This document shows, piece after piece, positions 1-64,000 of a stretch of 64,000 bases of DNA. How positions within the stretch are numbered: the first letter of the stretch is position 1; every line of letters starts with the position of its first letter. The translations under genes and the position numbers were made by a program. Where the stretch lies: contig WGNF01000003.1 in assembly GCA_016124615.1 (NCBI GenBank), forward strand, positions 248,001-312,000. Direction: 5' to 3'. The notes beneath the pieces were generated by a model. It saw only the letters and a program-made list of their open reading frames with translations, was not told the DNA's origin and did not search any database. Source of the stretch: Paracoccaceae bacterium (GTDB lineage Bacteria > Pseudomonadota > Alphaproteobacteria > Rhodobacterales > Rhodobacteraceae).

Positions 1-1
1 C

Positions 2-802
2 ATCAGCAACAACATCACCACGGAAACTCTCGACGGGCGGATTGGTGCGTCGTTCGGCAACGGGTTCACGCTGGGCGCGCGGTTTGATGGTGTGCAGGGC
101 CGTATCAGCGGTGTGTCGGGGCATCTGACCGCAACCGATCTCGGCGTCAGCGGCAACTACCAGCTTCCGAGCAATTTCCGAATCGGCGCCTATGCCGAAC
201 GTGCGAAAGTGAGCGTCAGCGGCCTGTCCACCGACCTGTCTGCCACCTCGGTGGGTCTGACCGGCGGATATGCCATCGGCGGCACGACGATCGACGGTTT
301 CTATGGCACCACGACGACGAACCCCGACCTTCCGTCTGGCGTGCATATTCATGACTACGGGATCAAGGCGAACTACAGCGTCGGATCGAAGTTGACCCTT
401 GGCGGCAACTTTATCCGCACCCGGATCAATTCGTCGGGCACCGATGTGAATTTCGATACGATCGGCGTCGCAGGCGCCTATGCGGTCACGGACAAGTGGA
501 CTGTCTTCGGTGGTTTGCGGCATTCGCGGATCGGTCTCATTGATGGCAACGCCACGACCGTTGGCGTCGGCGCGAGCTACGATCTTTCCTCTGCTTTCAA
601 GTTCGCCTCGTATGTTTCGATAGAGTATGAGCACACCAAGCTCAGCATTTCCGGGTCTGGTGGCTCGCTCAACACCATGCGTGTGGGGTTCACCATTCCG
701 TTCGGTCCGAATGCCAGCAAGACGCCGCTGAACAGCGTTGCAGACGCGGTGATGTCGCCGACCCACAGCGCAATCTCGACGGCGGTTCTGACTGCTTTCT
801 GA
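2..802 (+). CDS. Porin-like outer-membrane beta-barrel protein (5' partial)
   Basis: The frame is open from the first bases of the window, so the N-terminus lies upstream. The visible 266 residues alternate short polar/glycine turns with amphipathic strands of 8-12 residues, the pattern of an outer-membrane barrel such as a porin or an autotransporter-type translocator. No catalytic motif is visible. The protein does not finish on the usual barrel strand with terminal Phe: a tail of about 30 residues follows the last strand, although the very last residue is Phe. It is followed by about 370 bases without a gene. Exact family uncertain; adhesin or porin are both possible. Confidence 0.6.
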   Translation: MSNNITTETLDGRIGASFGNGFTLGARFDGVQGRISGVSGHLTATDLGVSGNYQLPSNFRIGAYAERAKVSVSGLSTDLSATSVGLTGGYAIGGTTIDGFYGTTTTNPDLPSGVHIHDYGIKANYSVGSKLTLGGNFIRTRINSSGTDVNFDTIGVAGAYAVTDKWTVFGGLRHSRIGLIDGNATTVGVGASYDLSSAFKFASYVSIEYEHTKLSISGSGGSLNTMRVGFTIPFGPNASKTPLNSVADAVMSPTHSAISTAVLTAF

Positions 803-865
803 GACGGCCGAGCCGCACTGCCGGACGGAGAGAGCCCTTGCTCTTGACCAAAAGCGGTGCGGATT

Positions 866-908
866 CTTCACGCGGTAGTAGGTGGTTCATTACCGAAGCC
901 GCGTGAAG
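866..908. repeat. 10-bp perfect inverted repeat
   Basis: Arms CTTCACGCGG (866-875) and CCGCGTGAAG (899-908) are perfectly complementary around a 23-base spacer. It sits about 65 bases after the stop of the barrel gene. Possible transcript end or protein site; function unknown. Confidence 0.6.
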
Positions 909-918
909 GCTCTGTCAT

Positions 919-957
919 CAGACTGGACGCCCTTCCGATACCTGGGCGTCCAGTCTG
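919..957. repeat. 13-bp perfect inverted repeat (hairpin)
   Basis: Arms CAGACTGGACGCC (919-931) and GGCGTCCAGTCTG (945-957) pair perfectly with a 13-base loop. The stem is GC-rich and stable. There is no following T run, so a classical intrinsic terminator is not supported; a factor-assisted transcript end, a transcript-stabilising hairpin or the remnant of a mobile element are alternatives. Confidence 0.6.
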
Positions 958-1173
958 GGTCGATTTCGACCAGGGTCTGCTGGCAGCGAGCCGAACACAA
1001 CCCGGTGGGGCAATGGCGCGTCGGGTCTGGAGTAGGCTGCTGGCGCCGGTCTGATCGCCGGGGTCCATGTCTACGCCCAGCCCAAAGGCGGCGCCCGCGA
1101 TTGTGACGCGGGCGCCGCGACATTGGCGCACAGGACCATTGGCGGTGCCTGCGAAGCCGCCTATGATCCCGCC

Positions 1174-3147
1174 ATGATCACAGAACTCGGACATTTCGCC
1201 CTCATCCTGGCCCTCGCGGTCGCCCTGATCCAGATGGTGGTGCCGCTGGTCGGCGCGCAGAAGGGCTGGCCGGGCTGGATGGCGGTGGCCGACCCCGCCG
1301 CGACGACCCAGTTCATTCTGGTCGCGTTTTCCTTTGGCGCGCTGATGTGGGCCTTCGTGACCGACGATTTCAGCCTGCGTCTGGTGGTCGACAACTCGCA
1401 TACGCTGAAGCCGTTGCTGTACAAGATCGCCGGAACCTGGGGCAACCACGAGGGCTCGATGCTGCTCTGGGTGCTGATCCTGTCGCTGTTCGGGGCGATG
1501 GCCTCGGTGTTTGGCGGCAACCTGCCGCCGCGGCTGCGGGCGCGGGTGCTGGCGGTGCAGGCCTCGATCGGGGTCGCGTTCTACATCTTCATCCTCTTCA
1601 CCTCGAACCCGTTCCTGCGGCTGGCGCAGCCGCCGCTGAACGGGCAGGGCATGAACCCGTTGCTGCAAGACCCCGGATTGGCCTTCCATCCGCCGTTCCT
1701 CTACCTCGGCTATGTCGGGCTTTCGATGGCGTTCAGCTTCGCCGTCGCCGCGCTGATCGAGGGGCGGGTGGATGCCGCCTGGGCGCGCTGGGTGCGGCCC
1801 TGGACGCTGGCGGCCTGGGTGTTCCTGACCATCGGCATCGCACTGGGATCGTGGTGGAGCTATTATGTGCTGGGCTGGGGCGGGTTCTGGTTCTGGGATC
1901 CGGTGGAAAATGCCTCGCTGATGCCCTGGCTCTTTGCGGCGGCGCTGCTGCATTCCGCCATCGTGGTGGAAAAACGCGAGGCGCTGAAAAGCTGGACCAT
2001 CCTCCTGGCCATCCTCGCCTTCGGCTTTTCGCTGATCGGCACCTTCCTCGTGCGTTCGGGCGTCATCACCTCGGTGCATGCCTTTGCCAACGACCCGCGG
2101 CGGGGGGTGTTCATCCTTGTCATCCTTGGCCTTTTCATGGGCGGGGCGCTGATGCTGTACGCCGCGCGGGCGGGGGCGATGGAGGCGAAGGGGGTATTTT
2201 CCACTGTCAGCCGCGAAACCGCGCTGGTCTTGAACAACGTGCTGCTGGCGGTTTCGGCCTTCGTGGTCTTCATCGGCACGATCTGGCCGCTGGTGGCGGA
2301 ACTGGCCTTCAACCGCAAGCTTTCGGTCGGCCCGCCGTTCTTCGATCTGGCCTTTCCGCCGTTCCTGATCGCGCTGGCGCTGATCATGCCGTTCGGCACG
2401 CTGATGCCGTGGAAACGCGGCAGCCTTGCCCGCACCGCGCGGCCGCTGCTGGCGGGGGCGGTGCTGGCGCTGGCACTGGGGGCGCTGGCCTGGGCGATGC
2501 AATCGGGGCGTTCGGCGCTGGGGCCGGTGGGGCTGGCGCTTGGCACCTGGCTGGTGGCCGGGGCGGCCGTGGACCTGATGACGCGCACCGGGCGCGGCGC
2601 GGTGGGCAACCGGCTGGGCCGCCTGATGCGCCTGCCGCGCGCCGACTGGGGCCGCACCACGGCCCATGCCGGGCTGGGCATCGCGATCTTCGGCATCTGC
2701 GGCGTGCTGGCCTGGCAGACCGAGGATATTCGCATCGCCAAGGTTGGCGAAAGCTTCCCGGTCGGCGCCTATACGGTGACGCTGAACGCGGTGCGCAAGG
2801 CGCCGGGGCCGAACTACGAGGCGACGGTGGCCGACATGACGGTGACGCGCGCCGGGGCCACGGTGGCGGTGCTGCATCCCGAAAAACGGTTCTACCCGAT
2901 CGCCGGAATGCCGACCACCAACGCCGCCATTTCACGCGGGGTGATGCGCGACATCTACCTTGTCGTCGGCGATCCGCAGGATAACGGCGGCTATGCGGTG
3001 CGCAGCTACATCAAGCCCTTCGCCGACTGGATCTGGATCGGCTGCCTGATCATGGCGGCGGGTGGCGTGCTGAGCCTGACCGACCGGCGCTATCGCATCG
3101 CGGTGGGCGCGCGGCGGGCCGCCACGGCGCAGGTGGCGGCGGAATGA
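1174..3147 (+). CDS. ccmF: Cytochrome c haem lyase subunit CcmF
   Basis: Inner-membrane core subunit of the system I cytochrome c maturation complex; with CcmH it transfers haem to apocytochrome c at the periplasmic face. The 657-residue protein is polytopic and carries the tryptophan-rich WWD haem-handling motif (WSYYVLGWGGFWFWDPVEN, about residues 228-246). The length is normal for the family. I start at the ATG at 1174, where the first transmembrane segment follows directly; a start at 1123 would add 17 unlikely residues. The gene overlaps ccmH by four bases (ATGA), indicating translational coupling. Other ccm genes are not in the window. Confidence 0.95.
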   Translation: MITELGHFALILALAVALIQMVVPLVGAQKGWPGWMAVADPAATTQFILVAFSFGALMWAFVTDDFSLRLVVDNSHTLKPLLYKIAGTWGNHEGSMLLWVLILSLFGAMASVFGGNLPPRLRARVLAVQASIGVAFYIFILFTSNPFLRLAQPPLNGQGMNPLLQDPGLAFHPPFLYLGYVGLSMAFSFAVAALIEGRVDAAWARWVRPWTLAAWVFLTIGIALGSWWSYYVLGWGGFWFWDPVENASLMPWLFAAALLHSAIVVEKREALKSWTILLAILAFGFSLIGTFLVRSGVITSVHAFANDPRRGVFILVILGLFMGGALMLYAARAGAMEAKGVFSTVSRETALVLNNVLLAVSAFVVFIGTIWPLVAELAFNRKLSVGPPFFDLAFPPFLIALALIMPFGTLMPWKRGSLARTARPLLAGAVLALALGALAWAMQSGRSALGPVGLALGTWLVAGAAVDLMTRTGRGAVGNRLGRLMRLPRADWGRTTAHAGLGIAIFGICGVLAWQTEDIRIAKVGESFPVGAYTVTLNAVRKAPGPNYEATVADMTVTRAGATVAVLHPEKRFYPIAGMPTTNAAISRGVMRDIYLVVGDPQDNGGYAVRSYIKPFADWIWIGCLIMAAGGVLSLTDRRYRIAVGARRAATAQVAAE

Positions 3148-3599
3148 AACGGCTGGCCCTGATTCTGGCGCTGCTGCTGGCGCCGCTGGCGACACAAGCG
3201 GTGCAGCCCGACGAGATGCTGAAAGACCCGGGCCTGGAGGCACGGGCCCGCCACATCTCGGAAGGGTTGCGCTGTCTGGTCTGCCGCAATGAGTCGATCG
3301 ACGATTCCGATGCCTCGCTGGCGCATGACCTGCGTGTGCTGGTGCGCCAGCGGCTGCTGGCGGGCGATACCGATGCGCAGGTGGTGCAGTATCTGGTGAA
3401 CCGCTACGGCGAGTTCGTGCTGCTGAAGCCGACCACCGGCGGCGCCAACCTGATCCTGTGGTCTTCCGGCCCGGTGATGCTGCTGTTCGGGCTGGGGCTG
3501 GTCGGGCTTTACCTGCGGCGGCGCAAGGGGCAGGGCGACGCCGCCGCCCCGCTGTCGGCCGAGGATGAGGCGCGGCTGGCGCAAATCCTGAAAGAGTGA
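3144..3599 (+). CDS. ccmH: Cytochrome c maturation protein CcmH (thioredoxin-like LRCxxC)
   Basis: Periplasm-facing membrane thiol-redox protein that keeps apocytochrome c haem-binding cysteines reduced and works with CcmF. The 151-residue product has a signal peptide (about 1-19), the family signature LRCLVC at about residues 43-48, and a C-terminal membrane anchor (about 103-125) followed by a basic stretch. This is the short form, equivalent to R. capsulatus Ccl2, without the CcmI-like TPR part. It overlaps ccmF by ATGA. Confidence 0.93.
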   Translation: MKRLALILALLLAPLATQAVQPDEMLKDPGLEARARHISEGLRCLVCRNESIDDSDASLAHDLRVLVRQRLLAGDTDAQVVQYLVNRYGEFVLLKPTTGGANLILWSSGPVMLLFGLGLVGLYLRRRKGQGDAAAPLSAEDEARLAQILKE

Positions 3600-3671
3600 C
3601 GCGCCGTCGGGCTTTGCCGCCCGCGCGTTCCCGCCCTATGCTGCGCCGGTGACCGGACAGGAGACGCGGGC

Positions 3672-4448
3672 GTGACCACTCAGACCATAACCTATGCGCT
3701 TGCGGGCGGCGTCGGCGTGCTGACGCTGAACCGCCCCGAGGTGATGAACGCGCTGAACACGGCGATGCGGGCCGAGATCACCGCCGCCGTACTCGCCGCC
3801 CCGGATCAGGGCGCGCGGGTGCTGGTGCTGACCGGGGCGGGGCGAGGCTTCTGCTCGGGTCAGGATCTGGCCGATACCGGCGGCGGCCCGCTCGATCTGG
3901 AACGGGTGCTGCGCGAGGAATACGAACCGATGCTGCACGCCATCGTCGATTGCCCGCTGCCGGTGATCGCGGCGGTGAACGGTGTCGCGGCGGGGGCGGG
4001 GGCGAACCTTGCGCTGGCCTGCGACGTGGTGATCGCGGCGGAAAGCGCCAGCTTCGTGCAGGCGTTCAGCCGGATCGGCCTGATCCCGGATGCGGGCGGC
4101 ACCTGGTTCCTGCCGCGTCAGGTGGGGCTGGCCCGCGCGATGGGGGCGATGCTGTTCGCCGACCGCATCCCGGCGCGGCAGGCCGCCGATTGGGGCATGA
4201 TCTGGGAGGCGCTGGCCGATGACGCCTTTGCCGCCCATTGGCAGGCCCGTGCGGCGGCGCTGGCCGCGGGGCCGACGGCGGCCTATGGCCACCTCAAGGC
4301 GGCGCTGCGGGCGAGCCCGGCCAACGGGTTGCACGATCAACTGGCGGTCGAGGCGCTTCTGCAGGCCGCCTGCGGGCGCACCGAAGATTTCCGCGAGGGC
4401 GTCGCCGCCTTCGTCGAAAAGCGCCCCGCCCGCTTCACCGGGCGTTAA
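3672..4448 (+). CDS. Enoyl-CoA hydratase/isomerase (PaaG-like)
   Basis: Crotonase-superfamily enzyme of 258 residues. The N-terminal part holds the CoA-binding/oxyanion-hole region (GRGFCSGQDL, about 59-68), and the second oxyanion segment is GVAAGAGANLALACDVVIA (about 105-123). The C-terminal FREGVAAFVEKRPARFTGR ending is typical of PaaG-type 2-(1,2-epoxy-1,2-dihydrophenyl)acetyl-CoA isomerases. No other paa gene is nearby, so a general beta-oxidation or unrelated isomerase role is equally possible. It follows ccmH by 72 bases in the same direction and may be co-transcribed. Confidence 0.85.
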   Translation: MTTQTITYALAGGVGVLTLNRPEVMNALNTAMRAEITAAVLAAPDQGARVLVLTGAGRGFCSGQDLADTGGGPLDLERVLREEYEPMLHAIVDCPLPVIAAVNGVAAGAGANLALACDVVIAAESASFVQAFSRIGLIPDAGGTWFLPRQVGLARAMGAMLFADRIPARQAADWGMIWEALADDAFAAHWQARAAALAAGPTAAYGHLKAALRASPANGLHDQLAVEALLQAACGRTEDFREGVAAFVEKRPARFTGR

Positions 4449-4455
4449 GGGCCCG

Positions 4456-5445
4456 CTACCGCGTCAGGCCGGGGATGCGGTCGAAGACCCAGGTCAGCGG
4501 GTCATCGACCCAGGCCTTGGTGACATAGTCGCGATGCTCCAGCCCCGGCGAGGAAAGGAACGTGATCCCGCCCGGCTCCAGCGCGCGCGGGCGGGTGGTG
4601 GAACTGGCGATCCCTTCGGCCTTCAACTGCTGCCGCAGGGCGGTGTTTTCCGGCGCCGCCGCCTCGGTATAGGCGGAAAAGAAGAAGGCCGACCGGTGGT
4701 GGTTTTCGATCCAGTCGGCAAAGCTGTCGTTTTCGCCAAAGAGCGCGTCCAGCAGCACCAGCCCGGTGATGCGCCGCCCCTCGCCGCCCAGTTTCAGCAC
4801 ATAGGCCGCCGGGTAGTAGCCGCCGCTGAACGCGACCAGAATGATCGGCAGCCGGGCGAAACTGGCACGCGCCGCTGGTGCCCCCCAGACTTCGGCCAGC
4901 GCTGCGGCCGCTTCGGCCATGAAGCGCGCGAAGGCGTCGGGTTGCCAGAACCGGCCGGCGCTGGAATCGAGCGCATCGACGGCGAACTGCGGCGCGACCA
5001 GCGCCGCGTTGAGGCGGGAGGCCTGCAACTGATCCAGCACGCGCTGACGCTGCACCACGTCGCGGTCCAGAATGGCCTGATTGCCGTGGAAGAACACCAC
5101 GATCGCCGCCTTCTTGTGCAGGTCGAACCCGCCCGGCAGCGCCACCAGCACGCGGGAATCGGAATAGGTGCTGTCGGCGTAATAGGTGCCGCCGCGGGGC
5201 GAGTTGTGGCCCCGGCGCCCGCCCGGACCGCGGACATCCAGAAATTGCTCGCCGGTGTCGGGCCGCTCGCCGTCATAGGGGAACGGGGCGGTGGCAAAGC
5301 GGAAATACCGGGCCTTCATGCGCGCCAAAGCCCCTTTCGTCGTTGCTGCCGCCGCGCGGCGCGGGTCGGTCAGGCGGATGCCGAGCACCGACAGGGCCGC
5401 CAGCCGCGCCATCAACTCGCGGCGGGAAAACGTTGCCTTGCGCAT
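4456..5445 (-). CDS. Exported alpha/beta-hydrolase-like protein
   Basis: The N-terminus (FSRRELMARLAALSVLGI) looks like a twin-arginine signal, so the 329-residue protein is probably exported folded. The body has alpha/beta-hydrolase features: an oxyanion region FFHGNQA, a nucleophile-elbow-like VAFSGGYYPAAYV with the presumed catalytic Ser, an acidic segment LLDALFGEND, and a late His in GLEHRDYV. Substrate unknown. It converges with the enoyl-CoA hydratase gene, leaving a 7-base gap, and is transcribed away from the RraB-like gene. Carboxyl-ester or peptide hydrolysis are guesses only. Confidence 0.6.
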   Translation of the reverse strand: MRKATFSRRELMARLAALSVLGIRLTDPRRAAAATTKGALARMKARYFRFATAPFPYDGERPDTGEQFLDVRGPGGRRGHNSPRGGTYYADSTYSDSRVLVALPGGFDLHKKAAIVVFFHGNQAILDRDVVQRQRVLDQLQASRLNAALVAPQFAVDALDSSAGRFWQPDAFARFMAEAAAALAEVWGAPAARASFARLPIILVAFSGGYYPAAYVLKLGGEGRRITGLVLLDALFGENDSFADWIENHHRSAFFFSAYTEAAAPENTALRQQLKAEGIASSTTRPRALEPGGITFLSSPGLEHRDYVTKAWVDDPLTWVFDRIPGLTR

Positions 5446-5633
5446 CTTAGCCCATCATCCCTGACCCCGGCGGACTCGGTTGCGAAACCGCCGCCCGATC
5501 ACAGGATGCAGAAGATTGGCCGCCAAAGCAAAAGCCTTGATGGCGCATCCACCGCGGCGCAAAGATCAGGCTGGCGCGCGCGGGGTTGCGGTGGTACCCG
5601 GCGTCAACACCGCCAGCGCGACGCGGAGGCCCC

Positions 5634-5954
5634 ATGACGCATGACTACGACGCCCAACGCCGGGAAACCTTCGACACCTTCGCCGAGGCCGGGGCGGGCC
5701 TGCCCAAAACGGCGGTGGTGGATTTCATCTTCTTCGTCGAGGAGACCGACGCCAACTGGGCCGCGTTCGAGACCGCGCTGAAGGCCAAGGGATTCGCGAC
5801 CCGGCGGCTGGAGGATGGCGAGACGCTGGTGGCCAGTTTCGGCCCGATGCCGGTGACGCCCGAGGCGATCTGGGCGCAGGAACGCGCGGCAACAGAGATT
5901 GCGCTGCGCCACGATTTCTACCCCGACGGCTGGGATATGGATGCCGATGCGTGA
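5634..5954 (+). CDS. RraB-like protein (ribonuclease E inhibitor family)
   Basis: Small acidic protein of 106 residues resembling the RraB family, which in Escherichia coli binds RNase E and modulates mRNA decay. The segment with VVDFIFFVEETDANWAAFE and the later LEDGETLVASFGPMPV match the family pattern. The start at 5634 has a GCGGAGG ribosome-binding site just upstream. The stop overlaps the GTG start of rsgA (GTGA), so the two are translationally coupled. Regulation of RNase E in this organism is inferred from family only. Confidence 0.75.
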   Translation: MTHDYDAQRRETFDTFAEAGAGLPKTAVVDFIFFVEETDANWAAFETALKAKGFATRRLEDGETLVASFGPMPVTPEAIWAQERAATEIALRHDFYPDGWDMDADA

Positions 5955-6973
5955 CCGCGCCGATGGGTGATGGCGGCAACGCCGATCTGGGCTGGTCGGC
6001 GTTCTTCGCCGATCAGGTCACGCCGCAAGAGGCCGCGCTGGCGCCGATGCGGATTGCCACCGTCCACCGCGCCCGGCTGACGGCGCTGTTTCAGGGGGAC
6101 ACGCTTCGCCTGACCCTGCCGGTTCACGCCAAGACCACCGATTTCGCCGTTGGCGACTGGGTGCTGGCCGACCCCTATACGCATCTGTTGCACCGGCGGC
6201 TGGACCGTCGCACGCTGCTGGAACGCCACACCGCCGGGGCGCATGTGCCGCAGCTGATCGCGGCCAATATCGACACGCTGTTCATCGTCACCTCCTGCAA
6301 CGCCGATTTCAATCCGGCGCGGCTGGAACGGTATCTGGCGCTGGCGAACGAGGCGGGCGCCTTCCCGGTGATCGTGCTGACCAAGGTCGATGCCATCGCG
6401 GATGCGCAGGACTACGTGGCGCAGGCGGCGGCGCTGCAACGCGGTCTTGCCGTCGTGACCCTGAACGCCAAGAGCCCCGCGGCGGCGGCGGTGCTGGCGC
6501 CCTGGTGCGGTGCCGGGCAGACGGTGGCGCTGGTCGGGTCATCCGGGGTGGGAAAATCGACGCTGCTGAACACGCTGGCGGGCGAGGGGCAGGGGGTGCC
6601 GCAGGAAACCGGCGCTATCCGCGAGGATGACGCCAAGGGCCGCCACACCACCACGGCGCGGTCGCTGCACGCGATCAGCGGTGGCGGCTGGGTGATCGAC
6701 ACGCCGGGGATGCGCACGCTGCATGTCAGCGACGTCGCCTTTGGCATCGAGGCGCTGTTTGCCGAGATCACCGAACTGGCGCCGCTCTGCCGCTTTCGCG
6801 ACTGCACCCATGCGCATGAACCGGGCTGCGCGGTGCAGGCGGCGGTCGCCTCGGGCGCGCTGGACCCTGAGCGGCTGGCGCGCTGGCGCAAGCTGCACGA
6901 CGAGAACCGCAGCAACACCCCGGCCCCGGTTCGGCCCGGTGGCAAGACCGGCGGGCGCGGCAAGCGGCGGTGA
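5951..6973 (+). CDS. rsgA: Ribosome small-subunit-dependent GTPase RsgA
   Basis: Circularly permuted GTPase that acts late in 30S ribosome maturation. The order is diagnostic: an N-terminal OB-fold region, then G4 (LTKVD), G1 (GSSGVGKST), the G2 region and G3 (DTPGMR), followed by a C-terminal zinc-binding segment (CRFRDCTHAHEPGC). Length 340 residues from the GTG at 5951, which overlaps the upstream stop; an ATG at 5963 is an alternative start. The basic C-terminal tail may contact rRNA. Confidence 0.95.
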   Translation: MTAPMGDGGNADLGWSAFFADQVTPQEAALAPMRIATVHRARLTALFQGDTLRLTLPVHAKTTDFAVGDWVLADPYTHLLHRRLDRRTLLERHTAGAHVPQLIAANIDTLFIVTSCNADFNPARLERYLALANEAGAFPVIVLTKVDAIADAQDYVAQAAALQRGLAVVTLNAKSPAAAAVLAPWCGAGQTVALVGSSGVGKSTLLNTLAGEGQGVPQETGAIREDDAKGRHTTTARSLHAISGGGWVIDTPGMRTLHVSDVAFGIEALFAEITELAPLCRFRDCTHAHEPGCAVQAAVASGALDPERLARWRKLHDENRSNTPAPVRPGGKTGGRGKRR

Positions 6974-6985
6974 GGTGGAAATTCA

Positions 6986-7040
6986 GATATATCTTTAGTC
7001 ACGATATATCTTGAATGCCGATATATCTTGACCTATATCG
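6986..7040 (+). promoter_or_regulatory. Triple-repeat operator and promoter of the PadR/ferric reductase operon
   Basis: The decamer GATATATCTT occurs three times, at 6986-6995, 7003-7012 and 7020-7029, exactly 17 bases apart, followed by a partial match CTATATCG at 7033-7040. Each decamer contains the palindrome GATATATC. A promoter-like pair TTGAAT (7011-7016) and TATATC (7034-7039) with a 17-base spacer lies inside the repeats, so a bound repressor would block RNA polymerase. The predicted transcript start falls close to the ATG at 7046, so the mRNA may be leaderless. Confidence 0.7.
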
Positions 7041-7045
7041 GTCGC

Positions 7046-7621
7046 ATGAAACATTGCATACACACAAGACGACACCACGATGCCCCCGAGGATTGGGGCC
7101 ATCGCGGCGAACACGGCATGGGCATGGGCAAAGGGCGGGGGCATGGCCACGGCCATCGCGGCCGCGGCGGCCGCCTTTTCGACTATGGCGAATTGCGGCT
7201 GTTGCTGCTGGCGATGATCGCCGAGCGGCCGAGCCACGGCTATGAGTTGATCAAGCTGATCGAAGAGCGGATGGCGGGCAGCTACAGCCCCAGCCCGGGG
7301 GTGATCTATCCGACGCTCGCCTGGCTGGAAGATATGGGCTACGCGGCGATTGAACCGGGCGAGGGCGGGCGCAAGATTTGCCGCATCACGCCCGAAGGCG
7401 AGGCTTTCGTCACCGCGAACCGCGCGGCGGTGGATGATGTGCTGAACCGCACCGGGCCGCAGGGCCGCCCGCGTCACGCGCCGCAGGCTGTGGCTGAGGC
7501 GATGGACGCGCTGAAAACTGCGCTGCGGGCGCGGCTGGGGCAGGACACAGCCGACGCCGACAGCCTGAGCGCCATCGCCGACATCCTGCGCGACGCCGCG
7601 CGCCGCATCGGGGAAAGCTGA
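7046..7621 (+). CDS. nfeR: PadR-family metal-responsive repressor with His-rich N-terminus (NfeR/YqjI-like)
   Basis: A 191-residue regulator. Residues 1-42 are rich in His and Gly (nine His and one Cys, including GHGHGH), followed by a PadR winged-helix domain (about 45-130: LFDYGELRLLLLAMI, then HGYELIKLIEE and SPGVIYPTLAWLE) and a C-terminal helical dimerisation part. This layout matches E. coli NfeR (YqjI), whose His-rich end binds nickel and whose target is the neighbouring ferric reductase NfeF (YqjH). The next gene here is of the NfeF family and overlaps by one base. Autoregulation through the triple repeat upstream is likely. Confidence 0.85.
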   Translation: MKHCIHTRRHHDAPEDWGHRGEHGMGMGKGRGHGHGHRGRGGRLFDYGELRLLLLAMIAERPSHGYELIKLIEERMAGSYSPSPGVIYPTLAWLEDMGYAAIEPGEGGRKICRITPEGEAFVTANRAAVDDVLNRTGPQGRPRHAPQAVAEAMDALKTALRARLGQDTADADSLSAIADILRDAARRIGES

Positions 7622-8430
7622 TGCGGGGCGATGCTGCGGGCCTGCCGGTGCCGGACCTGTCGGGTCTGGCCGCGCGAGAGGGCATGGACCCGGTCATCAC
7701 CCGCCACCGGCATGAGGTGAAACGCCGGACCCTGACGGTGCTGAGCGCGACACGGATCACCCCGAACATGCTGCGGATCGTGTTCGGGGGCGAGGATCTG
7801 GCCGATTTCACCAGCCTCTCGCCTGACGACCATGTCAAACTGATCGTTCCGGGCGCCGGGGACCAGCCCGAGATGCGCGACTACACGCCGCGCGCCTTCG
7901 ACGCTGCGGCGCGGCGGCTGACCATCGACTTCGCCCTGCACGAGGCGGGGGCTGCCACGCAATGGGCGCTGGCAGCCAAGCCCGGCGACCGTTTGCAGAT
8001 CGGCGGGCCGCGCGGGTCGGCGGTGGTGACGGCAGCCTTCGACTGGTGGCTGCTGATCGGCGATGAAACCGCCTTGCCCGCGCTGGGGCGGCGGATCGAG
8101 GAACTTCCGGCGGGAACCCGGGTGACCAGCCTCGGCCTTGTGACCGCCGCCGAAGAAGAGCAGCGGTTCGACACAGCGGCCGAGCTGACGGCGCTGTGGC
8201 TGCATCGCCCGGCGGCGGCGGTGGCCGACCCCGCGCCGGTGATCGCGGCGCTGGAACGGTTGCAACTGCCCGAGGGCCGCGGGTTCATCTGGATCGCCGC
8301 CGAAGCCGGGGTTGCGCGGGCGGCGCGGGATCATTTCCTGACCCGGCGCAATCACCCGCGCGGCTGGCTGAAAGCCGCGGGCTATTGGGTCAAGGGCGTC
8401 GCGGACGGCCACGACAAGATGCTGGACTAA
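7621..8430 (+). CDS. nfeF: Siderophore-interacting protein / NADPH-dependent ferric-chelate reductase (NfeF-like)
   Basis: FAD-dependent cytoplasmic reductase that releases iron from imported ferric siderophores. The 269-residue product has the FAD-binding motif RDYTPR (about residues 86-91) and the C-terminal siderophore-interacting domain with WIAAEAG and a final tryptophan-containing GYWVKG. Start overlaps the stop of the PadR regulator (TGATG). A strong hairpin directly after the stop closes the two-gene operon. It is longer at the N-terminus than some relatives; a later start within the first 20 codons is possible. Confidence 0.88.
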   Translation: MRGDAAGLPVPDLSGLAAREGMDPVITRHRHEVKRRTLTVLSATRITPNMLRIVFGGEDLADFTSLSPDDHVKLIVPGAGDQPEMRDYTPRAFDAAARRLTIDFALHEAGAATQWALAAKPGDRLQIGGPRGSAVVTAAFDWWLLIGDETALPALGRRIEELPAGTRVTSLGLVTAAEEEQRFDTAAELTALWLHRPAAAVADPAPVIAALERLQLPEGRGFIWIAAEAGVARAARDHFLTRRNHPRGWLKAAGYWVKGVADGHDKMLD

Positions 8431-8440
8431 ACCGACAGGC

Positions 8441-8472
8441 CGGATCATGCGGCAGCTTTGCCGCATGATCCG
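8441..8472 (+). terminator. Strong hairpin after the nfeRF-like operon
   Basis: A perfect 14-bp stem, arms 8441-8454 (CGGATCATGCGGCA) and 8459-8472, closes a 4-base loop, 10 bases after the stop codon. The following bases are only weakly T-rich (AATACTT), so termination may be imperfect, but position and stability favour a terminator. Confidence 0.75.
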
Positions 8473-8570
8473 CAATACTTCCCAACTCACCCCGAAATTC
8501 CGGGCGGATGTCGCAAATGTGCGCGCCGCCCCGATGCATTTCGATTTGTTCTGAATTGGCTCTTGCCGCG

Positions 8571-8611
8571 CGGGGCCGAAAACTATACCTAGGGTCGTTT
8601 TTTCGGCCCCG
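8571..8611. promoter_or_regulatory. 12-bp inverted repeat upstream of the GGDEF-EAL gene
   Basis: Arms CGGGGCCGAAAA (8571-8582) and TTTTCGGCCCCG (8600-8611) are perfect complements around 17 bases holding ACTATACCTAGG, a possible -10 element (TATACC). The T-rich right arm would also make a terminator-like or attenuator hairpin in RNA. It lies about 105 bases before the preferred start. Confidence 0.5.
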
Positions 8612-8716
8612 CTTGGCCTTGTCATCTTGACGACCCGCAATATCCACTCGCAAGCTTCCCCGGTCAGCCCTGCCACGCCCTCGAACCTGACATACGAAGT
8701 CGATGAAAGCGCCGTG

Positions 8717-10843
8717 ATGAAGCCTGAAACAGCCTTGGTGCCAGGTCTGTCTGCCCAACCGCCGGGGATGGTCGATCTTGGGGTGGTGGTCGAACTGACC
8801 ACGAACCTTGTCGCCATCGTCGACATGGATCAGCGGATCGTCTGGGTCAACGGCGCGTTCGAGGCGCAGACCGGCTACCGGCTGGACGAGGTTCGCGGCG
8901 CGCTGCTGGCCGAGATCGTGCGCAGCCCCGACTGCGATCCGGTGGTCGCGGTGCAGGTGCGCGAGGCGATCGCCCATCGCCGCCATTTCCGCGGCGAGAT
9001 CCTCAATCAGGACCGCCACGGCCAGCCCTACTGGATCAACTTCAACATCCATCCGCTGGTCGATGCCAAGGGCCAGCCCTTCGGCTATGTATCGGTCGAA
9101 ACCGTCATCACCGACCTGAAAGAGCTTGAAGGCGCGCTGCATGCGGAACGCGACTTTCTGGCCCAGATGATCGACACCAGCATCTCTGGCATCATCACGC
9201 TCGACCAGCGCGGCCGCGTCATCATGGCCAATTCCGAAGCCTGCACGATCTTTGAAATGCCGCGCGACCAGATTGTCGGGCGGCTGTTCACCGATCACGA
9301 CTGGACGGTGGAAACCCTCGACGGCACGCCGTTCGGGATCGAGGAACGGCCGGTGCAGCAGGTGCTGACCTCAGGCATCTCGGTGCGCGACGTACGCTAT
9401 GTGATGCGCTGGCCGGATGGTCGCCGCCGCGTGCTGTCGATCAACGCCAGCCCGATCAGCCACCCCGGAAACGAGGCCCGCGTCGTCTGCATCATCTCCG
9501 ACATGACAGAGCCTTGCGAGCAGGCCGAAACGATCCGCAAGGCGGCCGAACAGGCGCGGTTTGCCGCCGTCCATGACGCCATGACCGGGCTGCCGAACCG
9601 GGCGGGGCTTGAAAAGATCGTGATCGAGGCGCTTCACCTTGCCGAGACCAAGGGCGAATCCGGCGCCCTGATCTACATGGACCTCGACAATTTCAAGAAC
9701 ATCAACGACAGCCTTGGCAGCGAAGCGGGCGATCACGCGATTCAGGCGCTGGCCACGCGCCTGCGCGCCACGGTGCGGGCGGGCGATGTCGTTGCCCGTC
9801 AGGCCGGTGACGAATTCGCCGTGCTGCTGCGCGACGGGATCAGCCAGGAAGCGGCGATGGAGACGGTCGACCGCATCTTTGAGGTCTTGCGTCAGCCGTT
9901 CAACCTGCTGGGCCAGACGATCTATCTGACCGCCAGCCTTGGCATCACCTATTACCCCGCCGATGGCATCGACTCGAGCACCATCCTGCAGAATGCGGAT
10001 ATGGCGATGGACCGGGCCAAGGCTGCCGGGCGCAACCGGTTCGCGATCTTCACGCCGTTCATGCGGCATGAAATGTCACGCCGAATCGCCGTGACCCAGG
10101 CCCTGCGCCGCGGGTTGCGGCACGACCATTTCCGCCTTGTTTTGCAGCCCAAGGTTGCACTGGACAACCCGACACGGGCGGTCGGGGCCGAGGCGTTGCT
10201 GCGCTGGCGCGACCCGGTGCTGGGCGACGTTTCGCCCGAGGAATTCATTCCGCTGGCCGAGGCCGCGGGGCTGATCCGCACCATCGACCTGAAGGTGGTC
10301 GCGATGCTGGGCGAATTGCTGCGGCGCTGGCGCAGGCTGGCGCGCGGGGTGCCGGTGTCGTTCAACCTGTCGGCCCAGAGCCTGCAAGGCGAAGGTTTCG
10401 CGAAAGTGCTGATGAGCGTGTTCGGCACCTACCGGATCCAGCCCTCGGAAGTGCAGATCGAGATTACCGAAACCAGCCTGATGCAGAACGTTGCCGCGAC
10501 GGTGGAAAACATCACCATCCTGCGGCGGGCGGGCTTCCGCACCTCGCTGGACGATTTCGGCACCGGCTATTCCTCGCTGGCCTACATGCAGCTGCTGCCG
10601 CTGTCGGAATTGAAGATCGACCGCAGCTTCATCACCTCGGTCGGGCGCGGCGACGCCAGCAGCGACGCCATCGTGCGGGCCATCCTGTCGCTGGGCAAGG
10701 CCCTGGGGCTGGAGATCGTCGCCGAGGGGGTCGAACGCGATGAACAGCGCGACTGGCTGATGGCGCAGGGCTGCCCGATCGGGCAGGGCCGCCTGTTCGG
10801 TTCGGCGATGGAAGTCGAGCTTTTCGAGGATCGATTCTTTTAG
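8717..10843 (+). CDS. PAS-PAS-GGDEF-EAL cyclic-di-GMP signalling protein
   Basis: A 708-residue soluble protein without transmembrane segments. Two PAS domains (about 20-125 and 135-260) precede a GGDEF domain with AGDEF in the active-site loop (about residue 362) and an EAL domain (from about 455). The EAL part keeps its catalytic set: EALLRW, NLSAQS, EITE, DDFGTGYSSL, KIDRSF and EIVAEGVE, so phosphodiesterase activity is expected. AGDEF is tolerated in some active cyclases, so dual activity is open. The ATG at 8717 is preferred; an in-frame TTG at 8627 would extend it by 30 residues. It lies beside a second cyclase and the cellulose operon. Confidence 0.93.
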   Translation: MKPETALVPGLSAQPPGMVDLGVVVELTTNLVAIVDMDQRIVWVNGAFEAQTGYRLDEVRGALLAEIVRSPDCDPVVAVQVREAIAHRRHFRGEILNQDRHGQPYWINFNIHPLVDAKGQPFGYVSVETVITDLKELEGALHAERDFLAQMIDTSISGIITLDQRGRVIMANSEACTIFEMPRDQIVGRLFTDHDWTVETLDGTPFGIEERPVQQVLTSGISVRDVRYVMRWPDGRRRVLSINASPISHPGNEARVVCIISDMTEPCEQAETIRKAAEQARFAAVHDAMTGLPNRAGLEKIVIEALHLAETKGESGALIYMDLDNFKNINDSLGSEAGDHAIQALATRLRATVRAGDVVARQAGDEFAVLLRDGISQEAAMETVDRIFEVLRQPFNLLGQTIYLTASLGITYYPADGIDSSTILQNADMAMDRAKAAGRNRFAIFTPFMRHEMSRRIAVTQALRRGLRHDHFRLVLQPKVALDNPTRAVGAEALLRWRDPVLGDVSPEEFIPLAEAAGLIRTIDLKVVAMLGELLRRWRRLARGVPVSFNLSAQSLQGEGFAKVLMSVFGTYRIQPSEVQIEITETSLMQNVAATVENITILRRAGFRTSLDDFGTGYSSLAYMQLLPLSELKIDRSFITSVGRGDASSDAIVRAILSLGKALGLEIVAEGVERDEQRDWLMAQGCPIGQGRLFGSAMEVELFEDRFF

Positions 10844-11354
10844 GGCGGCGGGCCGGTGCCGCTGGGCCGGGTGCATAGCGGGATTGTGATTTTTGCAATG
10901 CCCTGTCGGGCCCGCCGCGGCGGCGTCGTTGCGGGGCGGTGGCGGGCGGGGTGGCGCCACCGCAGCTGGCGCAGATCAAACTGATTGCCGAAGACGCCAG
11001 CGATTCAGCGCGCTTAGACGGCGCTCTTCCCACGCGATCTGTGCTTTCCAAGCGACAATCGCCTGGTTTTGGCCGCACTGTTGCCCGGATGCCGCATCAC
11101 ATCGAATTGTCATTATGATAAACAATTGCCTACAAGATGCCCAGATTTGCGGGTAGAAAAAACTCAATGCAGAAAACCTGTTAGAGCAGCAAATCGCGGA
11201 CCCTCGGCGCGGCCCCGTCACTTTCGTGGCCCCCGTTGCAAGTTGCGGTCGACAGCCTATCTGGCGCTGACGTGCCAGTTTCGGCAAAGAGCGACTGTAG
11301 TGATTGTATCGTCCGGCCGCGCTGTGATGAATGCGACGACAGAGGGAACCGGAC
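10844..11354. other. Intergenic region upstream of the membrane diguanylate cyclase
   Basis: About 510 bases without a gene. The first half is GC-rich with no structure I can assign. The part from about 11095 to 11180 is clearly AT-richer than the surroundings and carries a promoter-like TTGTCA (11107-11112) and TACAAG (11131-11136) with an 18-base spacer; the dyad ATTGT/ACAAT overlaps it. This is probably the promoter of the cyclase gene. Confidence 0.5.
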
Positions 11355-12077
11355 GTGAACATAACCACCAAAGAGCGCGTATGGATGTTCGTCGGCGTGA
11401 TCACCGTGATCGCGGTCGTCGTGGCCAATGTCGGAAACTTCGTGCTGCTGACACCGGCGGTGTTCCACGACACGATCATCCCCGGCACCTCGATCGCGAT
11501 CCTCATCGCGCTGCCGATCTCTTACTTCGTCGGAACCAAGCTGAAGGCGCTGCATGACGCCGGTGCGGCGCTCAGCCAGCTTGTGAACCGCGACCACCTG
11601 ACCAAGACCTCGACCCGCGAGTTCTTCTTCAACCGGATGGACGCGATGGGGGCGGCGGGGTCGGTGGTTGGCGTGACGCTGATGATCGACATCGACCATT
11701 TCAAGCGGGTGAACGATACCTATGGCCATTTCGTCGGCGATGCCGTGCTGAAGCATGTGTCGGCCGTGCTGATCGGCGCGGTGCGGCCCGATGATCTGGT
11801 CAGCCGCTTTGGCGGCGAGGAATTCGTGATCTTCCTGAACGACGTGTCCGAGGATACCGGCCGCGAGATCGGCGAACGGCTGCGCCGGACCATCGAGGGC
11901 ACCCATATCGTTGTCGAGGGCATGGACATCGTGGTGACGGTCAGCGTCGGCGCCGCGCGCAAGCTCCGCGCGACCCGGATCGACGATGCGCTGAAGGCCG
12001 CCGACCGCGCGCTTTACCTTGCCAAGGCGCGCGGCCGCAACCGGCTGGAATTCGAAGCCACCGCCGACGCGGCCTGA
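11355..12077 (+). CDS. Membrane-anchored diguanylate cyclase
   Basis: Makes cyclic di-GMP from two GTP. The 240-residue protein has two N-terminal membrane helices (about residues 8-30 and 38-58), a short linker and a complete GGDEF domain with the canonical GGEEF motif (about 153-157) and the metal/nucleotide residues in MIDIDHFKRVNDTYGH. No I-site of the RxxD type directly precedes GGEEF. I prefer the GTG at 11355 because AGAGGG lies 8 bases upstream; an ATG at 11331 is in frame. It converges with the cellulose operon, whose BcsA carries the c-di-GMP-binding PilZ domain. Confidence 0.93.
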   Translation: MNITTKERVWMFVGVITVIAVVVANVGNFVLLTPAVFHDTIIPGTSIAILIALPISYFVGTKLKALHDAGAALSQLVNRDHLTKTSTREFFFNRMDAMGAAGSVVGVTLMIDIDHFKRVNDTYGHFVGDAVLKHVSAVLIGAVRPDDLVSRFGGEEFVIFLNDVSEDTGREIGERLRRTIEGTHIVVEGMDIVVTVSVGAARKLRATRIDDALKAADRALYLAKARGRNRLEFEATADAA

Positions 12078-12090
12078 GGCCCGCCTTCCG

Positions 12091-13545
12091 TCAGTCGCCG
12101 GAACTGGCCCGCAACCCGGCGCGGGTTTCCGGCGTCACCAGCTGGTCGTTCAGCGTGGTGAATTGCCGATACGCCTCCAGCCGGTTGCCAGAGTTCAGGT
12201 AGGCATAGGCCCGCAGGATCGCCAGATCGCGGCGCAGACCGCTCAGCTTCTCCAGCCCGTTGAAATAGGCGATCGCCTGCGGATACTCGCCAAGATTGTA
12301 GGCCCGCGTGCCGCGCTGGTCGAGGATGGTCGATTCCACCTGGGTCCGCTGGTCCAGCGTCAACTCGGTCACCGCCGCGATCCGCGCGGCCTCTTCGGTC
12401 ATGTTCATCTTCAGGAACGACAGCGCCATGCCGAACCGGGCGTCGCGCTGAATGGTGCCGCCCAGCCCGCCGCGATCGGCCTGCCGGAAGGCGGCCAGCG
12501 CCTCCATCGGGCGGTCGAGGTTGAAGGCGCACCAGCCGCGTTCGTAAAGGATATCCAGCGAGCGCGGCCCGTTCGACAGATAGATGCAGCTGGCCCAGTC
12601 GCCCTGCTTGGCGGCCGCCCGCACCTGCACCAGACGCCCGTCGCCATGCGCGGCGATGGCCTGCCGGGGCGTGGCCGGTCGGGGCATCGCGGCCACCGGT
12701 GCCGTCGCGGGGGCAGGCGCCACGGGTGGCGCCGCGGTCGCGACCTTGGCGGCGGGCGTCGTGGCTTTCGGCGGGGTCGCGGCCACAGCAGTGCCGCCAT
12801 GCCCGGCCGCAAGCTGGCCTTGCAGCGTGGTCAGGCCCGGCGCATCGCCCGCGAACCGTTTGCGGGCAAGGTCGAACAGATCGGTCATCTGCGCCGGTGT
12901 CGCGACGGAATCCGCCTTTTGCAGCGTCGCGGTGATCTGCGCGATATCGGTGCAGGCGCCGACCACGGCCCGGTAGGTCTGCACCGCCGCGCCGGAGTCG
13001 TTGACGCTTTTGTACATGTCGGCCAGTTCCCAGGCGTTGTTCACCCGGTCGCATTGCAGCAGCGGCTGGTTGTTGTGCGCGATGGCGATCGCGGTCTGCG
13101 CCGCCCCGTCGGTCACCGCCTTGTCGAAGGCTTGCTGCGCCTCGGCGGTGGCAAGCAGGCGCGTCAGGTCGTCCGGCGGCGTCCATGACGGGTATTTCTG
13201 CTGCGTCTTGGCCAGCGCCGCCTGCGCGCCGGTCAGATCATGCCGGGCGATCAGGCGGTAGATGTCGTCGACCTCGGTCGTCGGCTGGCTTTGCTTCAGC
13301 GTCGACAGGTCGCTTGGCACCTGCCAGTCGGGGAAGGCGGCCCGCAGCCGCCGCAACTCGGCCTGCGCGGCGGCGCTGTCGTTATGGTCGAGGTAGTAGG
13401 TCAGCGCCTGCAGATCCTGCGGCCCCGGCACGCTGTCGGCATAGCCGGGCGTGACGGCGCCGACGCTGCAGATCAGCGCCAGGGCGAATGCGCCTTTCGG
13501 CAGGGCGGGGCGGCGGGGCTTCGGCTGGGTCATCATATGTTTCAT
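12091..13545 (-). CDS. TPR-repeat periplasmic protein of the cellulose operon
   Basis: Last gene of the bcs operon, 484 residues. A signal-like hydrophobic stretch (about 20-36, cleaved near GYADS) is followed by helical repeats, an Ala/Pro-rich linker (about 250-285) and further TPR-type helices (DILYERGWCAFNLDRPMEALAAFRQAD). It may serve the role of the periplasmic TPR part of BcsC, but no 16-stranded export barrel is present. The start at 13545 overlaps the bcsZ stop by ATGA; a longer N-terminus would run into bcsZ and is rejected. Exact function unknown. Confidence 0.8.
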   Translation of the reverse strand: MKHMMTQPKPRRPALPKGAFALALICSVGAVTPGYADSVPGPQDLQALTYYLDHNDSAAAQAELRRLRAAFPDWQVPSDLSTLKQSQPTTEVDDIYRLIARHDLTGAQAALAKTQQKYPSWTPPDDLTRLLATAEAQQAFDKAVTDGAAQTAIAIAHNNQPLLQCDRVNNAWELADMYKSVNDSGAAVQTYRAVVGACTDIAQITATLQKADSVATPAQMTDLFDLARKRFAGDAPGLTTLQGQLAAGHGGTAVAATPPKATTPAAKVATAAPPVAPAPATAPVAAMPRPATPRQAIAAHGDGRLVQVRAAAKQGDWASCIYLSNGPRSLDILYERGWCAFNLDRPMEALAAFRQADRGGLGGTIQRDARFGMALSFLKMNMTEEAARIAAVTELTLDQRTQVESTILDQRGTRAYNLGEYPQAIAYFNGLEKLSGLRRDLAILRAYAYLNSGNRLEAYRQFTTLNDQLVTPETRAGLRASSGD

Positions 13546-14642
13546 ATCGGCACACAGGCGGGGAAGCTTTCGACCTGCACGACCAGAGTCAGCAGATGCA
13601 GCGTCGCGGGATAGTAGGGTTGCTGGGTGGTGAAGGGCGGAATGGCCGAGCCGGGCTGATCCGACAGGGCGCAATCAATCAGCGCCGGAATGGCGCGGAA
13701 ACCGGCATCGGGGCTGGTCTGCGTCACCGCGCCGGTCGCCGTGTCGAAGACGGTCACGGCGCTGGTCGGCGGCACCACGGCCTCGGACCGGCGATAGGTC
13801 TGATGGAAGCGTTTCACCGTGGCCGAGCCGCTGGCGCCGGACCAGAGCAGGAAGAACGGCACCCGCATCGCATCATAGCCGCAGGCGGCCGACAGGCCGA
13901 CCGCCGGTTGCCATCCCCCCGACGTCACCTCGGCCCAGTCGGGCACCAGCCCGGTGGCGGACATCTGATCCATCAGGTGCTGGCCATCCTCGGCGCATCG
14001 CCGCAGCTCGTCGCGGCCCGACGCCACCGCAAGCTCGCGCATGGCGCGGGGCATGTAGTAGGACGGATTCAGGATCACGCCGTCGGTGGCATCGAAACCG
14101 CCGACCCCCGGCCGCAGCAGCAGCCGACCAGAGCCGTCGGGATGCGGCACCACGCAACCGGCAACGATATCGTTGGTGATCGCCAGCGCCCGCTTGCGAT
14201 AGTCGGGCTGGCCGAACACCTCGGCGCCGCGCAGCAGGGCCCAGGCGTAGAACAGATCGCCATCGGTCGCGTTGTTGGTATCCGAGACCTTGACCGCGCC
14301 GCCGGGCAGCCAGCGCCAGGCCAGAAGCGCGTCGCTGCGCCGCCCGGCCAGGTTCTTTTCGGTCCAGCGGCGGATCAGGTCGAACACGGTCGCATCGCCG
14401 AAGCTCATCGCCAGATAAAGGCCATAGCCCTGACCCTCGGAATGGCTGGCGGATTGTTGCGGCCCGTCCACGACGCGGCCCGACTTGTCCAGATAGGCGG
14501 CCTTCCACGCGGTCCAGGCGGCTTGCAGCGGGTGATCCGGCCCGATCGGCGCCGGAGCGGCGCTTTGCGCAAGGGCTCGGCCCGCGAGGGTCGCGGCGGC
14601 CAGCACACCGGCACCAAGCTCTAGGAATGTCCGGCGCAACAT
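13542..14642 (-). CDS. bcsZ: Cellulase BcsZ (glycoside hydrolase family 8)
   Basis: Periplasmic endo-beta-1,4-glucanase that trims nascent cellulose. The 366-residue product starts with a Tat-like signal (LRRTFLELGAGVLAAATLA). The general acid Glu lies in SEGQGYGLYLA (about residue 69) and the conserved Asp in NNATDGDLFYAWAL (about 127), both characteristic of GH8. The ATG overlaps the bcsB stop (TGATG) and the stop overlaps the next start, so it is embedded in a translationally coupled operon. Confidence 0.93.
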   Translation of the reverse strand: MLRRTFLELGAGVLAAATLAGRALAQSAAPAPIGPDHPLQAAWTAWKAAYLDKSGRVVDGPQQSASHSEGQGYGLYLAMSFGDATVFDLIRRWTEKNLAGRRSDALLAWRWLPGGAVKVSDTNNATDGDLFYAWALLRGAEVFGQPDYRKRALAITNDIVAGCVVPHPDGSGRLLLRPGVGGFDATDGVILNPSYYMPRAMRELAVASGRDELRRCAEDGQHLMDQMSATGLVPDWAEVTSGGWQPAVGLSAACGYDAMRVPFFLLWSGASGSATVKRFHQTYRRSEAVVPPTSAVTVFDTATGAVTQTSPDAGFRAIPALIDCALSDQPGSAIPPFTTQQPYYPATLHLLTLVVQVESFPACVPI

Positions 14643-16948
14643 CAATTGTGTCTCCCTCGGGTCGACAAGACGAAGAACAGCGCGATCAGGCTTGATATCC
14701 ACGCCAGCCCCAGCATGGCGATGACAAGGATCAAGGGGGCCCAGGAAATCAGGTTGCCCAGCACAAGGCGCAGGTTCTGGATCGTCAGCGGCTCGACCAG
14801 GATCGGCCAGATATTTCCGGATTGCCAACTGTCCCAGGTGCCATCGGCCTTCAGGACCGCCACCTGATCGCGCGGCCCGGCCGATGACAGCCGCCCGCTT
14901 TGCACCGCCTGCGCTACCGTCCAGGGGTCGGCGCCGGGCGCCAGCACCAGCCACAGATCGTCGCGATGGGCGGGGTCAAGGTCCAGCAGTACAGCCTGCC
15001 CGTTGCGCGCCGCAAGCCAGCTGGCCAGCGGCCCGTCGCCAGACCGCCGACCCAGCCGCTGGACGTAGTCCCACAGGGCAGAGGCCCGCGCGCTGAGGTT
15101 CAGCGGCGGCAGGCCGTCGATCAGGCCCTGCAGCCATCCGGGCTGTTCGGGCGGCGCCTGATCGTCTGCGGTGGTATCGGTCGCCGCATCGGCCACCGGA
15201 AGCTTGGCTACCGGCGGCAGCAGCAACCCTTCCAGCGAGCGCGTGGAAATCCCCTCGTCGCCCAGCGGCACCCGCGACATGTCGCGCAGGTCCACCACAT
15301 GCAGATGCGCCGTGCCCGCGCCGCCCTGCGCCAGCGGCTGCAACAGCGCCGAGAACGGCAGCGAGGGGTCGGCACGCCCGTCGGGCTGGCCGTCAAAGCT
15401 GACCGCGTCGCCGCCGATCGTCGACAGCGGGGTTGCCAGATTGGGCAGCACCATCCGGGGCGTCGGCGGCACGAAGAGGGTGGTGGTGTCGAGGATCGTC
15501 ACCATCGGATCCTTGCGGATCGGGCAGGGCTGATCCGGCGGATCGCCCGGAATGATGATCTCGAAGGTGATCGCATTCTGGTCGGGGTGCAGAAGCCGGG
15601 CCAGAAAGGGCACTTTCAGCGGTGGCCGCACGCCGGCGGGGCCGCGATCCAGCGGCAGCAACTGCACCGTCTGCCCGTTCACCTTGACCAGCATCAGCCC
15701 GCCCTTGGGCAGCCCCGCCGCAAAGCCATAGTTCAGCGTCAGCAGCGCCTTTTGCGAGGCAAGGTCGAGCCAGTCGCCGGGCAGCCGGAACGCCGCATCG
15801 CGCCGCAGGTAGTAGGACCGCGTCGTCACGGTGTGAAAGCCAAGCGCCGAAAGCCGGGTGACGCGGCCGGGAACCAGCTGCTTCGCGCCCGGCAGTTCCG
15901 GCGCGGTCATGGGTCTGGCCCCGGCCTCGGCCGCGATTTCCTTCGCCAGCGCCGACAGGTCGGGCACCGCATCGGCCCGGTGCTGCACGATCAAGACCAG
16001 CGCGCCGTCACCGCCGACCCGGAACGTGGTTTCATCATGGTCGGCGGCCCGGATGCTGATGCGCACCCGCGCCGGGTTGGGGCCTGCCACCGAATAGGGG
16101 CTGGCGACACGCATCGGCACCGGCACATCGCCGACCGCCGTGCTCAGCACGCCCAGCAGCGCCCGCATCGTTGCCGGGCCGTTCGGATCCGCGGCCAGCG
16201 GTGCCATCGTCACGTCGATGGGCCCGCGCGCCGCGCTCAGGGCGGCAAGGAAACTGTCGGCGCCGGGTTGCAGCGACCCTTCGGCCAGACGGACGCCGCT
16301 GTGCGGCAGGTCAATCTCGGTCCAGACGGCGAAGCTGGCGCTGGGGCCGCAATAGATGCGGTGGCGCTGCGAGACCTGCAGCGTCACGATGTTTTCGCCC
16401 GGCTGCAGCGGATGTGCCGACAGGTCGATCGTTTTCGGCGCAAAGCCGCTGAACTGATCCGGTGAAAAGCTGCCCGCCGCGGTGCCGTTGACCAGCACAT
16501 CGACGCGCGAGCCATCGGGCAGCAGGTCGATGCTGGACCGGTAGCTGAGCACCAGATGATCGCCGTTCACGCCCGCGGGCAGGAACAGGCGCAGCGCCAC
16601 CTCGGTCTCGGTTCCGGTCAGCCGCAGGATGCCGTCCTTGGTCCACAGCGTCGGGTCCACCGGCGACAGCGGGATCGACCATGTCGCGGGCGGGGCAGGG
16701 GCGGCGGCGGGGCCCTGCGCGTCGCGCTCGATCACCGATGGCTCAATGGTGGGGGCACCGGTCACCGGCGCGGCGGTGGCGGCGGGGCCGGTGTCCAGCG
16801 GCGGGATCACGATCAGGGGCGAGCTGTCGCCGGGCGTGGGGCCGGTGGCGTCCTGACCCGCGACCGGCCCGGCCAGCAGCGCGCCGCCCAAGCAGATCGC
16901 CCACAGCCAAAGCCGGGGCCCCGCGGTCATGGCGCCCTTGCCCGCCAT
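14642..16948 (-). CDS. bcsB: Cellulose synthase regulatory subunit BcsB
   Basis: Periplasmic partner of BcsA that guides the emerging glucan chain. The 768-residue protein has a signal peptide (about 1-31), a Pro/Ala-rich segment, the repeated carbohydrate-binding and flavodoxin-like domains expected of BcsB, and a C-terminal membrane anchor (about 737-763) needed to activate BcsA. Start overlaps the bcsA stop and the stop overlaps the bcsZ start (both TGATG). Confidence 0.95.
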   Translation of the reverse strand: MAGKGAMTAGPRLWLWAICLGGALLAGPVAGQDATGPTPGDSSPLIVIPPLDTGPAATAAPVTGAPTIEPSVIERDAQGPAAAPAPPATWSIPLSPVDPTLWTKDGILRLTGTETEVALRLFLPAGVNGDHLVLSYRSSIDLLPDGSRVDVLVNGTAAGSFSPDQFSGFAPKTIDLSAHPLQPGENIVTLQVSQRHRIYCGPSASFAVWTEIDLPHSGVRLAEGSLQPGADSFLAALSAARGPIDVTMAPLAADPNGPATMRALLGVLSTAVGDVPVPMRVASPYSVAGPNPARVRISIRAADHDETTFRVGGDGALVLIVQHRADAVPDLSALAKEIAAEAGARPMTAPELPGAKQLVPGRVTRLSALGFHTVTTRSYYLRRDAAFRLPGDWLDLASQKALLTLNYGFAAGLPKGGLMLVKVNGQTVQLLPLDRGPAGVRPPLKVPFLARLLHPDQNAITFEIIIPGDPPDQPCPIRKDPMVTILDTTTLFVPPTPRMVLPNLATPLSTIGGDAVSFDGQPDGRADPSLPFSALLQPLAQGGAGTAHLHVVDLRDMSRVPLGDEGISTRSLEGLLLPPVAKLPVADAATDTTADDQAPPEQPGWLQGLIDGLPPLNLSARASALWDYVQRLGRRSGDGPLASWLAARNGQAVLLDLDPAHRDDLWLVLAPGADPWTVAQAVQSGRLSSAGPRDQVAVLKADGTWDSWQSGNIWPILVEPLTIQNLRLVLGNLISWAPLILVIAMLGLAWISSLIALFFVLSTRGRHN

Positions 16949-19311
16949 CAGGATGGCCGCCCGAGGTCGGGGTCGATGCTCATGCCCAGTTGCTCCTGCA
17001 AGCCGATCTCGCCCGGTGGCGCGTCGGTATCCCGGCTGAAGTCGCGCCCGAAGGCCAGAAGGTGCGCGGGCTTGGCCGCCGCCGGGGCCGCCGTCCGCCG
17101 CCGTGCCGGTTCGCGCAGGAAATCGCGCAGCGTCGCGGGCAGCAGCGACACCGCCAGCCAGATCACATAGCTTAGCCCCGCCAGCATCCCGCGGCGCTTT
17201 TGCGAGGCCTGGCGGATGCGCCGCCAGTTGTCGCTTTCGCCGAAGATCAGATAGGCCACGGTTTCGCGCACCGCGATCGACTGGTTCTGATCGAACAGCA
17301 CCCCCAGCAGCACGCCGCCCGCCTCTGGCACGGCGGACCGGACCTGACAGCGCACGTCGCGCGCCAGATGGGCGGCGTCGGCGAATTGCGGTTTGAAATA
17401 GATGATGTCGCCCGGCTTGATCGGGGCGCGAACCTCTTGCGTGGCGGGAAGCCGCGCCAGCAGCCGCGCGCCGCTGGTCGAGCCGTCGATGATCGTGACC
17501 GGAAACACCGTGCCTGCGCCGGATTCCAGCCGCGCCTCGCCGGGCATCTTCATCTCGACCCGGGGCGCGGCGCGGCGTTGCTGTTTTTCCGACACCGCGC
17601 GCAGCGACAGGGCGACCAGCAGGAAGTTGAAGACCGCCCAGCCGCCGACGACCAGCAGCACCGACCGGTCGCCCGGAAACGCCACCCAGCGCAGCACCAG
17701 CGCCACAACCCCGGCCAGCAGCAGCAAAAACAGCGTCAGCAGCGGCCCGTAGATCGGCGAGATGTAGTCTTCCGACAGCGTTTCATCCTTGGCGGTCACG
17801 TTGAACTTGGCCGAGCGTGGCCGGATCACCGTGCGGATCACCGCCCCGGCCAGATAGGGCGCCTGCGCCACCTCGTAGATTTCAGAGATCAGTGGCCATC
17901 GGTCGCGGGAAAACAGCGCGCTTTGCACCAGAAAGCTCGTCATCATGTAGAAGACCATGTAGACCAGCACTTCGTTCGAGGTCGACACGAACATCTGGAT
18001 GCCGAAGAACAGGTAGATCAGCGGCGCCAGCAGGAAGGTCATCCGGATCAGCGGGAAGAACCAGAAGCTCATCGAGTTGATGTAGCACAGCCGCTGCGGC
18101 AGCCGCAGCCCGCGGCGGAACAGCGGGTTTTTCAGCAGCAGCATCTGCATCATCCCCGAGGCCCAGCGGCCGCGCTGCTGGATGAACGAGGCAAAGGTTT
18201 CCGGTTGCAGCCCGGCGATCATCGCGCGGTTTAGATAAAGGCTTTTCCAGCCCTTGGAGTGAATCTCCAGCGCGGTTTCGGCATCCTCGGTGATCGTCTC
18301 GCCGGCAAAGCCGCCGACGCTGTCCAGCGCCCGGCGCCGCAGCACCGCCGCCGAGCCGCAGAAGAACGCGCCGCCCCAGCGATCCAGCCCGCGGTGGATC
18401 AGGTTGTAGAACATCTCGTTCTCGGCCGGGCAATCCTCGCGGAAGCCGATGTTGCGCTCGATCGGGTCCTTGTTGATGAAGAAGTGCGGCGTCTGGACCA
18501 GGAACAGCTGGGGGTCTTCGACGAAATAGCCCACCGTGCGGGCCAGAAAATCGCGGCTGGGCACGTGGTCGGCGTCGAACACCACCACCAGATCGCCGTT
18601 CAGGCGTTCCAGCGCCGATGACATGTTGCCCGCCTTGGCGCTGACGTTGCGCGCCCGCGTCGCGTAGGTGACACCCAGATCGCGGCACAGCGCCTGCAGT
18701 TCCGCCCGCCGCGCCTGCGACCGCTGCGCGAGATCCGCATCCGGCGAGTTGCAGCGCTGATCGGTGCCGCCATCGTCGCACAGCACCACGGTGCGCAGCT
18801 TGGGCGGGTAGATCATGTTCTTCGCGGCCGCCAGCGTGACGCTGAGCATCTCTGACGGCTCGTTGTAGGACGGGACCAGCACGTCCACGGTGGGCAGATC
18901 CTGCGGGTCGACCTTGGCGGGCAGCTGGCGGTCGGTGGGGTCGGCGGTCAGGAAGGCGTTCAGGAAGAACACGAGGATCGCGTAGGTTTCAACCGCGAAC
19001 AGGATCAGCGCGATCCCGAACGATACCGGATGGTCGATCGACGGCAGCGTTTCGGTGACCCGCCAGGCCCAGTAGCGCATCACCACCACGCTTGCGGTGG
19101 CCAGCAGCGCCAGCCGGGCCATGATATGCTCGGCGAAGGGTTTCAGCAGGATGATCACCAGCACCGCCATGATGCCAAGGATGCCCTGCGCATCGTCCGA
19201 CGTCGGCACCGAGGCCAGAAAGGCGAAGGGCACGATCAGCAGCACCCACAGCAGCAGGACCGCGAAATGCAGGGGGCGCAGCCCGCCCCGTCTGGTCCCG
19301 CTCCGGCTCAT
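16948..19311 (-). CDS. bcsA: Cellulose synthase catalytic subunit BcsA (UDP-forming, PilZ domain)
   Basis: Inner-membrane GT2 enzyme that polymerises UDP-glucose and exports the chain. In 787 residues the catalytic set is complete: DDG (179-181), DADH (246-249), TED (341-343), QQRGRW (378-383) and the gating loop FNVTAKDETLS (503-513). The C-terminal PilZ domain keeps RAAPR (580-584) and DGSTSG (609-614), so c-di-GMP activation is expected. It is highly similar by eye to the R. sphaeroides protein of known structure. The ATG at 19311 has GGAGG seven bases upstream; a TTG two codons earlier is less likely. Confidence 0.97.
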   Translation of the reverse strand: MSRSGTRRGGLRPLHFAVLLLWVLLIVPFAFLASVPTSDDAQGILGIMAVLVIILLKPFAEHIMARLALLATASVVVMRYWAWRVTETLPSIDHPVSFGIALILFAVETYAILVFFLNAFLTADPTDRQLPAKVDPQDLPTVDVLVPSYNEPSEMLSVTLAAAKNMIYPPKLRTVVLCDDGGTDQRCNSPDADLAQRSQARRAELQALCRDLGVTYATRARNVSAKAGNMSSALERLNGDLVVVFDADHVPSRDFLARTVGYFVEDPQLFLVQTPHFFINKDPIERNIGFREDCPAENEMFYNLIHRGLDRWGGAFFCGSAAVLRRRALDSVGGFAGETITEDAETALEIHSKGWKSLYLNRAMIAGLQPETFASFIQQRGRWASGMMQMLLLKNPLFRRGLRLPQRLCYINSMSFWFFPLIRMTFLLAPLIYLFFGIQMFVSTSNEVLVYMVFYMMTSFLVQSALFSRDRWPLISEIYEVAQAPYLAGAVIRTVIRPRSAKFNVTAKDETLSEDYISPIYGPLLTLFLLLLAGVVALVLRWVAFPGDRSVLLVVGGWAVFNFLLVALSLRAVSEKQQRRAAPRVEMKMPGEARLESGAGTVFPVTIIDGSTSGARLLARLPATQEVRAPIKPGDIIYFKPQFADAAHLARDVRCQVRSAVPEAGGVLLGVLFDQNQSIAVRETVAYLIFGESDNWRRIRQASQKRRGMLAGLSYVIWLAVSLLPATLRDFLREPARRRTAAPAAAKPAHLLAFGRDFSRDTDAPPGEIGLQEQLGMSIDPDLGRPS

Positions 19312-19339
19312 CGGCAAGCCTCCATGTTCCGCCCCGGCG

Positions 19340-20023
19340 TCATGGCTGGGGGGCCGCGAGTGGCGACAGGTTCAGGTTGCCGGTGCGGCGCTGGCCCGCG
19401 TCGGTTCCCGGATAATAGGCGATGCTGTCGGCGCCGATCGGCGCCAGCGCCTTTTCAACCGGCCCGTCGACGCAGTTGCGCATCAGCACGTCCAGCGCAT
19501 AGGTGCCCGACGGCAGGATGCGGCTGCCCAGATCGGCACGGCGGATCGCCAGCACGCAGACCGTGTTCACGCCGAACCGCTTGTCGAGCCAGAAATAGGG
19601 GCCCATCGCATCGGTCTTGGTGGTCAGGCCGGAAAAGGATGCGCCGTCGAACGGGTAGGGCGCGCCGCCGGCCAGTTGCAGCAGCTCATCCACCTGAAAC
19701 TTCGGCTGCAATCCCATCACCGGGGCCCGCGCCATCAGCAACACGAAGTTGTCGCCCTTCACCGCCGTCTCGTTCGGCAGCGCGATCTTCTGCTCGGTCT
19801 CGTCCGGCAGCGCGCGTTGCATGGTCAACAGCGCGTCGGGCACGTGGATCAGGGTCTGACTGTCCGCAACCAGCGTGTATTGCGTCGTCTGCTGCGCCGT
19901 GGTCAACGAAACGCCACCCGGCGGGGCGATGTCGCCGCAGGCCTGAAGCGACAGCAAAAGGCCGAGGCCAATGCCAATTCGCAAGGCCGCCGGTCGGCCA
20001 TCGCCTCGCGCTACAGTTCGCAT
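19340..20023 (-). CDS. bcsN: Cellulose biosynthesis protein BcsN (lipoprotein)
   Basis: First gene of the operon. The 227-residue product has a lipoprotein signal ending in the lipobox LQAC (about residues 26-29), so the mature protein is probably lipid-anchored in the periplasm. Its sequence and position directly before bcsA match the alphaproteobacterial BcsN family, whose role in cellulose production is not defined at molecular level. It is separated from bcsA by 28 bases. Confidence 0.83.
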   Translation of the reverse strand: MRTVARGDGRPAALRIGIGLGLLLSLQACGDIAPPGGVSLTTAQQTTQYTLVADSQTLIHVPDALLTMQRALPDETEQKIALPNETAVKGDNFVLLMARAPVMGLQPKFQVDELLQLAGGAPYPFDGASFSGLTTKTDAMGPYFWLDKRFGVNTVCVLAIRRADLGSRILPSGTYALDVLMRNCVDGPVEKALAPIGADSIAYYPGTDAGQRRTGNLNLSPLAAPQP

Positions 20024-20111
20024 GTCTTGCCCACCGTCACACTGCCCTACCGCTGTCGTCTTTTTGACTTTGCTGGATCCTACCCTGCGTCACCTGCCAC
20101 TGACAGAAGTA

Positions 20112-20141
20112 TTATTATCATTCTGATTAGAAATTTGTCAT
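20112..20141 (-). promoter_or_regulatory. Candidate promoter of the bcs operon
   Basis: On the minus strand ATGACA (20141-20136) and GATAAT (20119-20114) are separated by 16 bases, with TAATAA (20117-20112) as an alternative -10 at 18 bases. The region 20100-20165 is the most AT-rich part of this neighbourhood and lies about 90 bases upstream of bcsN. Confidence 0.4.
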
Positions 20142-20258
20142 TAAATTTGAGAAGTTGCGCAGCGAACACAATCTAGGGTCGGAATTGCGGCGCATTCCCG
20201 GCGGGTCAGGGTGAAAACGGCCGATAAGCGGGGCGGCTGGCCCGGTCGGCGCGCATGA

Positions 20259-20295
20259 CAACGCCGCGCCCGTCGTTCAGACCGGCGCGGCGTTG
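20259..20295 (-). terminator. Hairpin downstream of the DoxX gene
   Basis: Arms CAACGCCGCGCC (20259-20270) and GGCGCGGCGTTG (20284-20295) form a perfect 12-bp stem with a 13-base loop, 15 bases after the DoxX stop on the minus strand. It lacks a T tract. It separates DoxX from the bcs operon, which is read in the same direction. Confidence 0.6.
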
Positions 20296-20310
20296 CAAAT
20301 CGGGGGGGTG

Positions 20311-20712
20311 TCAGCGTTTCGCGCGAACGGCGTCGAAGCTCAGGCTGCCTGCCCCGGCGACCGAGAGGTAGAGGAACACGAAGCAGAACAGCACCGCCGC
20401 CTCGCCACCGTTCAGGGTCGGAAAGAAGCTGTGCGGGAAGTGCGCCATGAAATAGGCGACGGCCATTTCGCCCGACAGGATGAAGGCGGCGATGCGGGTA
20501 TAAAGCCCCAGCGCGACCAGCGTGCCGCCGATCAGTTCCAGCATCCCCGCCAGCCCGAACAGCGAAAACAGCGCCGGGCCGGGATGCCCGGAGGCGGGGA
20601 AATCGAGCAGCTTCATGGTGCCATGCTCGATGAACAGCAACGCGGTGACGACGCGCAGGACCGACAGAACGATCGGGCTGATGGATTCAAGTCCGGATTT
20701 GGAATTGGACAA
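20311..20712 (-). CDS. DoxX family membrane protein
   Basis: Small polytopic membrane protein of about 133 residues with four hydrophobic helices and the DoxX signature region LRVVTALLFIEHGTMKLLDFP and SGEMAVAYFMAHFP. Members of this family are linked to redox or thiol stress in some bacteria, but the role is not established. There is no ATG at a sensible place; TTG at 20712, ten bases after an AAGG, gives the family's normal length. An open frame extends further upstream but shows no DoxX similarity. Confidence 0.8.
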   Translation of the reverse strand: MSNSKSGLESISPIVLSVLRVVTALLFIEHGTMKLLDFPASGHPGPALFSLFGLAGMLELIGGTLVALGLYTRIAAFILSGEMAVAYFMAHFPHSFFPTLNGGEAAVLFCFVFLYLSVAGAGSLSFDAVRAKR

Positions 20713-21231
20713 TGGGACGCTGCCTTTTGAATTTGCACCTGTCACGGCGATAGCGTCCGGCCGCCGCAGTTCCAAGACTGCCGTCTTCAAAAGAGGGTGA
20801 GACCCGGCGGTTCGCCTGCCGGAAAAGCCGAGGACGTCGAAAATCGGGCATGAGACTCGCCGCTGCACGGCGTTTCGGCATTCGCGAAATGCGACATCTC
20901 TGATCCGTCGAAAGCCAGCAACGGCAGCGTGGCGGCTGGAAGCTGCGTAAACTTTGGGCATCTTGCGGTGAACGCCGCCGGGCCATGCGGCGGGCATTGT
21001 CGCCTGTGCTGCAATGCAGAATCGTCAGAGGGCGGGCAAGGGGCCCAGCCCGCAACGAGGGACTTGTGCGGCGCGACGGCCTGGGAAGGGCCAGGGCGCC
21101 GGACATCACGATGAAGCCAGTCGCTGCGGCTGCCGCGTCGCGCCGACCCTTGCCGCCGGATTTGGCGGCGGGATCGGCGCCCGGAATGACGCGCCCGCCC
21201 AATAATCTGCACAACAACACACAACGGGAGA
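20713..21231. other. Intergenic region between divergent DoxX and urt genes
   Basis: About 520 bases without a credible gene. It must hold promoters for both directions. A small GC hairpin (GCCGCC at 21152-21157 with GGCGGC at 21164-21169) lies 60 bases before urtA. I could not find a convincing sigma-54 (-24/-12) element, which might have been expected for nitrogen-controlled urea transport. Confidence 0.5.
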
Positions 21232-22527
21232 ATGGATTTGAACTTCGCTCGAAACCTCTTTGCGGCGGCGGGTCTGGCGACCCTTCTGGCCGCGCCGTCG
21301 GCGCAGGCCGACGACGACACGATCAAGGTGGGCATCCTGCACTCGCTGTCGGGCACGATGGCCATTTCGGAAACCACGCTGAAAGACGCGATGCTGATGC
21401 TGATCGCCGAGCAGAACGCCAAGGGCGGCCTGCTGGGCAAGAAACTGGAACCGGTGGTGGTGGACCCGGCATCGAACTGGCCGCTGTTCGCCGAAAAGGC
21501 GCGCGAGCTGATCAGCCAGGATCACGTCGCCGCGGTGTTCGGCTGCTGGACCTCGGTCAGCCGCAAGTCGGTGCTGCCGGTGTTCAAGGAACTCGACTCG
21601 ATCCTGTTCTACCCGGTCCAGTACGAGGGCCAGGAATCCGAGCGCAACGTGTTCTACACCGGCGCCGCGCCGAACCAGCAGGCGATCCCGGCGGTGGACT
21701 ATCTGATGAGCAAGGACGGCGGTTCGGTGAAACGCTGGGTGCTGGAAGGCACCGACTACGTCTATCCGCGCACCACCAACAAGATCCTCGAGGCGTATCT
21801 GCTGTCCAAGGGCGTGTCGCCCGATGACATCATGATCAACTACACCCCCTTCGGCTTTTCCGACTGGCAGACCGAGGTCAGCAAGATCAAGGCCTTCGGC
21901 TCGGCCGGCAAGAAGACGGCGGTGGTGTCCACCGTCAACGGTGACGCCAACGTGCCGTTCTACAAGGAACTGGGCAACCAGGGCGTGAAGGCGGAAGACA
22001 TCCCCGTGGTCGCCTTCTCGGTCGGCGAAGAAGAGCTTGCCGGTCTGGACCCCAAGCCGCTGGTCGGCCACCTTGCGGCGTGGAACTACTTTGAATCGAT
22101 CGACACGCCGGAAAACAAGGCGTTCATCGACGCCTGGCACAAGTTCACCGGCAACGACAAGCGCGTGACCAACGACCCGATGGAAGCCGCCTACATCGGC
22201 TTCAACATGTGGGTGAAGGCGGTCGAGAAGGCGGGCACCACCGACCCCGACAAGGTGATCGCGGCGCTGCCGGGCACCCAGGCGCCGAACCTGACCGGCG
22301 GCATGTCGGAAATGCTGCCGAACCACCACATCACCAAGCCGGTCTACATCGGCGAGATTCAGGACAACGGCCAGTTCGACGTGGTCTGGCAGACCAAGGG
22401 CCTGATCCCCGGCGAGCCGTGGTCGCCCTATCTGCCGGAATCGAAAGACCTCGTTTCCGACTGGGTGAAGCTGAACTGCGGCAACTATGACAAGGTCAAG
22501 AACACCTGTCTTGGCGCCACCAACTGA
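21232..22527 (+). CDS. urtA: Urea ABC transporter substrate-binding protein UrtA
   Basis: Periplasmic urea receptor of the UrtABCDE system. The 431-residue protein has a signal peptide (about 1-26, ending near AQA) and a bilobed type I binding fold starting KVGILHSLSGTMAISE. Segments such as FGCWTSVSRKSVLPV, LFYPVQYEGQESERNVFYTGA and EGTDYVYPRTTN are characteristic of UrtA rather than branched-chain amino acid receptors. A GGGAG site precedes the ATG. First gene of a five-gene operon. Confidence 0.95.
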   Translation: MDLNFARNLFAAAGLATLLAAPSAQADDDTIKVGILHSLSGTMAISETTLKDAMLMLIAEQNAKGGLLGKKLEPVVVDPASNWPLFAEKARELISQDHVAAVFGCWTSVSRKSVLPVFKELDSILFYPVQYEGQESERNVFYTGAAPNQQAIPAVDYLMSKDGGSVKRWVLEGTDYVYPRTTNKILEAYLLSKGVSPDDIMINYTPFGFSDWQTEVSKIKAFGSAGKKTAVVSTVNGDANVPFYKELGNQGVKAEDIPVVAFSVGEEELAGLDPKPLVGHLAAWNYFESIDTPENKAFIDAWHKFTGNDKRVTNDPMEAAYIGFNMWVKAVEKAGTTDPDKVIAALPGTQAPNLTGGMSEMLPNHHITKPVYIGEIQDNGQFDVVWQTKGLIPGEPWSPYLPESKDLVSDWVKLNCGNYDKVKNTCLGATN

Positions 22528-22605
22528 CGCTGAAAACCGGGGGCGCGGCATCTCTGCGCCCCCTTGCCGGACATTCTGGCCCCGTGAGAGACAGGAGACC
22601 GAGGG

Positions 22606-24198
22606 ATGAGGTTCTTGCTGCGCGCCGCTCTGGTGCTTCTGGCACTGGTTGGCGGCACTGCCGCCGGTGCGGCGGATTTCGGGGCGCTGGTCGCGGCCTT
22701 GCCTGCGGGCAGCTATTCCGACCGGGCCAAGGTGGTCGACGATCTGGCCCAGTCCGGCGACCCGCGCGCGCTGGCGGTGCTGAACGCGCTGGCGGCCGAC
22801 GACCTGAAGGTGATGCCCGACGGCACCGTGGTGATCGTCGATGACAAGGGCGCGGCGAAGGCCGCCGTTGACGGCACCGACAAGGGCACCCCGGCCGCCG
22901 ATCAGCTTGACCGGGTGAAGGTGAACAACGCCGTGCGCCGCGCCGTGCGCACTGCCATCGGCGTGCTGACGCTGCGCGACCCCGACCCGGCCAAGCGCCT
23001 TGCCGCGGCGCGCGAGGCGCTGCGCGCCGCCGACCCCGACCAGATCGACGCGGTGGACAGCGCGCTGGCGGCCGAGACCGATCCGGCGGTGAAGGCGCTG
23101 CTGGCCGAGGCGCGCGCGGCGGCGGTGCTGAAATCCGACGCGCCCGCCGCCGATCAGCTGGCCGCGATCAAGCTGCTGGCCGCGCGGGGCGACGATGCGG
23201 CGATTGCCGCGCTTGCCCCGCTTGCCGGGGCGCAGAACCCCGAGATTGCGCAGGCGGTCAAATCCGCGCTCGCCTCGATCGCCGAAACGCAGCGGCTGTG
23301 GGGGCTGGCGCAGAATGTCTGGTTCGGGCTGTCGCTGGGCTCGGTGCTGCTGCTGGCGGCGGTGGGGCTTGCGATCACCTTCGGCGTGATGGGGGTGATC
23401 AACATGGCGCATGGCGAGCTGGTCATGCTGGGCGCCTACTCGACCTTTGCCGTCCAGCAGGTGATCCGGCTTCATGCGCCCGGCCTGTTCGACTGGTCGC
23501 TGGTGATCGCGGCGCCGGTCGCCTTCGTCGTGGCGGGCGCGGTCGGCGTAGCGATCGAGCGTGGCATCGTGCGCCACCTTTACGGCCGACCGCTGGAAAC
23601 GCTGCTGGCGACCTGGGGCGTCAGCCTGATCCTGCAACAGGCGGTGCGCACGATCTTTGGCCCCGACAACCGCGAGGTGGGCAACCCCGGCTGGATGTCG
23701 GGCGCCTTCACGCTGGGCCAGTTGCAGATCACCTGGAACCGGCTCTGGATCCTGATCTTCGCGCTGGCGGTGTTCGCGGTGCTGCTGGCGGTGCTGAAGC
23801 GCACGCCGATCGGGTTGCAGATGCGGGCGGTGACGCAGAACCGGGCGATGGCGGCCAACATGGGCATCCGCACCGGGCGGGTGGATGCGCTGACCTTCGG
23901 CCTTGGCGCGGGCATCGCCGGGCTGGCGGGCGTGGCGCTGAGCCAGATCGACAATGTCAGCCCGAACCTGGGGCAGGGCTATATCGTCGACAGTTTCATG
24001 GTCGTGGTCTTCGGCGGGGCGGGTAACATCTGGGGCACGCTGGCCGGAGCCTTTTCGCTGGGCGTCGCCAACAAGTTCCTCGAACCCTTCGCGGGCGCGG
24101 TGCTGGGCAAGATCCTGATCCTCGTCGGCATCATCCTCTTCATCCAGAAGCGCCCGCGCGGCCTTTTTGCGGTGAAGGGCCGGTCGGTGGAGGCGTGA
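22606..24198 (+). CDS. urtB: Urea ABC transporter permease UrtB
   Basis: First membrane subunit. The 530-residue protein has a signal peptide (1-23), a periplasmic Ala/Asp-rich helical extension of about 210 residues, and a C-terminal LivH-like permease of about eight membrane helices (from about residue 240). The long N-terminal extension is usual for UrtB and distinguishes it from LivH. The region IFGPDNREVGNPGWMSG lies in an external loop. A gap of 78 bases separates it from urtA. Confidence 0.94.
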   Translation: MRFLLRAALVLLALVGGTAAGAADFGALVAALPAGSYSDRAKVVDDLAQSGDPRALAVLNALAADDLKVMPDGTVVIVDDKGAAKAAVDGTDKGTPAADQLDRVKVNNAVRRAVRTAIGVLTLRDPDPAKRLAAAREALRAADPDQIDAVDSALAAETDPAVKALLAEARAAAVLKSDAPAADQLAAIKLLAARGDDAAIAALAPLAGAQNPEIAQAVKSALASIAETQRLWGLAQNVWFGLSLGSVLLLAAVGLAITFGVMGVINMAHGELVMLGAYSTFAVQQVIRLHAPGLFDWSLVIAAPVAFVVAGAVGVAIERGIVRHLYGRPLETLLATWGVSLILQQAVRTIFGPDNREVGNPGWMSGAFTLGQLQITWNRLWILIFALAVFAVLLAVLKRTPIGLQMRAVTQNRAMAANMGIRTGRVDALTFGLGAGIAGLAGVALSQIDNVSPNLGQGYIVDSFMVVVFGGAGNIWGTLAGAFSLGVANKFLEPFAGAVLGKILILVGIILFIQKRPRGLFAVKGRSVEA

Positions 24199-24199
24199 C

Positions 24200-25294
24200 A
24201 TGCTGATCGACCGTCGCCTTGGGATCTTCCTTGCCGGGCTTTTCGTCCTTGTCGTCGTGGTGCCCGCGGGCAACCTCTGGCTGGCGGGCCAGCCGGTGCC
24301 GACCTACCTTGTTGCGCTGATCGGCAAGTACCTCTGTTATGCCTTGCTGGCGGTCGCGCTCGACCTTGTCTGGGGCTTTTGCGGCATCCTTTCGCTGGGC
24401 CACGGCGCCTTCTTCGCGCTCGGCGGCTACGCGATGGGCATGTACCTGATGCGAGAGATCGGCGACCGCGGCGTCTATGCCAACCCGACGCTGCCCGACT
24501 TCATGGTCTTCATCGGCTGGAAACAGCTGCCGTGGTACTGGTGGGGGTTCGATCATTTCTGGTTCGCGGCGTCGATGGTGCTGCTGGTGCCGGGGGCGCT
24601 GGCCTTCGTGTTCGGCTGGTTCACCTTCCGCAGCCGCGTTGCCGGGGTCTATCTGTCGATCATCACGCAGGCGATGACCTATGCGCTGATGCTGGCCTTC
24701 TTCCGCAACGAGATGGGGTTTGGCGGCAACAACGGGCTGACCGACTTCAAGGATGTGCTGGGCTACGATCTGGGCGGCGGCGGCACCAAGGTGGGGCTGA
24801 TGGTGCTGTCGGCGGTGGCGCTGGCGGCCGGGCTGCTGCTGGCCCGCGCGATCACCGTGTCGCGGCTGGGCAAGGTGCTGGTCTGCCTGCGCGACGCCGA
24901 AAGCCGGACCCGGTTCCTGGGCTACCGGGTCGAGCATTACAAGCTGTTCATCTTCACCGTCTCGGCGATGATGGCGGGGGTGGCGGGCGCGCTTTACGTG
25001 CCGCAGGTGGGCATCATCAACCCGTCTGAATTCAGCCCGGCAAACTCGATCGAGATCGTGATCTGGGTGGCGCTGGGCGGGCGCGGCACGCTGGTCGGCG
25101 CCGCTTTGGGGGCGATCCTTGTCGCGCTGGCCAAGACGCTGCTGACCGGCTGGCTGCCCGAGGTCTGGCTGTTCGCGCTTGGCGCGATGTTCGTGCTGGT
25201 CACCATCGGGCTGCCGACCGGCGTTCTGGGCGCGCTGGAGGGTGGGCTGGCCCGAACCCGCCGCGCCCCCGAACCGGCGGAGCGTGAGGCATGA
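24200..25294 (+). CDS. urtC: Urea ABC transporter permease UrtC
   Basis: Second permease subunit, LivM-like, 364 residues with about ten hydrophobic segments. Typical motifs are LDLVWGFCGILSLGHGAFFALGG near the N-terminus and the long external segment with WKQLPWYWWGFDHFWFA. It starts one base after the urtB stop and overlaps urtD by ATGA. Confidence 0.94.
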   Translation: MLIDRRLGIFLAGLFVLVVVVPAGNLWLAGQPVPTYLVALIGKYLCYALLAVALDLVWGFCGILSLGHGAFFALGGYAMGMYLMREIGDRGVYANPTLPDFMVFIGWKQLPWYWWGFDHFWFAASMVLLVPGALAFVFGWFTFRSRVAGVYLSIITQAMTYALMLAFFRNEMGFGGNNGLTDFKDVLGYDLGGGGTKVGLMVLSAVALAAGLLLARAITVSRLGKVLVCLRDAESRTRFLGYRVEHYKLFIFTVSAMMAGVAGALYVPQVGIINPSEFSPANSIEIVIWVALGGRGTLVGAALGAILVALAKTLLTGWLPEVWLFALGAMFVLVTIGLPTGVLGALEGGLARTRRAPEPAEREA

Positions 25295-26067
25295 GCGCGC
25301 CACATCCGATCGGCGGGCTGCCGACCGAGGCCCTGCCGCAGCTGTACCTCGACGGCGTCAGCCGCGCCTTTGACGGCTTCAAGGCGATCAACAACCTGTC
25401 GCTGGTGATCGACAAGGGCGAGCTGCGCGCGGTGATCGGCCCGAACGGCGCGGGCAAGACCACGATGATGGACATCATCACCGGCAAGACCCGGCCCGAC
25501 ACCGGGCAGGTGCTGTGGGAACAGTCGGTGGACCTGACGAAACTGGACGAGGCCGACACCGCGCGGCTGGGGATCGGGCGCAAGTTCCAGAAGCCGACGG
25601 TGTTCGAAAGCCACACGGTCGAGGATAACCTTGCCCTTGCGCTGAAGGCCGACCGCTCGCCCTGGGCGACGCTGTTCCACCGCACCACAGCGGCCGAAAC
25701 GGCGCGGATCGACGAGCTTCTGGGCCTGATCCGGCTTGGCAACCTGCGCGACTGGATGGCGGGAAGCCTGAGCCACGGCCAGAAACAATGGCTCGAAATC
25801 GGCATGCTGCTGGCGCAGGATCCGCAGCTTCTGCTGATCGACGAGCCCGCCGCCGGGATGACCGATGCCGAAACGATGTGGACGGCGGACCTGCTGAAGT
25901 CGATCGCCGGCGAGCGGTCGGTGATCGTGGTGGAACATGACATGGAATTCGTCCGCGCGCTCGACTGCAAGGTGACGGTGCTGCATCAGGGCAGCGTGCT
26001 GGCCGAGGGGCGGCTGGAAACGGTCAGCGCGATGCCCGAAGTCATCGAAGTTTATCTGGGGCGCTGA
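25291..26067 (+). CDS. urtD: Urea ABC transporter ATPase UrtD
   Basis: LivG-like ATP-binding subunit of 258 residues. Walker A GPNGAGKTT (about 50-58), signature LSHGQKQ, Walker B LLLIDEPAAGM and switch histidine in VVEHDMEFV are present. LSHGQKQ replaces the common LSGGQ, as is usual for UrtD. It overlaps urtC by ATGA. Confidence 0.94.
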   Translation: MSAPHPIGGLPTEALPQLYLDGVSRAFDGFKAINNLSLVIDKGELRAVIGPNGAGKTTMMDIITGKTRPDTGQVLWEQSVDLTKLDEADTARLGIGRKFQKPTVFESHTVEDNLALALKADRSPWATLFHRTTAAETARIDELLGLIRLGNLRDWMAGSLSHGQKQWLEIGMLLAQDPQLLLIDEPAAGMTDAETMWTADLLKSIAGERSVIVVEHDMEFVRALDCKVTVLHQGSVLAEGRLETVSAMPEVIEVYLGR

Positions 26068-26068
26068 G

Positions 26069-26773
26069 ATGCTGGAAATCGACGCGATCAACCTGCACTA
26101 CGGCGCGGCACAGGCGCTGAAAGGCGTGTCTTGCGCGGTGGTCGAGGGCGAGGTGACGACCGTTCTGGGCCGCAACGGGGTCGGCAAAAGTTCATTGCTG
26201 CGGGCGGTGGTGGGGCGGCATCCGATCTCGGGCGGCGCGATCCGGTGGGAGGGCGCCGACATCTCGCGGCTGTCATCGGCCGACCGGGCCGCGCGCGGCA
26301 TCGCCTATGTGCCGCAGGGGCGCGAGATCTTTCCGCTGCTGACGGTGCGCGAGAACCTTGAAACCGGCTTTGCCCTGCTGCCGCGCGGCGGGCGCCGGAT
26401 ACCCGATGAGGTGTTCGAGCTGTTCCCGGTCTTGAAGGACATGCTGGGCCGCCGCGGCGGCGACCTGTCGGGCGGCCAGCAACAGCAGCTGGCCATCGGG
26501 CGCGCGATGGTGATGGGGCCGCGGCTTCTGGTGCTGGACGAGCCGACCGAGGGCATTCAACCCTCGATCATCAAGGATATCGGCCGGGCCATCGCCTGGC
26601 TGCGTGACCGGGGCGGGCTGGCGATCCTGCTGGTGGAACAGTATTTCGACTTTGCCCGCGACCTTGCCGACCGGTTCTATGTGATGGACCGCGGCGAGGT
26701 GGGGCTGTCGGGCACCGGCGCCGACATGCGCGGCCCGCTGGAGGATGACCTGCGCCGCCGCATCTCGGTCTGA
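26069..26773 (+). CDS. urtE: Urea ABC transporter ATPase UrtE
   Basis: LivF-like ATP-binding subunit of 234 residues, with Walker A LGRNGVGKSS (about 33-42), signature LSGGQQQ, Walker B LLVLDEPTEGIQPS and a switch histidine replaced by Gln (LLVEQYFDFA), as usual in this subfamily. It ends the operon. Its last 97 bases lie opposite the 3' end of the convergent LysR gene. No urease gene follows, unlike many urt loci. Confidence 0.94.
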   Translation: MLEIDAINLHYGAAQALKGVSCAVVEGEVTTVLGRNGVGKSSLLRAVVGRHPISGGAIRWEGADISRLSSADRAARGIAYVPQGREIFPLLTVRENLETGFALLPRGGRRIPDEVFELFPVLKDMLGRRGGDLSGGQQQQLAIGRAMVMGPRLLVLDEPTEGIQPSIIKDIGRAIAWLRDRGGLAILLVEQYFDFARDLADRFYVMDRGEVGLSGTGADMRGPLEDDLRRRISV

Positions 26774-27981
26774 CGCGGGGCGGCGGCCAACCCGGTGGGG
26801 CGGGGCGCGGCAGCCTCGTCAGAAACCATGCCCAGATGGGTCAGAAACAGCCGCTGCGCCGCTGTCGGGCGCCAGCCCGCGCGCAGGGTCAGTCCGATCG
26901 GGCGCATGGTGTGCGACAGATCGAACGGCAGCACGGCCAGCCGCCCCTCGGCAATCTCGGCCTCGGCCTGCAGCCGCGAGATGCAGCCAAGGTGCTGGCT
27001 GGTCTGCAACAGCTGGCGCATCAGGATCAGCGAGCCGGACTCGACGATGCTGTGCGGCGCCCGCGCGCCAAGCGGCGCGAACAGCCGGTCGAAATGCGCC
27101 CGCGACGGCGTGCCCTGAACGCTGACGACCCAAGGATAACGGGCAAGGTCGTCCAGCGTGATCGCGCCCTCTGCCCGGATCGGATGGTCGCGCCCGGCCA
27201 CCAGCACCAGCGCGTCGTGGAACAGCACATGCTGCACGACATCGCCGATCGGCGCGGGGTCGCGGATCGCCCCCACCAGCATGTCGATCTCGCCGCGCCG
27301 AAGCCCGGCCAGCAGGTCGGCATAGGGGCCGTCGAGCACGCGGATCGGCAGATGCGGGCGGCTTTTGCGGAACTGCACGATGGCGTTGGGCAGGATATGC
27401 GAGCGTGACAGCGGCATCGCGCCGACCACGATGCGGCCCACCTCGCGGCCGGTGGCTTCGGCCAGATCGGCCTCGGCCTGATCCAGTTCGGCGAAGGCCA
27501 GCCGCGCCGCCTGCGCCAGCGCCTGCGCCGGGCGGGTCGCCACCATGCCGTAGGACGTGCGCTCGAACAGCGGCCGCGCGGCTTCCTGTTCCAGCTGGTT
27601 GACGGCGCGGTGGACGGTGGGCTGCGCCAGCCCCATGCGCCGCGCCGCCAGCGTGAAGTTTTCCGCCTCGCGCACCGCGATCAGCGCCTGCAGCTGCGCC
27701 GACGTCGCCATCCGCGTCAGCCGGGGCGACAGGTCGCCCAGCACCGGATCGAGCAGCGCAAAGGCGCGGCGGACCCGATCCGCCAGCACGCGGCCCGGCC
27801 CGGTGACGAACAGCCCCTGCGGGCTGCGGGTGAACAGCGCGACCCCGGTTTCAGCCTCAAGCTTGGCGATGGTCTGGGTCACGGCGGGCTGCGACACATA
27901 ACAATCGGTGGCGGCCCTGGTGACCGAGCCGTAATCGACGACGGCCAGAAAGACGCGCAGGTGGCGAAGGTTATACCTCAT
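26677..27981 (-). CDS. LysR-type regulator with two tandem HTH domains
   Basis: A 434-residue regulator. A first LysR helix-turn-helix spans residues 5-64 (AVVDYGSVTRAATDCYVSQP, then LEAETGVALFTRSPQG) and a second complete one spans 94-153 (LTLAARRMGLAQPTVHRAVN-type segment, then LEQEAARPLFERTSYG). A normal LysR effector domain (about 181-385) follows. The C-terminal 45 or so residues are Arg/Ser/Pro-rich and partly encoded opposite urtE. The start at 27981 overlaps the stop of the dehydrogenase gene by ATGA. Likely controls the divergent galB operon. Confidence 0.85.
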   Translation of the reverse strand: MRYNLRHLRVFLAVVDYGSVTRAATDCYVSQPAVTQTIAKLEAETGVALFTRSPQGLFVTGPGRVLADRVRRAFALLDPVLGDLSPRLTRMATSAQLQALIAVREAENFTLAARRMGLAQPTVHRAVNQLEQEAARPLFERTSYGMVATRPAQALAQAARLAFAELDQAEADLAEATGREVGRIVVGAMPLSRSHILPNAIVQFRKSRPHLPIRVLDGPYADLLAGLRRGEIDMLVGAIRDPAPIGDVVQHVLFHDALVLVAGRDHPIRAEGAITLDDLARYPWVVSVQGTPSRAHFDRLFAPLGARAPHSIVESGSLILMRQLLQTSQHLGCISRLQAEAEIAEGRLAVLPFDLSHTMRPIGLTLRAGWRPTAAQRLFLTHLGMVSDEAAAPRPTGLAAAPRQTEMRRRRSSSSGPRMSAPVPDSPTSPRSIT

Positions 27982-28874
27982 CCCGGTCGCCGCGCGGCAA
28001 GGATGCGGTCGGCCCGCTCGGGTAGCCGGGGCGCACCGCCATCCAGATGCAGCTGGCCGATTTCGTCCTGCCAGATGGCGGTGGCGGCGGCCATCCGGTC
28101 GGGCAGGCCAAGCTCGCGCAGCGTGGCGGCAACCTCGCGCATCTCGGCGGCGCGGCGCTGGCCGTGCACCATCATCCGTTCCAGATTGTAGGCCGCCCGC
28201 GCCGCCCAGTCGCTGCCCGGATCGCTGGCCTGCAACGAGGCCAACACGGCCTGTTCCACCCCTGCCGCCCGCGCCGCCAGCAGGCATTCGGCGGTCAGCG
28301 CCTCGATGCCCTTCACCATGACCGAGCGCATCATCTTGATCGCCGATGCCGCGCCGACCGTGTCGCCGGCAATGTCGGGGCGCATGCCAAGCCCGCGCAG
28401 CGCTGCCGCCCCGGCTTCGACCGCGGGGCCAGAGATCAGCAGCGGCGTCAGGTGCCGCTTGGGATGCACCGGCGCCATCACCGCAACGTCGACATAGCGA
28501 CCGCCGCCGCCCGCGATCACCGCGGCCGCGGCGCGCTTGGTGCCGGGCGCGCAGGAATTGCAGTCGAACCACAGGGCGCCGGGGGCAAGGTGCGGCGCCG
28601 CCGCCGTGGCCGCCACCAGCGCCTGATCGGCGGTCACGAGGCTGAAGACCAGCCCGGCCCCGGCCAGCGCCTCGGTGATCCGGGGCACGCAGGGCACCCC
28701 GGCCCGCGCGGCGCGATCCTTCAGCGCCACCGCCCCGGCGGGGTCGTCGATGGCGATGTCATAAGTCGTAACGCGGCCGCTGCCGCCCAGCCCCCAGCCG
28801 TCCAGAAACGCGCCCGCAGCCTCGCCAAAGCCGACAAGGGCGATGCGTTCGCCTGTGTTTTCAATGGTGTTCAT
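27978..28874 (-). CDS. NAD(P)-dependent dehydrogenase, 6-phosphogluconate-dehydrogenase-like (DUF1932)
   Basis: 298 residues. The N-terminal Rossmann fold starts IALVGFGEAAGAFLDGW; the middle has CNSCAPGTKRAAA and VAVMAPVHPKRHLTPLLISGP, and the C-terminal helical part (AIKMMRSVMVKGIEALTAEC) belongs to the DUF1932 type. The start at 28874 is chosen because GGAGG lies six bases upstream; an in-frame codon at 28901 is weaker. It is coupled to the LysR gene and divergent from galB, so a role in the aromatic pathway, perhaps oxidising a ring-cleavage semialdehyde, is inferred but unproven. Confidence 0.75.
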   Translation of the reverse strand: MNTIENTGERIALVGFGEAAGAFLDGWGLGGSGRVTTYDIAIDDPAGAVALKDRAARAGVPCVPRITEALAGAGLVFSLVTADQALVAATAAAPHLAPGALWFDCNSCAPGTKRAAAAVIAGGGGRYVDVAVMAPVHPKRHLTPLLISGPAVEAGAAALRGLGMRPDIAGDTVGAASAIKMMRSVMVKGIEALTAECLLAARAAGVEQAVLASLQASDPGSDWAARAAYNLERMMVHGQRRAAEMREVAATLRELGLPDRMAAATAIWQDEIGQLHLDGGAPRLPERADRILAARRPG

Positions 28875-28921
28875 GGTGCCTCCGTGGGGGGAGTTTGCCA
28901 TGCGGATCGGGGCCGGGATAG

Positions 28922-28945
28922 CCCCTATAGCCTGCGCTTATGGGG
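28922..28945. promoter_or_regulatory. Candidate LysR box between the dehydrogenase and galB
   Basis: CCCCTATAG (28922-28930) and CTTATGGGG (28937-28945) form an imperfect dyad with a 6-base spacer in the divergent intergenic region. AT-centred dyads of this size are typical of LysR binding sites. It is adjacent to the divergent starts at 28874 and 29018. Confidence 0.35.
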
Positions 28946-29017
28946 CGGGACGGGGTTTCGAATTGGCTTTGGCCCGTATTGGCGCGACATCTTGGGCAAG
29001 ACCTGAGGAGGACAGCC

Positions 29018-29752
29018 ATGACCGAGCCGAAGACCGCGCTGGTGATCAGCGCGCATGCCGCCGATTTCGTGTGGCGTTGTGGCGGCGCGATCGCGCTGCA
29101 TGCGGCGATGGGATACCGGGTGACGGTGGTGTGCCTGTCGTTCGGCGAGCGCGGCGAAAGCGCCAAGCTGTGGAAGCAGCCGGGCATGACGCTGGAGGCG
29201 GTGAAGGCCGCGCGGCGGGCCGAGGCGGAAAAGGCGGCGGCGGCGCTGGGGGTGCATGACCTGATCAGCTTCGATCTGGGCGATTACCCGCTGCACCTGA
29301 CGCAGGATGACAAGTTCCGGCTGGTCGACGTGATCCGCGACGTGCAGCCTTCCTTCATGCTCAGCCACAGCCAGTACGACCCCTACAACACCGACCACAT
29401 GTATGCGACGCAGGTGGCGCTGGAATGCCGGATGATCGCGCAGGCCTGGGGCCACAACCCCGGCCAGAAGGTGCTGGGCGCGCCGCAGCTTTACCTGTTC
29501 GAGCCGCACCAGACCGAGCAGATGGGCTGGAAGCCCGATACCTTCCTCGACATCACCCCGGTGTGGGACAAGAAGCGCGCCGCCATCGAATGCATGGAGG
29601 GGCAGGAACACCTGTGGGAGTTCTACACCCGCGTGGCGCAGAACCGCGCCAACCATTTCCAGCGCAACTCTGGCGGCCAGTCGGGCGGGCGCGCCTCGAA
29701 ATATGCGGAGGGCTTTCAGTCAGTCTTTCCGCGCACGGTGGATGAACTGTGA
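29018..29752 (+). CDS. galB: 4-oxalomesaconate hydratase, GalB type (PIG-L fold)
   Basis: Adds water to 4-oxalomesaconate to give 4-carboxy-4-hydroxy-2-oxoadipate. The 244-residue protein has the PIG-L metal motif in the GalB form (SAHAADFVWRCGG, about residues 11-23, instead of AHPDDE), then VVCLSFGERGESAKLWKQ and a third metal His in NTDHMYATQ, which fits GalB of Pseudomonas gallate degradation rather than sugar deacetylases. GAGGAGG precedes the ATG. First of four genes galB-VOC-galC-galD read together. Confidence 0.88.
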   Translation: MTEPKTALVISAHAADFVWRCGGAIALHAAMGYRVTVVCLSFGERGESAKLWKQPGMTLEAVKAARRAEAEKAAAALGVHDLISFDLGDYPLHLTQDDKFRLVDVIRDVQPSFMLSHSQYDPYNTDHMYATQVALECRMIAQAWGHNPGQKVLGAPQLYLFEPHQTEQMGWKPDTFLDITPVWDKKRAAIECMEGQEHLWEFYTRVAQNRANHFQRNSGGQSGGRASKYAEGFQSVFPRTVDEL

Positions 29753-30711
29753 TGGAACCCTGTCACGATCTGGCGCATCTGGCGCATGTCGAGGTCTACA
29801 CCGACAAATACGCGGAAAGCCTCGATTTCTTCACCCGCGTCTATGGGCTGACGCTGTCGGGCGAGGATGAAACCTCGGCCTATCTGCGGGCCTGGGACGA
29901 TTACGAGTTTCACACGCTGAAGCTGACGCGCCACCACACGACCGGCGTCGGCCATATCGCCTATCGCGCGGAATCGCCTGCGGCGCTTGCGCGGCGGGTG
30001 GCGGCGATCGCGGCCAGCGGATATGAGGTGATCGGCTGGAACGACGGCGACATGGGCCACGGCCGGGCCTTCAGGTTTGCCGACCCCTTCGGCCATGTCT
30101 TTGAAATCTATTACGATACGGTCCGCTATCAGCCGACTGACGCCGACCGCCCGGCGCTGAAGAACCTGGCCAGCCGCTATCACGGGCAGGGTGCCTGCCC
30201 GCGGCGGCTGGACCACCTGAACCTGCTGTCGGCGGATGTGACCGAGTTCCGGCGGTTCATGGAAACCTGTCTGGGTTCGCGCGTGACCGAGATGATCCAG
30301 CTGGACAACGGCCGCCTTGGCGGTTGCTGGTTCACGGTGAACAACAAGACCTACGATCTTGCCTGCACCGAGGAACATGGCGGCGGGGTGGGGCGGTTCC
30401 ACCACATCACCTATGCCACCGACACCCGCGAGGATATCCTGCGGGCGGCCGACATCTTCCTTGAAAACGGCATCCATATCGAGACCGGGCCGCACAAGCA
30501 CGCCATTCAGGGCACCTTCTTCCTCTATGTCTGGGAGCCTGCGGGCAACCGGGTCGAACTGGCCAATTCCGGCGCCCGGCTGATCCTTGCGCCGGATTGG
30601 CAGCCGGTGGTCTGGACCGAGGCCGACCGCAAGAAGGGGCAGGCCTGGGGACTGAAGACGATCGAGACCTTCCATACCCACGGCACACCGCCGGTGCAGA
30701 AGGACCACTAG
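29752..30711 (+). CDS. VOC-family (type I) extradiol ring-cleavage dioxygenase
   Basis: 319 residues made of two vicinal-oxygen-chelate modules. The C-terminal module keeps the Fe(II) triad: His in RRLDHLNLL, His in RFHHITYAT and Glu in GNRVELAN, with a conserved proximal His of HHITY. This is the layout of catechol 2,3-dioxygenases. It lies between galB and galC (start overlaps galB as TGATG), so its product should feed 4-oxalomesaconate metabolism. Candidate substrates are protocatechuate or gallate, which are usually opened by unrelated LigB-fold enzymes. Substrate is inference; fold and metal site are clear. Confidence 0.83.
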
Positions 30712-30712
30712 A

Positions 30713-31384
30713 ATGGCTGTTGTGGTGCAGAACATTCCGCGCGCCGAGGCGGCGGTGATCGACGGGCTGGCGCGGGCGGGGGTAGCCACGGTCCACGAGG
30801 CGCAGGGGCGGTGCGGCTGCCTTGCCAGCCACCTGCGGCCGATCTGGGCCGGGGCGCAGATCGCCGGATCGGCGATCACGATCAGCGCGCCGCCCGGCGA
30901 CAACTGGATGCTGCACGTGGCGATGGAACAGGTGCGCCCGGGCGACGTTCTGGTGCTGGCCCCCACCAGCCCCTGCACCGATGGCTATTTCGGCGACCTG
31001 CTGGCCACCTCGGCGATGGCGCGGGGCAGCCGGGGGCTGATCATCGACGCGGGCGTGCGCGACGTGCGCGACCTGACGGCGATGGGGTTTCCGGTCTGGT
31101 CGCGGGCAATCTCGGCCCAGGGCACGGTGAAGGCGACGCTGGGCTCGGTCAACGTGACGGTGGTCTGCGGCGGGCAGACGATCGAGGCGGGCGACGTGAT
31201 CGTGGCGGATGACGATGGCGTCTGCGTGGTGAAGGTGGCCGAGGCGGCCGAAGTGCTGGCGGCGGCCGAGGCGCGGCTGGCCAACGAAGAGGCCAAACGC
31301 AAGCGGCTGGCGGCGGGCGAACTGGGGCTGGACATGTACGACATGCGCGGGGCGCTGGCGGCGAAGGGGCTGCGCTATGTCTGA
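30713..31384 (+). CDS. galC: 4-carboxy-4-hydroxy-2-oxoadipate aldolase / oxaloacetate decarboxylase (GalC/LigK)
   Basis: RraA-fold class II aldolase of 223 residues that splits 4-carboxy-4-hydroxy-2-oxoadipate to pyruvate and oxaloacetate, also acting on oxaloacetate in known members. The active-site stretch [13 protein letters not shown] (about 108-120) carries the Arg-Asp pair that binds substrate and metal, and [11 protein letters not shown] precedes it. The sequence keeps N-terminal [10 protein letters not shown]. It starts one base after the stop of the dioxygenase gene. Confidence 0.9.
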
Positions 31385-31453
31385 AACTTATACACCGCTT
31401 TCGCACCGATCTGGCACCGCAAACGCACCGCAGCGGGCGGGCCGGGGCGCGCC

Positions 31454-32512
31454 ATGACCGCGGGCATCCGCTGTCTGTGGATGCGCGGCGGCACCTCGAA
31501 AGGCGCCTATTTTCTGAAGGACGACCTGCCCGCCGACCCGGCCGCGCGCGACGCGCTGCTGCTGCGGGTGATGGGCTCGCCCGATCCGCGCCAGATCGAC
31601 GGCATCGGCGGCGCCGATCCGCTGACCTCGAAGGTGGCGGTGCTGTCGCCCTCGTCGCGCCCGGATGCGGATGTGGATTACCTGTTCCTGCAGGTCTTCG
31701 TCGACAAGCCGCTGGTGTCGGATGCGCAGGGCTGCGGCAACATTCTGGCCGGGGTCGGCCCGGCGGCGATCGAGCGCGGGCTGGTCGCGGCCGAGGATGG
31801 CGAAACGCCGGTGCGCATCCACCTGCTGAACACCGGCGAGGTGGCGGTGGCGCGGATCCAGACGCCGGGCGGCCATGTCAGCTATCGCGGCGCCACGATG
31901 ATCGACGGGGTGCCGGGCGGCCATGCGGCGGTGCCGCTGATGTTCACCAACACCGCCGGGTCGATGTGCGGCGCGCTGCTGCCATCGGGCCGGGCGGTCG
32001 ATGTGATCGACGGGGTGGATTGCACGCTGATCGACAACGGCATGCCCTGCGTGGTGATGCGGGCGTCGGATTTCGGCCTGACCGGGCAAGAAAGCCGCGA
32101 AGAGCTGGAGGCGGACGCGGGCCTGAAGGCGCGGCTGGAGGCGATCCGCCTGCAGGCGGGGCCGCTGATGGCGCTTGGCGAGGTGGCCGAAAAGTCGGTG
32201 CCGAAGATGACGCTGGTCTCGGCGCCGGTCACCGGGGGGGCGATCAGCACCCGCAGTTTCATCCCGCACCGCTGCCATGCCACGATCGGGGTTTTCGCGG
32301 CGGTCAGCGTGGCGACGGCCTGCCTGCTGCCAGAGGGCCCGGCGCAGGCGTTGGCGGTGCGGCCCGAGGGCGGGCGGTTCCGGATCGAACACCCGACCGG
32401 CGCGGCCGAGGTGTTCCTTGACCTTGGCCCCGGCGGCGAGGTGCGCGCGGCGGGCACCTTGCGAACGGCGCGCAAGCTGTTCGACGGGCTGGTTTTTCCG
32501 GTCGATGTCTAG
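31454..32512 (+). CDS. galD: 4-oxalomesaconate tautomerase GalD (PrpF/LigU family)
   Basis: Converts tautomers or double-bond isomers of 4-oxalomesaconate so that GalB can use them. The 352-residue protein has the PrpF-type N-terminus RCLWMRGGTSKGAYF, the mid-sequence SDAQGCGNILAGVGP with the catalytic-type Cys, and the second-half IPHRCHATIGVFAAVSVA. A 69-base gap separates it from galC; the ribosome-binding site is weak. Last gene of the operon, converging with a GntR gene 11 bases away. Confidence 0.87.
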   Translation: MTAGIRCLWMRGGTSKGAYFLKDDLPADPAARDALLLRVMGSPDPRQIDGIGGADPLTSKVAVLSPSSRPDADVDYLFLQVFVDKPLVSDAQGCGNILAGVGPAAIERGLVAAEDGETPVRIHLLNTGEVAVARIQTPGGHVSYRGATMIDGVPGGHAAVPLMFTNTAGSMCGALLPSGRAVDVIDGVDCTLIDNGMPCVVMRASDFGLTGQESREELEADAGLKARLEAIRLQAGPLMALGEVAEKSVPKMTLVSAPVTGGAISTRSFIPHRCHATIGVFAAVSVATACLLPEGPAQALAVRPEGGRFRIEHPTGAAEVFLDLGPGGEVRAAGTLRTARKLFDGLVFPVDV

Positions 32513-32523
32513 CGGCGCCCGCC

Positions 32524-33198
32524 TCAGGCGCCGGGCAATATCCCGGCGGCGAGGCAGTGGCGCACGCCGCCATCAATATGTTCGGCAAGGATGTCCTGCG
32601 CGCGGGCGGCGTCGCGCGCCAGCGCCGCTTGCAGCAGGTCGCGATGTTCGCGCGCGGCCGTTTCGCCGCGGTAGGTCAGCACCAGCATCTGATAGCGCAG
32701 GTATTTGTCGAACACCGAGGAATGCACCGCCACCAGCTCGCCCGAGCCGCAGGCGGCGATCAGCGCGCGGTGAAATTCCCAGTCGTAACGCTTCCATTCC
32801 TCTTTCACCGAATGGTCGCCCGCCATCATCCGCAGTTCCATCTGGTGCAGCTTGTGATGGGCGGCGACCACGCCGGCCTCCCAGTCGATGCCGCCCGCCG
32901 CGAAGGACAGCGCCAGCGCGTGGCGTTCCAGCAGGCTGCGCAGCGTCGCGATTTCGCGCAGGTTGGCGGCCGAAACCGGCGCCACCTCGAAGCCGCGCTG
33001 CCCTTCGGCCAGCACGAAACCTTCGGCGGCCAGCCGGGTCAGCGTTTCACGCAGGGTCGAGACCGAAACGCCGTAGCGGGTGCGCAGCCCTTCCAGCTTC
33101 AGCTTCTCTGACGGTTTCAGCCGCCCGAAGATGATGTCGCGCCGGATCTGGGTGTGGACCCCTTCGGCGACTGTCGGCCTTGCGTCAATGAGATTCAT
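32524..33198 (-). CDS. GntR/FadR-family regulator
   Basis: 224 residues: a winged-helix N-terminus (IRRDIIFGRLKPSEKLKLEGLRTRYGVSVSTLRETLTRL, about 17-55) and an all-helical FCD effector domain (about 85-210) with metal-ligand-type residues in the H/D pattern WEFHRALIAAC and HRDLL. The ATG at 33198 has AAGGA upstream; a GTG at 33228 is in frame. A 24-bp palindrome spans the start codon, so the gene is probably autoregulated and also controls the divergent quiC gene. Confidence 0.87.
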   Translation of the reverse strand: MNLIDARPTVAEGVHTQIRRDIIFGRLKPSEKLKLEGLRTRYGVSVSTLRETLTRLAAEGFVLAEGQRGFEVAPVSAANLREIATLRSLLERHALALSFAAGGIDWEAGVVAAHHKLHQMELRMMAGDHSVKEEWKRYDWEFHRALIAACGSGELVAVHSSVFDKYLRYQMLVLTYRGETAAREHRDLLQAALARDAARAQDILAEHIDGGVRHCLAAGILPGA

Positions 33199-33210
33199 GA
33201 TAATCTCATT
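33187..33210. promoter_or_regulatory. 24-bp palindromic operator over the GntR start codon
   Basis: Arms AATGAGATT (33187-33195) and AATCTCATT (33202-33210) are perfect complements with a 6-base spacer that contains the start codon of the GntR gene on the minus strand. Size and symmetry suit a GntR dimer. It lies about 120 bases upstream of the divergent quiC start. Confidence 0.72.
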
Positions 33211-33332
33211 CCTTTTCGGTTTCGTCACATGATATGTTGCCCTTGATAGCCGAGCTTGGGTCCGAAAGCGAGGGCCGCGCGCAAGCTGTGGCCCGATGCC
33301 GCCGCAATCATCGATCCGTCCGGGAGACGCCC

Positions 33333-35222
33333 ATGAAAACCTCTATCGCCACCGTGTCGCTGTCGGGCGACCTGCGCGACAAGCTGATCGCCATCGCCGC
33401 CGCGGGCTTTGACGGGATCGAGATCTTCGAGACCGATTTCGTCGCCTTCGACGCCAGCCCGCGCGAGGTGGGCGCGATGGTGCGCGACGCCGGGCTGGAG
33501 ATTTCGCTGTTCCAGCCGTTCCGCGATTTCGAGGGGATGCCCGGCGCGGCGCGGGCGCGGGCGTTCGAGCGGGCCGAGCGCAAGTTCGACCTGATGGGCG
33601 AACTGGGCACCGATCTGGTGCTGGTCTGTTCCAACGTCTCGCCAGAGGCGCTTGGCGGCATCGACCGGGCCGCCGACGATTTCCGCGAGCTGGGCGAACG
33701 GGCCGCCGCGCGCGGCATCCGCATCGGGTTCGAGGCGCTGGCCTGGGGCCGCCACATCAACGACCACCGCGACGCGTGGGAGGTGGTGCGGCGCGCCAAT
33801 CACCCCAACGTCGGCCTGATCCTTGACAGTTTCCACACGCTCGCGCGCAAGATCGACCCCGACACGATCCGCCGCATTCCGGCCGACCGTATCTTTTTCG
33901 TGCAGCTGGCCGATGCGCCGAAGATCGACATGGACCTGCTCTACTGGTCGCGCCACTTCCGCAACATGCCGGGGCAGGGCGATCTGGACGTGACCGGCTT
34001 CATGCGCGCGGTGGCGGCGACCGGCTATGACGGCGTGCTGAGCCTTGAGATCTTCAACGACCAGTTCCGCGGCGCCTCGGCCCGTTCCATCGCCGTCGAT
34101 GGTCGCCGCTCGCTGCTGGCGCTGGCCGACCGGGTGAAGCGGCAGGAACCGGCGGCGGCGCTGTCGGTGCCGGAGATGGCGGACCGGGTGGCGGTGACCG
34201 GCGTCGAATTCATCGAATTCGCCAGCGAGGGCACCGAGGCCGCAACGCTGGGCGCGATGCTGACGGCGCTGGGGTTCAGCCGCTCGGGGCGGCATGTCTC
34301 GAAAGCGGTCGACCTGTGGACGCAAGGGGCGATCCATCTGGTCGTGAACACCGAAACCGACGGCTTTGCCCACGCCTCTTACGTGCTGCACGGCACCAAT
34401 GTCTGCGATATCGGCCTTGCCGTCGCCGATGCCGCCGCCACCGCCGAACGCGCCCGTGGCCTTGGCGCCGACATGTTCGCGCAGCCGCTGGCGCCGGGGC
34501 AGCTGGCGATTCCGGCGATCCGGGGCATCGGCGGCTCGGTCCTGCATTTCCTTGACGCCAAGACCGACCTTGCCCGGGTGTGGGAGATCGAGTTCACCCC
34601 GCTGCCCGCCGCGCCGGGAACCGGGGTCGGCCTGTGCCGCATCGACCATATCGCGCAGTCGATGCGCTACGAGGAAATGCTGACGTGGCTGTTGTTCTAC
34701 ACCACCATCTTCGAAACCGCGAAGACGCCGATGGTGGATGTGGTCGATCCCGCGGGCCTTGTGCGCAGTCAGGCTATTGAAAGCCCCGATGGCGGTTTTC
34801 GCGTCACGCTGAACGGGGCGGAAAACACCCGCACGCTGGCGGGCCATTTTCTGGCGGAAAGCTTCGGCTCGGCGGTGCAGCATATCGCCTTCACCACTGA
34901 CGACATCTTTTCCAGTGCCGCAGCTTTGGCTGCCAACGGGTTCGAAACGCTGGCGATTTCGCCGAACTACTATGCCGACCTCGGGGCCCGCCTTGGGCTT
35001 GACGCCGAACTGGTCACGCGGCTGCGGGCGGCCAACATCCTTTATGACCGCGACGAGACCGGCGAATTCTTCCAGCTTTACAGCCGGACCTGGGGCGAGG
35101 GGTTTTTCTTCGAGATCGTGCAGCGGCGCGGCGGCTATCGCGGCTATGGCGCCGTCAACGCGCCGTTCCGCATCGCCGCGCAGAAGCGCGGGATGCGGCC
35201 GACGGGAATGCCGCGGGCGTAG
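33333..35222 (+). CDS. quiC: 3-dehydroshikimate dehydratase fused to an HPPD-like VOC domain (QuiC type)
   Basis: Converts 3-dehydroshikimate to protocatechuate. The 629-residue protein is a fusion. Residues 1-270 form a sugar-phosphate isomerase/epimerase barrel with the metal-binding Glu (FEALAWGRH), Asp (LILDSFHTL), Gln (FVQLADAP) and Glu (LSLEIFND). Residues 290-629 resemble 4-hydroxyphenylpyruvate dioxygenase, with a plausible iron triad His (CRIDHIAQS), His (VQHIAFTTDD) and Glu (FFEIVQRRGG). The start at 33333 follows GGGAGA. Activity of the second domain is not known from sequence. It is divergent from the GntR gene. Confidence 0.88.
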   Translation: MKTSIATVSLSGDLRDKLIAIAAAGFDGIEIFETDFVAFDASPREVGAMVRDAGLEISLFQPFRDFEGMPGAARARAFERAERKFDLMGELGTDLVLVCSNVSPEALGGIDRAADDFRELGERAAARGIRIGFEALAWGRHINDHRDAWEVVRRANHPNVGLILDSFHTLARKIDPDTIRRIPADRIFFVQLADAPKIDMDLLYWSRHFRNMPGQGDLDVTGFMRAVAATGYDGVLSLEIFNDQFRGASARSIAVDGRRSLLALADRVKRQEPAAALSVPEMADRVAVTGVEFIEFASEGTEAATLGAMLTALGFSRSGRHVSKAVDLWTQGAIHLVVNTETDGFAHASYVLHGTNVCDIGLAVADAAATAERARGLGADMFAQPLAPGQLAIPAIRGIGGSVLHFLDAKTDLARVWEIEFTPLPAAPGTGVGLCRIDHIAQSMRYEEMLTWLLFYTTIFETAKTPMVDVVDPAGLVRSQAIESPDGGFRVTLNGAENTRTLAGHFLAESFGSAVQHIAFTTDDIFSSAAALAANGFETLAISPNYYADLGARLGLDAELVTRLRAANILYDRDETGEFFQLYSRTWGEGFFFEIVQRRGGYRGYGAVNAPFRIAAQKRGMRPTGMPRA

Positions 35223-35225
35223 CGG

Positions 35226-35996
35226 TCAGATCAGCGCCTTGAACTCTGCCGCGATGCGCTTGGCGTGGCGCAGCAGGATCGCGGCATCGACATCGACGGC
35301 GGTAAAGACGGTGCCGATGCTCATGCAGGTGCGCACAAAGGCCGGGTCGAGCGTCAGGATGCCCGCCGGTTTGCCGGCCTTGCGGATGCGGCGGATCGCG
35401 TCTTCGATGGCGGTCACAACCTCGGGGTGGCCGGGGTTGCCGGGATGGCCCATCGTCGCGGCCAGATCGGCCGGGCCGATGAAGATGCCATCGACGCCAT
35501 CGACCGCCGCGATATCCTCGATCCGGTCCAGCGTGGCGGCGGTTTCGCATTGCACGATCAGGCAGATCTCGCGGTTGGCGTTCTGGGTGTAGTTTTCCAC
35601 GATGCCATAGCGCGTGGCCCGGGTGATGCCTGCCACGCCGCGCATCCCCTGCGGCGCATAGCGCACGGCGGCCACGGCGGCCTCGGCTTCCTCGACCGTC
35701 TGCACGTAAGGCACGATCAGCGACTGGGCGCCCGCATCCAGGATGCGCTTGATCAGCGCCGGGTCGTTGGCCGAGGGGCGCACGACCGATTGCACCGGAT
35801 AGGGCGCCGCCGCCTGCAGCTGTTCGAAGACCGAGATCGGGTCGCCGATGGCGTGTTCGGTATCGAACAAGAGCCAGTCGTAGCCGCAGGTGGCCAGCGC
35901 CTCGGCGGTGAAGGCCGAGGGCAGCGTGACCCAGAGGCCGATCTGCTGGCGGCCCTCGGCGATGGCTTTCTTGAAGGTGTTGACGGGTAGCTGCAT
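35226..35996 (-). CDS. HpcH/HpaI-family class II aldolase
   Basis: Metal-dependent pyruvate aldolase of 256 residues. The family segments are GLWVTLPSAFTAEALATCGY, DTEH, the Glu ligand in VQCETAATL and the Asp ligand in IFIGPADLAATMG. Members cleave 4-hydroxy-2-oxo acids such as 4-hydroxy-2-oxoheptanedioate or 2-keto-3-deoxyglucarate. The substrate here is unknown; an alternative retro-aldol step for a hydroxylated six- or seven-carbon diacid in this pathway is a reasonable guess. Converges with quiC, three bases apart, and heads away from the Gfo/Idh gene 20 bases upstream. Confidence 0.87.
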   Translation of the reverse strand: MQLPVNTFKKAIAEGRQQIGLWVTLPSAFTAEALATCGYDWLLFDTEHAIGDPISVFEQLQAAAPYPVQSVVRPSANDPALIKRILDAGAQSLIVPYVQTVEEAEAAVAAVRYAPQGMRGVAGITRATRYGIVENYTQNANREICLIVQCETAATLDRIEDIAAVDGVDGIFIGPADLAATMGHPGNPGHPEVVTAIEDAIRRIRKAGKPAGILTLDPAFVRTCMSIGTVFTAVDVDAAILLRHAKRIAAEFKALI

Positions 35997-36016
35997 GGCG
36001 GTCTCCTCGGGGTGGG

Positions 36017-37063
36017 TCAGGGGGTTGCGGGATCGGGTTGCATCGGATCGCCGCCCGATGCCGCCGAACGGTGGATCGCCGCGATCACGGCGAGCGTCGC
36101 CAGCCCCTCGTGGCCGGGCACCAGCGGCGGTTCCAGCCCTTGCACGACGCGGGCGAACTGGCGGATTTGCAGGATCAGCGGATCGTCGAGGCCAAAGGGC
36201 GTGCGGGTGGCCGACAGCGGCGCCCACCAGTTGCGCGCGCCGCCATCGTGCCAGCGCGTCAGCCCCGGCAGTTCCAGCGACCCCTCGGTGCCGCCGATCC
36301 GGTAGCAGGCGGCATCGGTCGCGGGATAGGCCGGGTTCTCGCGCGCCGTCAGCTCCCAGCTCCACGGCGACACGATGGTGTCGGAAACGCTCGCGGTGCC
36401 AAGCGCGCCGCTGGCGAAGGTGAACAGGATCGCGGCGGTTTCCTCGACCGGGTTGCCGCGTACCGCGTTCGTGGTCAGTGCGCGGACCGATGTGATCTCG
36501 CCGCACAGATGGCGCAGCAGGTCGACATCGTGGATCAGGTTGACAAAGACCGGCCCGGCGCCTGGTTCGCGCCGCCATGCGACGTCGAAATAATCGTCGG
36601 GCTTCGCCGCCCAGAACATCGCCTGCACCGCCACGATGCGGCCCAGCCTGCCCGCGTCGATCGTCGCTTTCGCCGCGGCGATCAGCGGGTTGTGGCGGCG
36701 GTGGTGGCCGACGGCAAGCGGTACGCCCGCCGCAGCGGCCGCCATGACCATCGCGCGGGCCGCGGCGACATCGGTGGTGATCGGCTTTTCCACCAGCACC
36801 GGCAGACCGGCGGCGATGCAGGCCATCGCGCCGCCCGCGTGCAGCGCGTTCGGCGTGGCGAGGATCACGCCATCCGGCCGGTCGGCGGCGATCATCGCCT
36901 CCAGCGTGGGGAACCAGCGCGCGCCCTGCGCCTCGGCCCAGTCGCGCGCCTCGGGCGCCGGATCCACCACCGCGTGCAGCCGTGCCGCGCCAGAAGCGGC
37001 GATCGCCGCGACATGGCGACGGCCGATCAACCCGGCCCCGGCGACGGCGAGCGCGGGCGTCAT
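36017..37063 (-). CDS. Gfo/Idh/MocA-family oxidoreductase
   Basis: NAD(P)-dependent dehydrogenase of 348 residues. The Rossmann part has [20 protein letters not shown] and the family's EKP motif (LVEKPITTD, catalytic Lys about residue 93), and the second domain has GHHRRHNPL and FVNLIHDVDLLRHL with the conserved Asp/His pair. Substrates in the family are polyols and cyclitols. Beside dehydroquinase and quiC it could oxidise quinate or a related cyclic alcohol, or less likely serve as a LigC-type semialdehyde dehydrogenase, which usually lacks the EKP Lys. The stop of aroQ is one base away. Confidence 0.8.
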   Translation of the reverse strand: MTPALAVAGAGLIGRRHVAAIAASGAARLHAVVDPAPEARDWAEAQGARWFPTLEAMIAADRPDGVILATPNALHAGGAMACIAAGLPVLVEKPITTDVAAARAMVMAAAAAGVPLAVGHHRRHNPLIAAAKATIDAGRLGRIVAVQAMFWAAKPDDYFDVAWRREPGAGPVFVNLIHDVDLLRHLCGEITSVRALTTNAVRGNPVEETAAILFTFASGALGTASVSDTIVSPWSWELTARENPAYPATDAACYRIGGTEGSLELPGLTRWHDGGARNWWAPLSATRTPFGLDDPLILQIRQFARVVQGLEPPLVPGHEGLATLAVIAAIHRSAASGGDPMQPDPATP

Positions 37064-37064
37064 C

Positions 37065-37508
37065 CTATGCCTCGGTCACAAGCCGCGCGGCGCGGCGCAG
37101 CGCGAGGCTGTAGCCCTGGGTGCCGAAGCCCGCGATGACGCCCTCGGCCCGCAGCGAGACGTAGGAGTGATGGCGGAACGCCTCGCGCTTGTGGACGTTG
37201 GAGATATGGACCTCCAGCACCGGCCCCTCGAAGGTGTTCAGCGCGTCGAGGATGGCGACCGAGGTATGGGTGAAGGCGCCGGGGTTGATGATGATCGCGG
37301 CGGCGGCCTCGCGCGCCTCATGCACCCAGTCGATGATCTCGTATTCGCGGTTCGACTGGTGGAAGCGGATCGCCAGACCCAGCTCGCCAGCCAGCGCGCG
37401 CACATCGGCCTCGATATCGGCAAGGGTTTCGTGGCCGTAGATCTCGGGCTGGCGTTTGCCCAGCAGGTTCAGGTTGGGGCCGTTCAGGATGAAGACGGTC
37501 GGTTTCAT
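37065..37508 (-). CDS. aroQ: Type II 3-dehydroquinate dehydratase
   Basis: Dodecameric dehydroquinase that interconverts 3-dehydroquinate and 3-dehydroshikimate. In 147 residues the family motifs are complete: [17 protein letters not shown] with catalytic Arg and Tyr, [33 protein letters not shown] and [20 protein letters not shown] with the catalytic His region. GAGGAG precedes the ATG. Its place among quinate-type genes points to a catabolic role (QuiB-like) rather than aromatic amino acid synthesis. Confidence 0.94.
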
Positions 37509-37517
37509 GGGCTCTCC

Positions 37518-38231
37518 TCAGGGGCGGTTCAGGTCGGGCAGGGTTGCCGCGAGGGCGTCGCGCAGTTCGGCCCCGGATTGCGCGATATGGCTGGCCAGCA
37601 GGGCGACGGCCTCGGCGCTGTGCCGGGCGGTGGTGGCGGCGGCGAGGGCGGCATGGTCGGTCGCCGCGTCGCGGTCGGCGCGCCCGGCGGGGTGCGGCAG
37701 GCGGTGGTAGCGTTCGTCCAGCAGGTGCAGGCGCTGGCAGAAGCCGATCAGCATCGGCATTCCGCAGCCCTCGATCAGCGCAAGGTGAAAGCGGGCATGG
37801 GCCGCTTCCCACGCATCGGTGCTGGCGCTGTCGGCCCCGGCGCGCGGCGTGCGGGTCAGCCGGTGCAGCGCGGCCATGACCGCGCCTTCCCACTCGATGG
37901 TGCCGCGCTCGATCGCCAGACCCAGCGCAAGCGGTTCCAGTTCGGCGCGCAGCCGGATCACCTCGTCAAGGTTGGCGCGCGACACCGGGGCGACGTGGTA
38001 GCCGCGCTGATCCTCCAGCTCCACCAGCCCCTCGGCCAGCAGCCGGGTCATCGCTTCGCGCACCGGGGCCAGCGACACGTCCAGCCGCTCGCGCAGCCGG
38101 TCAAGGTTCACCTTGGCGCCGGGCGCCAGCGCGCCGGACAGGATTTCACCGCGCAACTGCGCCGCCACGCGGCTGGCAATCGTCGCCTTGCGCGGATCGG
38201 GGGCGGGAAGTGCGGACGAGGGCGGGGCCAT
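37518..38231 (-). CDS. GntR/FadR-family regulator (second copy in island)
   Basis: 237 residues with an N-terminal winged helix (AAQLRGEILSGALAPGAKVN, then DVSLAPVREAMTRLLAEGLV) and a helical FCD effector domain with HARFHLALIEGC. It is not closely related to the first GntR protein. I start at the ATG at 38231; an ATG at 38333 would add 34 residues of non-conserved sequence across the operator region. First gene of the minus-strand set GntR-aroQ-Gfo/Idh-aldolase and divergent from the TRAP operon, so it probably controls both. Confidence 0.85.
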   Translation of the reverse strand: MAPPSSALPAPDPRKATIASRVAAQLRGEILSGALAPGAKVNLDRLRERLDVSLAPVREAMTRLLAEGLVELEDQRGYHVAPVSRANLDEVIRLRAELEPLALGLAIERGTIEWEGAVMAALHRLTRTPRAGADSASTDAWEAAHARFHLALIEGCGMPMLIGFCQRLHLLDERYHRLPHPAGRADRDAATDHAALAAATTARHSAEAVALLASHIAQSGAELRDALAATLPDLNRP

Positions 38232-38312
38232 GCGAACGATTCGGCTGAACGAGGGTTGCGGGCAGGGTGCCAGTGTCACCGGGCAGCGCAAGGGGATTGC
38301 GAAGAAGCATAG

Positions 38313-38352
38313 ATAACATGTTTCATCATTCATACTGCCGATAATCGATTAT
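38313..38352. promoter_or_regulatory. Palindromes in the divergent GntR/TRAP control region
   Basis: A perfect 12-bp palindrome ATAATCGATTAT (38341-38352) and an 8-bp palindrome AACATGTT (38315-38322) lie in an AT-rich patch between the GntR gene and the TRAP receptor gene. They are candidate operators for the GntR protein acting on both promoters. Confidence 0.5.
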
Positions 38353-38446
38353 AGCTAGACTCGATTTGCAACCTGTGCGATGTAACAGTCGATGAGGGCA
38401 GCGGAGGAACCGCGTCCGCGCATCCATTCTCTGGGAGGAGACCGCC

Positions 38447-39448
38447 ATGACCACGACCATCAGCCGCCGCACCCTGCTGGCCGCGACTGCCGCGGGCGCA
38501 TTCGTCGCCGCGACCCGCGCCAGCTTTGCCCAGGACAAGCCGACCATCCGCATGTCGGGCCCGATGACGCCGACCGACCAGCGCGCCGTCGCGCTGACCG
38601 ACATCTTTGGCCCCGCCATCGCCGGTTTCGCCACGTTCGAGCCGCACTGGAACGCCACGCTGTTCAAGCAGGGCACCGAGCTGGCCGCCATCGCGCGCGG
38701 CAACCTCGACATGTCGGTGACCTCGGCGCAGGAACTGGCGCAGATCATTCCGGACTGGTCGATCTTTACCGCGGGCTACCTGCTGAAGGATGCCGCGCAT
38801 CAGGTGAAGGTGTTCAACGCGCCGTTCATGGACGCGATGAAGAAGGGCGTCGAAGACAAGCTGGGGGTGAAGCTGCTGTCGGTCATGTACCTCGGCCGCC
38901 GCCAGTTGAACCTGCGCCAGAGCCGCGCGCAGCTTGACGTGAAGACGCCGGACGACCTGAAGGGCATGAAGCTGCGGATGCCGGGCACCGAGGCGTGGCA
39001 GTTCCTGGGCAGCGCGCTGGGGGCGAACCCGGTGCCGGTTGCCTTCACCGAGGTTTATACCGCGCTGCAGACCGGCGCCATCGACGGCCAGGACAACCCG
39101 CTGCCGACCGACAAGGACTCGAAGTTCTACGAGGTCACCAAGCAGATCTGCATGACCTCGCACCTGTGCGACCAGAACTACATCGCCTTCTCGAAAAAGC
39201 TGTGGGACAAGCTGAGCCCGGCCGATCAGGCCACGCTGCAAAAGGCCGCCGACGACGCCAGCGATAGCGCCCGGCAGGCGCAGCTGAAGCTGGAAAGCGA
39301 TCTGGCGCAGTTCTTCAAGGATCAGGGGCTGGACGTCTACGAACCCGACGTCGACGCCTTCCGCAAGCATGTGCAGGCCGCCTACCTCAGCTCTGACTTC
39401 TCGAAGAGCTGGCCGAAGGGCATGGTCGATCAGGTCAACGCGCTCTGA
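38447..39448 (+). CDS. TRAP transporter solute-binding protein (DctP family)
   Basis: Periplasmic receptor of 333 residues. The N-terminus ISRRTLLAATAAGAFVAATR is a twin-arginine-type signal, cleaved near SFAQ. The mature protein has the DctP fold with the carboxylate-binding Arg region LKGMKLRMPGTEAW and the following ALQTGAIDGQDNPL. GGAGGAG precedes the ATG. Ligand is not identifiable from sequence; an organic acid such as quinate, shikimate or protocatechuate is inferred from neighbours. First gene of a P-Q-M transporter operon. Confidence 0.92.
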   Translation: MTTTISRRTLLAATAAGAFVAATRASFAQDKPTIRMSGPMTPTDQRAVALTDIFGPAIAGFATFEPHWNATLFKQGTELAAIARGNLDMSVTSAQELAQIIPDWSIFTAGYLLKDAAHQVKVFNAPFMDAMKKGVEDKLGVKLLSVMYLGRRQLNLRQSRAQLDVKTPDDLKGMKLRMPGTEAWQFLGSALGANPVPVAFTEVYTALQTGAIDGQDNPLPTDKDSKFYEVTKQICMTSHLCDQNYIAFSKKLWDKLSPADQATLQKAADDASDSARQAQLKLESDLAQFFKDQGLDVYEPDVDAFRKHVQAAYLSSDFSKSWPKGMVDQVNAL

Positions 39449-39461
39449 GCGGGCGGCGGCC

Positions 39462-39989
39462 ATGATGCGTCTGCTTCTGTGGCTGCGGGCGAGGGCCGAG
39501 AACGTGGCGGTGGCAATGCTCACCGCCATGTTCGCAACCTTCCTTCTGCAGATCTTCGCGCGCTATGTGCTGCCGTTCCCGATCGGTTGGACGCAGGAAC
39601 TGTGCTCGACCCTCTGGCTCTGGATCGTGTTCTGGGTCGGGGCCTTCTGCCTGGACGACCGCGACCACATCAAGTTCGACACGCTTTACCTGATGGGCGG
39701 GCTGCCGCGGCGGCGGGTCTTTGCGCTGATCTCGGCGCTGGCCATCGTCGGCGGCATGGCGTGGTCGGCGATCGACACCTGGGGTTTCGTCAGCTTCTAC
39801 ATGATCCAGCGCAGCCCGACGATGTCGATCCCGCTGGGCTACGTGTTCTCGATCTACGGGGTGTTCCTGATCCTGATGATGCTGCGCTACGCGGTGCGCG
39901 CCATCGCGCTGATCCGCGGCGGATCGCCCGATGCGGTCTTTCCCGGTCATGATGCCCTGATCGAGGGTGAAGAGGTGCACCTGCAATGA
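39462..39989 (+). CDS. TRAP transporter small permease (DctQ family)
   Basis: 175 residues with four membrane helices, including QIFARYVLPFPIGWTQELCS, the typical DctQ pattern. It bridges receptor and large permease. Two adjacent ATG codons (39462, 39465) are possible starts. The stop overlaps the next gene by ATGA. Confidence 0.9.
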   Translation: MMRLLLWLRARAENVAVAMLTAMFATFLLQIFARYVLPFPIGWTQELCSTLWLWIVFWVGAFCLDDRDHIKFDTLYLMGGLPRRRVFALISALAIVGGMAWSAIDTWGFVSFYMIQRSPTMSIPLGYVFSIYGVFLILMMLRYAVRAIALIRGGSPDAVFPGHDALIEGEEVHLQ

Positions 39990-41281
39990 GCTTTGCCTTC
40001 GCCGCCTGCCTTGCCATCCTGCTGTTGCTGGCTGCGCTGGGGATGCCCATTGCCTTCGCGATGATCCTGTCGGCCATCGGCTATGTCAGCTTTGCGCATC
40101 AGGATCTGTCGCTGCCTGCCGAACAGATGGTCTACGGGCTTTACGACAACTTCATCCTGCTGGCGGTGCCGCTGTTCATCGTGGCGGCCAACATCATGAA
40201 CGCGGGCACCATCAGCGACCGGCTGCTGAAGTTCTGCGTGGCGCTGGTCGGCCGGTTCCGCGGCGGGCTGGGGCTGGTGAACGTGGTCGCCAACATCATC
40301 TTTGCCGGCATGTCGGGCTCGGCGGTGGCGGATGCAGCGGGGCTTGGCAAGGTCATCATCGACATGATGCGCAAGGACGGCCGCTATCCGCCCGCCTATG
40401 CGGCGGCGATCACGGCGGCGGCCTCGACGATCGGGCCGATCATTCCGCCCTCGATCCCGATGGTGATGTATTCGCTGATTTCCGGCGCCTCGATCGGCGC
40501 GCTGTTCATGGCCGGGATCATTCCGGGCCTGTTCATGGGCGTCATGCTGATGGCGATGAACTGGTGGGCCGCCAAACGCCGTGGCTTCGGGCTGGACGAG
40601 CCGGTGCCGCTGGCCGAACTGCCCAAGCTGACGGTGAACGCGGTGCCCGCGCTGCTGATGCCGGCGATCCTGCTCTACGGCATCTACGGTGGCGTCACCA
40701 CGCCGACCGAGGCGGCGGCGGTGGCGGCGTTCTACGCGCTGATCCTGGCGGCGGTGTTCTACCGCGCGCTCAGCTGGCGCGGGTTTTACGAGATCATGCG
40801 CGGCTCGGCGGCTTCTTCCGCCTCGGTCGGGCTGGTGATCGGCGGGGCGCTGATCTTCAACTACATCGTCGCGTCCGAGAATATCCCGACCAAGGTCGCC
40901 GGGTTCATCGACGCGCTGCATGTGGGGCCGGTCGCCTTCATGCTGGTGGTCAATGCGCTGGTGCTGCTGCTGGGCTGCCTGCTGGACGCCTCGACGATCA
41001 TCCTGGTGATTGTGCCGCTGTTCATTCCGGCCTGCCATGTGATGGGGATCGACCTTGTCTATTTCGGCGTCATCATCGTGGTGAACTGCATGATCGGGCT
41101 GATCACGCCGCCCTATGGCATCGTGCTGTTCGTGCTGAACGGCATCACCGGCATCCCGCTGAAAGACATGATCCGCGAGGTCTGGATTTTCGTCGGCGTG
41201 CTGGTGCTGGCGCTGCTGGTGATGATCGTGCAGCCGGAAATCGTGCTGTGGCTGCCGCATCAATTTGGCTACAAGGGCTGA
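39986..41281 (+). CDS. TRAP transporter large permease (DctM family)
   Basis: Sodium-coupled transport subunit of 431 residues with about twelve hydrophobic segments and DctM signatures: GMPIAFAMILSAIGY, IFAGMSGSAVADAAGLGKV, ITAAASTIGPIIPPSIPMV and GLITPPYGIVLFVLNGITG. It overlaps the small permease gene by ATGA and is followed three bases later by the shikimate-dehydrogenase gene, tying uptake to metabolism. Confidence 0.93.
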   Translation: MSFAFAACLAILLLLAALGMPIAFAMILSAIGYVSFAHQDLSLPAEQMVYGLYDNFILLAVPLFIVAANIMNAGTISDRLLKFCVALVGRFRGGLGLVNVVANIIFAGMSGSAVADAAGLGKVIIDMMRKDGRYPPAYAAAITAAASTIGPIIPPSIPMVMYSLISGASIGALFMAGIIPGLFMGVMLMAMNWWAAKRRGFGLDEPVPLAELPKLTVNAVPALLMPAILLYGIYGGVTTPTEAAAVAAFYALILAAVFYRALSWRGFYEIMRGSAASSASVGLVIGGALIFNYIVASENIPTKVAGFIDALHVGPVAFMLVVNALVLLLGCLLDASTIILVIVPLFIPACHVMGIDLVYFGVIIVVNCMIGLITPPYGIVLFVLNGITGIPLKDMIREVWIFVGVLVLALLVMIVQPEIVLWLPHQFGYKG

Positions 41282-41284
41282 CCC

Positions 41285-42124
41285 ATGTCCGACGCTTCCC
41301 CGACCCGCGTGCGGCTTGGCCTGATTGGCGGCAATATCCGCGCCTCACGCTCGCCCGCGCTGCATCGCATCGCCGGGCGGCTGGCCGGGCTTGATGTCAG
41401 CTATGACCTGCTGATCCCGGCCGAGATGGGGATGGGCTTCGAGGCCGTGCTCGATCATTGTGCGGCGACCGGCTATCGCGGCGTCAACGTCACCTATCCG
41501 TTCAAGGAGGCGGTGGTGGCGCGCCTTGCGATTGACGATCCGGGGGTGCGCCGTCTGGGCGCGGTGAACACGGTGGTGTTCGCGCCGGGCGGGCCGCGCG
41601 GCTTCAACACCGACTACTCCGGCTTTGTCGCCGCCTATCGCGCCCGGTTCGGCGACCGCGCGCCGGGGCGGGTGGCGCTGATCGGCGCGGGCGGCGTCGG
41701 GCGGGCCATCGCCTTCGCGCTGGCGCGGCTGGGGGTGGAAGAACTGCGGCTGGTCGACCGCGACGCGGCCAAGGTCGCCGCCCTGACGGCGGCGCTCGAC
41801 TGCCGCGTCAGCGCCCATGCGACGGTGGATTCGGCGCTCGACGGTGCCGATGGCGTGGTGAACGCGACGCCGGTCGGCATGGTCGGGTACGACGGCACCC
41901 CGGTGCCCGCGCCGCTCTGGCCCGGCCGGGGCTGGGCCTTCGATGCGGTCTATACCCCGGCGGAAACCCGGTTCCTGACCGAAGCCGCCGCCGCCGGTGT
42001 CGATGTGCTGAGCGGGTGGGAGCTGTTCTTCCACCAGGGCGTCGATGCGTTCGAGATTTTCACCGGCCAGCCGGTGCCCGACCTTGCCCGCCTGCGCGCG
42101 GACCTGCTGGCGCTGGCGGACTGA
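41285..42124 (+). CDS. aroE: Shikimate/quinate dehydrogenase (AroE family, probably catabolic)
   Basis: Oxidoreductase of 279 residues for shikimate/3-dehydroshikimate or quinate/3-dehydroquinate. The substrate site has RASRSPALH (about 20-28), NVTYPFKE with the catalytic Lys, AVNTV and FNTDYSGF with the catalytic Asp. The Rossmann loop GAGGVGRAIAF is followed by LVDRDAAK; an Asp at the end of the second strand favours NAD over NADP, as in catabolic enzymes such as QsuD. Position as last gene of the TRAP operon supports quinate/shikimate breakdown. A second, biosynthetic aroE is expected elsewhere. Confidence 0.88.
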   Translation: MSDASPTRVRLGLIGGNIRASRSPALHRIAGRLAGLDVSYDLLIPAEMGMGFEAVLDHCAATGYRGVNVTYPFKEAVVARLAIDDPGVRRLGAVNTVVFAPGGPRGFNTDYSGFVAAYRARFGDRAPGRVALIGAGGVGRAIAFALARLGVEELRLVDRDAAKVAALTAALDCRVSAHATVDSALDGADGVVNATPVGMVGYDGTPVPAPLWPGRGWAFDAVYTPAETRFLTEAAAAGVDVLSGWELFFHQGVDAFEIFTGQPVPDLARLRADLLALAD

Positions 42125-42140
42125 CGGCAAAGGCCGGGCA

Positions 42141-42158
42141 GGGGGCCGATCGGCCCCC
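42141..42158. terminator. Palindrome between convergent aroE and gltA
   Basis: An 18-bp perfect palindrome GGGGGCCGATCGGCCCCC in the 44-base gap between the two convergent genes folds into a 7-bp GC stem with loop GATC. Probably a bidirectional transcription end; no T tract. Confidence 0.55.
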
Positions 42159-42168
42159 CGCGACGGCT

Positions 42169-43464
42169 TCAGCGTTTGGCGATATCGACATAATCGCGCT
42201 GCGTCGCGCCGACGTACAGCTGACGCGGGCGGCCGATCTTCTGGTCCTTGTCGGCGATCATCTCTTTCCACTGCGCGATCCAGCCCACCGTGCGCGACAG
42301 CGCAAAGATCGGCGTGAACATCGAGGTGGGGAAGCCCATCGCCTCGAGGATGATGCCCGAGTAGAAATCGACGTTGGGATAGAGCTTCTTCGAGACGAAA
42401 TACTCATCCTCCAGCGCGATCCGCTCCAGCTCTTTCGCGACCTTCAGCGTTTCGTTGTTGTGGATGCCCAGCAGGTCCAGCACCTCGTCGGCCGATTCCT
42501 TCATCACCTTGGCGCGCGGGTCGAAGTTCTTGTAGACCCGGTGGCCAAAGCCCATCAGGCGGAACGGATCGTTCTTGTCCTTGGCGCGGGCGATGTATTC
42601 CGGGATGCGGTCGACGGTGCCGATCTCGCGCAGCATTTCCAGGCAGGCCTGGTTGGCGCCGCCGTGGGCCGGGCCCCAGAGGCAGGCGATGCCGGCCGCG
42701 ATGCAGGCGAAGGGGTTGGCGCCCGACGAACCGGCCAGACGCACGGTGGAGGTCGAGGCGTTCTGTTCATGGTCGGCGTGCAGGGTGAAGATGCGGTCCA
42801 TCGCCTTGGCGAGGATCGGGTTCACATGGTAGGGCTCGGCCGGAACCGAGAAGCACATGTGCAGGAAGTTCGCCGCATAGCTGAGGTCGTTGCGCGGGTA
42901 AACGAAGGGCTGGCCGATCGAATATTTATAGGCCATCGCCGCGATCGTCGGGGTCTTGGCGATCAGGCGGATCGCCGCAACCTCGCGCTGCCATTCGTCG
43001 TTGATGTCGAGGCTGTCGTGGTAGAAGGCCGACATCGCGCCGACGACGCCGACCATCGTCGCCATCGGGTGGCTGTCACGCCGGAAACCGCGGAAGAAAT
43101 AGTGCATCTGCTCGTGCACCATCGTGTGCATGGTGACCCGCACCACAAAATCGCGCAGCTGGGTTTCGGTCGGCAGCTCACCGTAGAGCAGCAGGTTGCA
43201 GACTTCGAGATAGCTCGACTTTTCAGCGAGTTGCTCGATCGGATAGCCGCGATAGAGCAGCTCGCCCTTGTCGCCGTCGATGTAGGTGATCGCCGATTCG
43301 CAGGCCGCGGTGGAGGTGAAGCCGGGATCGTAGGTGAACACGTCACCTTCCGCGTAAAGCTTGCGGATGTCGATGACGTCGGGCCCGACGCTCGGCGAAT
43401 GCATCGGCAATTGGATCGACTTGTTGTCGAAGGTCAGCGTGGCGGTCATCTTGCTCTCAGGCAT
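42169..43464 (-). CDS. gltA: Citrate synthase (type II)
   Basis: Condenses acetyl-CoA and oxaloacetate. The 431-residue protein is the long Gram-negative type with an N-terminal beta domain. Catalytic residues are visible as His in [11 protein letters not shown], His in GFGHRVYKN and Asp in NVDFYSG. Start at ATG 43464 with GAGAGGG upstream; an ATG at 43470 and a TTG at 43479 are in frame. The oxaloacetate made by the neighbouring aromatic pathway enters metabolism here, but the gene is housekeeping. Confidence 0.97.
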
Positions 43465-43547
43465 CTTCATCCCTCTCAATGAACGCCGGGGCGCGGACCT
43501 TGCGCGCGGCGGTGGATCAGACGATGCGAGGCAGGGCCGTGACAGCC

Positions 43548-44981
43548 TTACCCCGCCGCTCCGTTCAGCCGCGCGATGGTTTCCTCGCGCCCCAGAACAA
43601 GCATCATGTCGAAGACGCTGGGAGAAACCGATCGCCCCGCCAGAGCCGCCCGCAGCGGCCCCGCGATCTTGCCAAGGCCCAAGCCATGCGCCCCGGCCAC
43701 GTCGGCGATGATTGCCTCCAGCCTGTCCCGATCCCAGCTAGCACTTTGCAGCTGCGGCGTCAATTCCGCCAGTATACCACGGGATACCGGATCGAGCGCC
43801 CGTTGCGCCGCCTCATCCCGCAGAACCGGCCGATCCGTCAGGGCAAAGTGAGCCTTTTCAATCAGCTCCACGAATGTCTTCGCGCGATCCTTCAGGCAGT
43901 ACATGGCCCGAAGCAGGCCATCCTGCTGCGTCCCTGACAGGGCCGGCCGTTCGGCGGCGGCCAGATAAGCCTCGATCTCATGCAGCAGTGCGGCATCATC
44001 CGTGGCCGCGATGTGCTGGCCACAGAGGTTTTCCAGCTTCTTGAAGTCGAGCCGGGCCGGTGCCCGCCCGATTCCGGACAGATCGAACCAGGATTTCGCC
44101 TGTTCCGAGCTGAAGAATTCGTCATCGCCATGGCTCCAGCCGAGGCGGGCGAGGTAGTTGCGCATCCCGGCGGCGGGGTAGCCCATCGCCTGATATTCTT
44201 CCAGACCAACGGCGCCGTGCCGTTTCGACAGCTTCTTGCCATCCGGCCCGTGGATCAGCGGGATATGCGCCCAGACCGGCACATCCCATTCCATCGCGCG
44301 ATAGACCATCGTCTGCCGCGCGGCGTTGTTCAGGTGGTCATCGCCCCGGATCACGTGGGTGACGCCCATGTCATGGTCATCGACGACGACGGCAAGCATG
44401 TAGGTCGGCGTACCATCCGAGCGTAAACAAACCATGTCATCCAACTGGTCGTTGCGGATCGTCACCGCGCCCTGGACGGCATCCTGAATCACCGTCTCGC
44501 CGTCGCGTGGCGCCTTCATGCGGATCACGTAGGGTGCATCGGGAAAGGTCGCCGGATCGGCCTCGCGCCAGGGGCTGTGGAACAGGGTCGATCGCCCCTC
44601 GGCCCGCGCGGCCTCGCGGTAGGCTTCGATTTCTTCCTGCGTAGAAAAGCACTTGTAGGCCGATCCTCGCGCAAGCATCGCGCGCGCGACCTCGGCATGG
44701 CGGTCCTTGCGGTCGAACTGGCTGACCGCCTCGCCATCCCAGTCGAGCCCCAGCCAGGTCAACCCGCGCAGAATCGCTGCCGTCGCCTCGGGGGTGGAGC
44801 GTTCGCGGTCGGTATCCTCGATCCGCAGCAGGAAGCGGCCGCCGCGGCCCCGCGCGTAAAGCCAGTTGAACAGTGCCGTGCGGGCGCCGCCGATGTGCAG
44901 ATAGCCGGTCGGCGAGGGCGCGAATCGCGTCACCACGGGACGATCTGCGGCACGGGACGGATCGCCACCGGTGGAAAGCAT
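43548..44981 (-). CDS. gltX: Glutamyl-tRNA synthetase
   Basis: Class I synthetase of 477 residues. The HIGH motif appears as HIGG in [17 protein letters not shown] (about 20-36) and the KMSKS motif as KLSKR. The anticodon-binding helical domain fills the last third. Start at 44981, nine bases after AAAGG; longer in-frame options to 45158 would overlap comEC and are unlikely. Divergent from comEC across about 90 bases. Confidence 0.96.
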
Positions 44982-45069
44982 GACGATTAACCTTTCGGAA
45001 ACCTGAGCGGTATTAGCTTGGCGCTTGTCTAGGCAATCGGGCCCATGAGGACAAGGGTGAGAGGATGGG

Positions 45070-47232
45070 ATGATCCGGCTGCCGCATCCGCTCGACAGCC
45101 TCGCGGCCCAGCGGGGTGCGCTGCTGCCCTGGGTGCCGGTCTGCCTTGGCCTGGGCATTGGCGCCTATTTCGCGCTGCCGGTGGAACCGACGGGGCCGCA
45201 GGCGGGCGCGCTGGCAGCTTTGGCGGTGATCGCCGCGGGGCTTGGCCAGCGCGGCCCCGAACGCTGGCAGCCGGTGGCGACGGCGCTGGCGATGATCGCC
45301 CTCGGCCTGCTGGCGGGGTTCCTGCGCAGCGCGGCGGTGGCGGCGCCGGTGCTGCCGTTTTCCTACTACGGCCCGGTGGAGGGGCGGGTGCTGCGGGTCG
45401 ATCGCTCCGCGTCGGAACATATGCGGCTGACCCTCGACGCCGTGGTGCTGTCGCGGGTCGCGCCCGGCGAAACGCCCGCCCGCATCCGGCTGTCGCTGGA
45501 CGGGCCGGAGCCTGTTCCCGCGCCCGAGCCGGGCACACGGGTGATGACGACCGCCTTTCTTGGCCCGCCGGGCGGCCCGTCAGAGCCGGGGGGCTTCGAT
45601 TTCCAGCGCCTCGCCTGGTTCCAGCGGCTGGGGGCGATCGGCTACACCCGGCTGCCGCTGCTGGTCGCCGCCCCGGCCGAGCCGGGGGCGGGGGCGCTTT
45701 TCTTCAACCGGTTGCGGCAGCGGATTTCCGTCGCGGTGCGGGCGCGCATTCCGGGCGATGCGGGCGGCTTCGTCGCGGCGATCCTGACCAATGACGTGTC
45801 GGGCCTCAGCCAGCCGCGGCTGCGGGCCCTGCGCGCGGCCAACCTTGCCCATGTGCTGTCGATCTCGGGCCTGCACATGGCGCTGGTCACCGGCTTTGTC
45901 TTTGCCATGCTGCGCTACGGGCTGGCGCTGATCCCGCCGCTGGCACTGCGGCTGCCGGTGAAGAAGATCGCGGCCGGGCTGGGGCTGCTGGCGGCGGCGT
46001 TCTATCTGATGCTGTCGGGGGCGGCGGTGGCAACCGAACGATCATTCGTGATGGCGGGGGTGGTGATGATCGGCGTCATCCTCGACCGTCGCGCCATCTC
46101 GCTGCGCTCGGTCGCGATCTCGGCGGTGATCGTTCTGCTGATGCAGCCCGAAAGCCTGATTCAGGCCGGGTTCCAGATGTCCTATTCCGCCACCGTCGCG
46201 CTGGTGGCCACCTTCGGTGTGCTCAGCACCCTGCGCGGGCGGCTCTGGCATCCGCCCCGCTGGGCCGCGCCGGTGTTGACGCTGCTCTTGTCATCCTTCG
46301 TCGCGGGGGCGGCGACGGCGCCGCTGAGCGCGGCCTATTTCGGGCGGATGTCGTCCTACGGGCTGCTGGCCAACCTGCTGACGATGCCGGTGATGGGCAT
46401 GCTGATCATGCCGGGCGTGGTGATCGCGGGCCTGCTGTCGCTGGTCGGGCTGGAGGCGCCCGCGCTATGGCTGGTGGGCTGGGGCGCGCGCTGGATGATC
46501 GCGGTGGCCGACCGGGTCGCGGCGCTTGACGGCGCGGTGATTCCGGTTGTGCAGCCGCCGCCCTGGGTGTTGCCGCTGATGGTGCTCGGCGCGCTGTGGC
46601 TGATCCTGTGGCAGGGGCGGGCGCGGTGGGCCGGGGCGCTGCCGGTGATCGTCGCGCTGGCGCTGTGGGCCACGGCGGCACGGCCGCCGCTGTTGCTGGC
46701 CGAGTCTGGCGGTCTGGCCGGGCTGATGACGCCAGCGGGGCGGGCGCTGTCGAAGGCGACCGGCGACGGCTTCGCCGCCCGCGCCTGGCTGCTGGCCGAT
46801 GCCGACGCTGCGGCGCCCGAGGCGGTGGCGGCGCGGCCTGGGTTCAGCGGGCCGCGTGATCGGCGCGCCTTCACGCTGGCCGGGGTGCCGGGGCTGATGC
46901 TGGCGGGCAAGGGCGCCGCGGCCGCGCTACCGGGGGCCTGCGCCGAGGCGCGGATCGTGATCCTGAACGTCGCGCTCGACGGGCCCCGGCCGCCAGGCTG
47001 CCGGGTGATCGACCTGAAGGCGCTGCGCCGTAGCGGCGCGATCGCGGTGCAGGTTGCGGGCGGTGTGCTCGTCTTTCGCAGCGCGCGGGCGGTGCAGGGC
47101 GACCGGCCCTGGACCCGCGCGGGGCATCGCTACCCGGTCCGCCCGCTGGCGCTGCCGCCGCTGCCGACAGGACCGGCGCCGGTGATCACATCGGGGGTGT
47201 CGGGCGAGACCTTTCCGCGGGCTGGCGGGTAG
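45070..47232 (+). CDS. comEC: ComEC/Rec2-family competence membrane protein
   Basis: Putative DNA-uptake channel of the inner membrane, 720 residues. An N-terminal region with two hydrophobic segments and an OB-like part (DUF4131 type) is followed by the Competence domain with [13 protein letters not shown] and [15 protein letters not shown]. The C-terminal part (about 560-720) does not show the HxHxDH metallo-beta-lactamase motif of longer ComEC proteins, so the nuclease-like domain is absent or degenerate. Starts divergently from gltX and converges with lexA. Confidence 0.92.
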
Positions 47233-47246
47233 GGCGGCGCGGACCC

Positions 47247-47933
47247 CTAGTAGCTGCGGATCAGCCCGACCAGCCGCCCCTGCACCTTCACCCGCGAGTC
47301 GGGCAGCAGGCGGGTTTCATAGGCCGGGTTGGCGGCTTCGAGCGCGATCATCGAGCCCTTGCGGCGGAACCGTTTCAGCGTCGCTTCGGCATCGTCGACC
47401 AGCGCCACGACGATATCGCCATTCTCGGCCGAGGATTGTTCGCGGATCACCACGATGTCGCCGTCGTTGATCCCGGCCTCGATCATCGAATCGCCCTTCA
47501 CCTCCAGCGCGTAGTGCTGCCCGCTGCCCGACAGCATCGAGCCGGGCACCGCGATGTGGTGCGAAATGTCCTGTATCGCCTCGATCGGCGTCCCGGCGGC
47601 GATGCGGCCCATCACCGGCAGTTCCAGCGCGTCGATGGGTTCGACCGGAATCGCCGCGGCCGGGCGGTCGGGGCGATCCCCCGCGATCACGCGCGGGCTG
47701 AACCCTTCGCGGGCCATCGCATCGGGCAGTTTGACGATTTCAAGGGCGCGGGCGCGGTGCGCAAGGCGGCGGATGAAGCCGCGTTCCTCCAGCGCCGTGA
47801 TCAGCCGGTGGATGCCGGACTTCGACCGCAGGTCGAGAGCGTCCTTCATCTCGTCGAACGAGGGGGGCACCCCGTCGCGCTGCATCCGGGTATTGATAAA
47901 ATCGAGCAGTTCCAACTGCTTGCGGGTCAGCAT
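47247..47933 (-). CDS. lexA: SOS repressor LexA
   Basis: Autocleaving repressor of 228 residues. The N-terminal winged helix begins [17 protein letters not shown] and recognises DNA with [18 protein letters not shown]. The cleavage site Ala-Gly is at 113-114 (GRIAAGTP), the catalytic Ser at 149 (KGDSMIEAG) and Lys at 187 (EATLKRF). Three GTTC repeats upstream form SOS boxes, indicating autoregulation. Last gene in the minus-strand series after moeA. Confidence 0.97.
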
Positions 47934-47964
47934 CCGGCGGGCTCCGATCCTGGCTGCGTCAGGC

Positions 47965-47990
47965 GTTCGGCCATTGTTCTACCCGTGTTC
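47965..47990. promoter_or_regulatory. SOS boxes: three GTTC repeats 11 bases apart upstream of lexA
   Basis: GTTC occurs at 47965-47968, 47976-47979 and 47987-47990, each pair separated by 7 bases, giving two overlapping GTTC-N7-GTTC boxes. That direct-repeat form is the LexA site described for Rhodobacter and relatives. On the lexA coding strand it reads GAAC-N7-GAAC. It begins 32 bases upstream of the start codon. Confidence 0.82.
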
Positions 47991-48011
47991 CCGGTTTGTG
48001 TCAAGCATCGG

Positions 48012-49196
48012 TCAGAGCGGAAGATAGGCGACTTCGGTTCCGGCCGGGCGGGCGATGTCGCCCAGCGGCCGGATCAGCAGGGCATCGGCGGCGCTGAGCA
48101 CGCCCAAGAGCGAGCTGTCCTGACGGTCGAACGGGGTGATGCGCGGCAGGTCGTCGCCGGGGGTCAGCCGGGCGCGCATGAAATGCATACGCGGGCCGGT
48201 GGGGCCGACATCGGCGGCCAGCACGGCGCGGGCGCGCGGCGGCGCTTCGGTGCCAAGGCCCAGCATCGCGCGCAGCATGGGCAACATGAAGAGATGCGCG
48301 CAAACGATGGCAGAGACAGGGTTTCCCGGCAGCCCCAGCATTGCCGCGTCGCCCAGCCGCCCGGCCATCAGTGGCTTGCCGGGCCGCATCGCGATCTTGT
48401 AGAACGCGCGTTCCATCCCGAGGTCGCCCGCCACCTTGCCGACCAGATCGTGATCGCCGACCGAGGCGCCGCCGACCGTCACGATCAGATCGGCACCCGC
48501 CGCCATGCCCAGCACCTGCGCCAGCTCCGCCTCGGTATCGCGGGCGATCGGCAGCATGCGGGCCTGCCCGCCCTCGGCCTCGACCAGCGCCTTCAGCGCG
48601 AAGGTGTTGGAGGCGATGATCTGGTCGGGGCGCGGGTTTTCGCCGGGCATCACCAACTCGTCGCCGGTGGCGATCAGCGCCACCACCGGGCGCCGCGTCA
48701 CCGGCACGAGGGGCACGTTCATCGAGGCCAGCAGCGCCAGATCATGCGGGCGCAGGCGGCGCGGCGCCGTCATGCGGAACCCGGCCGGAAAATCGCCGCC
48801 GCAGGGGCGGATGTTGGTGCCGCTGTCGAGCTTGTCGCCCAGCACGATGCTGTCGCCGTCGCGCGAAACGTCTTCCTGGATCACCACGCGGTCGGCGCCG
48901 TCGGGCATCGGCGCGCCGGTGAAGATGCGCAGCGCCTCGCCGGGGCCGATGCGGCCGCTGAAGGCATGGCCCGCCCCCGCCTCGCCGATCACGCGAAAGC
49001 GGGCGCCGGGGCCCGCGCTCAGGCCGCGGATGGCGTAGCCGTCCATCGCCGAGGCGTCGAAGGGCGGTTGCGCGCGCGCGGCGGCGACGTCTGCGGCCAG
49101 CACGCGGCCGTTTGCCTCGGCCAGCGGCACCGGTTCGGCGCCCAGGGGCGTAACGAGGGCAAAGACCCGGTCAAGCGCCTCTTCGACGCTGATCAC
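48012..49196 (-). CDS. moeA: Molybdopterin molybdenumtransferase MoeA
   Basis: Inserts molybdate into adenylylated molybdopterin. The 394-residue protein shows the MoeA domains: [13 protein letters not shown] near the N-terminus, [18 protein letters not shown], the MoCF-binding domain with [18 protein letters not shown] and [11 protein letters not shown], and the late PGNPVSA. It starts with GTG at 49196, overlapping the moaC stop (GTGA); an upstream start is not supported. Confidence 0.95.
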
Positions 49197-49666
49197 GGTG
49201 CGGCCTCGAAGGCGCCGGACTTGCCGCCATCCTTGCGCATGAGGCGGATGCCGGTGATCTCCATCCCCTTCTCGACCGCCTTCAGCATGTCGTAGACGGT
49301 CAGCGCGGCGATGGTGACGGCGGTCAGCGCCTCCATCTCGACCCCGGTCTGGCCGGAGGTCTTGACGGTCGCGGTGATCCGCACACCGGGCAGGGCGGCG
49401 TCGGGTTCCAGATCCAGCGCGACGCGGGTGATCGGCAGCGGGTGGCACAGCGGGATCAGGTCCGACGTTTTCTTGGCGCCCATGATGCCCGCCAGCCGCG
49501 CCACGCCCAGCACATCGCCCTTCTTGGCGGTGCCCGCGGTGATCTGCGCCAGCGTTTCGGGGCGCATCTTCACCGCGCCGGTGGCCACGGCGAGGCGGTC
49601 GGTGATCGGCTTGCCCGAGACATCGACCATATGCGCGCGGCCCTCGGCGTCGAAATGGGTCAGCAT
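49193..49666 (-). CDS. moaC: Cyclic pyranopterin monophosphate synthase MoaC
   Basis: Second enzyme of molybdenum cofactor synthesis, 157 residues. Characteristic segments are [48 protein letters not shown] and [20 protein letters not shown] with the active-site Glu-Met-Glu. The ATG at 49666 overlaps the trpC stop (TGATG). Confidence 0.96.
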
Positions 49667-50478
49667 CACAGGCCCCCCTGCGTCACCAGCGGATTCGCCA
49701 GCAGATCGCGCGTCGCCTGCGCCACATCGGCCTGCCGCATCAGGCTTTCGCCGATCAGGAAGGCGCGCACGCCGTAGCGGGCGAGGTCGGCGAGGTCTTC
49801 GGGCGTGGTCAGCCCGCTTTCCGACACCAGCACCGCGCCTTCGGGTGCCATCCGGGCCAGACGACGGGTGGTGTCGAGGCTGACCTCGAACGTGTGCAGG
49901 TTGCGGTTGTTGATGCCGATCAGCGGCGAGGCAAGGCGGGCTGCGCGGTCCAGTTCGGCCTCGTCATGCACCTCGATCAGCACGTCCATGTGCCAGGCTT
50001 CGGCGGCGGCTTCCAGTTCGGCGGCCTGCGCGTCAGAGACGCTGGCCATGATGATCAGGATGCAATCGGCGCCCCAGGCGCGGGCCTCGGCGACCTGATA
50101 GGGGTCGTAGAGGAAATCCTTGCGCAGCGCGGGCAGCTGGGTGGCGGCGCGGGCGGCGGTCAGATATTCCGGCGCGCCCTGAAACGAGGGTGCATCGGTC
50201 AGCACCGAAAGGCAGGCGGCGCCACCCTCTTCATAGGCGCGCGCCAAGGCGGGCGGGTCGAAATCGGCGCGGATCAAGCCCTTGGAAGGGCTGGCCTTCT
50301 TCACCTCGGCAATCAGGCCGTAGCCGTGTTGCGAGGCCTGTTGCAGCGCCGCGCGAAAGCCGCGCGGGGCGGCGGCCTCGGCGGCCGCGGCTTCGACATC
50401 GGCGAGCGGACGGGCCGCCTTGGCGGCGGCGATCTCGTCGAGTTTATAGGTCTTGATGCGATCGAGTATGGTGCTCAT
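49666..50478 (-). CDS. trpC: Indole-3-glycerol phosphate synthase TrpC
   Basis: Ring-closing step of tryptophan synthesis, 270 residues, a TIM barrel. Active-site segments are [12 protein letters not shown] with the catalytic Lys, [23 protein letters not shown] and VSESGL. Start at 50478; an upstream in-frame extension lies in the intergenic space and is not conserved. It follows trpD by 76 bases without visible structure. Confidence 0.96.
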
Positions 50479-50554
50479 GCCCCAGAGGTAGCGCGACAGG
50501 CGCCGGAAGGGAAGCGGGGGCTGCCCGCCCGCCAATTCTGAGCGGAAGAACGGA

Positions 50555-51571
50555 TCAGGCCGGTTTCGTCGCCCGCGCGAGGGCCTCGACCCGGGCCTTG
50601 GCGGCGCCGCTGTCGATACTGGCGCGGGCGAGGGCGACGCCTTCGGGCAGGGTGGCGGCGCGGCCCGCCACGATCAGCGCGGCGGCGGCGTTCAACAGGA
50701 CCGCATCGCGGTAGGCGCTGTCGACGCCCTCCAGCAGCGCGCGGAAGGCGGCGGCGTTGTGGGCGGGCGATCCTCCGAGGATCGCCTCGAACGGGTGGCG
50801 GGGCAGGCCCGCATCCTCCGGCGTCACGGTGAATTCGGTGATCTGCCCGGCGTCGAGGGCGGCAACCTTGCTGGGCGCGGCAATCGACAGCTCGTCCGTG
50901 CCGTCACCACCATGCACCAGCCAGGCGCGTTCGGCGCCAAGCACGGCGAGGGTTTCCGCCATCGGGCGGATCAGCTTTTCGGTGAAGGCGCCGGTCAACT
51001 GGCGTTTCACCCCGGCCGGGTTGGTCAGCGGGCCGAGGATGTTGAAGAGCGTCCGCGTGCCCAGCTCGACCCGGACCGGGCCGACATGGCGCATCGCCGG
51101 GTGGTGCATCGGCGCCATCATGAAGCCGATCCCGGCCTCGGCCAGCGCCTTTTCCACCACCTCGGGGCCGACCATGACGGTGATGCCCATTTCGGTCAGC
51201 GCATCCGCCGCGCCGGATTTCGAGCTGAGGTTGCGGTTGCCGTGCTTGGCCACGATGACGCCCGCCCCCGCCACCACGAAGGCGGCAGCGGTCGAGATGT
51301 TCAGCGTGCCCTTGCCGTCGCCGCCGGTGCCGACGATGTCGATCGCGCCGTCCGGCGCGCGCACCTTGTGGCAATGCGCGCGCATGACGCTGGCGGCGGC
51401 GGCGTATTCATCGACCGTCTCGCCGCGGGTGCGTAGCGCCATCAAGAGGCCGCCCATCTGCGCGGGGGTCGCGTCGCCCGCAAACAGGATCTCGAACGCG
51501 CGGGTCGCCTCGGCGCGGGTCAGCGGGCGGTCGGCGGCGGCGGCGATCAGCGGCTTCAGCGCATCGCTCAT
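50555..51571 (-). CDS. trpD: Anthranilate phosphoribosyltransferase TrpD
   Basis: Joins anthranilate and phosphoribosyl pyrophosphate. In 338 residues the motifs [17 protein letters not shown] (PRPP site, about 79-95), [21 protein letters not shown] and [10 protein letters not shown] are intact. The start overlaps trpG by ATGA, a typical trpGD arrangement. Confidence 0.96.
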
Positions 51572-52149
51572 GCCAACACCCGGGTCATGTCGAGGAAGTT
51601 TTCCAGCAGCTTGTGACCGTGTTCCGAGGCGATGCTTTCGGGGTGGAACTGCACCCCCTCGATCGGCTTTTCGCGGTGGCGCAGGCCCATGATGGTGCCA
51701 TCCTCCAGCCATGCGGTCACCTCAAGGCAGGCGGGCAGGCTGGCGCGTTCGACAATCAGGCTGTGATAGCGGGTGGCGTGGAACGGCGAGGGCAGGCCCG
51801 CGAAGACGCCGATGCCGCTGTGGTGGATCAGCCCCATCTTGCCGTGCACGATCTCGTGGCAGCGCACGACGCGGCCGCCAAAGGCCTGGCCGATGGTCTG
51901 ATGGCCAAGGCAGACGCCCAGCAGCGGCACGCCCGCCTGCGCGGCGGCCGCGGTCAGGGGCAGGCAGATGCCCGCCTGCGCCGGATCGCAGGGGCCGGGC
52001 GACAGCACGATGCCCGCCGGGCGCAGGGCCATCGCCTCTTGCACCTCCAGCGCGTCGTTGCGGCGCACCACGACATCGGCGCCCAGCTCGCCCAGATAAT
52101 GGACGAGGTTGTAGGTAAAACTGTCGTAGTTGTCGATCAACAGGATCAT
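51568..52149 (-). CDS. trpG: Anthranilate synthase glutamine amidotransferase TrpG
   Basis: Supplies ammonia to TrpE. The 193-residue class I amidotransferase keeps the catalytic Cys in [10 protein letters not shown] (about 78-87) and His/Glu in GVQFHPESI. It starts at 52149, divergent from the YibQ-like gene, so it needs its own promoter in the 155-base gap 52150-52304 rather than reading through from trpE. Confidence 0.96.
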
Positions 52150-52304
52150 GCTCGGCGGTCCTCGGCGCAGGGGTGCGTTAGGGGGTGAACCCCGCGGAAT
52201 GTCGGGCTATACATGGGCAGAGCCGCGCGCCGGGGTCAAGGGCGGGCAACGCCCCATGCGGCGCGCGGACGGGCAGGGGCAGGCATCGGCCGGGGAGGAT
52301 CGTA

Positions 52305-53966
52305 GTGGGCAGGGGAGTGATCTCTGGGGGCGTCGCGGGCCTTCTGACCTCGGTCGTGGCTTTCTCGCTGGTCTCTGTGCTGTTTCCACCGCCGGGTGTG
52401 CGGCTGGCTCCGGCCGTCACCACGGCGCCCGGTGCGCCGGGGGCGGTGACGGCAACCGGCGCCGCGCCGGTGGCGCCTGCCGCGCCCGCCGATGCCAGCC
52501 CGGCCAATGGCCCGGCCCCCGTGGTTGCCACGCCCGAAGCCAGCGCGCCCCAGCCGGGGGCAGAGGCCACGCCCGCCGCGCTGGCGGTTCCGGCGGCCCC
52601 CGCGGCCGGTGCGGCGCCCGACGTTTCGGCTGCCGCGGTGCCATCGCTGGCCGATCTTGGCGCGACGCCGCCGCCGGGCGGGGCCTCGCCGCCCGCGCTG
52701 ACCGCGCCCGAGGCCCGCGCGGCGCTGCCGGGCACGCCCTCGGCCCCGGCGACGCTGGCGACCCCGCCCGCCCCGGCGCCCGACGCCCCCGCCGCGCCGA
52801 CGGGCGAGGCGGCACCGATGCTGGCGCCGCAGGGTGCGGGCCTTGCCCCGGCCGCCCCGGCGCCGGGCATGGTGGCGGCGCCGCAACCCGACGCCGTCGG
52901 GGCCGAGGACAAGGGCGCGCCGCAGCCCGCCGCCGGGGCGATGCCGTCGCCCCCCGGTGCTGCCGTCGCCGAGGCCGCGCCGCCCGCGCTGGCGCCGATG
53001 CCCGCCGCCCCGCAGACCGGGACCACGCCGGATCAGCCCTTGCCCGGCCCGGCACCCGAGGCCGCGCCCGAAACGATCGTCGCCGCTTTGCCGCCCGCGC
53101 CGCCGCTGCCCGAGGCCGCAGCCGCCGTGCCGAAGACGGTGGAACTGCTCGACCCGTCGCATCCGCAGATCATCGGGCTGAAGCCGGTGCCGGGGGTGAA
53201 GGTGAACCGGCTGCCGCAGGTCGGCGGCGCAGCGCCTGCCGAAACCCTGCCGGGCGCCGTCGCCACCCCGCTGACCGACAATGCCGCGCCGGTGCCGCAG
53301 GTCGATCCGCCGGTGCGCCGCTATGCCGTGGCGGCCGAGAACCCCGAGGCCAAGCCCGCGCTGGCGGTGATCCTGATCGACGACGGTTCGGCCAGCGATG
53401 ACCGCCGCGCGCTGGCATCGAGCGTGCTGCCGGTCAGCTTTGCCGTCGATCCCACGGCACAGACGGCCGAGGATGCCGCCCGCACCTACCGCGATGGCGG
53501 GCATGAGGTGCTGGTGCTGGCGACCGCGATCCCGAAACTCTCGACGCCCTCGGATCTGGCGCAGACCTTCGCCGCCTATTTCCGCACCGCGCCCGAGGCG
53601 GTGGGGGTGATCGACCTTGCCGGTGGCGGGTTTCAGGACAACCGCATGATGGCGCAGCGGGTGGTGGGGATCCTCTCGGATGGCGGCTATGGCATGGTGA
53701 CCTATCAGCGCGGGCTGAACGCCGCGGCGCAGCTTGCGGGCACCAACCACGTGCCCGCCACGCAGGTCTTTGCCACGCTGGAGGGCACGCCCGAGGCGAT
53801 GACCCGCGCGCTGGACCGGGCGGCCTTCGACGCGGCGCAGCAGGGCGGCGCCACCGTGGTGGCCACGGCCTCGGCCGATACGCTGGCGCTGCTGGCGGAA
53901 TGGCTGAAGGGGCCGCGCGGGGGGCAGGTGGCGCTGGTGCCGGTGACGGCGGTGATGGGGAACTGA
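52305..53966 (+). CDS. Pro/Ala-rich membrane protein with divergent polysaccharide deacetylase domain (YibQ-like)
   Basis: 553 residues. A single N-terminal membrane helix (about 10-28) is followed by a very long low-complexity Ala/Pro linker (about 35-310) and a C-terminal divergent polysaccharide deacetylase family 2 domain (from about 350: ALAVILIDDGSASDD, then GGHEVLVLATAIP). The domain is thought to act on cell-wall or surface polymers, but activity is not demonstrated. The GTG at 52305 has GGGGAGG six bases upstream. The gene is inserted on the opposite strand between trpE and trpG. Confidence 0.82.
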   Translation: MGRGVISGGVAGLLTSVVAFSLVSVLFPPPGVRLAPAVTTAPGAPGAVTATGAAPVAPAAPADASPANGPAPVVATPEASAPQPGAEATPAALAVPAAPAAGAAPDVSAAAVPSLADLGATPPPGGASPPALTAPEARAALPGTPSAPATLATPPAPAPDAPAAPTGEAAPMLAPQGAGLAPAAPAPGMVAAPQPDAVGAEDKGAPQPAAGAMPSPPGAAVAEAAPPALAPMPAAPQTGTTPDQPLPGPAPEAAPETIVAALPPAPPLPEAAAAVPKTVELLDPSHPQIIGLKPVPGVKVNRLPQVGGAAPAETLPGAVATPLTDNAAPVPQVDPPVRRYAVAAENPEAKPALAVILIDDGSASDDRRALASSVLPVSFAVDPTAQTAEDAARTYRDGGHEVLVLATAIPKLSTPSDLAQTFAAYFRTAPEAVGVIDLAGGGFQDNRMMAQRVVGILSDGGYGMVTYQRGLNAAAQLAGTNHVPATQVFATLEGTPEAMTRALDRAAFDAAQQGGATVVATASADTLALLAEWLKGPRGGQVALVPVTAVMGN

Positions 53967-53972
53967 CCCCGG

Positions 53973-55484
53973 TCAGCCGTTGCCGCGGCTGACGAACATC
54001 CCGGCATCCTCGGCGGCGCGGCGGATGGCGCGCGATTTGTTCACGGTCTCCTGCCATTCGGCCTCGGGGTTGCTGTCATAGACGACGCCGCCCCCGGCCT
54101 GAATGTAGAGCTTTTCATCCTTCAGCACGGCGGTGCGCAGGGCGATGCACATATCCATCTCGCCGTTCGCGGCGAAATAGCCGACGCCGCCGCCATAGAC
54201 GCCGCGCTTTTCCGGCTCCAGCTCGTCGATGATCTGCATCGCGCGCACCTTGGGCGCGCCGGAAACGGTGCCAGCGGGCATCCCGGCCAGCAGCGCCGAC
54301 AGCGCATCCTGCCCCTCGGCGATCTGGCCGACGACGTTCGACACGATGTGCATGACGTGGCTGTAGCGCTCCACGATGAACTTCTCGGTCGGGTGGACGC
54401 TGCCTACCTTGGCGACCCGGCCCACGTCGTTGCGGCCCAGATCCAGCAGCATCAGGTGTTCGGCGCGTTCCTTGGGGTCGGCCAGCAGGTCGGCCTCCAG
54501 CGCGCGATCCTCTTCGGGGGTGGCGCCGCGGGGGCGGGTTCCGGCGATCGGGCGCACCGTCACCTCGCCATCGCGCAGTCGCACGAGAATCTCGGGGCTG
54601 GCGCCGATCACCTGGAACGGGCCGAAGTTGAAGAAGAACATGAAGGGCGAGGGGTTGGTGCGGCGCAGGCTGCGGTACAGCGCGAAGGGCGGCAGCGCGA
54701 AATCCTGGCTCCACCGCTGCGAGGGCACGACCTGAAAGATGTCGCCCGCGCGGATGTAATCCTTCGCCACCTCGACCGCCGCCATGTATTCGGCCTTGGT
54801 GAAGTTCGAGGCGGGCGCCCCGACCGGTGCCGCCTGGCCCAGATTGCGCGTTTCCGATGCCGCCGCGCGTTCCAGATCGCGGACCGCATCCATCACCCGT
54901 TCGGCCGCCTGCGCATAGGCCGCCCGCGCCGACAGGCCAGAGGCGACCCAGGCTGGCGAAACCACCGTCACCTCGCCCTTCACGCCATCCAGCACCGCGA
55001 TGACCGAGGGGCGCAGCATCACCGCATCGGGCAGGCCCAGCGGGTCGGGGTTCACGTGCGGCAGGTGTTCGACCAGCCGGATCATGTCATAGCCGAGGTA
55101 GCCGAACAGCCCGGCCGCGATGGCGGGCAGGTCGTCCGGCATCTCGATCCGGCTTTCCGCCAGCAGGGCGCGCAGCGTATCCAGCGGGTGGCCGGGCAGG
55201 GTTTCAAACCGGTCGGCGTCGAACCGGGCCTGCCGGTTGATGCGGCTGTCGGTGCCGTGGCAATCCCAGATCAGGTCGGGCTTCATCCCCACCACCGAAT
55301 AGCGCCCGCGCACCTCGCCGCCGGTGACGCTTTCCAGCATGAAGCTGTCCTTGCGCGCCTCGGCCAGTTTCAGCATCAGGCTGACCGGCGTATCCAGATC
55401 GGCGGCCAGCCGGGTGTAGACGACCTGATTGCGCCCGGCGGCCCAACCCGCCTCGAACGTGTCATATGCGGGGATCAGCGGCAC
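53973..55484 (-). CDS. trpE: Anthranilate synthase component I TrpE
   Basis: Makes anthranilate from chorismate with TrpG. The 503-residue protein has the conserved chorismate-binding segments PSPFMFFFNFG, PIAGTRPRGATPEED, LLMLDLGRNDVGRV-type (here MLLDLGRNDVGRVAKVG), PAGTVSGAPKVRAM and GVYGGGVGY. There is no ATG near the conserved N-terminus; GTG at 55484, seven bases after GAAGGG, is the start and gives the expected length. It follows ppiD by 16 bases. Confidence 0.95.
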   Translation of the reverse strand: MPLIPAYDTFEAGWAAGRNQVVYTRLAADLDTPVSLMLKLAEARKDSFMLESVTGGEVRGRYSVVGMKPDLIWDCHGTDSRINRQARFDADRFETLPGHPLDTLRALLAESRIEMPDDLPAIAAGLFGYLGYDMIRLVEHLPHVNPDPLGLPDAVMLRPSVIAVLDGVKGEVTVVSPAWVASGLSARAAYAQAAERVMDAVRDLERAAASETRNLGQAAPVGAPASNFTKAEYMAAVEVAKDYIRAGDIFQVVPSQRWSQDFALPPFALYRSLRRTNPSPFMFFFNFGPFQVIGASPEILVRLRDGEVTVRPIAGTRPRGATPEEDRALEADLLADPKERAEHLMLLDLGRNDVGRVAKVGSVHPTEKFIVERYSHVMHIVSNVVGQIAEGQDALSALLAGMPAGTVSGAPKVRAMQIIDELEPEKRGVYGGGVGYFAANGEMDMCIALRTAVLKDEKLYIQAGGGVVYDSNPEAEWQETVNKSRAIRRAAEDAGMFVSRGNG

Positions 55485-55500
55485 GGCAAAGCCCTTCGGG

Positions 55501-57345
55501 TCAGTGGAACTGCGCGTTGACGGCGGCGACCGCCATCTTGTCGATCGACACCTTGGTATCGGCCACCAGCGCGGTGGCAAACATGTCAAAGCTGTCCTGC
55601 GTGATGCCCTGCGTCACGTCGCCCGCGAACTGCTGGCGCATCTTCACCACGTCGGGGTCGTCGGCCTTCGGCGCGGCGATGCTGTCAAGCCGGTAGACAT
55701 AGCCCGCGTCGCCCTCTTGCATCGAGCCCAGATCGCCGCTGGCCGCCAGCTTGAAGACGGCGGGCACAAGGCCCTGCGGCGTACCCTCGATCACGTCCTG
55801 GCGCGTCATCGGCGCCTCGGTTTCCGGGCTGCCAAAGCTGGCGATGTCGGCGCCGCCCTTGACCGCCGCGGCGATCTCGGTGGCGCGGGCGACCAGCGCC
55901 TTGGCGGTGGCCTCGGCGGTCCAGCCCGCCTTCACCTTGTCGGCGACCTTGTCATAGGGGATCAGCGCGGCCGGGCGGATCTTGTCAAGCCGAAGCGCGG
56001 CGATGCCGCCGTCCTTCAGCTGGATCAGCTGCGGAAAGTCGCCGTCTTTCGCCGCGGCGGCGGCATCGCGGAAGGCCGGGTAGGCGGCCATGCCCGCGCT
56101 GTCGCCGGGGGTGAAATCCAGCTGGCCGATCTGCATGTCGGTTTCCTTGGCAAGGTCTTCCAGCGTCGCGCCACCGGCCAGCTTGTCGTTGATCGCCTCG
56201 ACCTGATCCGAGATCATTTGCCGGGCCTTTTCGTCCTTCAGGCCCTGCGCCAGCTGGTCCTTGGCCTGATCGAAGCCTGTCGTCTGCGCCGCGATGATGC
56301 CGTTCATGCGGAAGAGTGCAGGCCCGAGCGCGGAATTCACCGGCCCGGTCACCCCCGGCGCGGTCAGCGCAAAGACGGCGGCGCCCGCGTCCTTGCTCAG
56401 CCCGTCCTGCGTGACGTCGCCCATGTCGACATCGTTCATCTGCAGGCCGCGATCGGCCACCAGTTGCTCGAACGTCTTGGTGCCGGCGTCAAGCGCGGCC
56501 TTGGCGGCCTGCGCGTCGGCCTCGGTCGGGTAGACCAGCCGTTCCACCAGCCGCTTTTCCGGCGTGACGAACTGCGATTTCTTTTCGGCGTAAAGGTCTT
56601 GCAGCGTTTTGTCGTCGATGGTGACCTTGGCGGCCTCCATCTCGGGCGTCAGTGCGGCATAGGTGATGATCTTGGCGTCGGGGGCGGTAAAATCGGCCTT
56701 GTGCGCGTCGTAATAGGCCTGCAACTCCGCGTCGGTGGGTGCCGCGACGGGCGTCGGCAAGTCGGCCGCGCCGATCTTCAGCAGGGTGAAGCCGCGCCGC
56801 TCGCCCGCATAGGCCACCAGCGTGTCGACAAACACCTTCGGCGCCGGAACCGCGCCGGTCAGCGCCTGCTGCAACAGCGTGCGGGTCTGTTCGATGCGCA
56901 TCTTCGCCTCGAAGCCCGGCACGGTCAGGCCGTTCTGGCGCAGGGTAAAGGCGTAGGTGTCCTTGCTGAACTTGCCGTCGGGGCCCTTGAAGGCGGGCAT
57001 CGCCTCGATGGCGGCGCGCAACGCGGCATTGCCGACCGAGATGCCGAGGCGGTCATCTTCGCTGTCCAGCGCGGCGGTGGTGATCAGCCGCTGGCGCACG
57101 CTGGCATCCATGCCGATCTGCAACGCCTGTTCGGCGGTGAAGGTCTGGCCCAACTGGGCGCGGTAGCTGTCCAGTTCCTGCTGCAGGGCGCGCAGATAGT
57201 CGCTGTTGCTGACCTCCTGATCGCCGACCGTGCCGATCGAGGTCACGCTGCCGCCGAAGTTGGTCACCCCGTAGCCGCCGAGGCCGAAGACCACCGCGGC
57301 CAGCATTACCCAGGCCATGACCTTCATGCCGCCTTCGCTTCTCAT
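55501..57345 (-). CDS. ppiD: Peptidyl-prolyl isomerase PpiD/SurA-like periplasmic chaperone
   Basis: Membrane-anchored periplasmic folding factor, 614 residues. An N-terminal membrane helix (about 8-27) is followed by a SurA-N-like helical region with IGTVGDQEVSNSDYLRALQQEL, a parvulin-like middle domain and a C-terminal region. Parvulin residues are weakly conserved, as is common in PpiD, so chaperone rather than isomerase activity is likely. First gene of the run with trpE; this linkage is frequent in the Rhodobacter group. Confidence 0.9.
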   Translation of the reverse strand: MRSEGGMKVMAWVMLAAVVFGLGGYGVTNFGGSVTSIGTVGDQEVSNSDYLRALQQELDSYRAQLGQTFTAEQALQIGMDASVRQRLITTAALDSEDDRLGISVGNAALRAAIEAMPAFKGPDGKFSKDTYAFTLRQNGLTVPGFEAKMRIEQTRTLLQQALTGAVPAPKVFVDTLVAYAGERRGFTLLKIGAADLPTPVAAPTDAELQAYYDAHKADFTAPDAKIITYAALTPEMEAAKVTIDDKTLQDLYAEKKSQFVTPEKRLVERLVYPTEADAQAAKAALDAGTKTFEQLVADRGLQMNDVDMGDVTQDGLSKDAGAAVFALTAPGVTGPVNSALGPALFRMNGIIAAQTTGFDQAKDQLAQGLKDEKARQMISDQVEAINDKLAGGATLEDLAKETDMQIGQLDFTPGDSAGMAAYPAFRDAAAAAKDGDFPQLIQLKDGGIAALRLDKIRPAALIPYDKVADKVKAGWTAEATAKALVARATEIAAAVKGGADIASFGSPETEAPMTRQDVIEGTPQGLVPAVFKLAASGDLGSMQEGDAGYVYRLDSIAAPKADDPDVVKMRQQFAGDVTQGITQDSFDMFATALVADTKVSIDKMAVAAVNAQFH

Positions 57346-57411
57346 CCTGTTCTCCGCCCTACGCCGTCTGCGGCTGCGTGTGTAAGGTGTCCGGCCGGGG
57401 CGGGCAAGTCG

Positions 57412-58590
57412 TCAGATCGTGAAGCCGCAAAGCCGGTCGAAGAGCTCGCCGATGCCGGCGCGGTCGATATTGGCGAAGGCGATGCGCAGCTGGCGCGCGC
57501 CAGCTGCCGCGCCTTCGGGCTGGAACATGGTGCCGGGCAACATCAGCACGCCCGCATCGGGCACCAGCCGCCTGGCCAGTTCGTCCGAGGCCAGCGCGAA
57601 CGGATGCTCGACATAGGCGAAATAGGCGCCGCAGCCCAACAGCCGCCAGTCGGGCAGGCGGGGGAAGCCCTCGACGATGGCGGCGCGGCGGTCCAGGATC
57701 TCGGCCCGCTCGCCCGCCAGCCACTGGCCCAGGTTCTGCATCCCCCACAGCGCCGCGCGCTGGCCCAGCTGGTTGGGGCAGATCGCGACGGTGTCGAGGA
57801 ACTTCTCCACCTCGGCCAGCCGCGCCACGCTGGCCACCGCGGCGCCGACGCGGTGCCCGGTCAGCCGGTAGGCTTTCGAGAACGAGTAAAGGTGGATCAG
57901 CGTGTCATCCCAGTCCGGATCGGCGAACAGGTCGTGCGGGCGCCCGCTGCGGCTGTCGAAATCGCGGTAGGTTTCATCCACGATCAGCGCCAGTCCGCGC
58001 GCCCGGCAGAGATCGTAGAACGCCCGCAGCACCTCGGCCGGGTATTCCACGCCGCCGGGGTTGTTGGGGCTGACCAGCACGATCGCCCGCGTCGCCGGGC
58101 CGATCAGCGCCGCGGCGGCCTCGGGGTCGGGGATCAGGCTTTCGCCGGTCGGCAGCGGCACCGCCGCGACCCCCGCCATGTCCAGCCACATCTTGTGATT
58201 GAAGTACCACGGCGTCGGCAGGATCACCGCGTCGCCTTCGCCCGCCAGCGTCGCCATGATCGCGCAGAACGCCTGATTGCAGCCCTGCGTGATGGCAACC
58301 TGATCTGCCGCGATTTCGCCGCCATAGGCCGCCGACCACTGGCCGGCCAGTTCGGCGCGCAATTCCGGCAGCCCCAGCACCGGGCCATAAAGATGCGCCG
58401 CGTCGTCGTGCAGCGCGGCCTCGGCGATCGCCTGCCGCAGCGGCAGCGGCGGCGCCTGCACCGGCGCGGCCTGGCTGACGTTGATCAGCGGCCGGTCGGC
58501 GGGAAAGACGACCCCGTCAAGCCAGCGCCGCGCCTCCATCACCGGCGGCGGGAAGGTGGCGGCCATGCGGGGGTTCAGCGGACGGATCAT
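57412..58590 (-). CDS. PLP-dependent class I/II aminotransferase
   Basis: 392 residues of the aspartate aminotransferase fold. Visible motifs are YGPVLGLPELRAELA near the N-terminus, SPNNPGGVEYP, DETYRDFDSRSG and the PLP Lys in SFSKAYRLTGHRVG, plus a late substrate Arg in RQLRIAFAN. The specific amino donor is not evident. Transcribed toward ppiD with a gap of 66 bases. Confidence 0.9.
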   Translation of the reverse strand: MIRPLNPRMAATFPPPVMEARRWLDGVVFPADRPLINVSQAAPVQAPPLPLRQAIAEAALHDDAAHLYGPVLGLPELRAELAGQWSAAYGGEIAADQVAITQGCNQAFCAIMATLAGEGDAVILPTPWYFNHKMWLDMAGVAAVPLPTGESLIPDPEAAAALIGPATRAIVLVSPNNPGGVEYPAEVLRAFYDLCRARGLALIVDETYRDFDSRSGRPHDLFADPDWDDTLIHLYSFSKAYRLTGHRVGAAVASVARLAEVEKFLDTVAICPNQLGQRAALWGMQNLGQWLAGERAEILDRRAAIVEGFPRLPDWRLLGCGAYFAYVEHPFALASDELARRLVPDAGVLMLPGTMFQPEGAAAGARQLRIAFANIDRAGIGELFDRLCGFTI

Positions 58591-58659
58591 CGGGGCCTCG
58601 CGGTTAATCTCGCGGCGAAGCTAGCAGCGCCCTCCGGCGGCGGAAAGAGCCCGCGCCCC

Positions 58660-58678
58660 ATTTCTTGCTGGCAGAAAT
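58660..58678 (-). terminator. Small hairpin ATTTCT/AGAAAT at the end of the DUF2127 gene
   Basis: ATTTCT (58660-58665) and AGAAAT (58673-58678) enclose TGCTGGC directly after the DUF2127 stop codon on the minus strand. A 6-bp AT-rich stem is weak, but this kind of short element appears in gaps of Rhodobacter-group genomes; only one copy was seen here. Confidence 0.35.
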
Positions 58679-58680
58679 AC

Positions 58681-59175
58681 TCAGCCGCGCCGCGCCCGCT
58701 GCAACTGGCGATACTCGCGCCAGACCAGCGAGATCACCACCACGTCAAAGGCCGACAGCGCGATCATCACCAGCGAATGCGACAGCGTATAGCGGTACAT
58801 CTGGTAGCCGACGAACCCCGCCAGCACGATCATCGAGGCCGGATGCGCCCAGCGTTTCTTCGCCAGCAGCGCGATCACGACGCCAAGGTTCAGCACGCCA
58901 TGCCCGAACAGGTAGATCGACCAGAACATGTCGCTGCCGACCGACAGATCATGCGCGGTCGCCATCAGCCAGTCGGCCATCGGGTCCGCCGCGCGCCGTT
59001 CCAGCAGATGCCCGGTGAAATGGGCCAGCGGCTCCAGCCACCCGGCCCAGATCGCGATCTGCAGCACGGTGGCGAAGAACAGCTGCCCGGCCCCGATCAG
59101 CCCCTGCACCGTCAGCCCGACCAGATAGGAGTCGTGCAACAGCCGCGATCGCCGGCTTTCGGGCGGGGGTGTCAT
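58681..59175 (-). CDS. DUF2127-like integral membrane protein
   Basis: 164 residues with four membrane helices and the pattern FGHGVLNLGVVIALLAKKRWAHP, which resembles DUF2127 proteins of unknown function. Basic residues at both ends place them in the cytoplasm. It lies 10 bases after gpt in the same direction and may be the last gene of fabI-gpt. Confidence 0.72.
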   Translation of the reverse strand: MTPPPESRRSRLLHDSYLVGLTVQGLIGAGQLFFATVLQIAIWAGWLEPLAHFTGHLLERRAADPMADWLMATAHDLSVGSDMFWSIYLFGHGVLNLGVVIALLAKKRWAHPASMIVLAGFVGYQMYRYTLSHSLVMIALSAFDVVVISLVWREYRQLQRARRG

Positions 59176-59185
59176 GGCGGCTGCC

Positions 59186-59692
59186 TCAGTCCTTGCCGCG
59201 GTAGGGTTCCACGTATTGCAGCGCCATGTCCCACGGGAAGAAGATCCACGTGTCCTGGCTGACTTCGGTGATGTAGGTATCCACCATCGGCCGACCCGAG
59301 GGCTTGGCGTAAACGGTGGCGAAATGCGCCTTGGGATAGAGCGCGCGCACCAGCTCCAGCGTCTTGCCGGTATCCACCAGATCGTCGACCACCAGAACGC
59401 CGGTGCCGTCGGTTCCCATGATCTCGGGTTGCGGCGCCTTGATGATGCGGGGCTGGGTCTGGTGCTGGTGGTCGTAGGACTTGACCGAAATCGTGTCGAC
59501 GGTGCGGATGTCCAGCTCGCGCGCCACGATCATCGCCGGGGCCATGCCGCCGCGGGTGATCGCCACAACCGCCCGCCAGGCGCCATCATCGGGGCCGTGC
59601 CGGTCCAGCCGCCAGGCCAGGGCGCGGCTGTCACGGTGGATCTGGTCCCAGCTGACGTGGAAACCCTTCTCATGCGGCAGGCGGTCGGTCAT
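59186..59692 (-). CDS. gpt: Xanthine(-guanine) phosphoribosyltransferase
   Basis: Purine salvage enzyme of 168 residues. The PRPP-binding loop is [13 protein letters not shown] (about 98-110), preceded by [13 protein letters not shown]. Length and sequence fit Gpt of the Enterobacteria type. The start at 59692 overlaps the fabI stop by ATGA; a long upstream extension would lie inside fabI and is rejected. Confidence 0.93.
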
Positions 59693-60531
59693 TGCCCCTC
59701 TCCCTTGCCGTTTCCATTGCGGCCGGTGACGGCGTCGATGTCGGGCGCATCGACCGCCTTCATGCCGACAACGTGATAGCCCGCGTCGACGTGGTGGACC
59801 TCGCCGGTGACGGCCGAGCCCAGATCGGACAGCAGGTAAAGCGCGGATTTTCCGACCTCTTCCTGCGTCACGGTGCGGCGCAGCGGCGAGTTCAGCTCGT
59901 TCCACTTCAGGATGTAGCGGAAATCGCCGATGCCCGAGGCCGCCAGCGTCTTGATCGTGCCGGCGGAAATCGCGTTGACGCGGATGCCGTCCTTGCCGAG
60001 GTCTTCGGCAAGGTAGCGCACCGACGCCTCCAGCGCGGCCTTGGCGACGCCCATCACGTTGTAGTGCGGCATCACCTTTTCGGCGCCGTAGTAGGTCAGC
60101 GTCAGCAGGCTGCCGCCCTCGGTCATCAGGGCCGCGGCGCGCTGGCAGATGGCGGTGAAGGAATAGACCGACACATCCATCGTCATGCGGAAATTCTGTG
60201 GCGTGGTATCGACATAGCGGCCGCGCAACTCGTTCTTGTCGCTGAAGCCGATGGCGTGCACGACGAAATCGAGCTGCCCCCAGACCTCTTTGATATGCGC
60301 GAACAGTGCGTCGAGCGAGGCTTCGTCAGCGACGTCGCACTCGATCATCTCGGTCGCGCCGATCTGTGCCAGCAGCGGTTCGACGCGCTTCTTGAAGGGC
60401 TCGCCCTGATAGGAAAAGGCCAGTTCTGCACCGGCTTCGGCGCAGGCGCGGGCGATGCCCCAGGCAATGGATTTGTCGTTGGCAAGGCCCATGATCAGGC
60501 CGCGTTTGCCGTCCATCAATCGTGTTGACAT
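59689..60531 (-). CDS. fabI: Enoyl-[acyl-carrier-protein] reductase (NADH) FabI
   Basis: Last reduction step of fatty acid elongation and target of triclosan-type inhibitors. The 280-residue short-chain dehydrogenase has the N-terminal nucleotide site [19 protein letters not shown], the FabI catalytic Tyr/Lys arrangement [21 protein letters not shown] and [19 protein letters not shown] lies five bases before the ATG. Divergent from pdxH. Confidence 0.96.
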
Positions 60532-60667
60532 GGGTATTCCTCGCCCGCCTTCTCATCGATGAGCTTCCGTGTAGGCGATGATGCACGGCGCATCAAGGGT
60601 GGCCGATGGCTTGCGCCCGGCCACGAAACGCGCAATTCCAGCGCTGCAAGCAAAAGGAGCGTGTCGG

Positions 60668-61273
60668 ATGGCCGACAGAAGTGGTATTTTCGCAGGTAAC
60701 GACCCGTTCGCGATCGCCGCCGCCTGGCTGGCCGAGGCCGAGCCGGTCGAGCCGAACGACGCGAACGCCATCGCGCTGGCGACGGTCGACGCGGCGGGGT
60801 TGCCGAACGTGCGGATGGTGCTGTTGAAAGAGATCGAGCCCGATGCCTTCGTGTTCTACACCAACTACGGCAGCGCCAAGGCGCGCGAGATCGAGGGCGC
60901 GGGCAAGGCCGCCTTTGTGCTGCACTGGAAATCGCTGCGCCGCCAGATCCGGGTGCGCGGCATGACCGAGCGCGAGGACGGGCCGCAGGCTGATGCCTAC
61001 TATGCCTCGCGCTCGATGCGCAGTCGGCTGGGGGCCTGGGCCTCGGCGCAATCGCAGCCGCTGGCCTCGCGCACGGCGCTGATGGCCGAGGTTGCGAAGG
61101 TCACCGCGGCGAAAGGGACGAACCCGCCGCGGCCGCCATTCTGGGGCGGATTCCGGCTTCGTCCGCTGGAGATCGAGTTCTGGGCCGATGGAGCCTTCCG
61201 GTTGCATGACCGGTTCCAGTGGCGCCGGGAAACAATGGATGCGACTTGGGAAATTCGTCGCCTCAACCCCTGA
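60668..61273 (+). CDS. pdxH: Pyridoxamine 5'-phosphate oxidase
   Basis: FMN-dependent enzyme that makes pyridoxal 5'-phosphate, 201 residues. Family segments include [62 protein letters not shown] and the C-terminal [16 protein letters not shown] with WEIRRLNP. An AAAGGAG site nine bases upstream fixes the ATG at 60668. Divergent from fabI. Confidence 0.95.
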
Positions 61274-61391
61274 ATTTCGCGCTTCGTGAAATGCAGCGCG
61301 CGTTCACGGTTACCGATTTGGGCTTGAAATTCCCCGGCTGATAGCAGCAAGTCTGCACGTGCAAATGTCGTTTGGGGAAGCGAATGCTGCG

Positions 61392-61928
61392 ATGAGTGAG
61401 GAAGACAAAACCACGCACATAGTGCATGGGCGCGTGAAATGGTTCGATGTTACCAAAGGGTTCGGCTTCATCGTCGCCGACGACGGCGGCTCTGATATCC
61501 TGTTGCACGCCAACGTTCTGCGCAATTACGGGCAGGGCTCGGTGGCGGATGGCGCGGTGATCACGGTCAGCGTCCAGCAGACCCAACGCGGGGCCCAGGC
61601 GGTCGAGGTGATCTCGATCGCGCCGCCGGAAGGGGTGACGCTGACGATGCCGGACGATCACGGCGAAAATCAGCCGCCCGATCCCAGCACGCAGCCGCTG
61701 CAACCGGCGCGGGTGAAGTGGTTCGACAAGGTCAAGGGCTTCGGCTTTGCCAATGTGTTCGGCGCTTCGGAGGATGTGTTCATCCATATCGAGGTGCTGC
61801 GCATGTCGGGTTTTGCCGACCTGCAACCGGGCGAGGCGGTCTGCCTGCGCATCGTCGAGGGCAAGCGCGGCAAGATGGCGACCCAGGTCGCGTCATGGGA
61901 AGCGGCCGCGCGGGAGCGGGCGGGGTGA
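61392..61928 (+). CDS. Two-domain cold-shock protein
   Basis: 178 residues with two cold-shock domains. The first (about 8-75) has GRVKWFDVTKGFGFIVAD and ILLHANVL; the second (about 104-170) has ARVKWFDKVKGFGFANVF and VFIHIEVL. Both keep the KGFGF RNP1 core; RNP2 is partly altered (ILLH and VFIH). A linker rich in Pro/Gln joins them. Probably binds single-stranded RNA or DNA. The start is uncertain: ATG at 61392 (GGGGAAG 12 bases upstream), with ATG 61365 or GTG 61359 also in frame. Confidence 0.88.
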   Translation: MSEEDKTTHIVHGRVKWFDVTKGFGFIVADDGGSDILLHANVLRNYGQGSVADGAVITVSVQQTQRGAQAVEVISIAPPEGVTLTMPDDHGENQPPDPSTQPLQPARVKWFDKVKGFGFANVFGASEDVFIHIEVLRMSGFADLQPGEAVCLRIVEGKRGKMATQVASWEAAARERAG

Positions 61929-62395
61929 AACCGTTCGCGCTGGCCGCCCTGCTGGCGGCGCTTGCCGGTTCTGCGCTGGCCGATTGCCGTGACGATCAGG
62001 TTGAATTCCGCGGCCCCGGCGGGGCGGCGCGCTTCACCGTCGACGTCGCCCGGACCGAGGCGGAGCGCGAGCTTGGCCTGATGAACCGCAGCGCGATGCC
62101 CGCCTCAGCGGGGATGCTTTTCGTGTTCGACGGGCCGACCCATGCGCAATTCTGGATGAAGGACACGCTGATTCCGCTCGACATGATCTTCGTCGATCCG
62201 GCGGGACAGGTGACACGGGTGAAGGCGAACGCCCGGCCCGAAGACCTCAGCATCATCGACGGCGGCCGTGGCGTGGAATTCGTGGTCGAGATCAACGCCG
62301 GGTTGGCGGGCAAACTGGGCATCGCGCCGGGCGCCGCGATGCGCAGCCCCGAGGTACCGCAGGCCGGCGCGATCTGGCCCTGCGGCGCGCCTTAG
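61925..62395 (+). CDS. Exported DUF192 protein
   Basis: 156 residues from a GTG at 61925 that overlaps the cold-shock stop (GTGA). A signal peptide (about 1-20, ending ALA before DCRDDQ) is followed by a DUF192 domain with ERELGLMNRSAMPASAGMLF, FWMKDTLIPLDMIFV and GVEFVVEINAG. The family is widespread and of unknown function; a periplasmic location is expected. Confidence 0.88.
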   Translation: MKPFALAALLAALAGSALADCRDDQVEFRGPGGAARFTVDVARTEAERELGLMNRSAMPASAGMLFVFDGPTHAQFWMKDTLIPLDMIFVDPAGQVTRVKANARPEDLSIIDGGRGVEFVVEINAGLAGKLGIAPGAAMRSPEVPQAGAIWPCGAP

Positions 62396-62435
62396 CCCTT
62401 TTCGCGGCCCGCCCGAGCGGCTAGAGAGAGCGCAG

Positions 62436-62512
62436 CGGAGTGTAGCGCAGTCTGGTAGCGCGCCTGCTTTGGGAGCAGGATGTCGGGGGTTCGAATCCCT
62501 CCACTCCGACCA
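62436..62512 (+). tRNA. tRNA-Pro (anticodon UGG)
   Basis: A full cloverleaf is visible. The acceptor stem CGGAGTG (62436-62442) pairs with CACTCCG (62502-62508), the anticodon stem CCTGC/GCAGG (62463-62467, 62475-62479) encloses the loop TTTGGGA with anticodon TGG at 62470-62472, and the T-arm contains GGTTCGAAT. The discriminator A and encoded CCA (62510-62512) complete 77 bases. Confidence 0.97.
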
Positions 62513-62627
62513 AATCCGCCATTCCGACCCTTGACGGGTTTCCGCCCATCAGATCACGAAAACATTGATTTCGGCGCAGAGTGGCGCAAACTTGCACTAT
62601 TCGCTCACAATGATTTTGGAGGTCACG

Positions 62628-63131
62628 ATGACCGCATTCCGCTCGTTTTTGGCCGCAGGCGTGGCCGCGATCTGTCTGGCAACAGGGGTTTGGGCCGACA
62701 CCGGTCAGGGGCCGGGGCTTGATATCGTCATCCGCAGCTATCCTGCGCACAGGGTCACCGCGCATATGTTGCCCGACGCCGAGGGCAGGCTGCGGCTGCC
62801 GGAACTGCCGAAGGGCCGCTATACGCTGGAGGTTGCGGATACCGCGCATCTGCAGGAACCGTTCGAGTTCAACGCCTCGAAACCGGCCAAGCTGCAACAG
62901 GTGATCAACCCGACCCGGTCGCACACCGTCGCACCGATCCATTATCCGGACGGCAAGCCCTTCATCATCACGATCATCTATCCGGACGGCGGCAAGGGCT
63001 ACATCATCGCGACGGTCGGCGGCGGTTCGGGCACGACGTTCGCGGCGCCGCCCGACACCCCCGACCACGGTGGCGAGCACGACAGCCCTGGCGGCGGTCG
63101 TTCCAGCGGCGGCACCGGCGGCAAGTACTGA
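62628..63131 (+). CDS. Exported protein of unknown function
   Basis: 167 residues, not recognised. A signal peptide (about 1-23, ending VWA) leads to a domain with the beta-rich pattern LRLPELPKGRYTLEVAD, similar to small carboxypeptidase-regulatory or prealbumin-like modules, then repeated YPDG stretches (HYPDGKPF and IYPDGGKG) and a Gly/Ser/Pro/His-rich C-terminal tail of about 40 residues. TTGGAGG precedes the ATG at 62628. It stands alone after the tRNA gene. Confidence 0.65.
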   Translation: MTAFRSFLAAGVAAICLATGVWADTGQGPGLDIVIRSYPAHRVTAHMLPDAEGRLRLPELPKGRYTLEVADTAHLQEPFEFNASKPAKLQQVINPTRSHTVAPIHYPDGKPFIITIIYPDGGKGYIIATVGGGSGTTFAAPPDTPDHGGEHDSPGGGRSSGGTGGKY

Positions 63132-63213
63132 TCCTGATCTGACCCGATCAAAATCGCGGCATGTGTGGCACGCAAGGCTGCCATGCAGTGTGGTCTGCAT
63201 CTTGATACCTAAG

Positions 63214-63238
63214 CATGCTCATTATATGTCATGCTCAT
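63214..63238 (+). promoter_or_regulatory. Direct repeat CATGCTCAT at the MarR start
   Basis: CATGCTCAT occurs at 63214-63222 and 63230-63238; the second copy covers the ATG start codon. The AT-rich spacer could hold a -10 element, with TTGATA at 63202-63207 as a weak -35. Likely the autoregulatory site of the MarR protein. Confidence 0.5.
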
Positions 63239-63713
63239 GAAAAACGAAGGTATCGAAAGATTCGGCCTGCTTTTGCACGATTCGGCGCGCCTTTTGCGCG
63301 CGCGGTTCGAGGCGCATGGCCGTTCGCTGGGGTTGTCCTCGGCGCAATGGCGGCTGTTGACGCGGCTCTCGAAAGAGGGGCGCGCAACGCAGGCGCGGCT
63401 GGCCGAGCTGATGGAGATCGAGCCGATCTCGGTCTCGCGGCTGGTCACGCGGATGGAGGAAGCGGGCTGGGTCGCCCGTCAGCCCGACCCCAATGACCGC
63501 CGCATCCGCGTCGTGGTGCCGACCGCCCGCACGCTGGAGGCGCTGGCCGATATCCGCAGCGTCGCGGCCTCGGTCTATGACGAGGCGATGGCGGGGCTGA
63601 GCCAGCCGGAACGCCAGGCGCTGATCGCCAGCCTGACGGTGGTTCTTAACAATTTGTCGGATGCGAAGATCGCCGAGTGCGGCGCGCTCCGGGCCAAAGA
63701 GGAAATACAATGA
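63231..63713 (+). CDS. MarR-family regulator
   Basis: Winged-helix dimeric repressor of 160 residues. The recognition helix region is ARLAELMEIEPISVSRLVTRMEEAGWVARQ (about 55-84) with the wing DPNDRRIRVVV. It overlaps the next gene, a membrane-fusion protein of an efflux pump, by ATGA, the usual MarR-emrAB layout. ATG 63237 is an alternative start. Confidence 0.92.
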   Translation: MLMKNEGIERFGLLLHDSARLLRARFEAHGRSLGLSSAQWRLLTRLSKEGRATQARLAELMEIEPISVSRLVTRMEEAGWVARQPDPNDRRIRVVVPTARTLEALADIRSVAASVYDEAMAGLSQPERQALIASLTVVLNNLSDAKIAECGALRAKEEIQ

Positions 63714-64000
63714 ACGCTGAGAACCAGGTCAAATCGGGTGCCGCCACCGCCGTTGTCGGGGAAACTGCGCGGCCCAAGCGGCGCATCAACCGCTCGGTGC
63801 TGATGGGCGTCGTGCCGCTGGCGATGGTGGTGGTCGGCGGCTGGTTCTGGCTGGCCGGCGGGCGCTACGAGGAAACCCAGGACGCCAACCTGCATCAGCC
63901 GCGCGTTGCGATTTCGTCGAATGCCACCGGGCTGGTGACGCAGATCGGCTTTACCGACAATCAGCCGGTCAAGAAGGGCGACCTGCTGTTCCAGGTCGAT
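63710..64000 (+). CDS. HlyD/EmrA-family membrane fusion protein (3' partial)
   Basis: The first 97 residues are in the window; the gene runs off the end. A cytoplasmic N-terminus with a basic stretch (ARPKRRINRS) is followed by a membrane helix (about 33-53) and the start of the periplasmic beta-barrel/lipoyl region: YEETQDANLHQPRVAISSNATG and KKGDLLFQVD, typical of EmrA-type adaptors of multidrug efflux pumps. GAGGAAA precedes the ATG. Confidence 0.88.
   Translation, partial: MNAENQVKSGAATAVVGETARPKRRINRSVLMGVVPLAMVVVGGWFWLAGGRYEETQDANLHQPRVAISSNATGLVTQIGFTDNQPVKKGDLLFQVD

Follow-up and report, generated by a model that had tools for sequence, protein, structure and literature searches.

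A 17-bp tandem box array at the predicted leaderless promoter of an NfeR-like padR gene

What does a run of short repeats do between two genes, when one of them encodes a transcriptional regulator? We analysed a 64,000-nt stretch of Paracoccaceae bacterium DNA (the window), in which such a run occupies much of the 72-nt gap (6974-7045) between the genes of an RsgA-like GTPase and a PadR-family protein (Table 1). An earlier note, made from the sequence alone, had described three repeats exactly 17 bases apart at the promoter of an nfeR-like gene. The repeats are as described, starting at 6986, 7003 and 7020: GATATATCTT occurs three times on the plus strand (6986-6995, 7003-7012 and 7020-7029), in steps of 17 and 17 bp. 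When the window was scanned on both strands with up to one mismatch, five matches were found, every one at the array; two of the five were minus-strand readings of the palindrome. In shuffled windows, 0.24 matches were expected, and five were reached in none of 100 shuffles. We then scanned the genome assembly (4,253,162 bases, 93.8% complete). Exact GATATATCTT was present in three copies, only at the array, and the reversed control word in none. Because of the excess over shuffled sequence and the lack of any further exact copy in the genome, we conclude that the array is not a product of chance.

The palindromic core GATATATC has seven sites in the assembly, three at the array and four elsewhere, and its reversed control has two. 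The four off-array sites were considered as further targets and rejected, since each of them lies within a mechanically called open reading frame. A second exact two-box array (partner within 30 nt) was not found in this genome.

The genes on the downstream side agree with the assignment as nfeR-like. The PadR product scored 52.5 bits against PF03551 (cut-off 27) and is 40% identical to E. coli NfeR over 142 columns. An NfeF-like reductase gene adjoins it, whose product is 35% identical to E. coli NfeF over 250 columns. The two genes are codirectional, and the padR stop overlaps the reductase start (TGATG, 7619-7623). A His-rich N-terminal extension is the defining mark of NfeR, and residues 1-42 of the PadR product contain nine His and one Cys. 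The structure model of this protein (mean pLDDT 74.7, pTM 0.53) is confident from about residue 45 to 130 and reliable for the winged helix only; its Foldseek matches are PadR structures. The model was dropped as a route to operator recognition, a single chain being uninformative on dimer packing on DNA. In the genus survey, this genome was the only one of seven to give a match at E≤0.001; in the family survey, 11 of 295 genomes did so, and seven of these (this one counted) reached E≤1e-29. The locus is therefore patchy in its distribution.

Table 1. Features of the array region (window positions) and single-frame padR-reductase loci (positions within each locus)
Feature	Locus	Position	Strand	Remarks
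Upstream neighbour, RsgA-like GTPase	Window	5951..6973	+	PF03193
Operator box 0 (predicted)	Window	6986..6993	+	GATATATC, then TTTAGT; extra box in 17-bp register
Operator box 1 (predicted)	Window	7003..7010	+	GATATATC; abuts predicted -35; arrangement as in 32 class A loci
Predicted -35	Window	7011..7016	+	TTGAAT; 17-nt spacer to 7034
Operator box 2 (predicted)	Window	7020..7027	+	GATATATC; inside predicted promoter spacer; 17 bp past box 1
Predicted -10	Window	7034..7041	+	TATATC (7034-7039); with following G reads as half operator box
Start codon ATG and predicted transcription start (leaderless)	Window	7046..7048	+	6 nt past -10; inferred
PadR-family repressor, NfeR-like, 191 aa	Window	7046..7621	+	PF03551, E 5.1e-14; PadR fold
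His-rich N-terminal tail, residues 1-42	Window	7046..7171 (coding)	+	Low confidence in model
Siderophore-interacting protein (SIP)/NfeF-like reductase	Window	7621..8430	+	PF04954, PF08021 (SIP, FAD_binding_9)
PadR-reductase in one frame	L008	1477-2733
PadR-reductase in one frame	L010	703-1998	-
PadR-reductase in one frame	L015	1495-2802
PadR-reductase in one frame	L021	2450-3730
PadR-reductase in one frame	L026	2459-3790
PadR-reductase in one frame	L045	2447-3709

To follow the box beyond this genome, we gathered homologous loci by protein alone, through a family search and a species-genome collection (best 80 of 589 relatives). The resulting set of 88 loci consists of 87 protein-found loci with an HMM E≤1e-30 and the E. 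coli locus, added by accession. The counts exclude duplicates of the window locus (L001-L003, L111), L083, which belongs to the species of L040, and loci in which no PadR frame reached HMM E≤1e-30; the protein-found cases of this last kind are L011-L014, L016 and L017. In this set, which includes the best 80 of 589 relatives, every locus but L084 (87 of 88) had the box upstream with up to one mismatch, and 81 had exact GATATATC; two boxes stood exactly 17 bp apart in 43. Addition of 13 pattern-found loci gave a set of 101 (likewise including the best 80 of 589 relatives), with a 17-bp pair in 51 and a 16-bp pair in eight. The loci are kin to one another, so these counts are not independent trials.

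The same picture emerged from an even sample of the class, in which a homologue at E≤1e-20 was detected in 49 of 385 genomes. The box was present in 48 of the 49 loci, 46 by the scan and two (L137 and L153) as an exact box found with a corrected anchor. By the scan count, 40 of 49 had an exact box, 12 a 17-bp pair and six a 16-bp pair. Box density at these loci was about 17 times higher upstream (87 in 22,050 nt) than elsewhere (28 in 122,174 nt). We also searched the class genomes, blind to genes, for pairs of exact boxes separated by 0-30 nt, and 24 of 385 were positive. A padR gene of the NfeR-like lineage adjoined the pair in all eight genomes with spacing 17, and in 6 of the 16 with other spacings (this count omits second pairs in G635 and G341). 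With shuffled flanks, no spacing between 5 and 60 gave a mean above 0.10 loci, whereas 40 loci were observed at 17 in the same test, the anchor of which missed boxes in 13 loci. Exact boxes were also found outside Pseudomonadota, in Acidobacteriota, Gemmatimonadota and a Melainabacteria MAG, and the box precedes a padR gene in several phyla even where a SIP gene was not detected nearby. From these comparisons, GATATATC is likely to be the operator word of the NfeR-like PadR lineage.

The earlier note had read the repeats as a multi-dimer repressor array, which fits an upstream word that recurs, often in multiples. It had also called the arrangement unusual for a padR gene. As far as the spacing is concerned this does not hold, 17 bp being the commonest spacing in the lineage (43/88, and 12/49 in the even sample); the unusual part is the third box in register. 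Three-box runs at 16-18 bp with up to one mismatch occurred in only 3 of the 101 loci, namely the window, L021 (a Rhodobacteraceae MAG) and L094 (an unassigned MAG), and three exact boxes at 17 and 17 bp in the window alone among the 101, which include the best 80 of 589 relatives. The motifs that follow boxes 0, 1 and 2 are TTTAGT, TTGAAT and TTGACC, so that the 17-bp units are alike beyond the box. The resemblance of TTTAGT to the unit of box plus -35 suggests that box 0 arose by tandem duplication of 17 bp.

Inspection by eye pointed to a second operator style in the class sample, at L150, L152, L155 and others like them. These have a single longer palindrome, about CTAAGATATATCTTAG, which follows a TTG and covers the expected -10; a leader is present, often with Shine-Dalgarno-like sequence.

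A 17-bp pair was present in 57 rows, and in 34 of them box 1 runs straight into TTG[AT]. We defined class A as a 17-bp pair with TTG[AT] directly after box 1; both features are thus conserved by definition. The 34 rows represent 32 loci (L128 duplicates L004, and L129 duplicates L106), mainly alphaproteobacterial; among the other 17-bp rows, L143 duplicates L103. An in-frame ATG was located 25-27 nt past the start of box 2 in 25 of the 32 loci, the seven others being L092, L099, L106, L110, L114, L121 and L134. In 18 of these 25 fitting loci, a TA-hexamer lies exactly 17 nt after the -35 and 6 nt before the ATG. The window has this geometry (TTGAAT, 17 nt, TATATC, 6 nt, ATG 7046), and a start point 7 nt past the -10 would be the A of the ATG. 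At L121 (~1518-1585), the ATG that stands at the leaderless position behind the class A promoter is out of the PadR frame, and the first in-frame ATG comes 39 nt later; an error in the sequence or a short frame upstream would account for this.

The promoter that the earlier note placed within the array can be read among the boxes as TTGAAT/TATATC, with TATATC lying within the 6986-7040 interval of that note, but a strict sigma-70 consensus scan of 6900-7120, which demands T as the sixth -10 base, returned no promoter. Across the 25 fitting loci, column counts at -12 to -6 were T20 A22 T21 A19 T21 C19 G22. The hexamer thus has C as its sixth base in 19/25 and is followed by G in 22/25, and reads as half of GATATATCG. 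C at this position is compatible, too, with an operator half-site in place of a -10. The two roles can be compatible, and the repressor would shut such a -10.

No Shine-Dalgarno sequence precedes ATG 7046. Ahead of the first in-frame ATG, an SD-like core was found in 2 of 32 class A rows versus 13 of 21 other 17-bp rows; it was found in 36 of 67 rows without a 17-bp pair, where any in-frame ATG was allowed. At L005, an AGGAG core lies immediately 5' of the ATG, outside the range of this count. The geometry of 25/32 loci, together with the rarity of SD-like sequence, gives comparative support to the leaderless transcript that had been predicted for the window. GTG or TTG at 24-28 nt was absent from the 34 class A rows and from the other 17-bp rows; in a wider set, which took in starts located 24-28 nt past any box, GTG or TTG made up 4 of 55. 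Codon 2 was AAA in 15 and AGA in four of the 25 fitting loci, while overall codon use in the same genes was 33 AAA versus 96 AAG, with AGA making up 8 of 400 Arg codons. The A fraction of codons 2-6 was 0.51 in the leaderless type versus 0.27 in 59 SD-type rows. An unstructured mRNA start was rejected as a leaderless mark, since mean predicted folding of the first 40 nt was alike in both types (-6.99 kcal/mol in the leaderless and -6.66 kcal/mol in the SD type).

We also considered a start at TTG 7028, which would give the longest open reading frame, and rejected it. This codon overlaps the third repeat (7020-7029) and lacks support from homologues, and the proteins begin with MK or MR at the equivalent ATG in 22 of the 25 fitting class A loci; ATG 7046 is therefore preferred. 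A quick tree, from which L137 and L153 were left out as too short, was weakly resolved: 60 of its 130 forks stayed open. It placed 29 of the 32 class A loci in a 47-row group with support 89, yet required 13 changes, and class A is thus not one clean clade.

The DNA itself shows the array, the gene order, the recurring box with its spacing, and the distances between the promoter elements and the ATG. In our judgement, the array probably serves as operator and promoter for a metal-sensing PadR repressor of NfeR type, which would regulate itself and a cotranscribed siderophore reductase, with a leaderless start; protein binding, the metal, repression, cotranscription and the 5' end are the parts that we infer. 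Repressor dimers would occupy the GATATATC palindromes at 6986, 7003 and 7020. Boxes 1 and 2 would lie over the edge of the -35 and over the spacer, with TATATCG, the -10, acting as a half box; because these elements overlie the promoter, bound dimers would exclude RNA polymerase, and one or two dimers may be enough to do so. A step of 17 bp is about 1.6 turns and rotates the box centres by ~223 degrees (at 10.5 bp per turn). Adjacent dimers would then sit on nearly opposite faces, and dense packing without collision would be possible. The third box would add occupancy and could make repression tighter or more cooperative. Metal bound at the His-rich tail (nickel, by analogy with E. coli) would lift repression. 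The mRNA would then start with the A of ATG 7046, or one to two nucleotides away from it, and would be translated without a leader or Shine-Dalgarno sequence.

A stronger proposal, which we regard as evenly balanced, is that operator, promoter and start codon are fused into a rigid module of ~43 nt in a mainly alphaproteobacterial NfeR-like group. The 17-bp box spacing would equal the -35/-10 spacer, with the half-box -10 and the leaderless ATG in fixed register, and further complete units of 17 bp could be added at the upstream end of the module, as in the window. If this is true, the same few bases would set repressor occupancy, promoter opening and ribosome entry.

The operator could also be the same and the promoter a different one, with TATATC in box 2 (7022-7027) as -10, a start near 7034 and an SD-less leader of ~10-12 nt before ATG 7046. 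A T is found 23 nt upstream of the box 2 TATATC in 24 of the 25 fitting class A loci, the box is often at the expected place of the -10 in leadered relatives (by eye), and the TATATC at 7034 has C as its last base. In addition, mRNAs without a leader form a minority, amounting to 7% in Methylorubrum extorquens DM4 according to an excerpt of PMC9320726. However, this promoter would have a poor -35 in the window (TCACGA, 6999-7004), and its short leader would have no Shine-Dalgarno sequence. Also against it is the TTGA after box 1, which is not mirrored on the left flank and hence lies outside the palindrome, and which has a TA-hexamer 16-18 nt downstream in all 25 fitting loci. We consider this short-leader promoter unlikely, though it deserves more weight than the alternatives below.

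It is very improbable, in our view, that another regulator, such as an iron regulator, binds the array while the PadR protein works elsewhere. E. coli yqjH (nfeF) is under Fur as well, judging by the title of a cited study, but the box is associated with padR genes across phyla, also where a SIP gene was not detected nearby, and the genome has no further exact two-box array. We give hardly any credence to a chance or functionless AT-rich repeat, for example a recent 17-bp tandem duplication. The likeness of the three units beyond the box means that the third copy may well stem from duplication; the pair at 17 bp, however, recurs in distant genomes, and the 10-mer GATATATCTT is absent from the rest of this one.

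With the autoregulatory operator-promoter as the preferred reading, the upstream word and the gene pair are of the known NfeR kind. Three features may be new: the rule of tandem boxes 17 bp apart, the union of this rule with a leaderless promoter in a group made up mainly of Alphaproteobacteria, and the third box. Among the literature matches listed (titles and abstract starts), neither these features nor such an array appeared, and overlap with the E. coli NfeR studies is possible. For GATATATC, none of the matches listed dealt with PadR by title, and a search for the PadR family with tandem palindromic operators returned no match. The box word and the 17-bp phasing form a simple operator rule, which could allow target prediction in many genomes for a widespread, little-studied lineage of metal repressors. 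The locus is also small enough to serve as a test bed for leaderless expression under regulation, and offers a natural comparison of two boxes with three.

Two further observations stand apart from the array. One of the four off-array GATATATC sites of this genome (L125, position 1501; contig C9, 7242) is a lone box at 44 nt ahead of the gene for a solute-binding protein (SBP_bac_11). This box, which has no partner, is likely due to chance, and a second target is possible. In six related loci (Table 1), PadR and the reductase (FAD_binding_9 and SIP) share one open frame of ~418-443 codons, a predicted fusion, by sequence, of the repressor with the enzyme that it should control. Four of them (L008, L010, L015 and L021) have an internal Met at the reductase start, from which separate initiation is possible. 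L016 has a shared frame by HMM scan but no Pfam PadR hit. A literature search returned no publication that combines PadR, siderophore-interacting protein and fusion.

Among known systems, the solved PadR structures (B. subtilis PadR with operator DNA, 5x11; Rv3488, 5zhc; LmrR, 3f8b) resemble the window protein in their winged-helix fold, as shown by Foldseek and sequence matches. These regulators have operators of the ATGT-N8-ACAT type, which differ from GATATATC, and to our knowledge none of the three proteins has a His-rich tail. Also comparable with the window are the class A padR loci of Kaistia (L020), Shinella (L036), Gluconacetobacter (L047) and Paracoccus (L045), where box 1, TTG[AT], box 2, the TA-hexamer and ATG follow in near-identical register; unlike the window, they lack a third box in the 17-bp register. 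The next gene in class A varies and may encode SIP, DUF2218, an O-methyltransferase or an MFS transporter. In four class A loci, a SIP gene was not detected nearby (L020, 2953-3285; L032, 2950-3891; L047, 2992-3609; L029, 3100-4413), and the next genes there encode DUF2218, DUF2218 fused to an O-methyltransferase, an O-methyltransferase or an MFS transporter. We regard these as candidate partners in metal or siderophore handling.

Another known relative is E. coli NfeR (YqjI), which represses nfeF and is relieved by excess nickel, according to an excerpt of PMC7981267. It shares with the window the PadR domain, the adjoining NfeF reductase gene and, as a sequence match only, GATATATC upstream of both nfeR and nfeF. 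The arrangement is different. E. coli nfeF and nfeR (yqjH and yqjI) are divergent with a gap of 287 nt, whereas the window pair is codirectional and overlapping, and E. coli nfeR has an AGGAGG-type leader, whereas none is predicted for the window gene. Before E. coli nfeR, GATATAAA and GATATATC are 11 bp apart, which differs in helical phase from the 17 bp that separate the three boxes of the window; GATATATC stands before nfeF, with GATATGTC between. The E. coli intergenic region reportedly contains two communicating promoters. Divergence with communicating promoters, which the window pair does not share, is a trait of the E. coli locus and not of the protein family.
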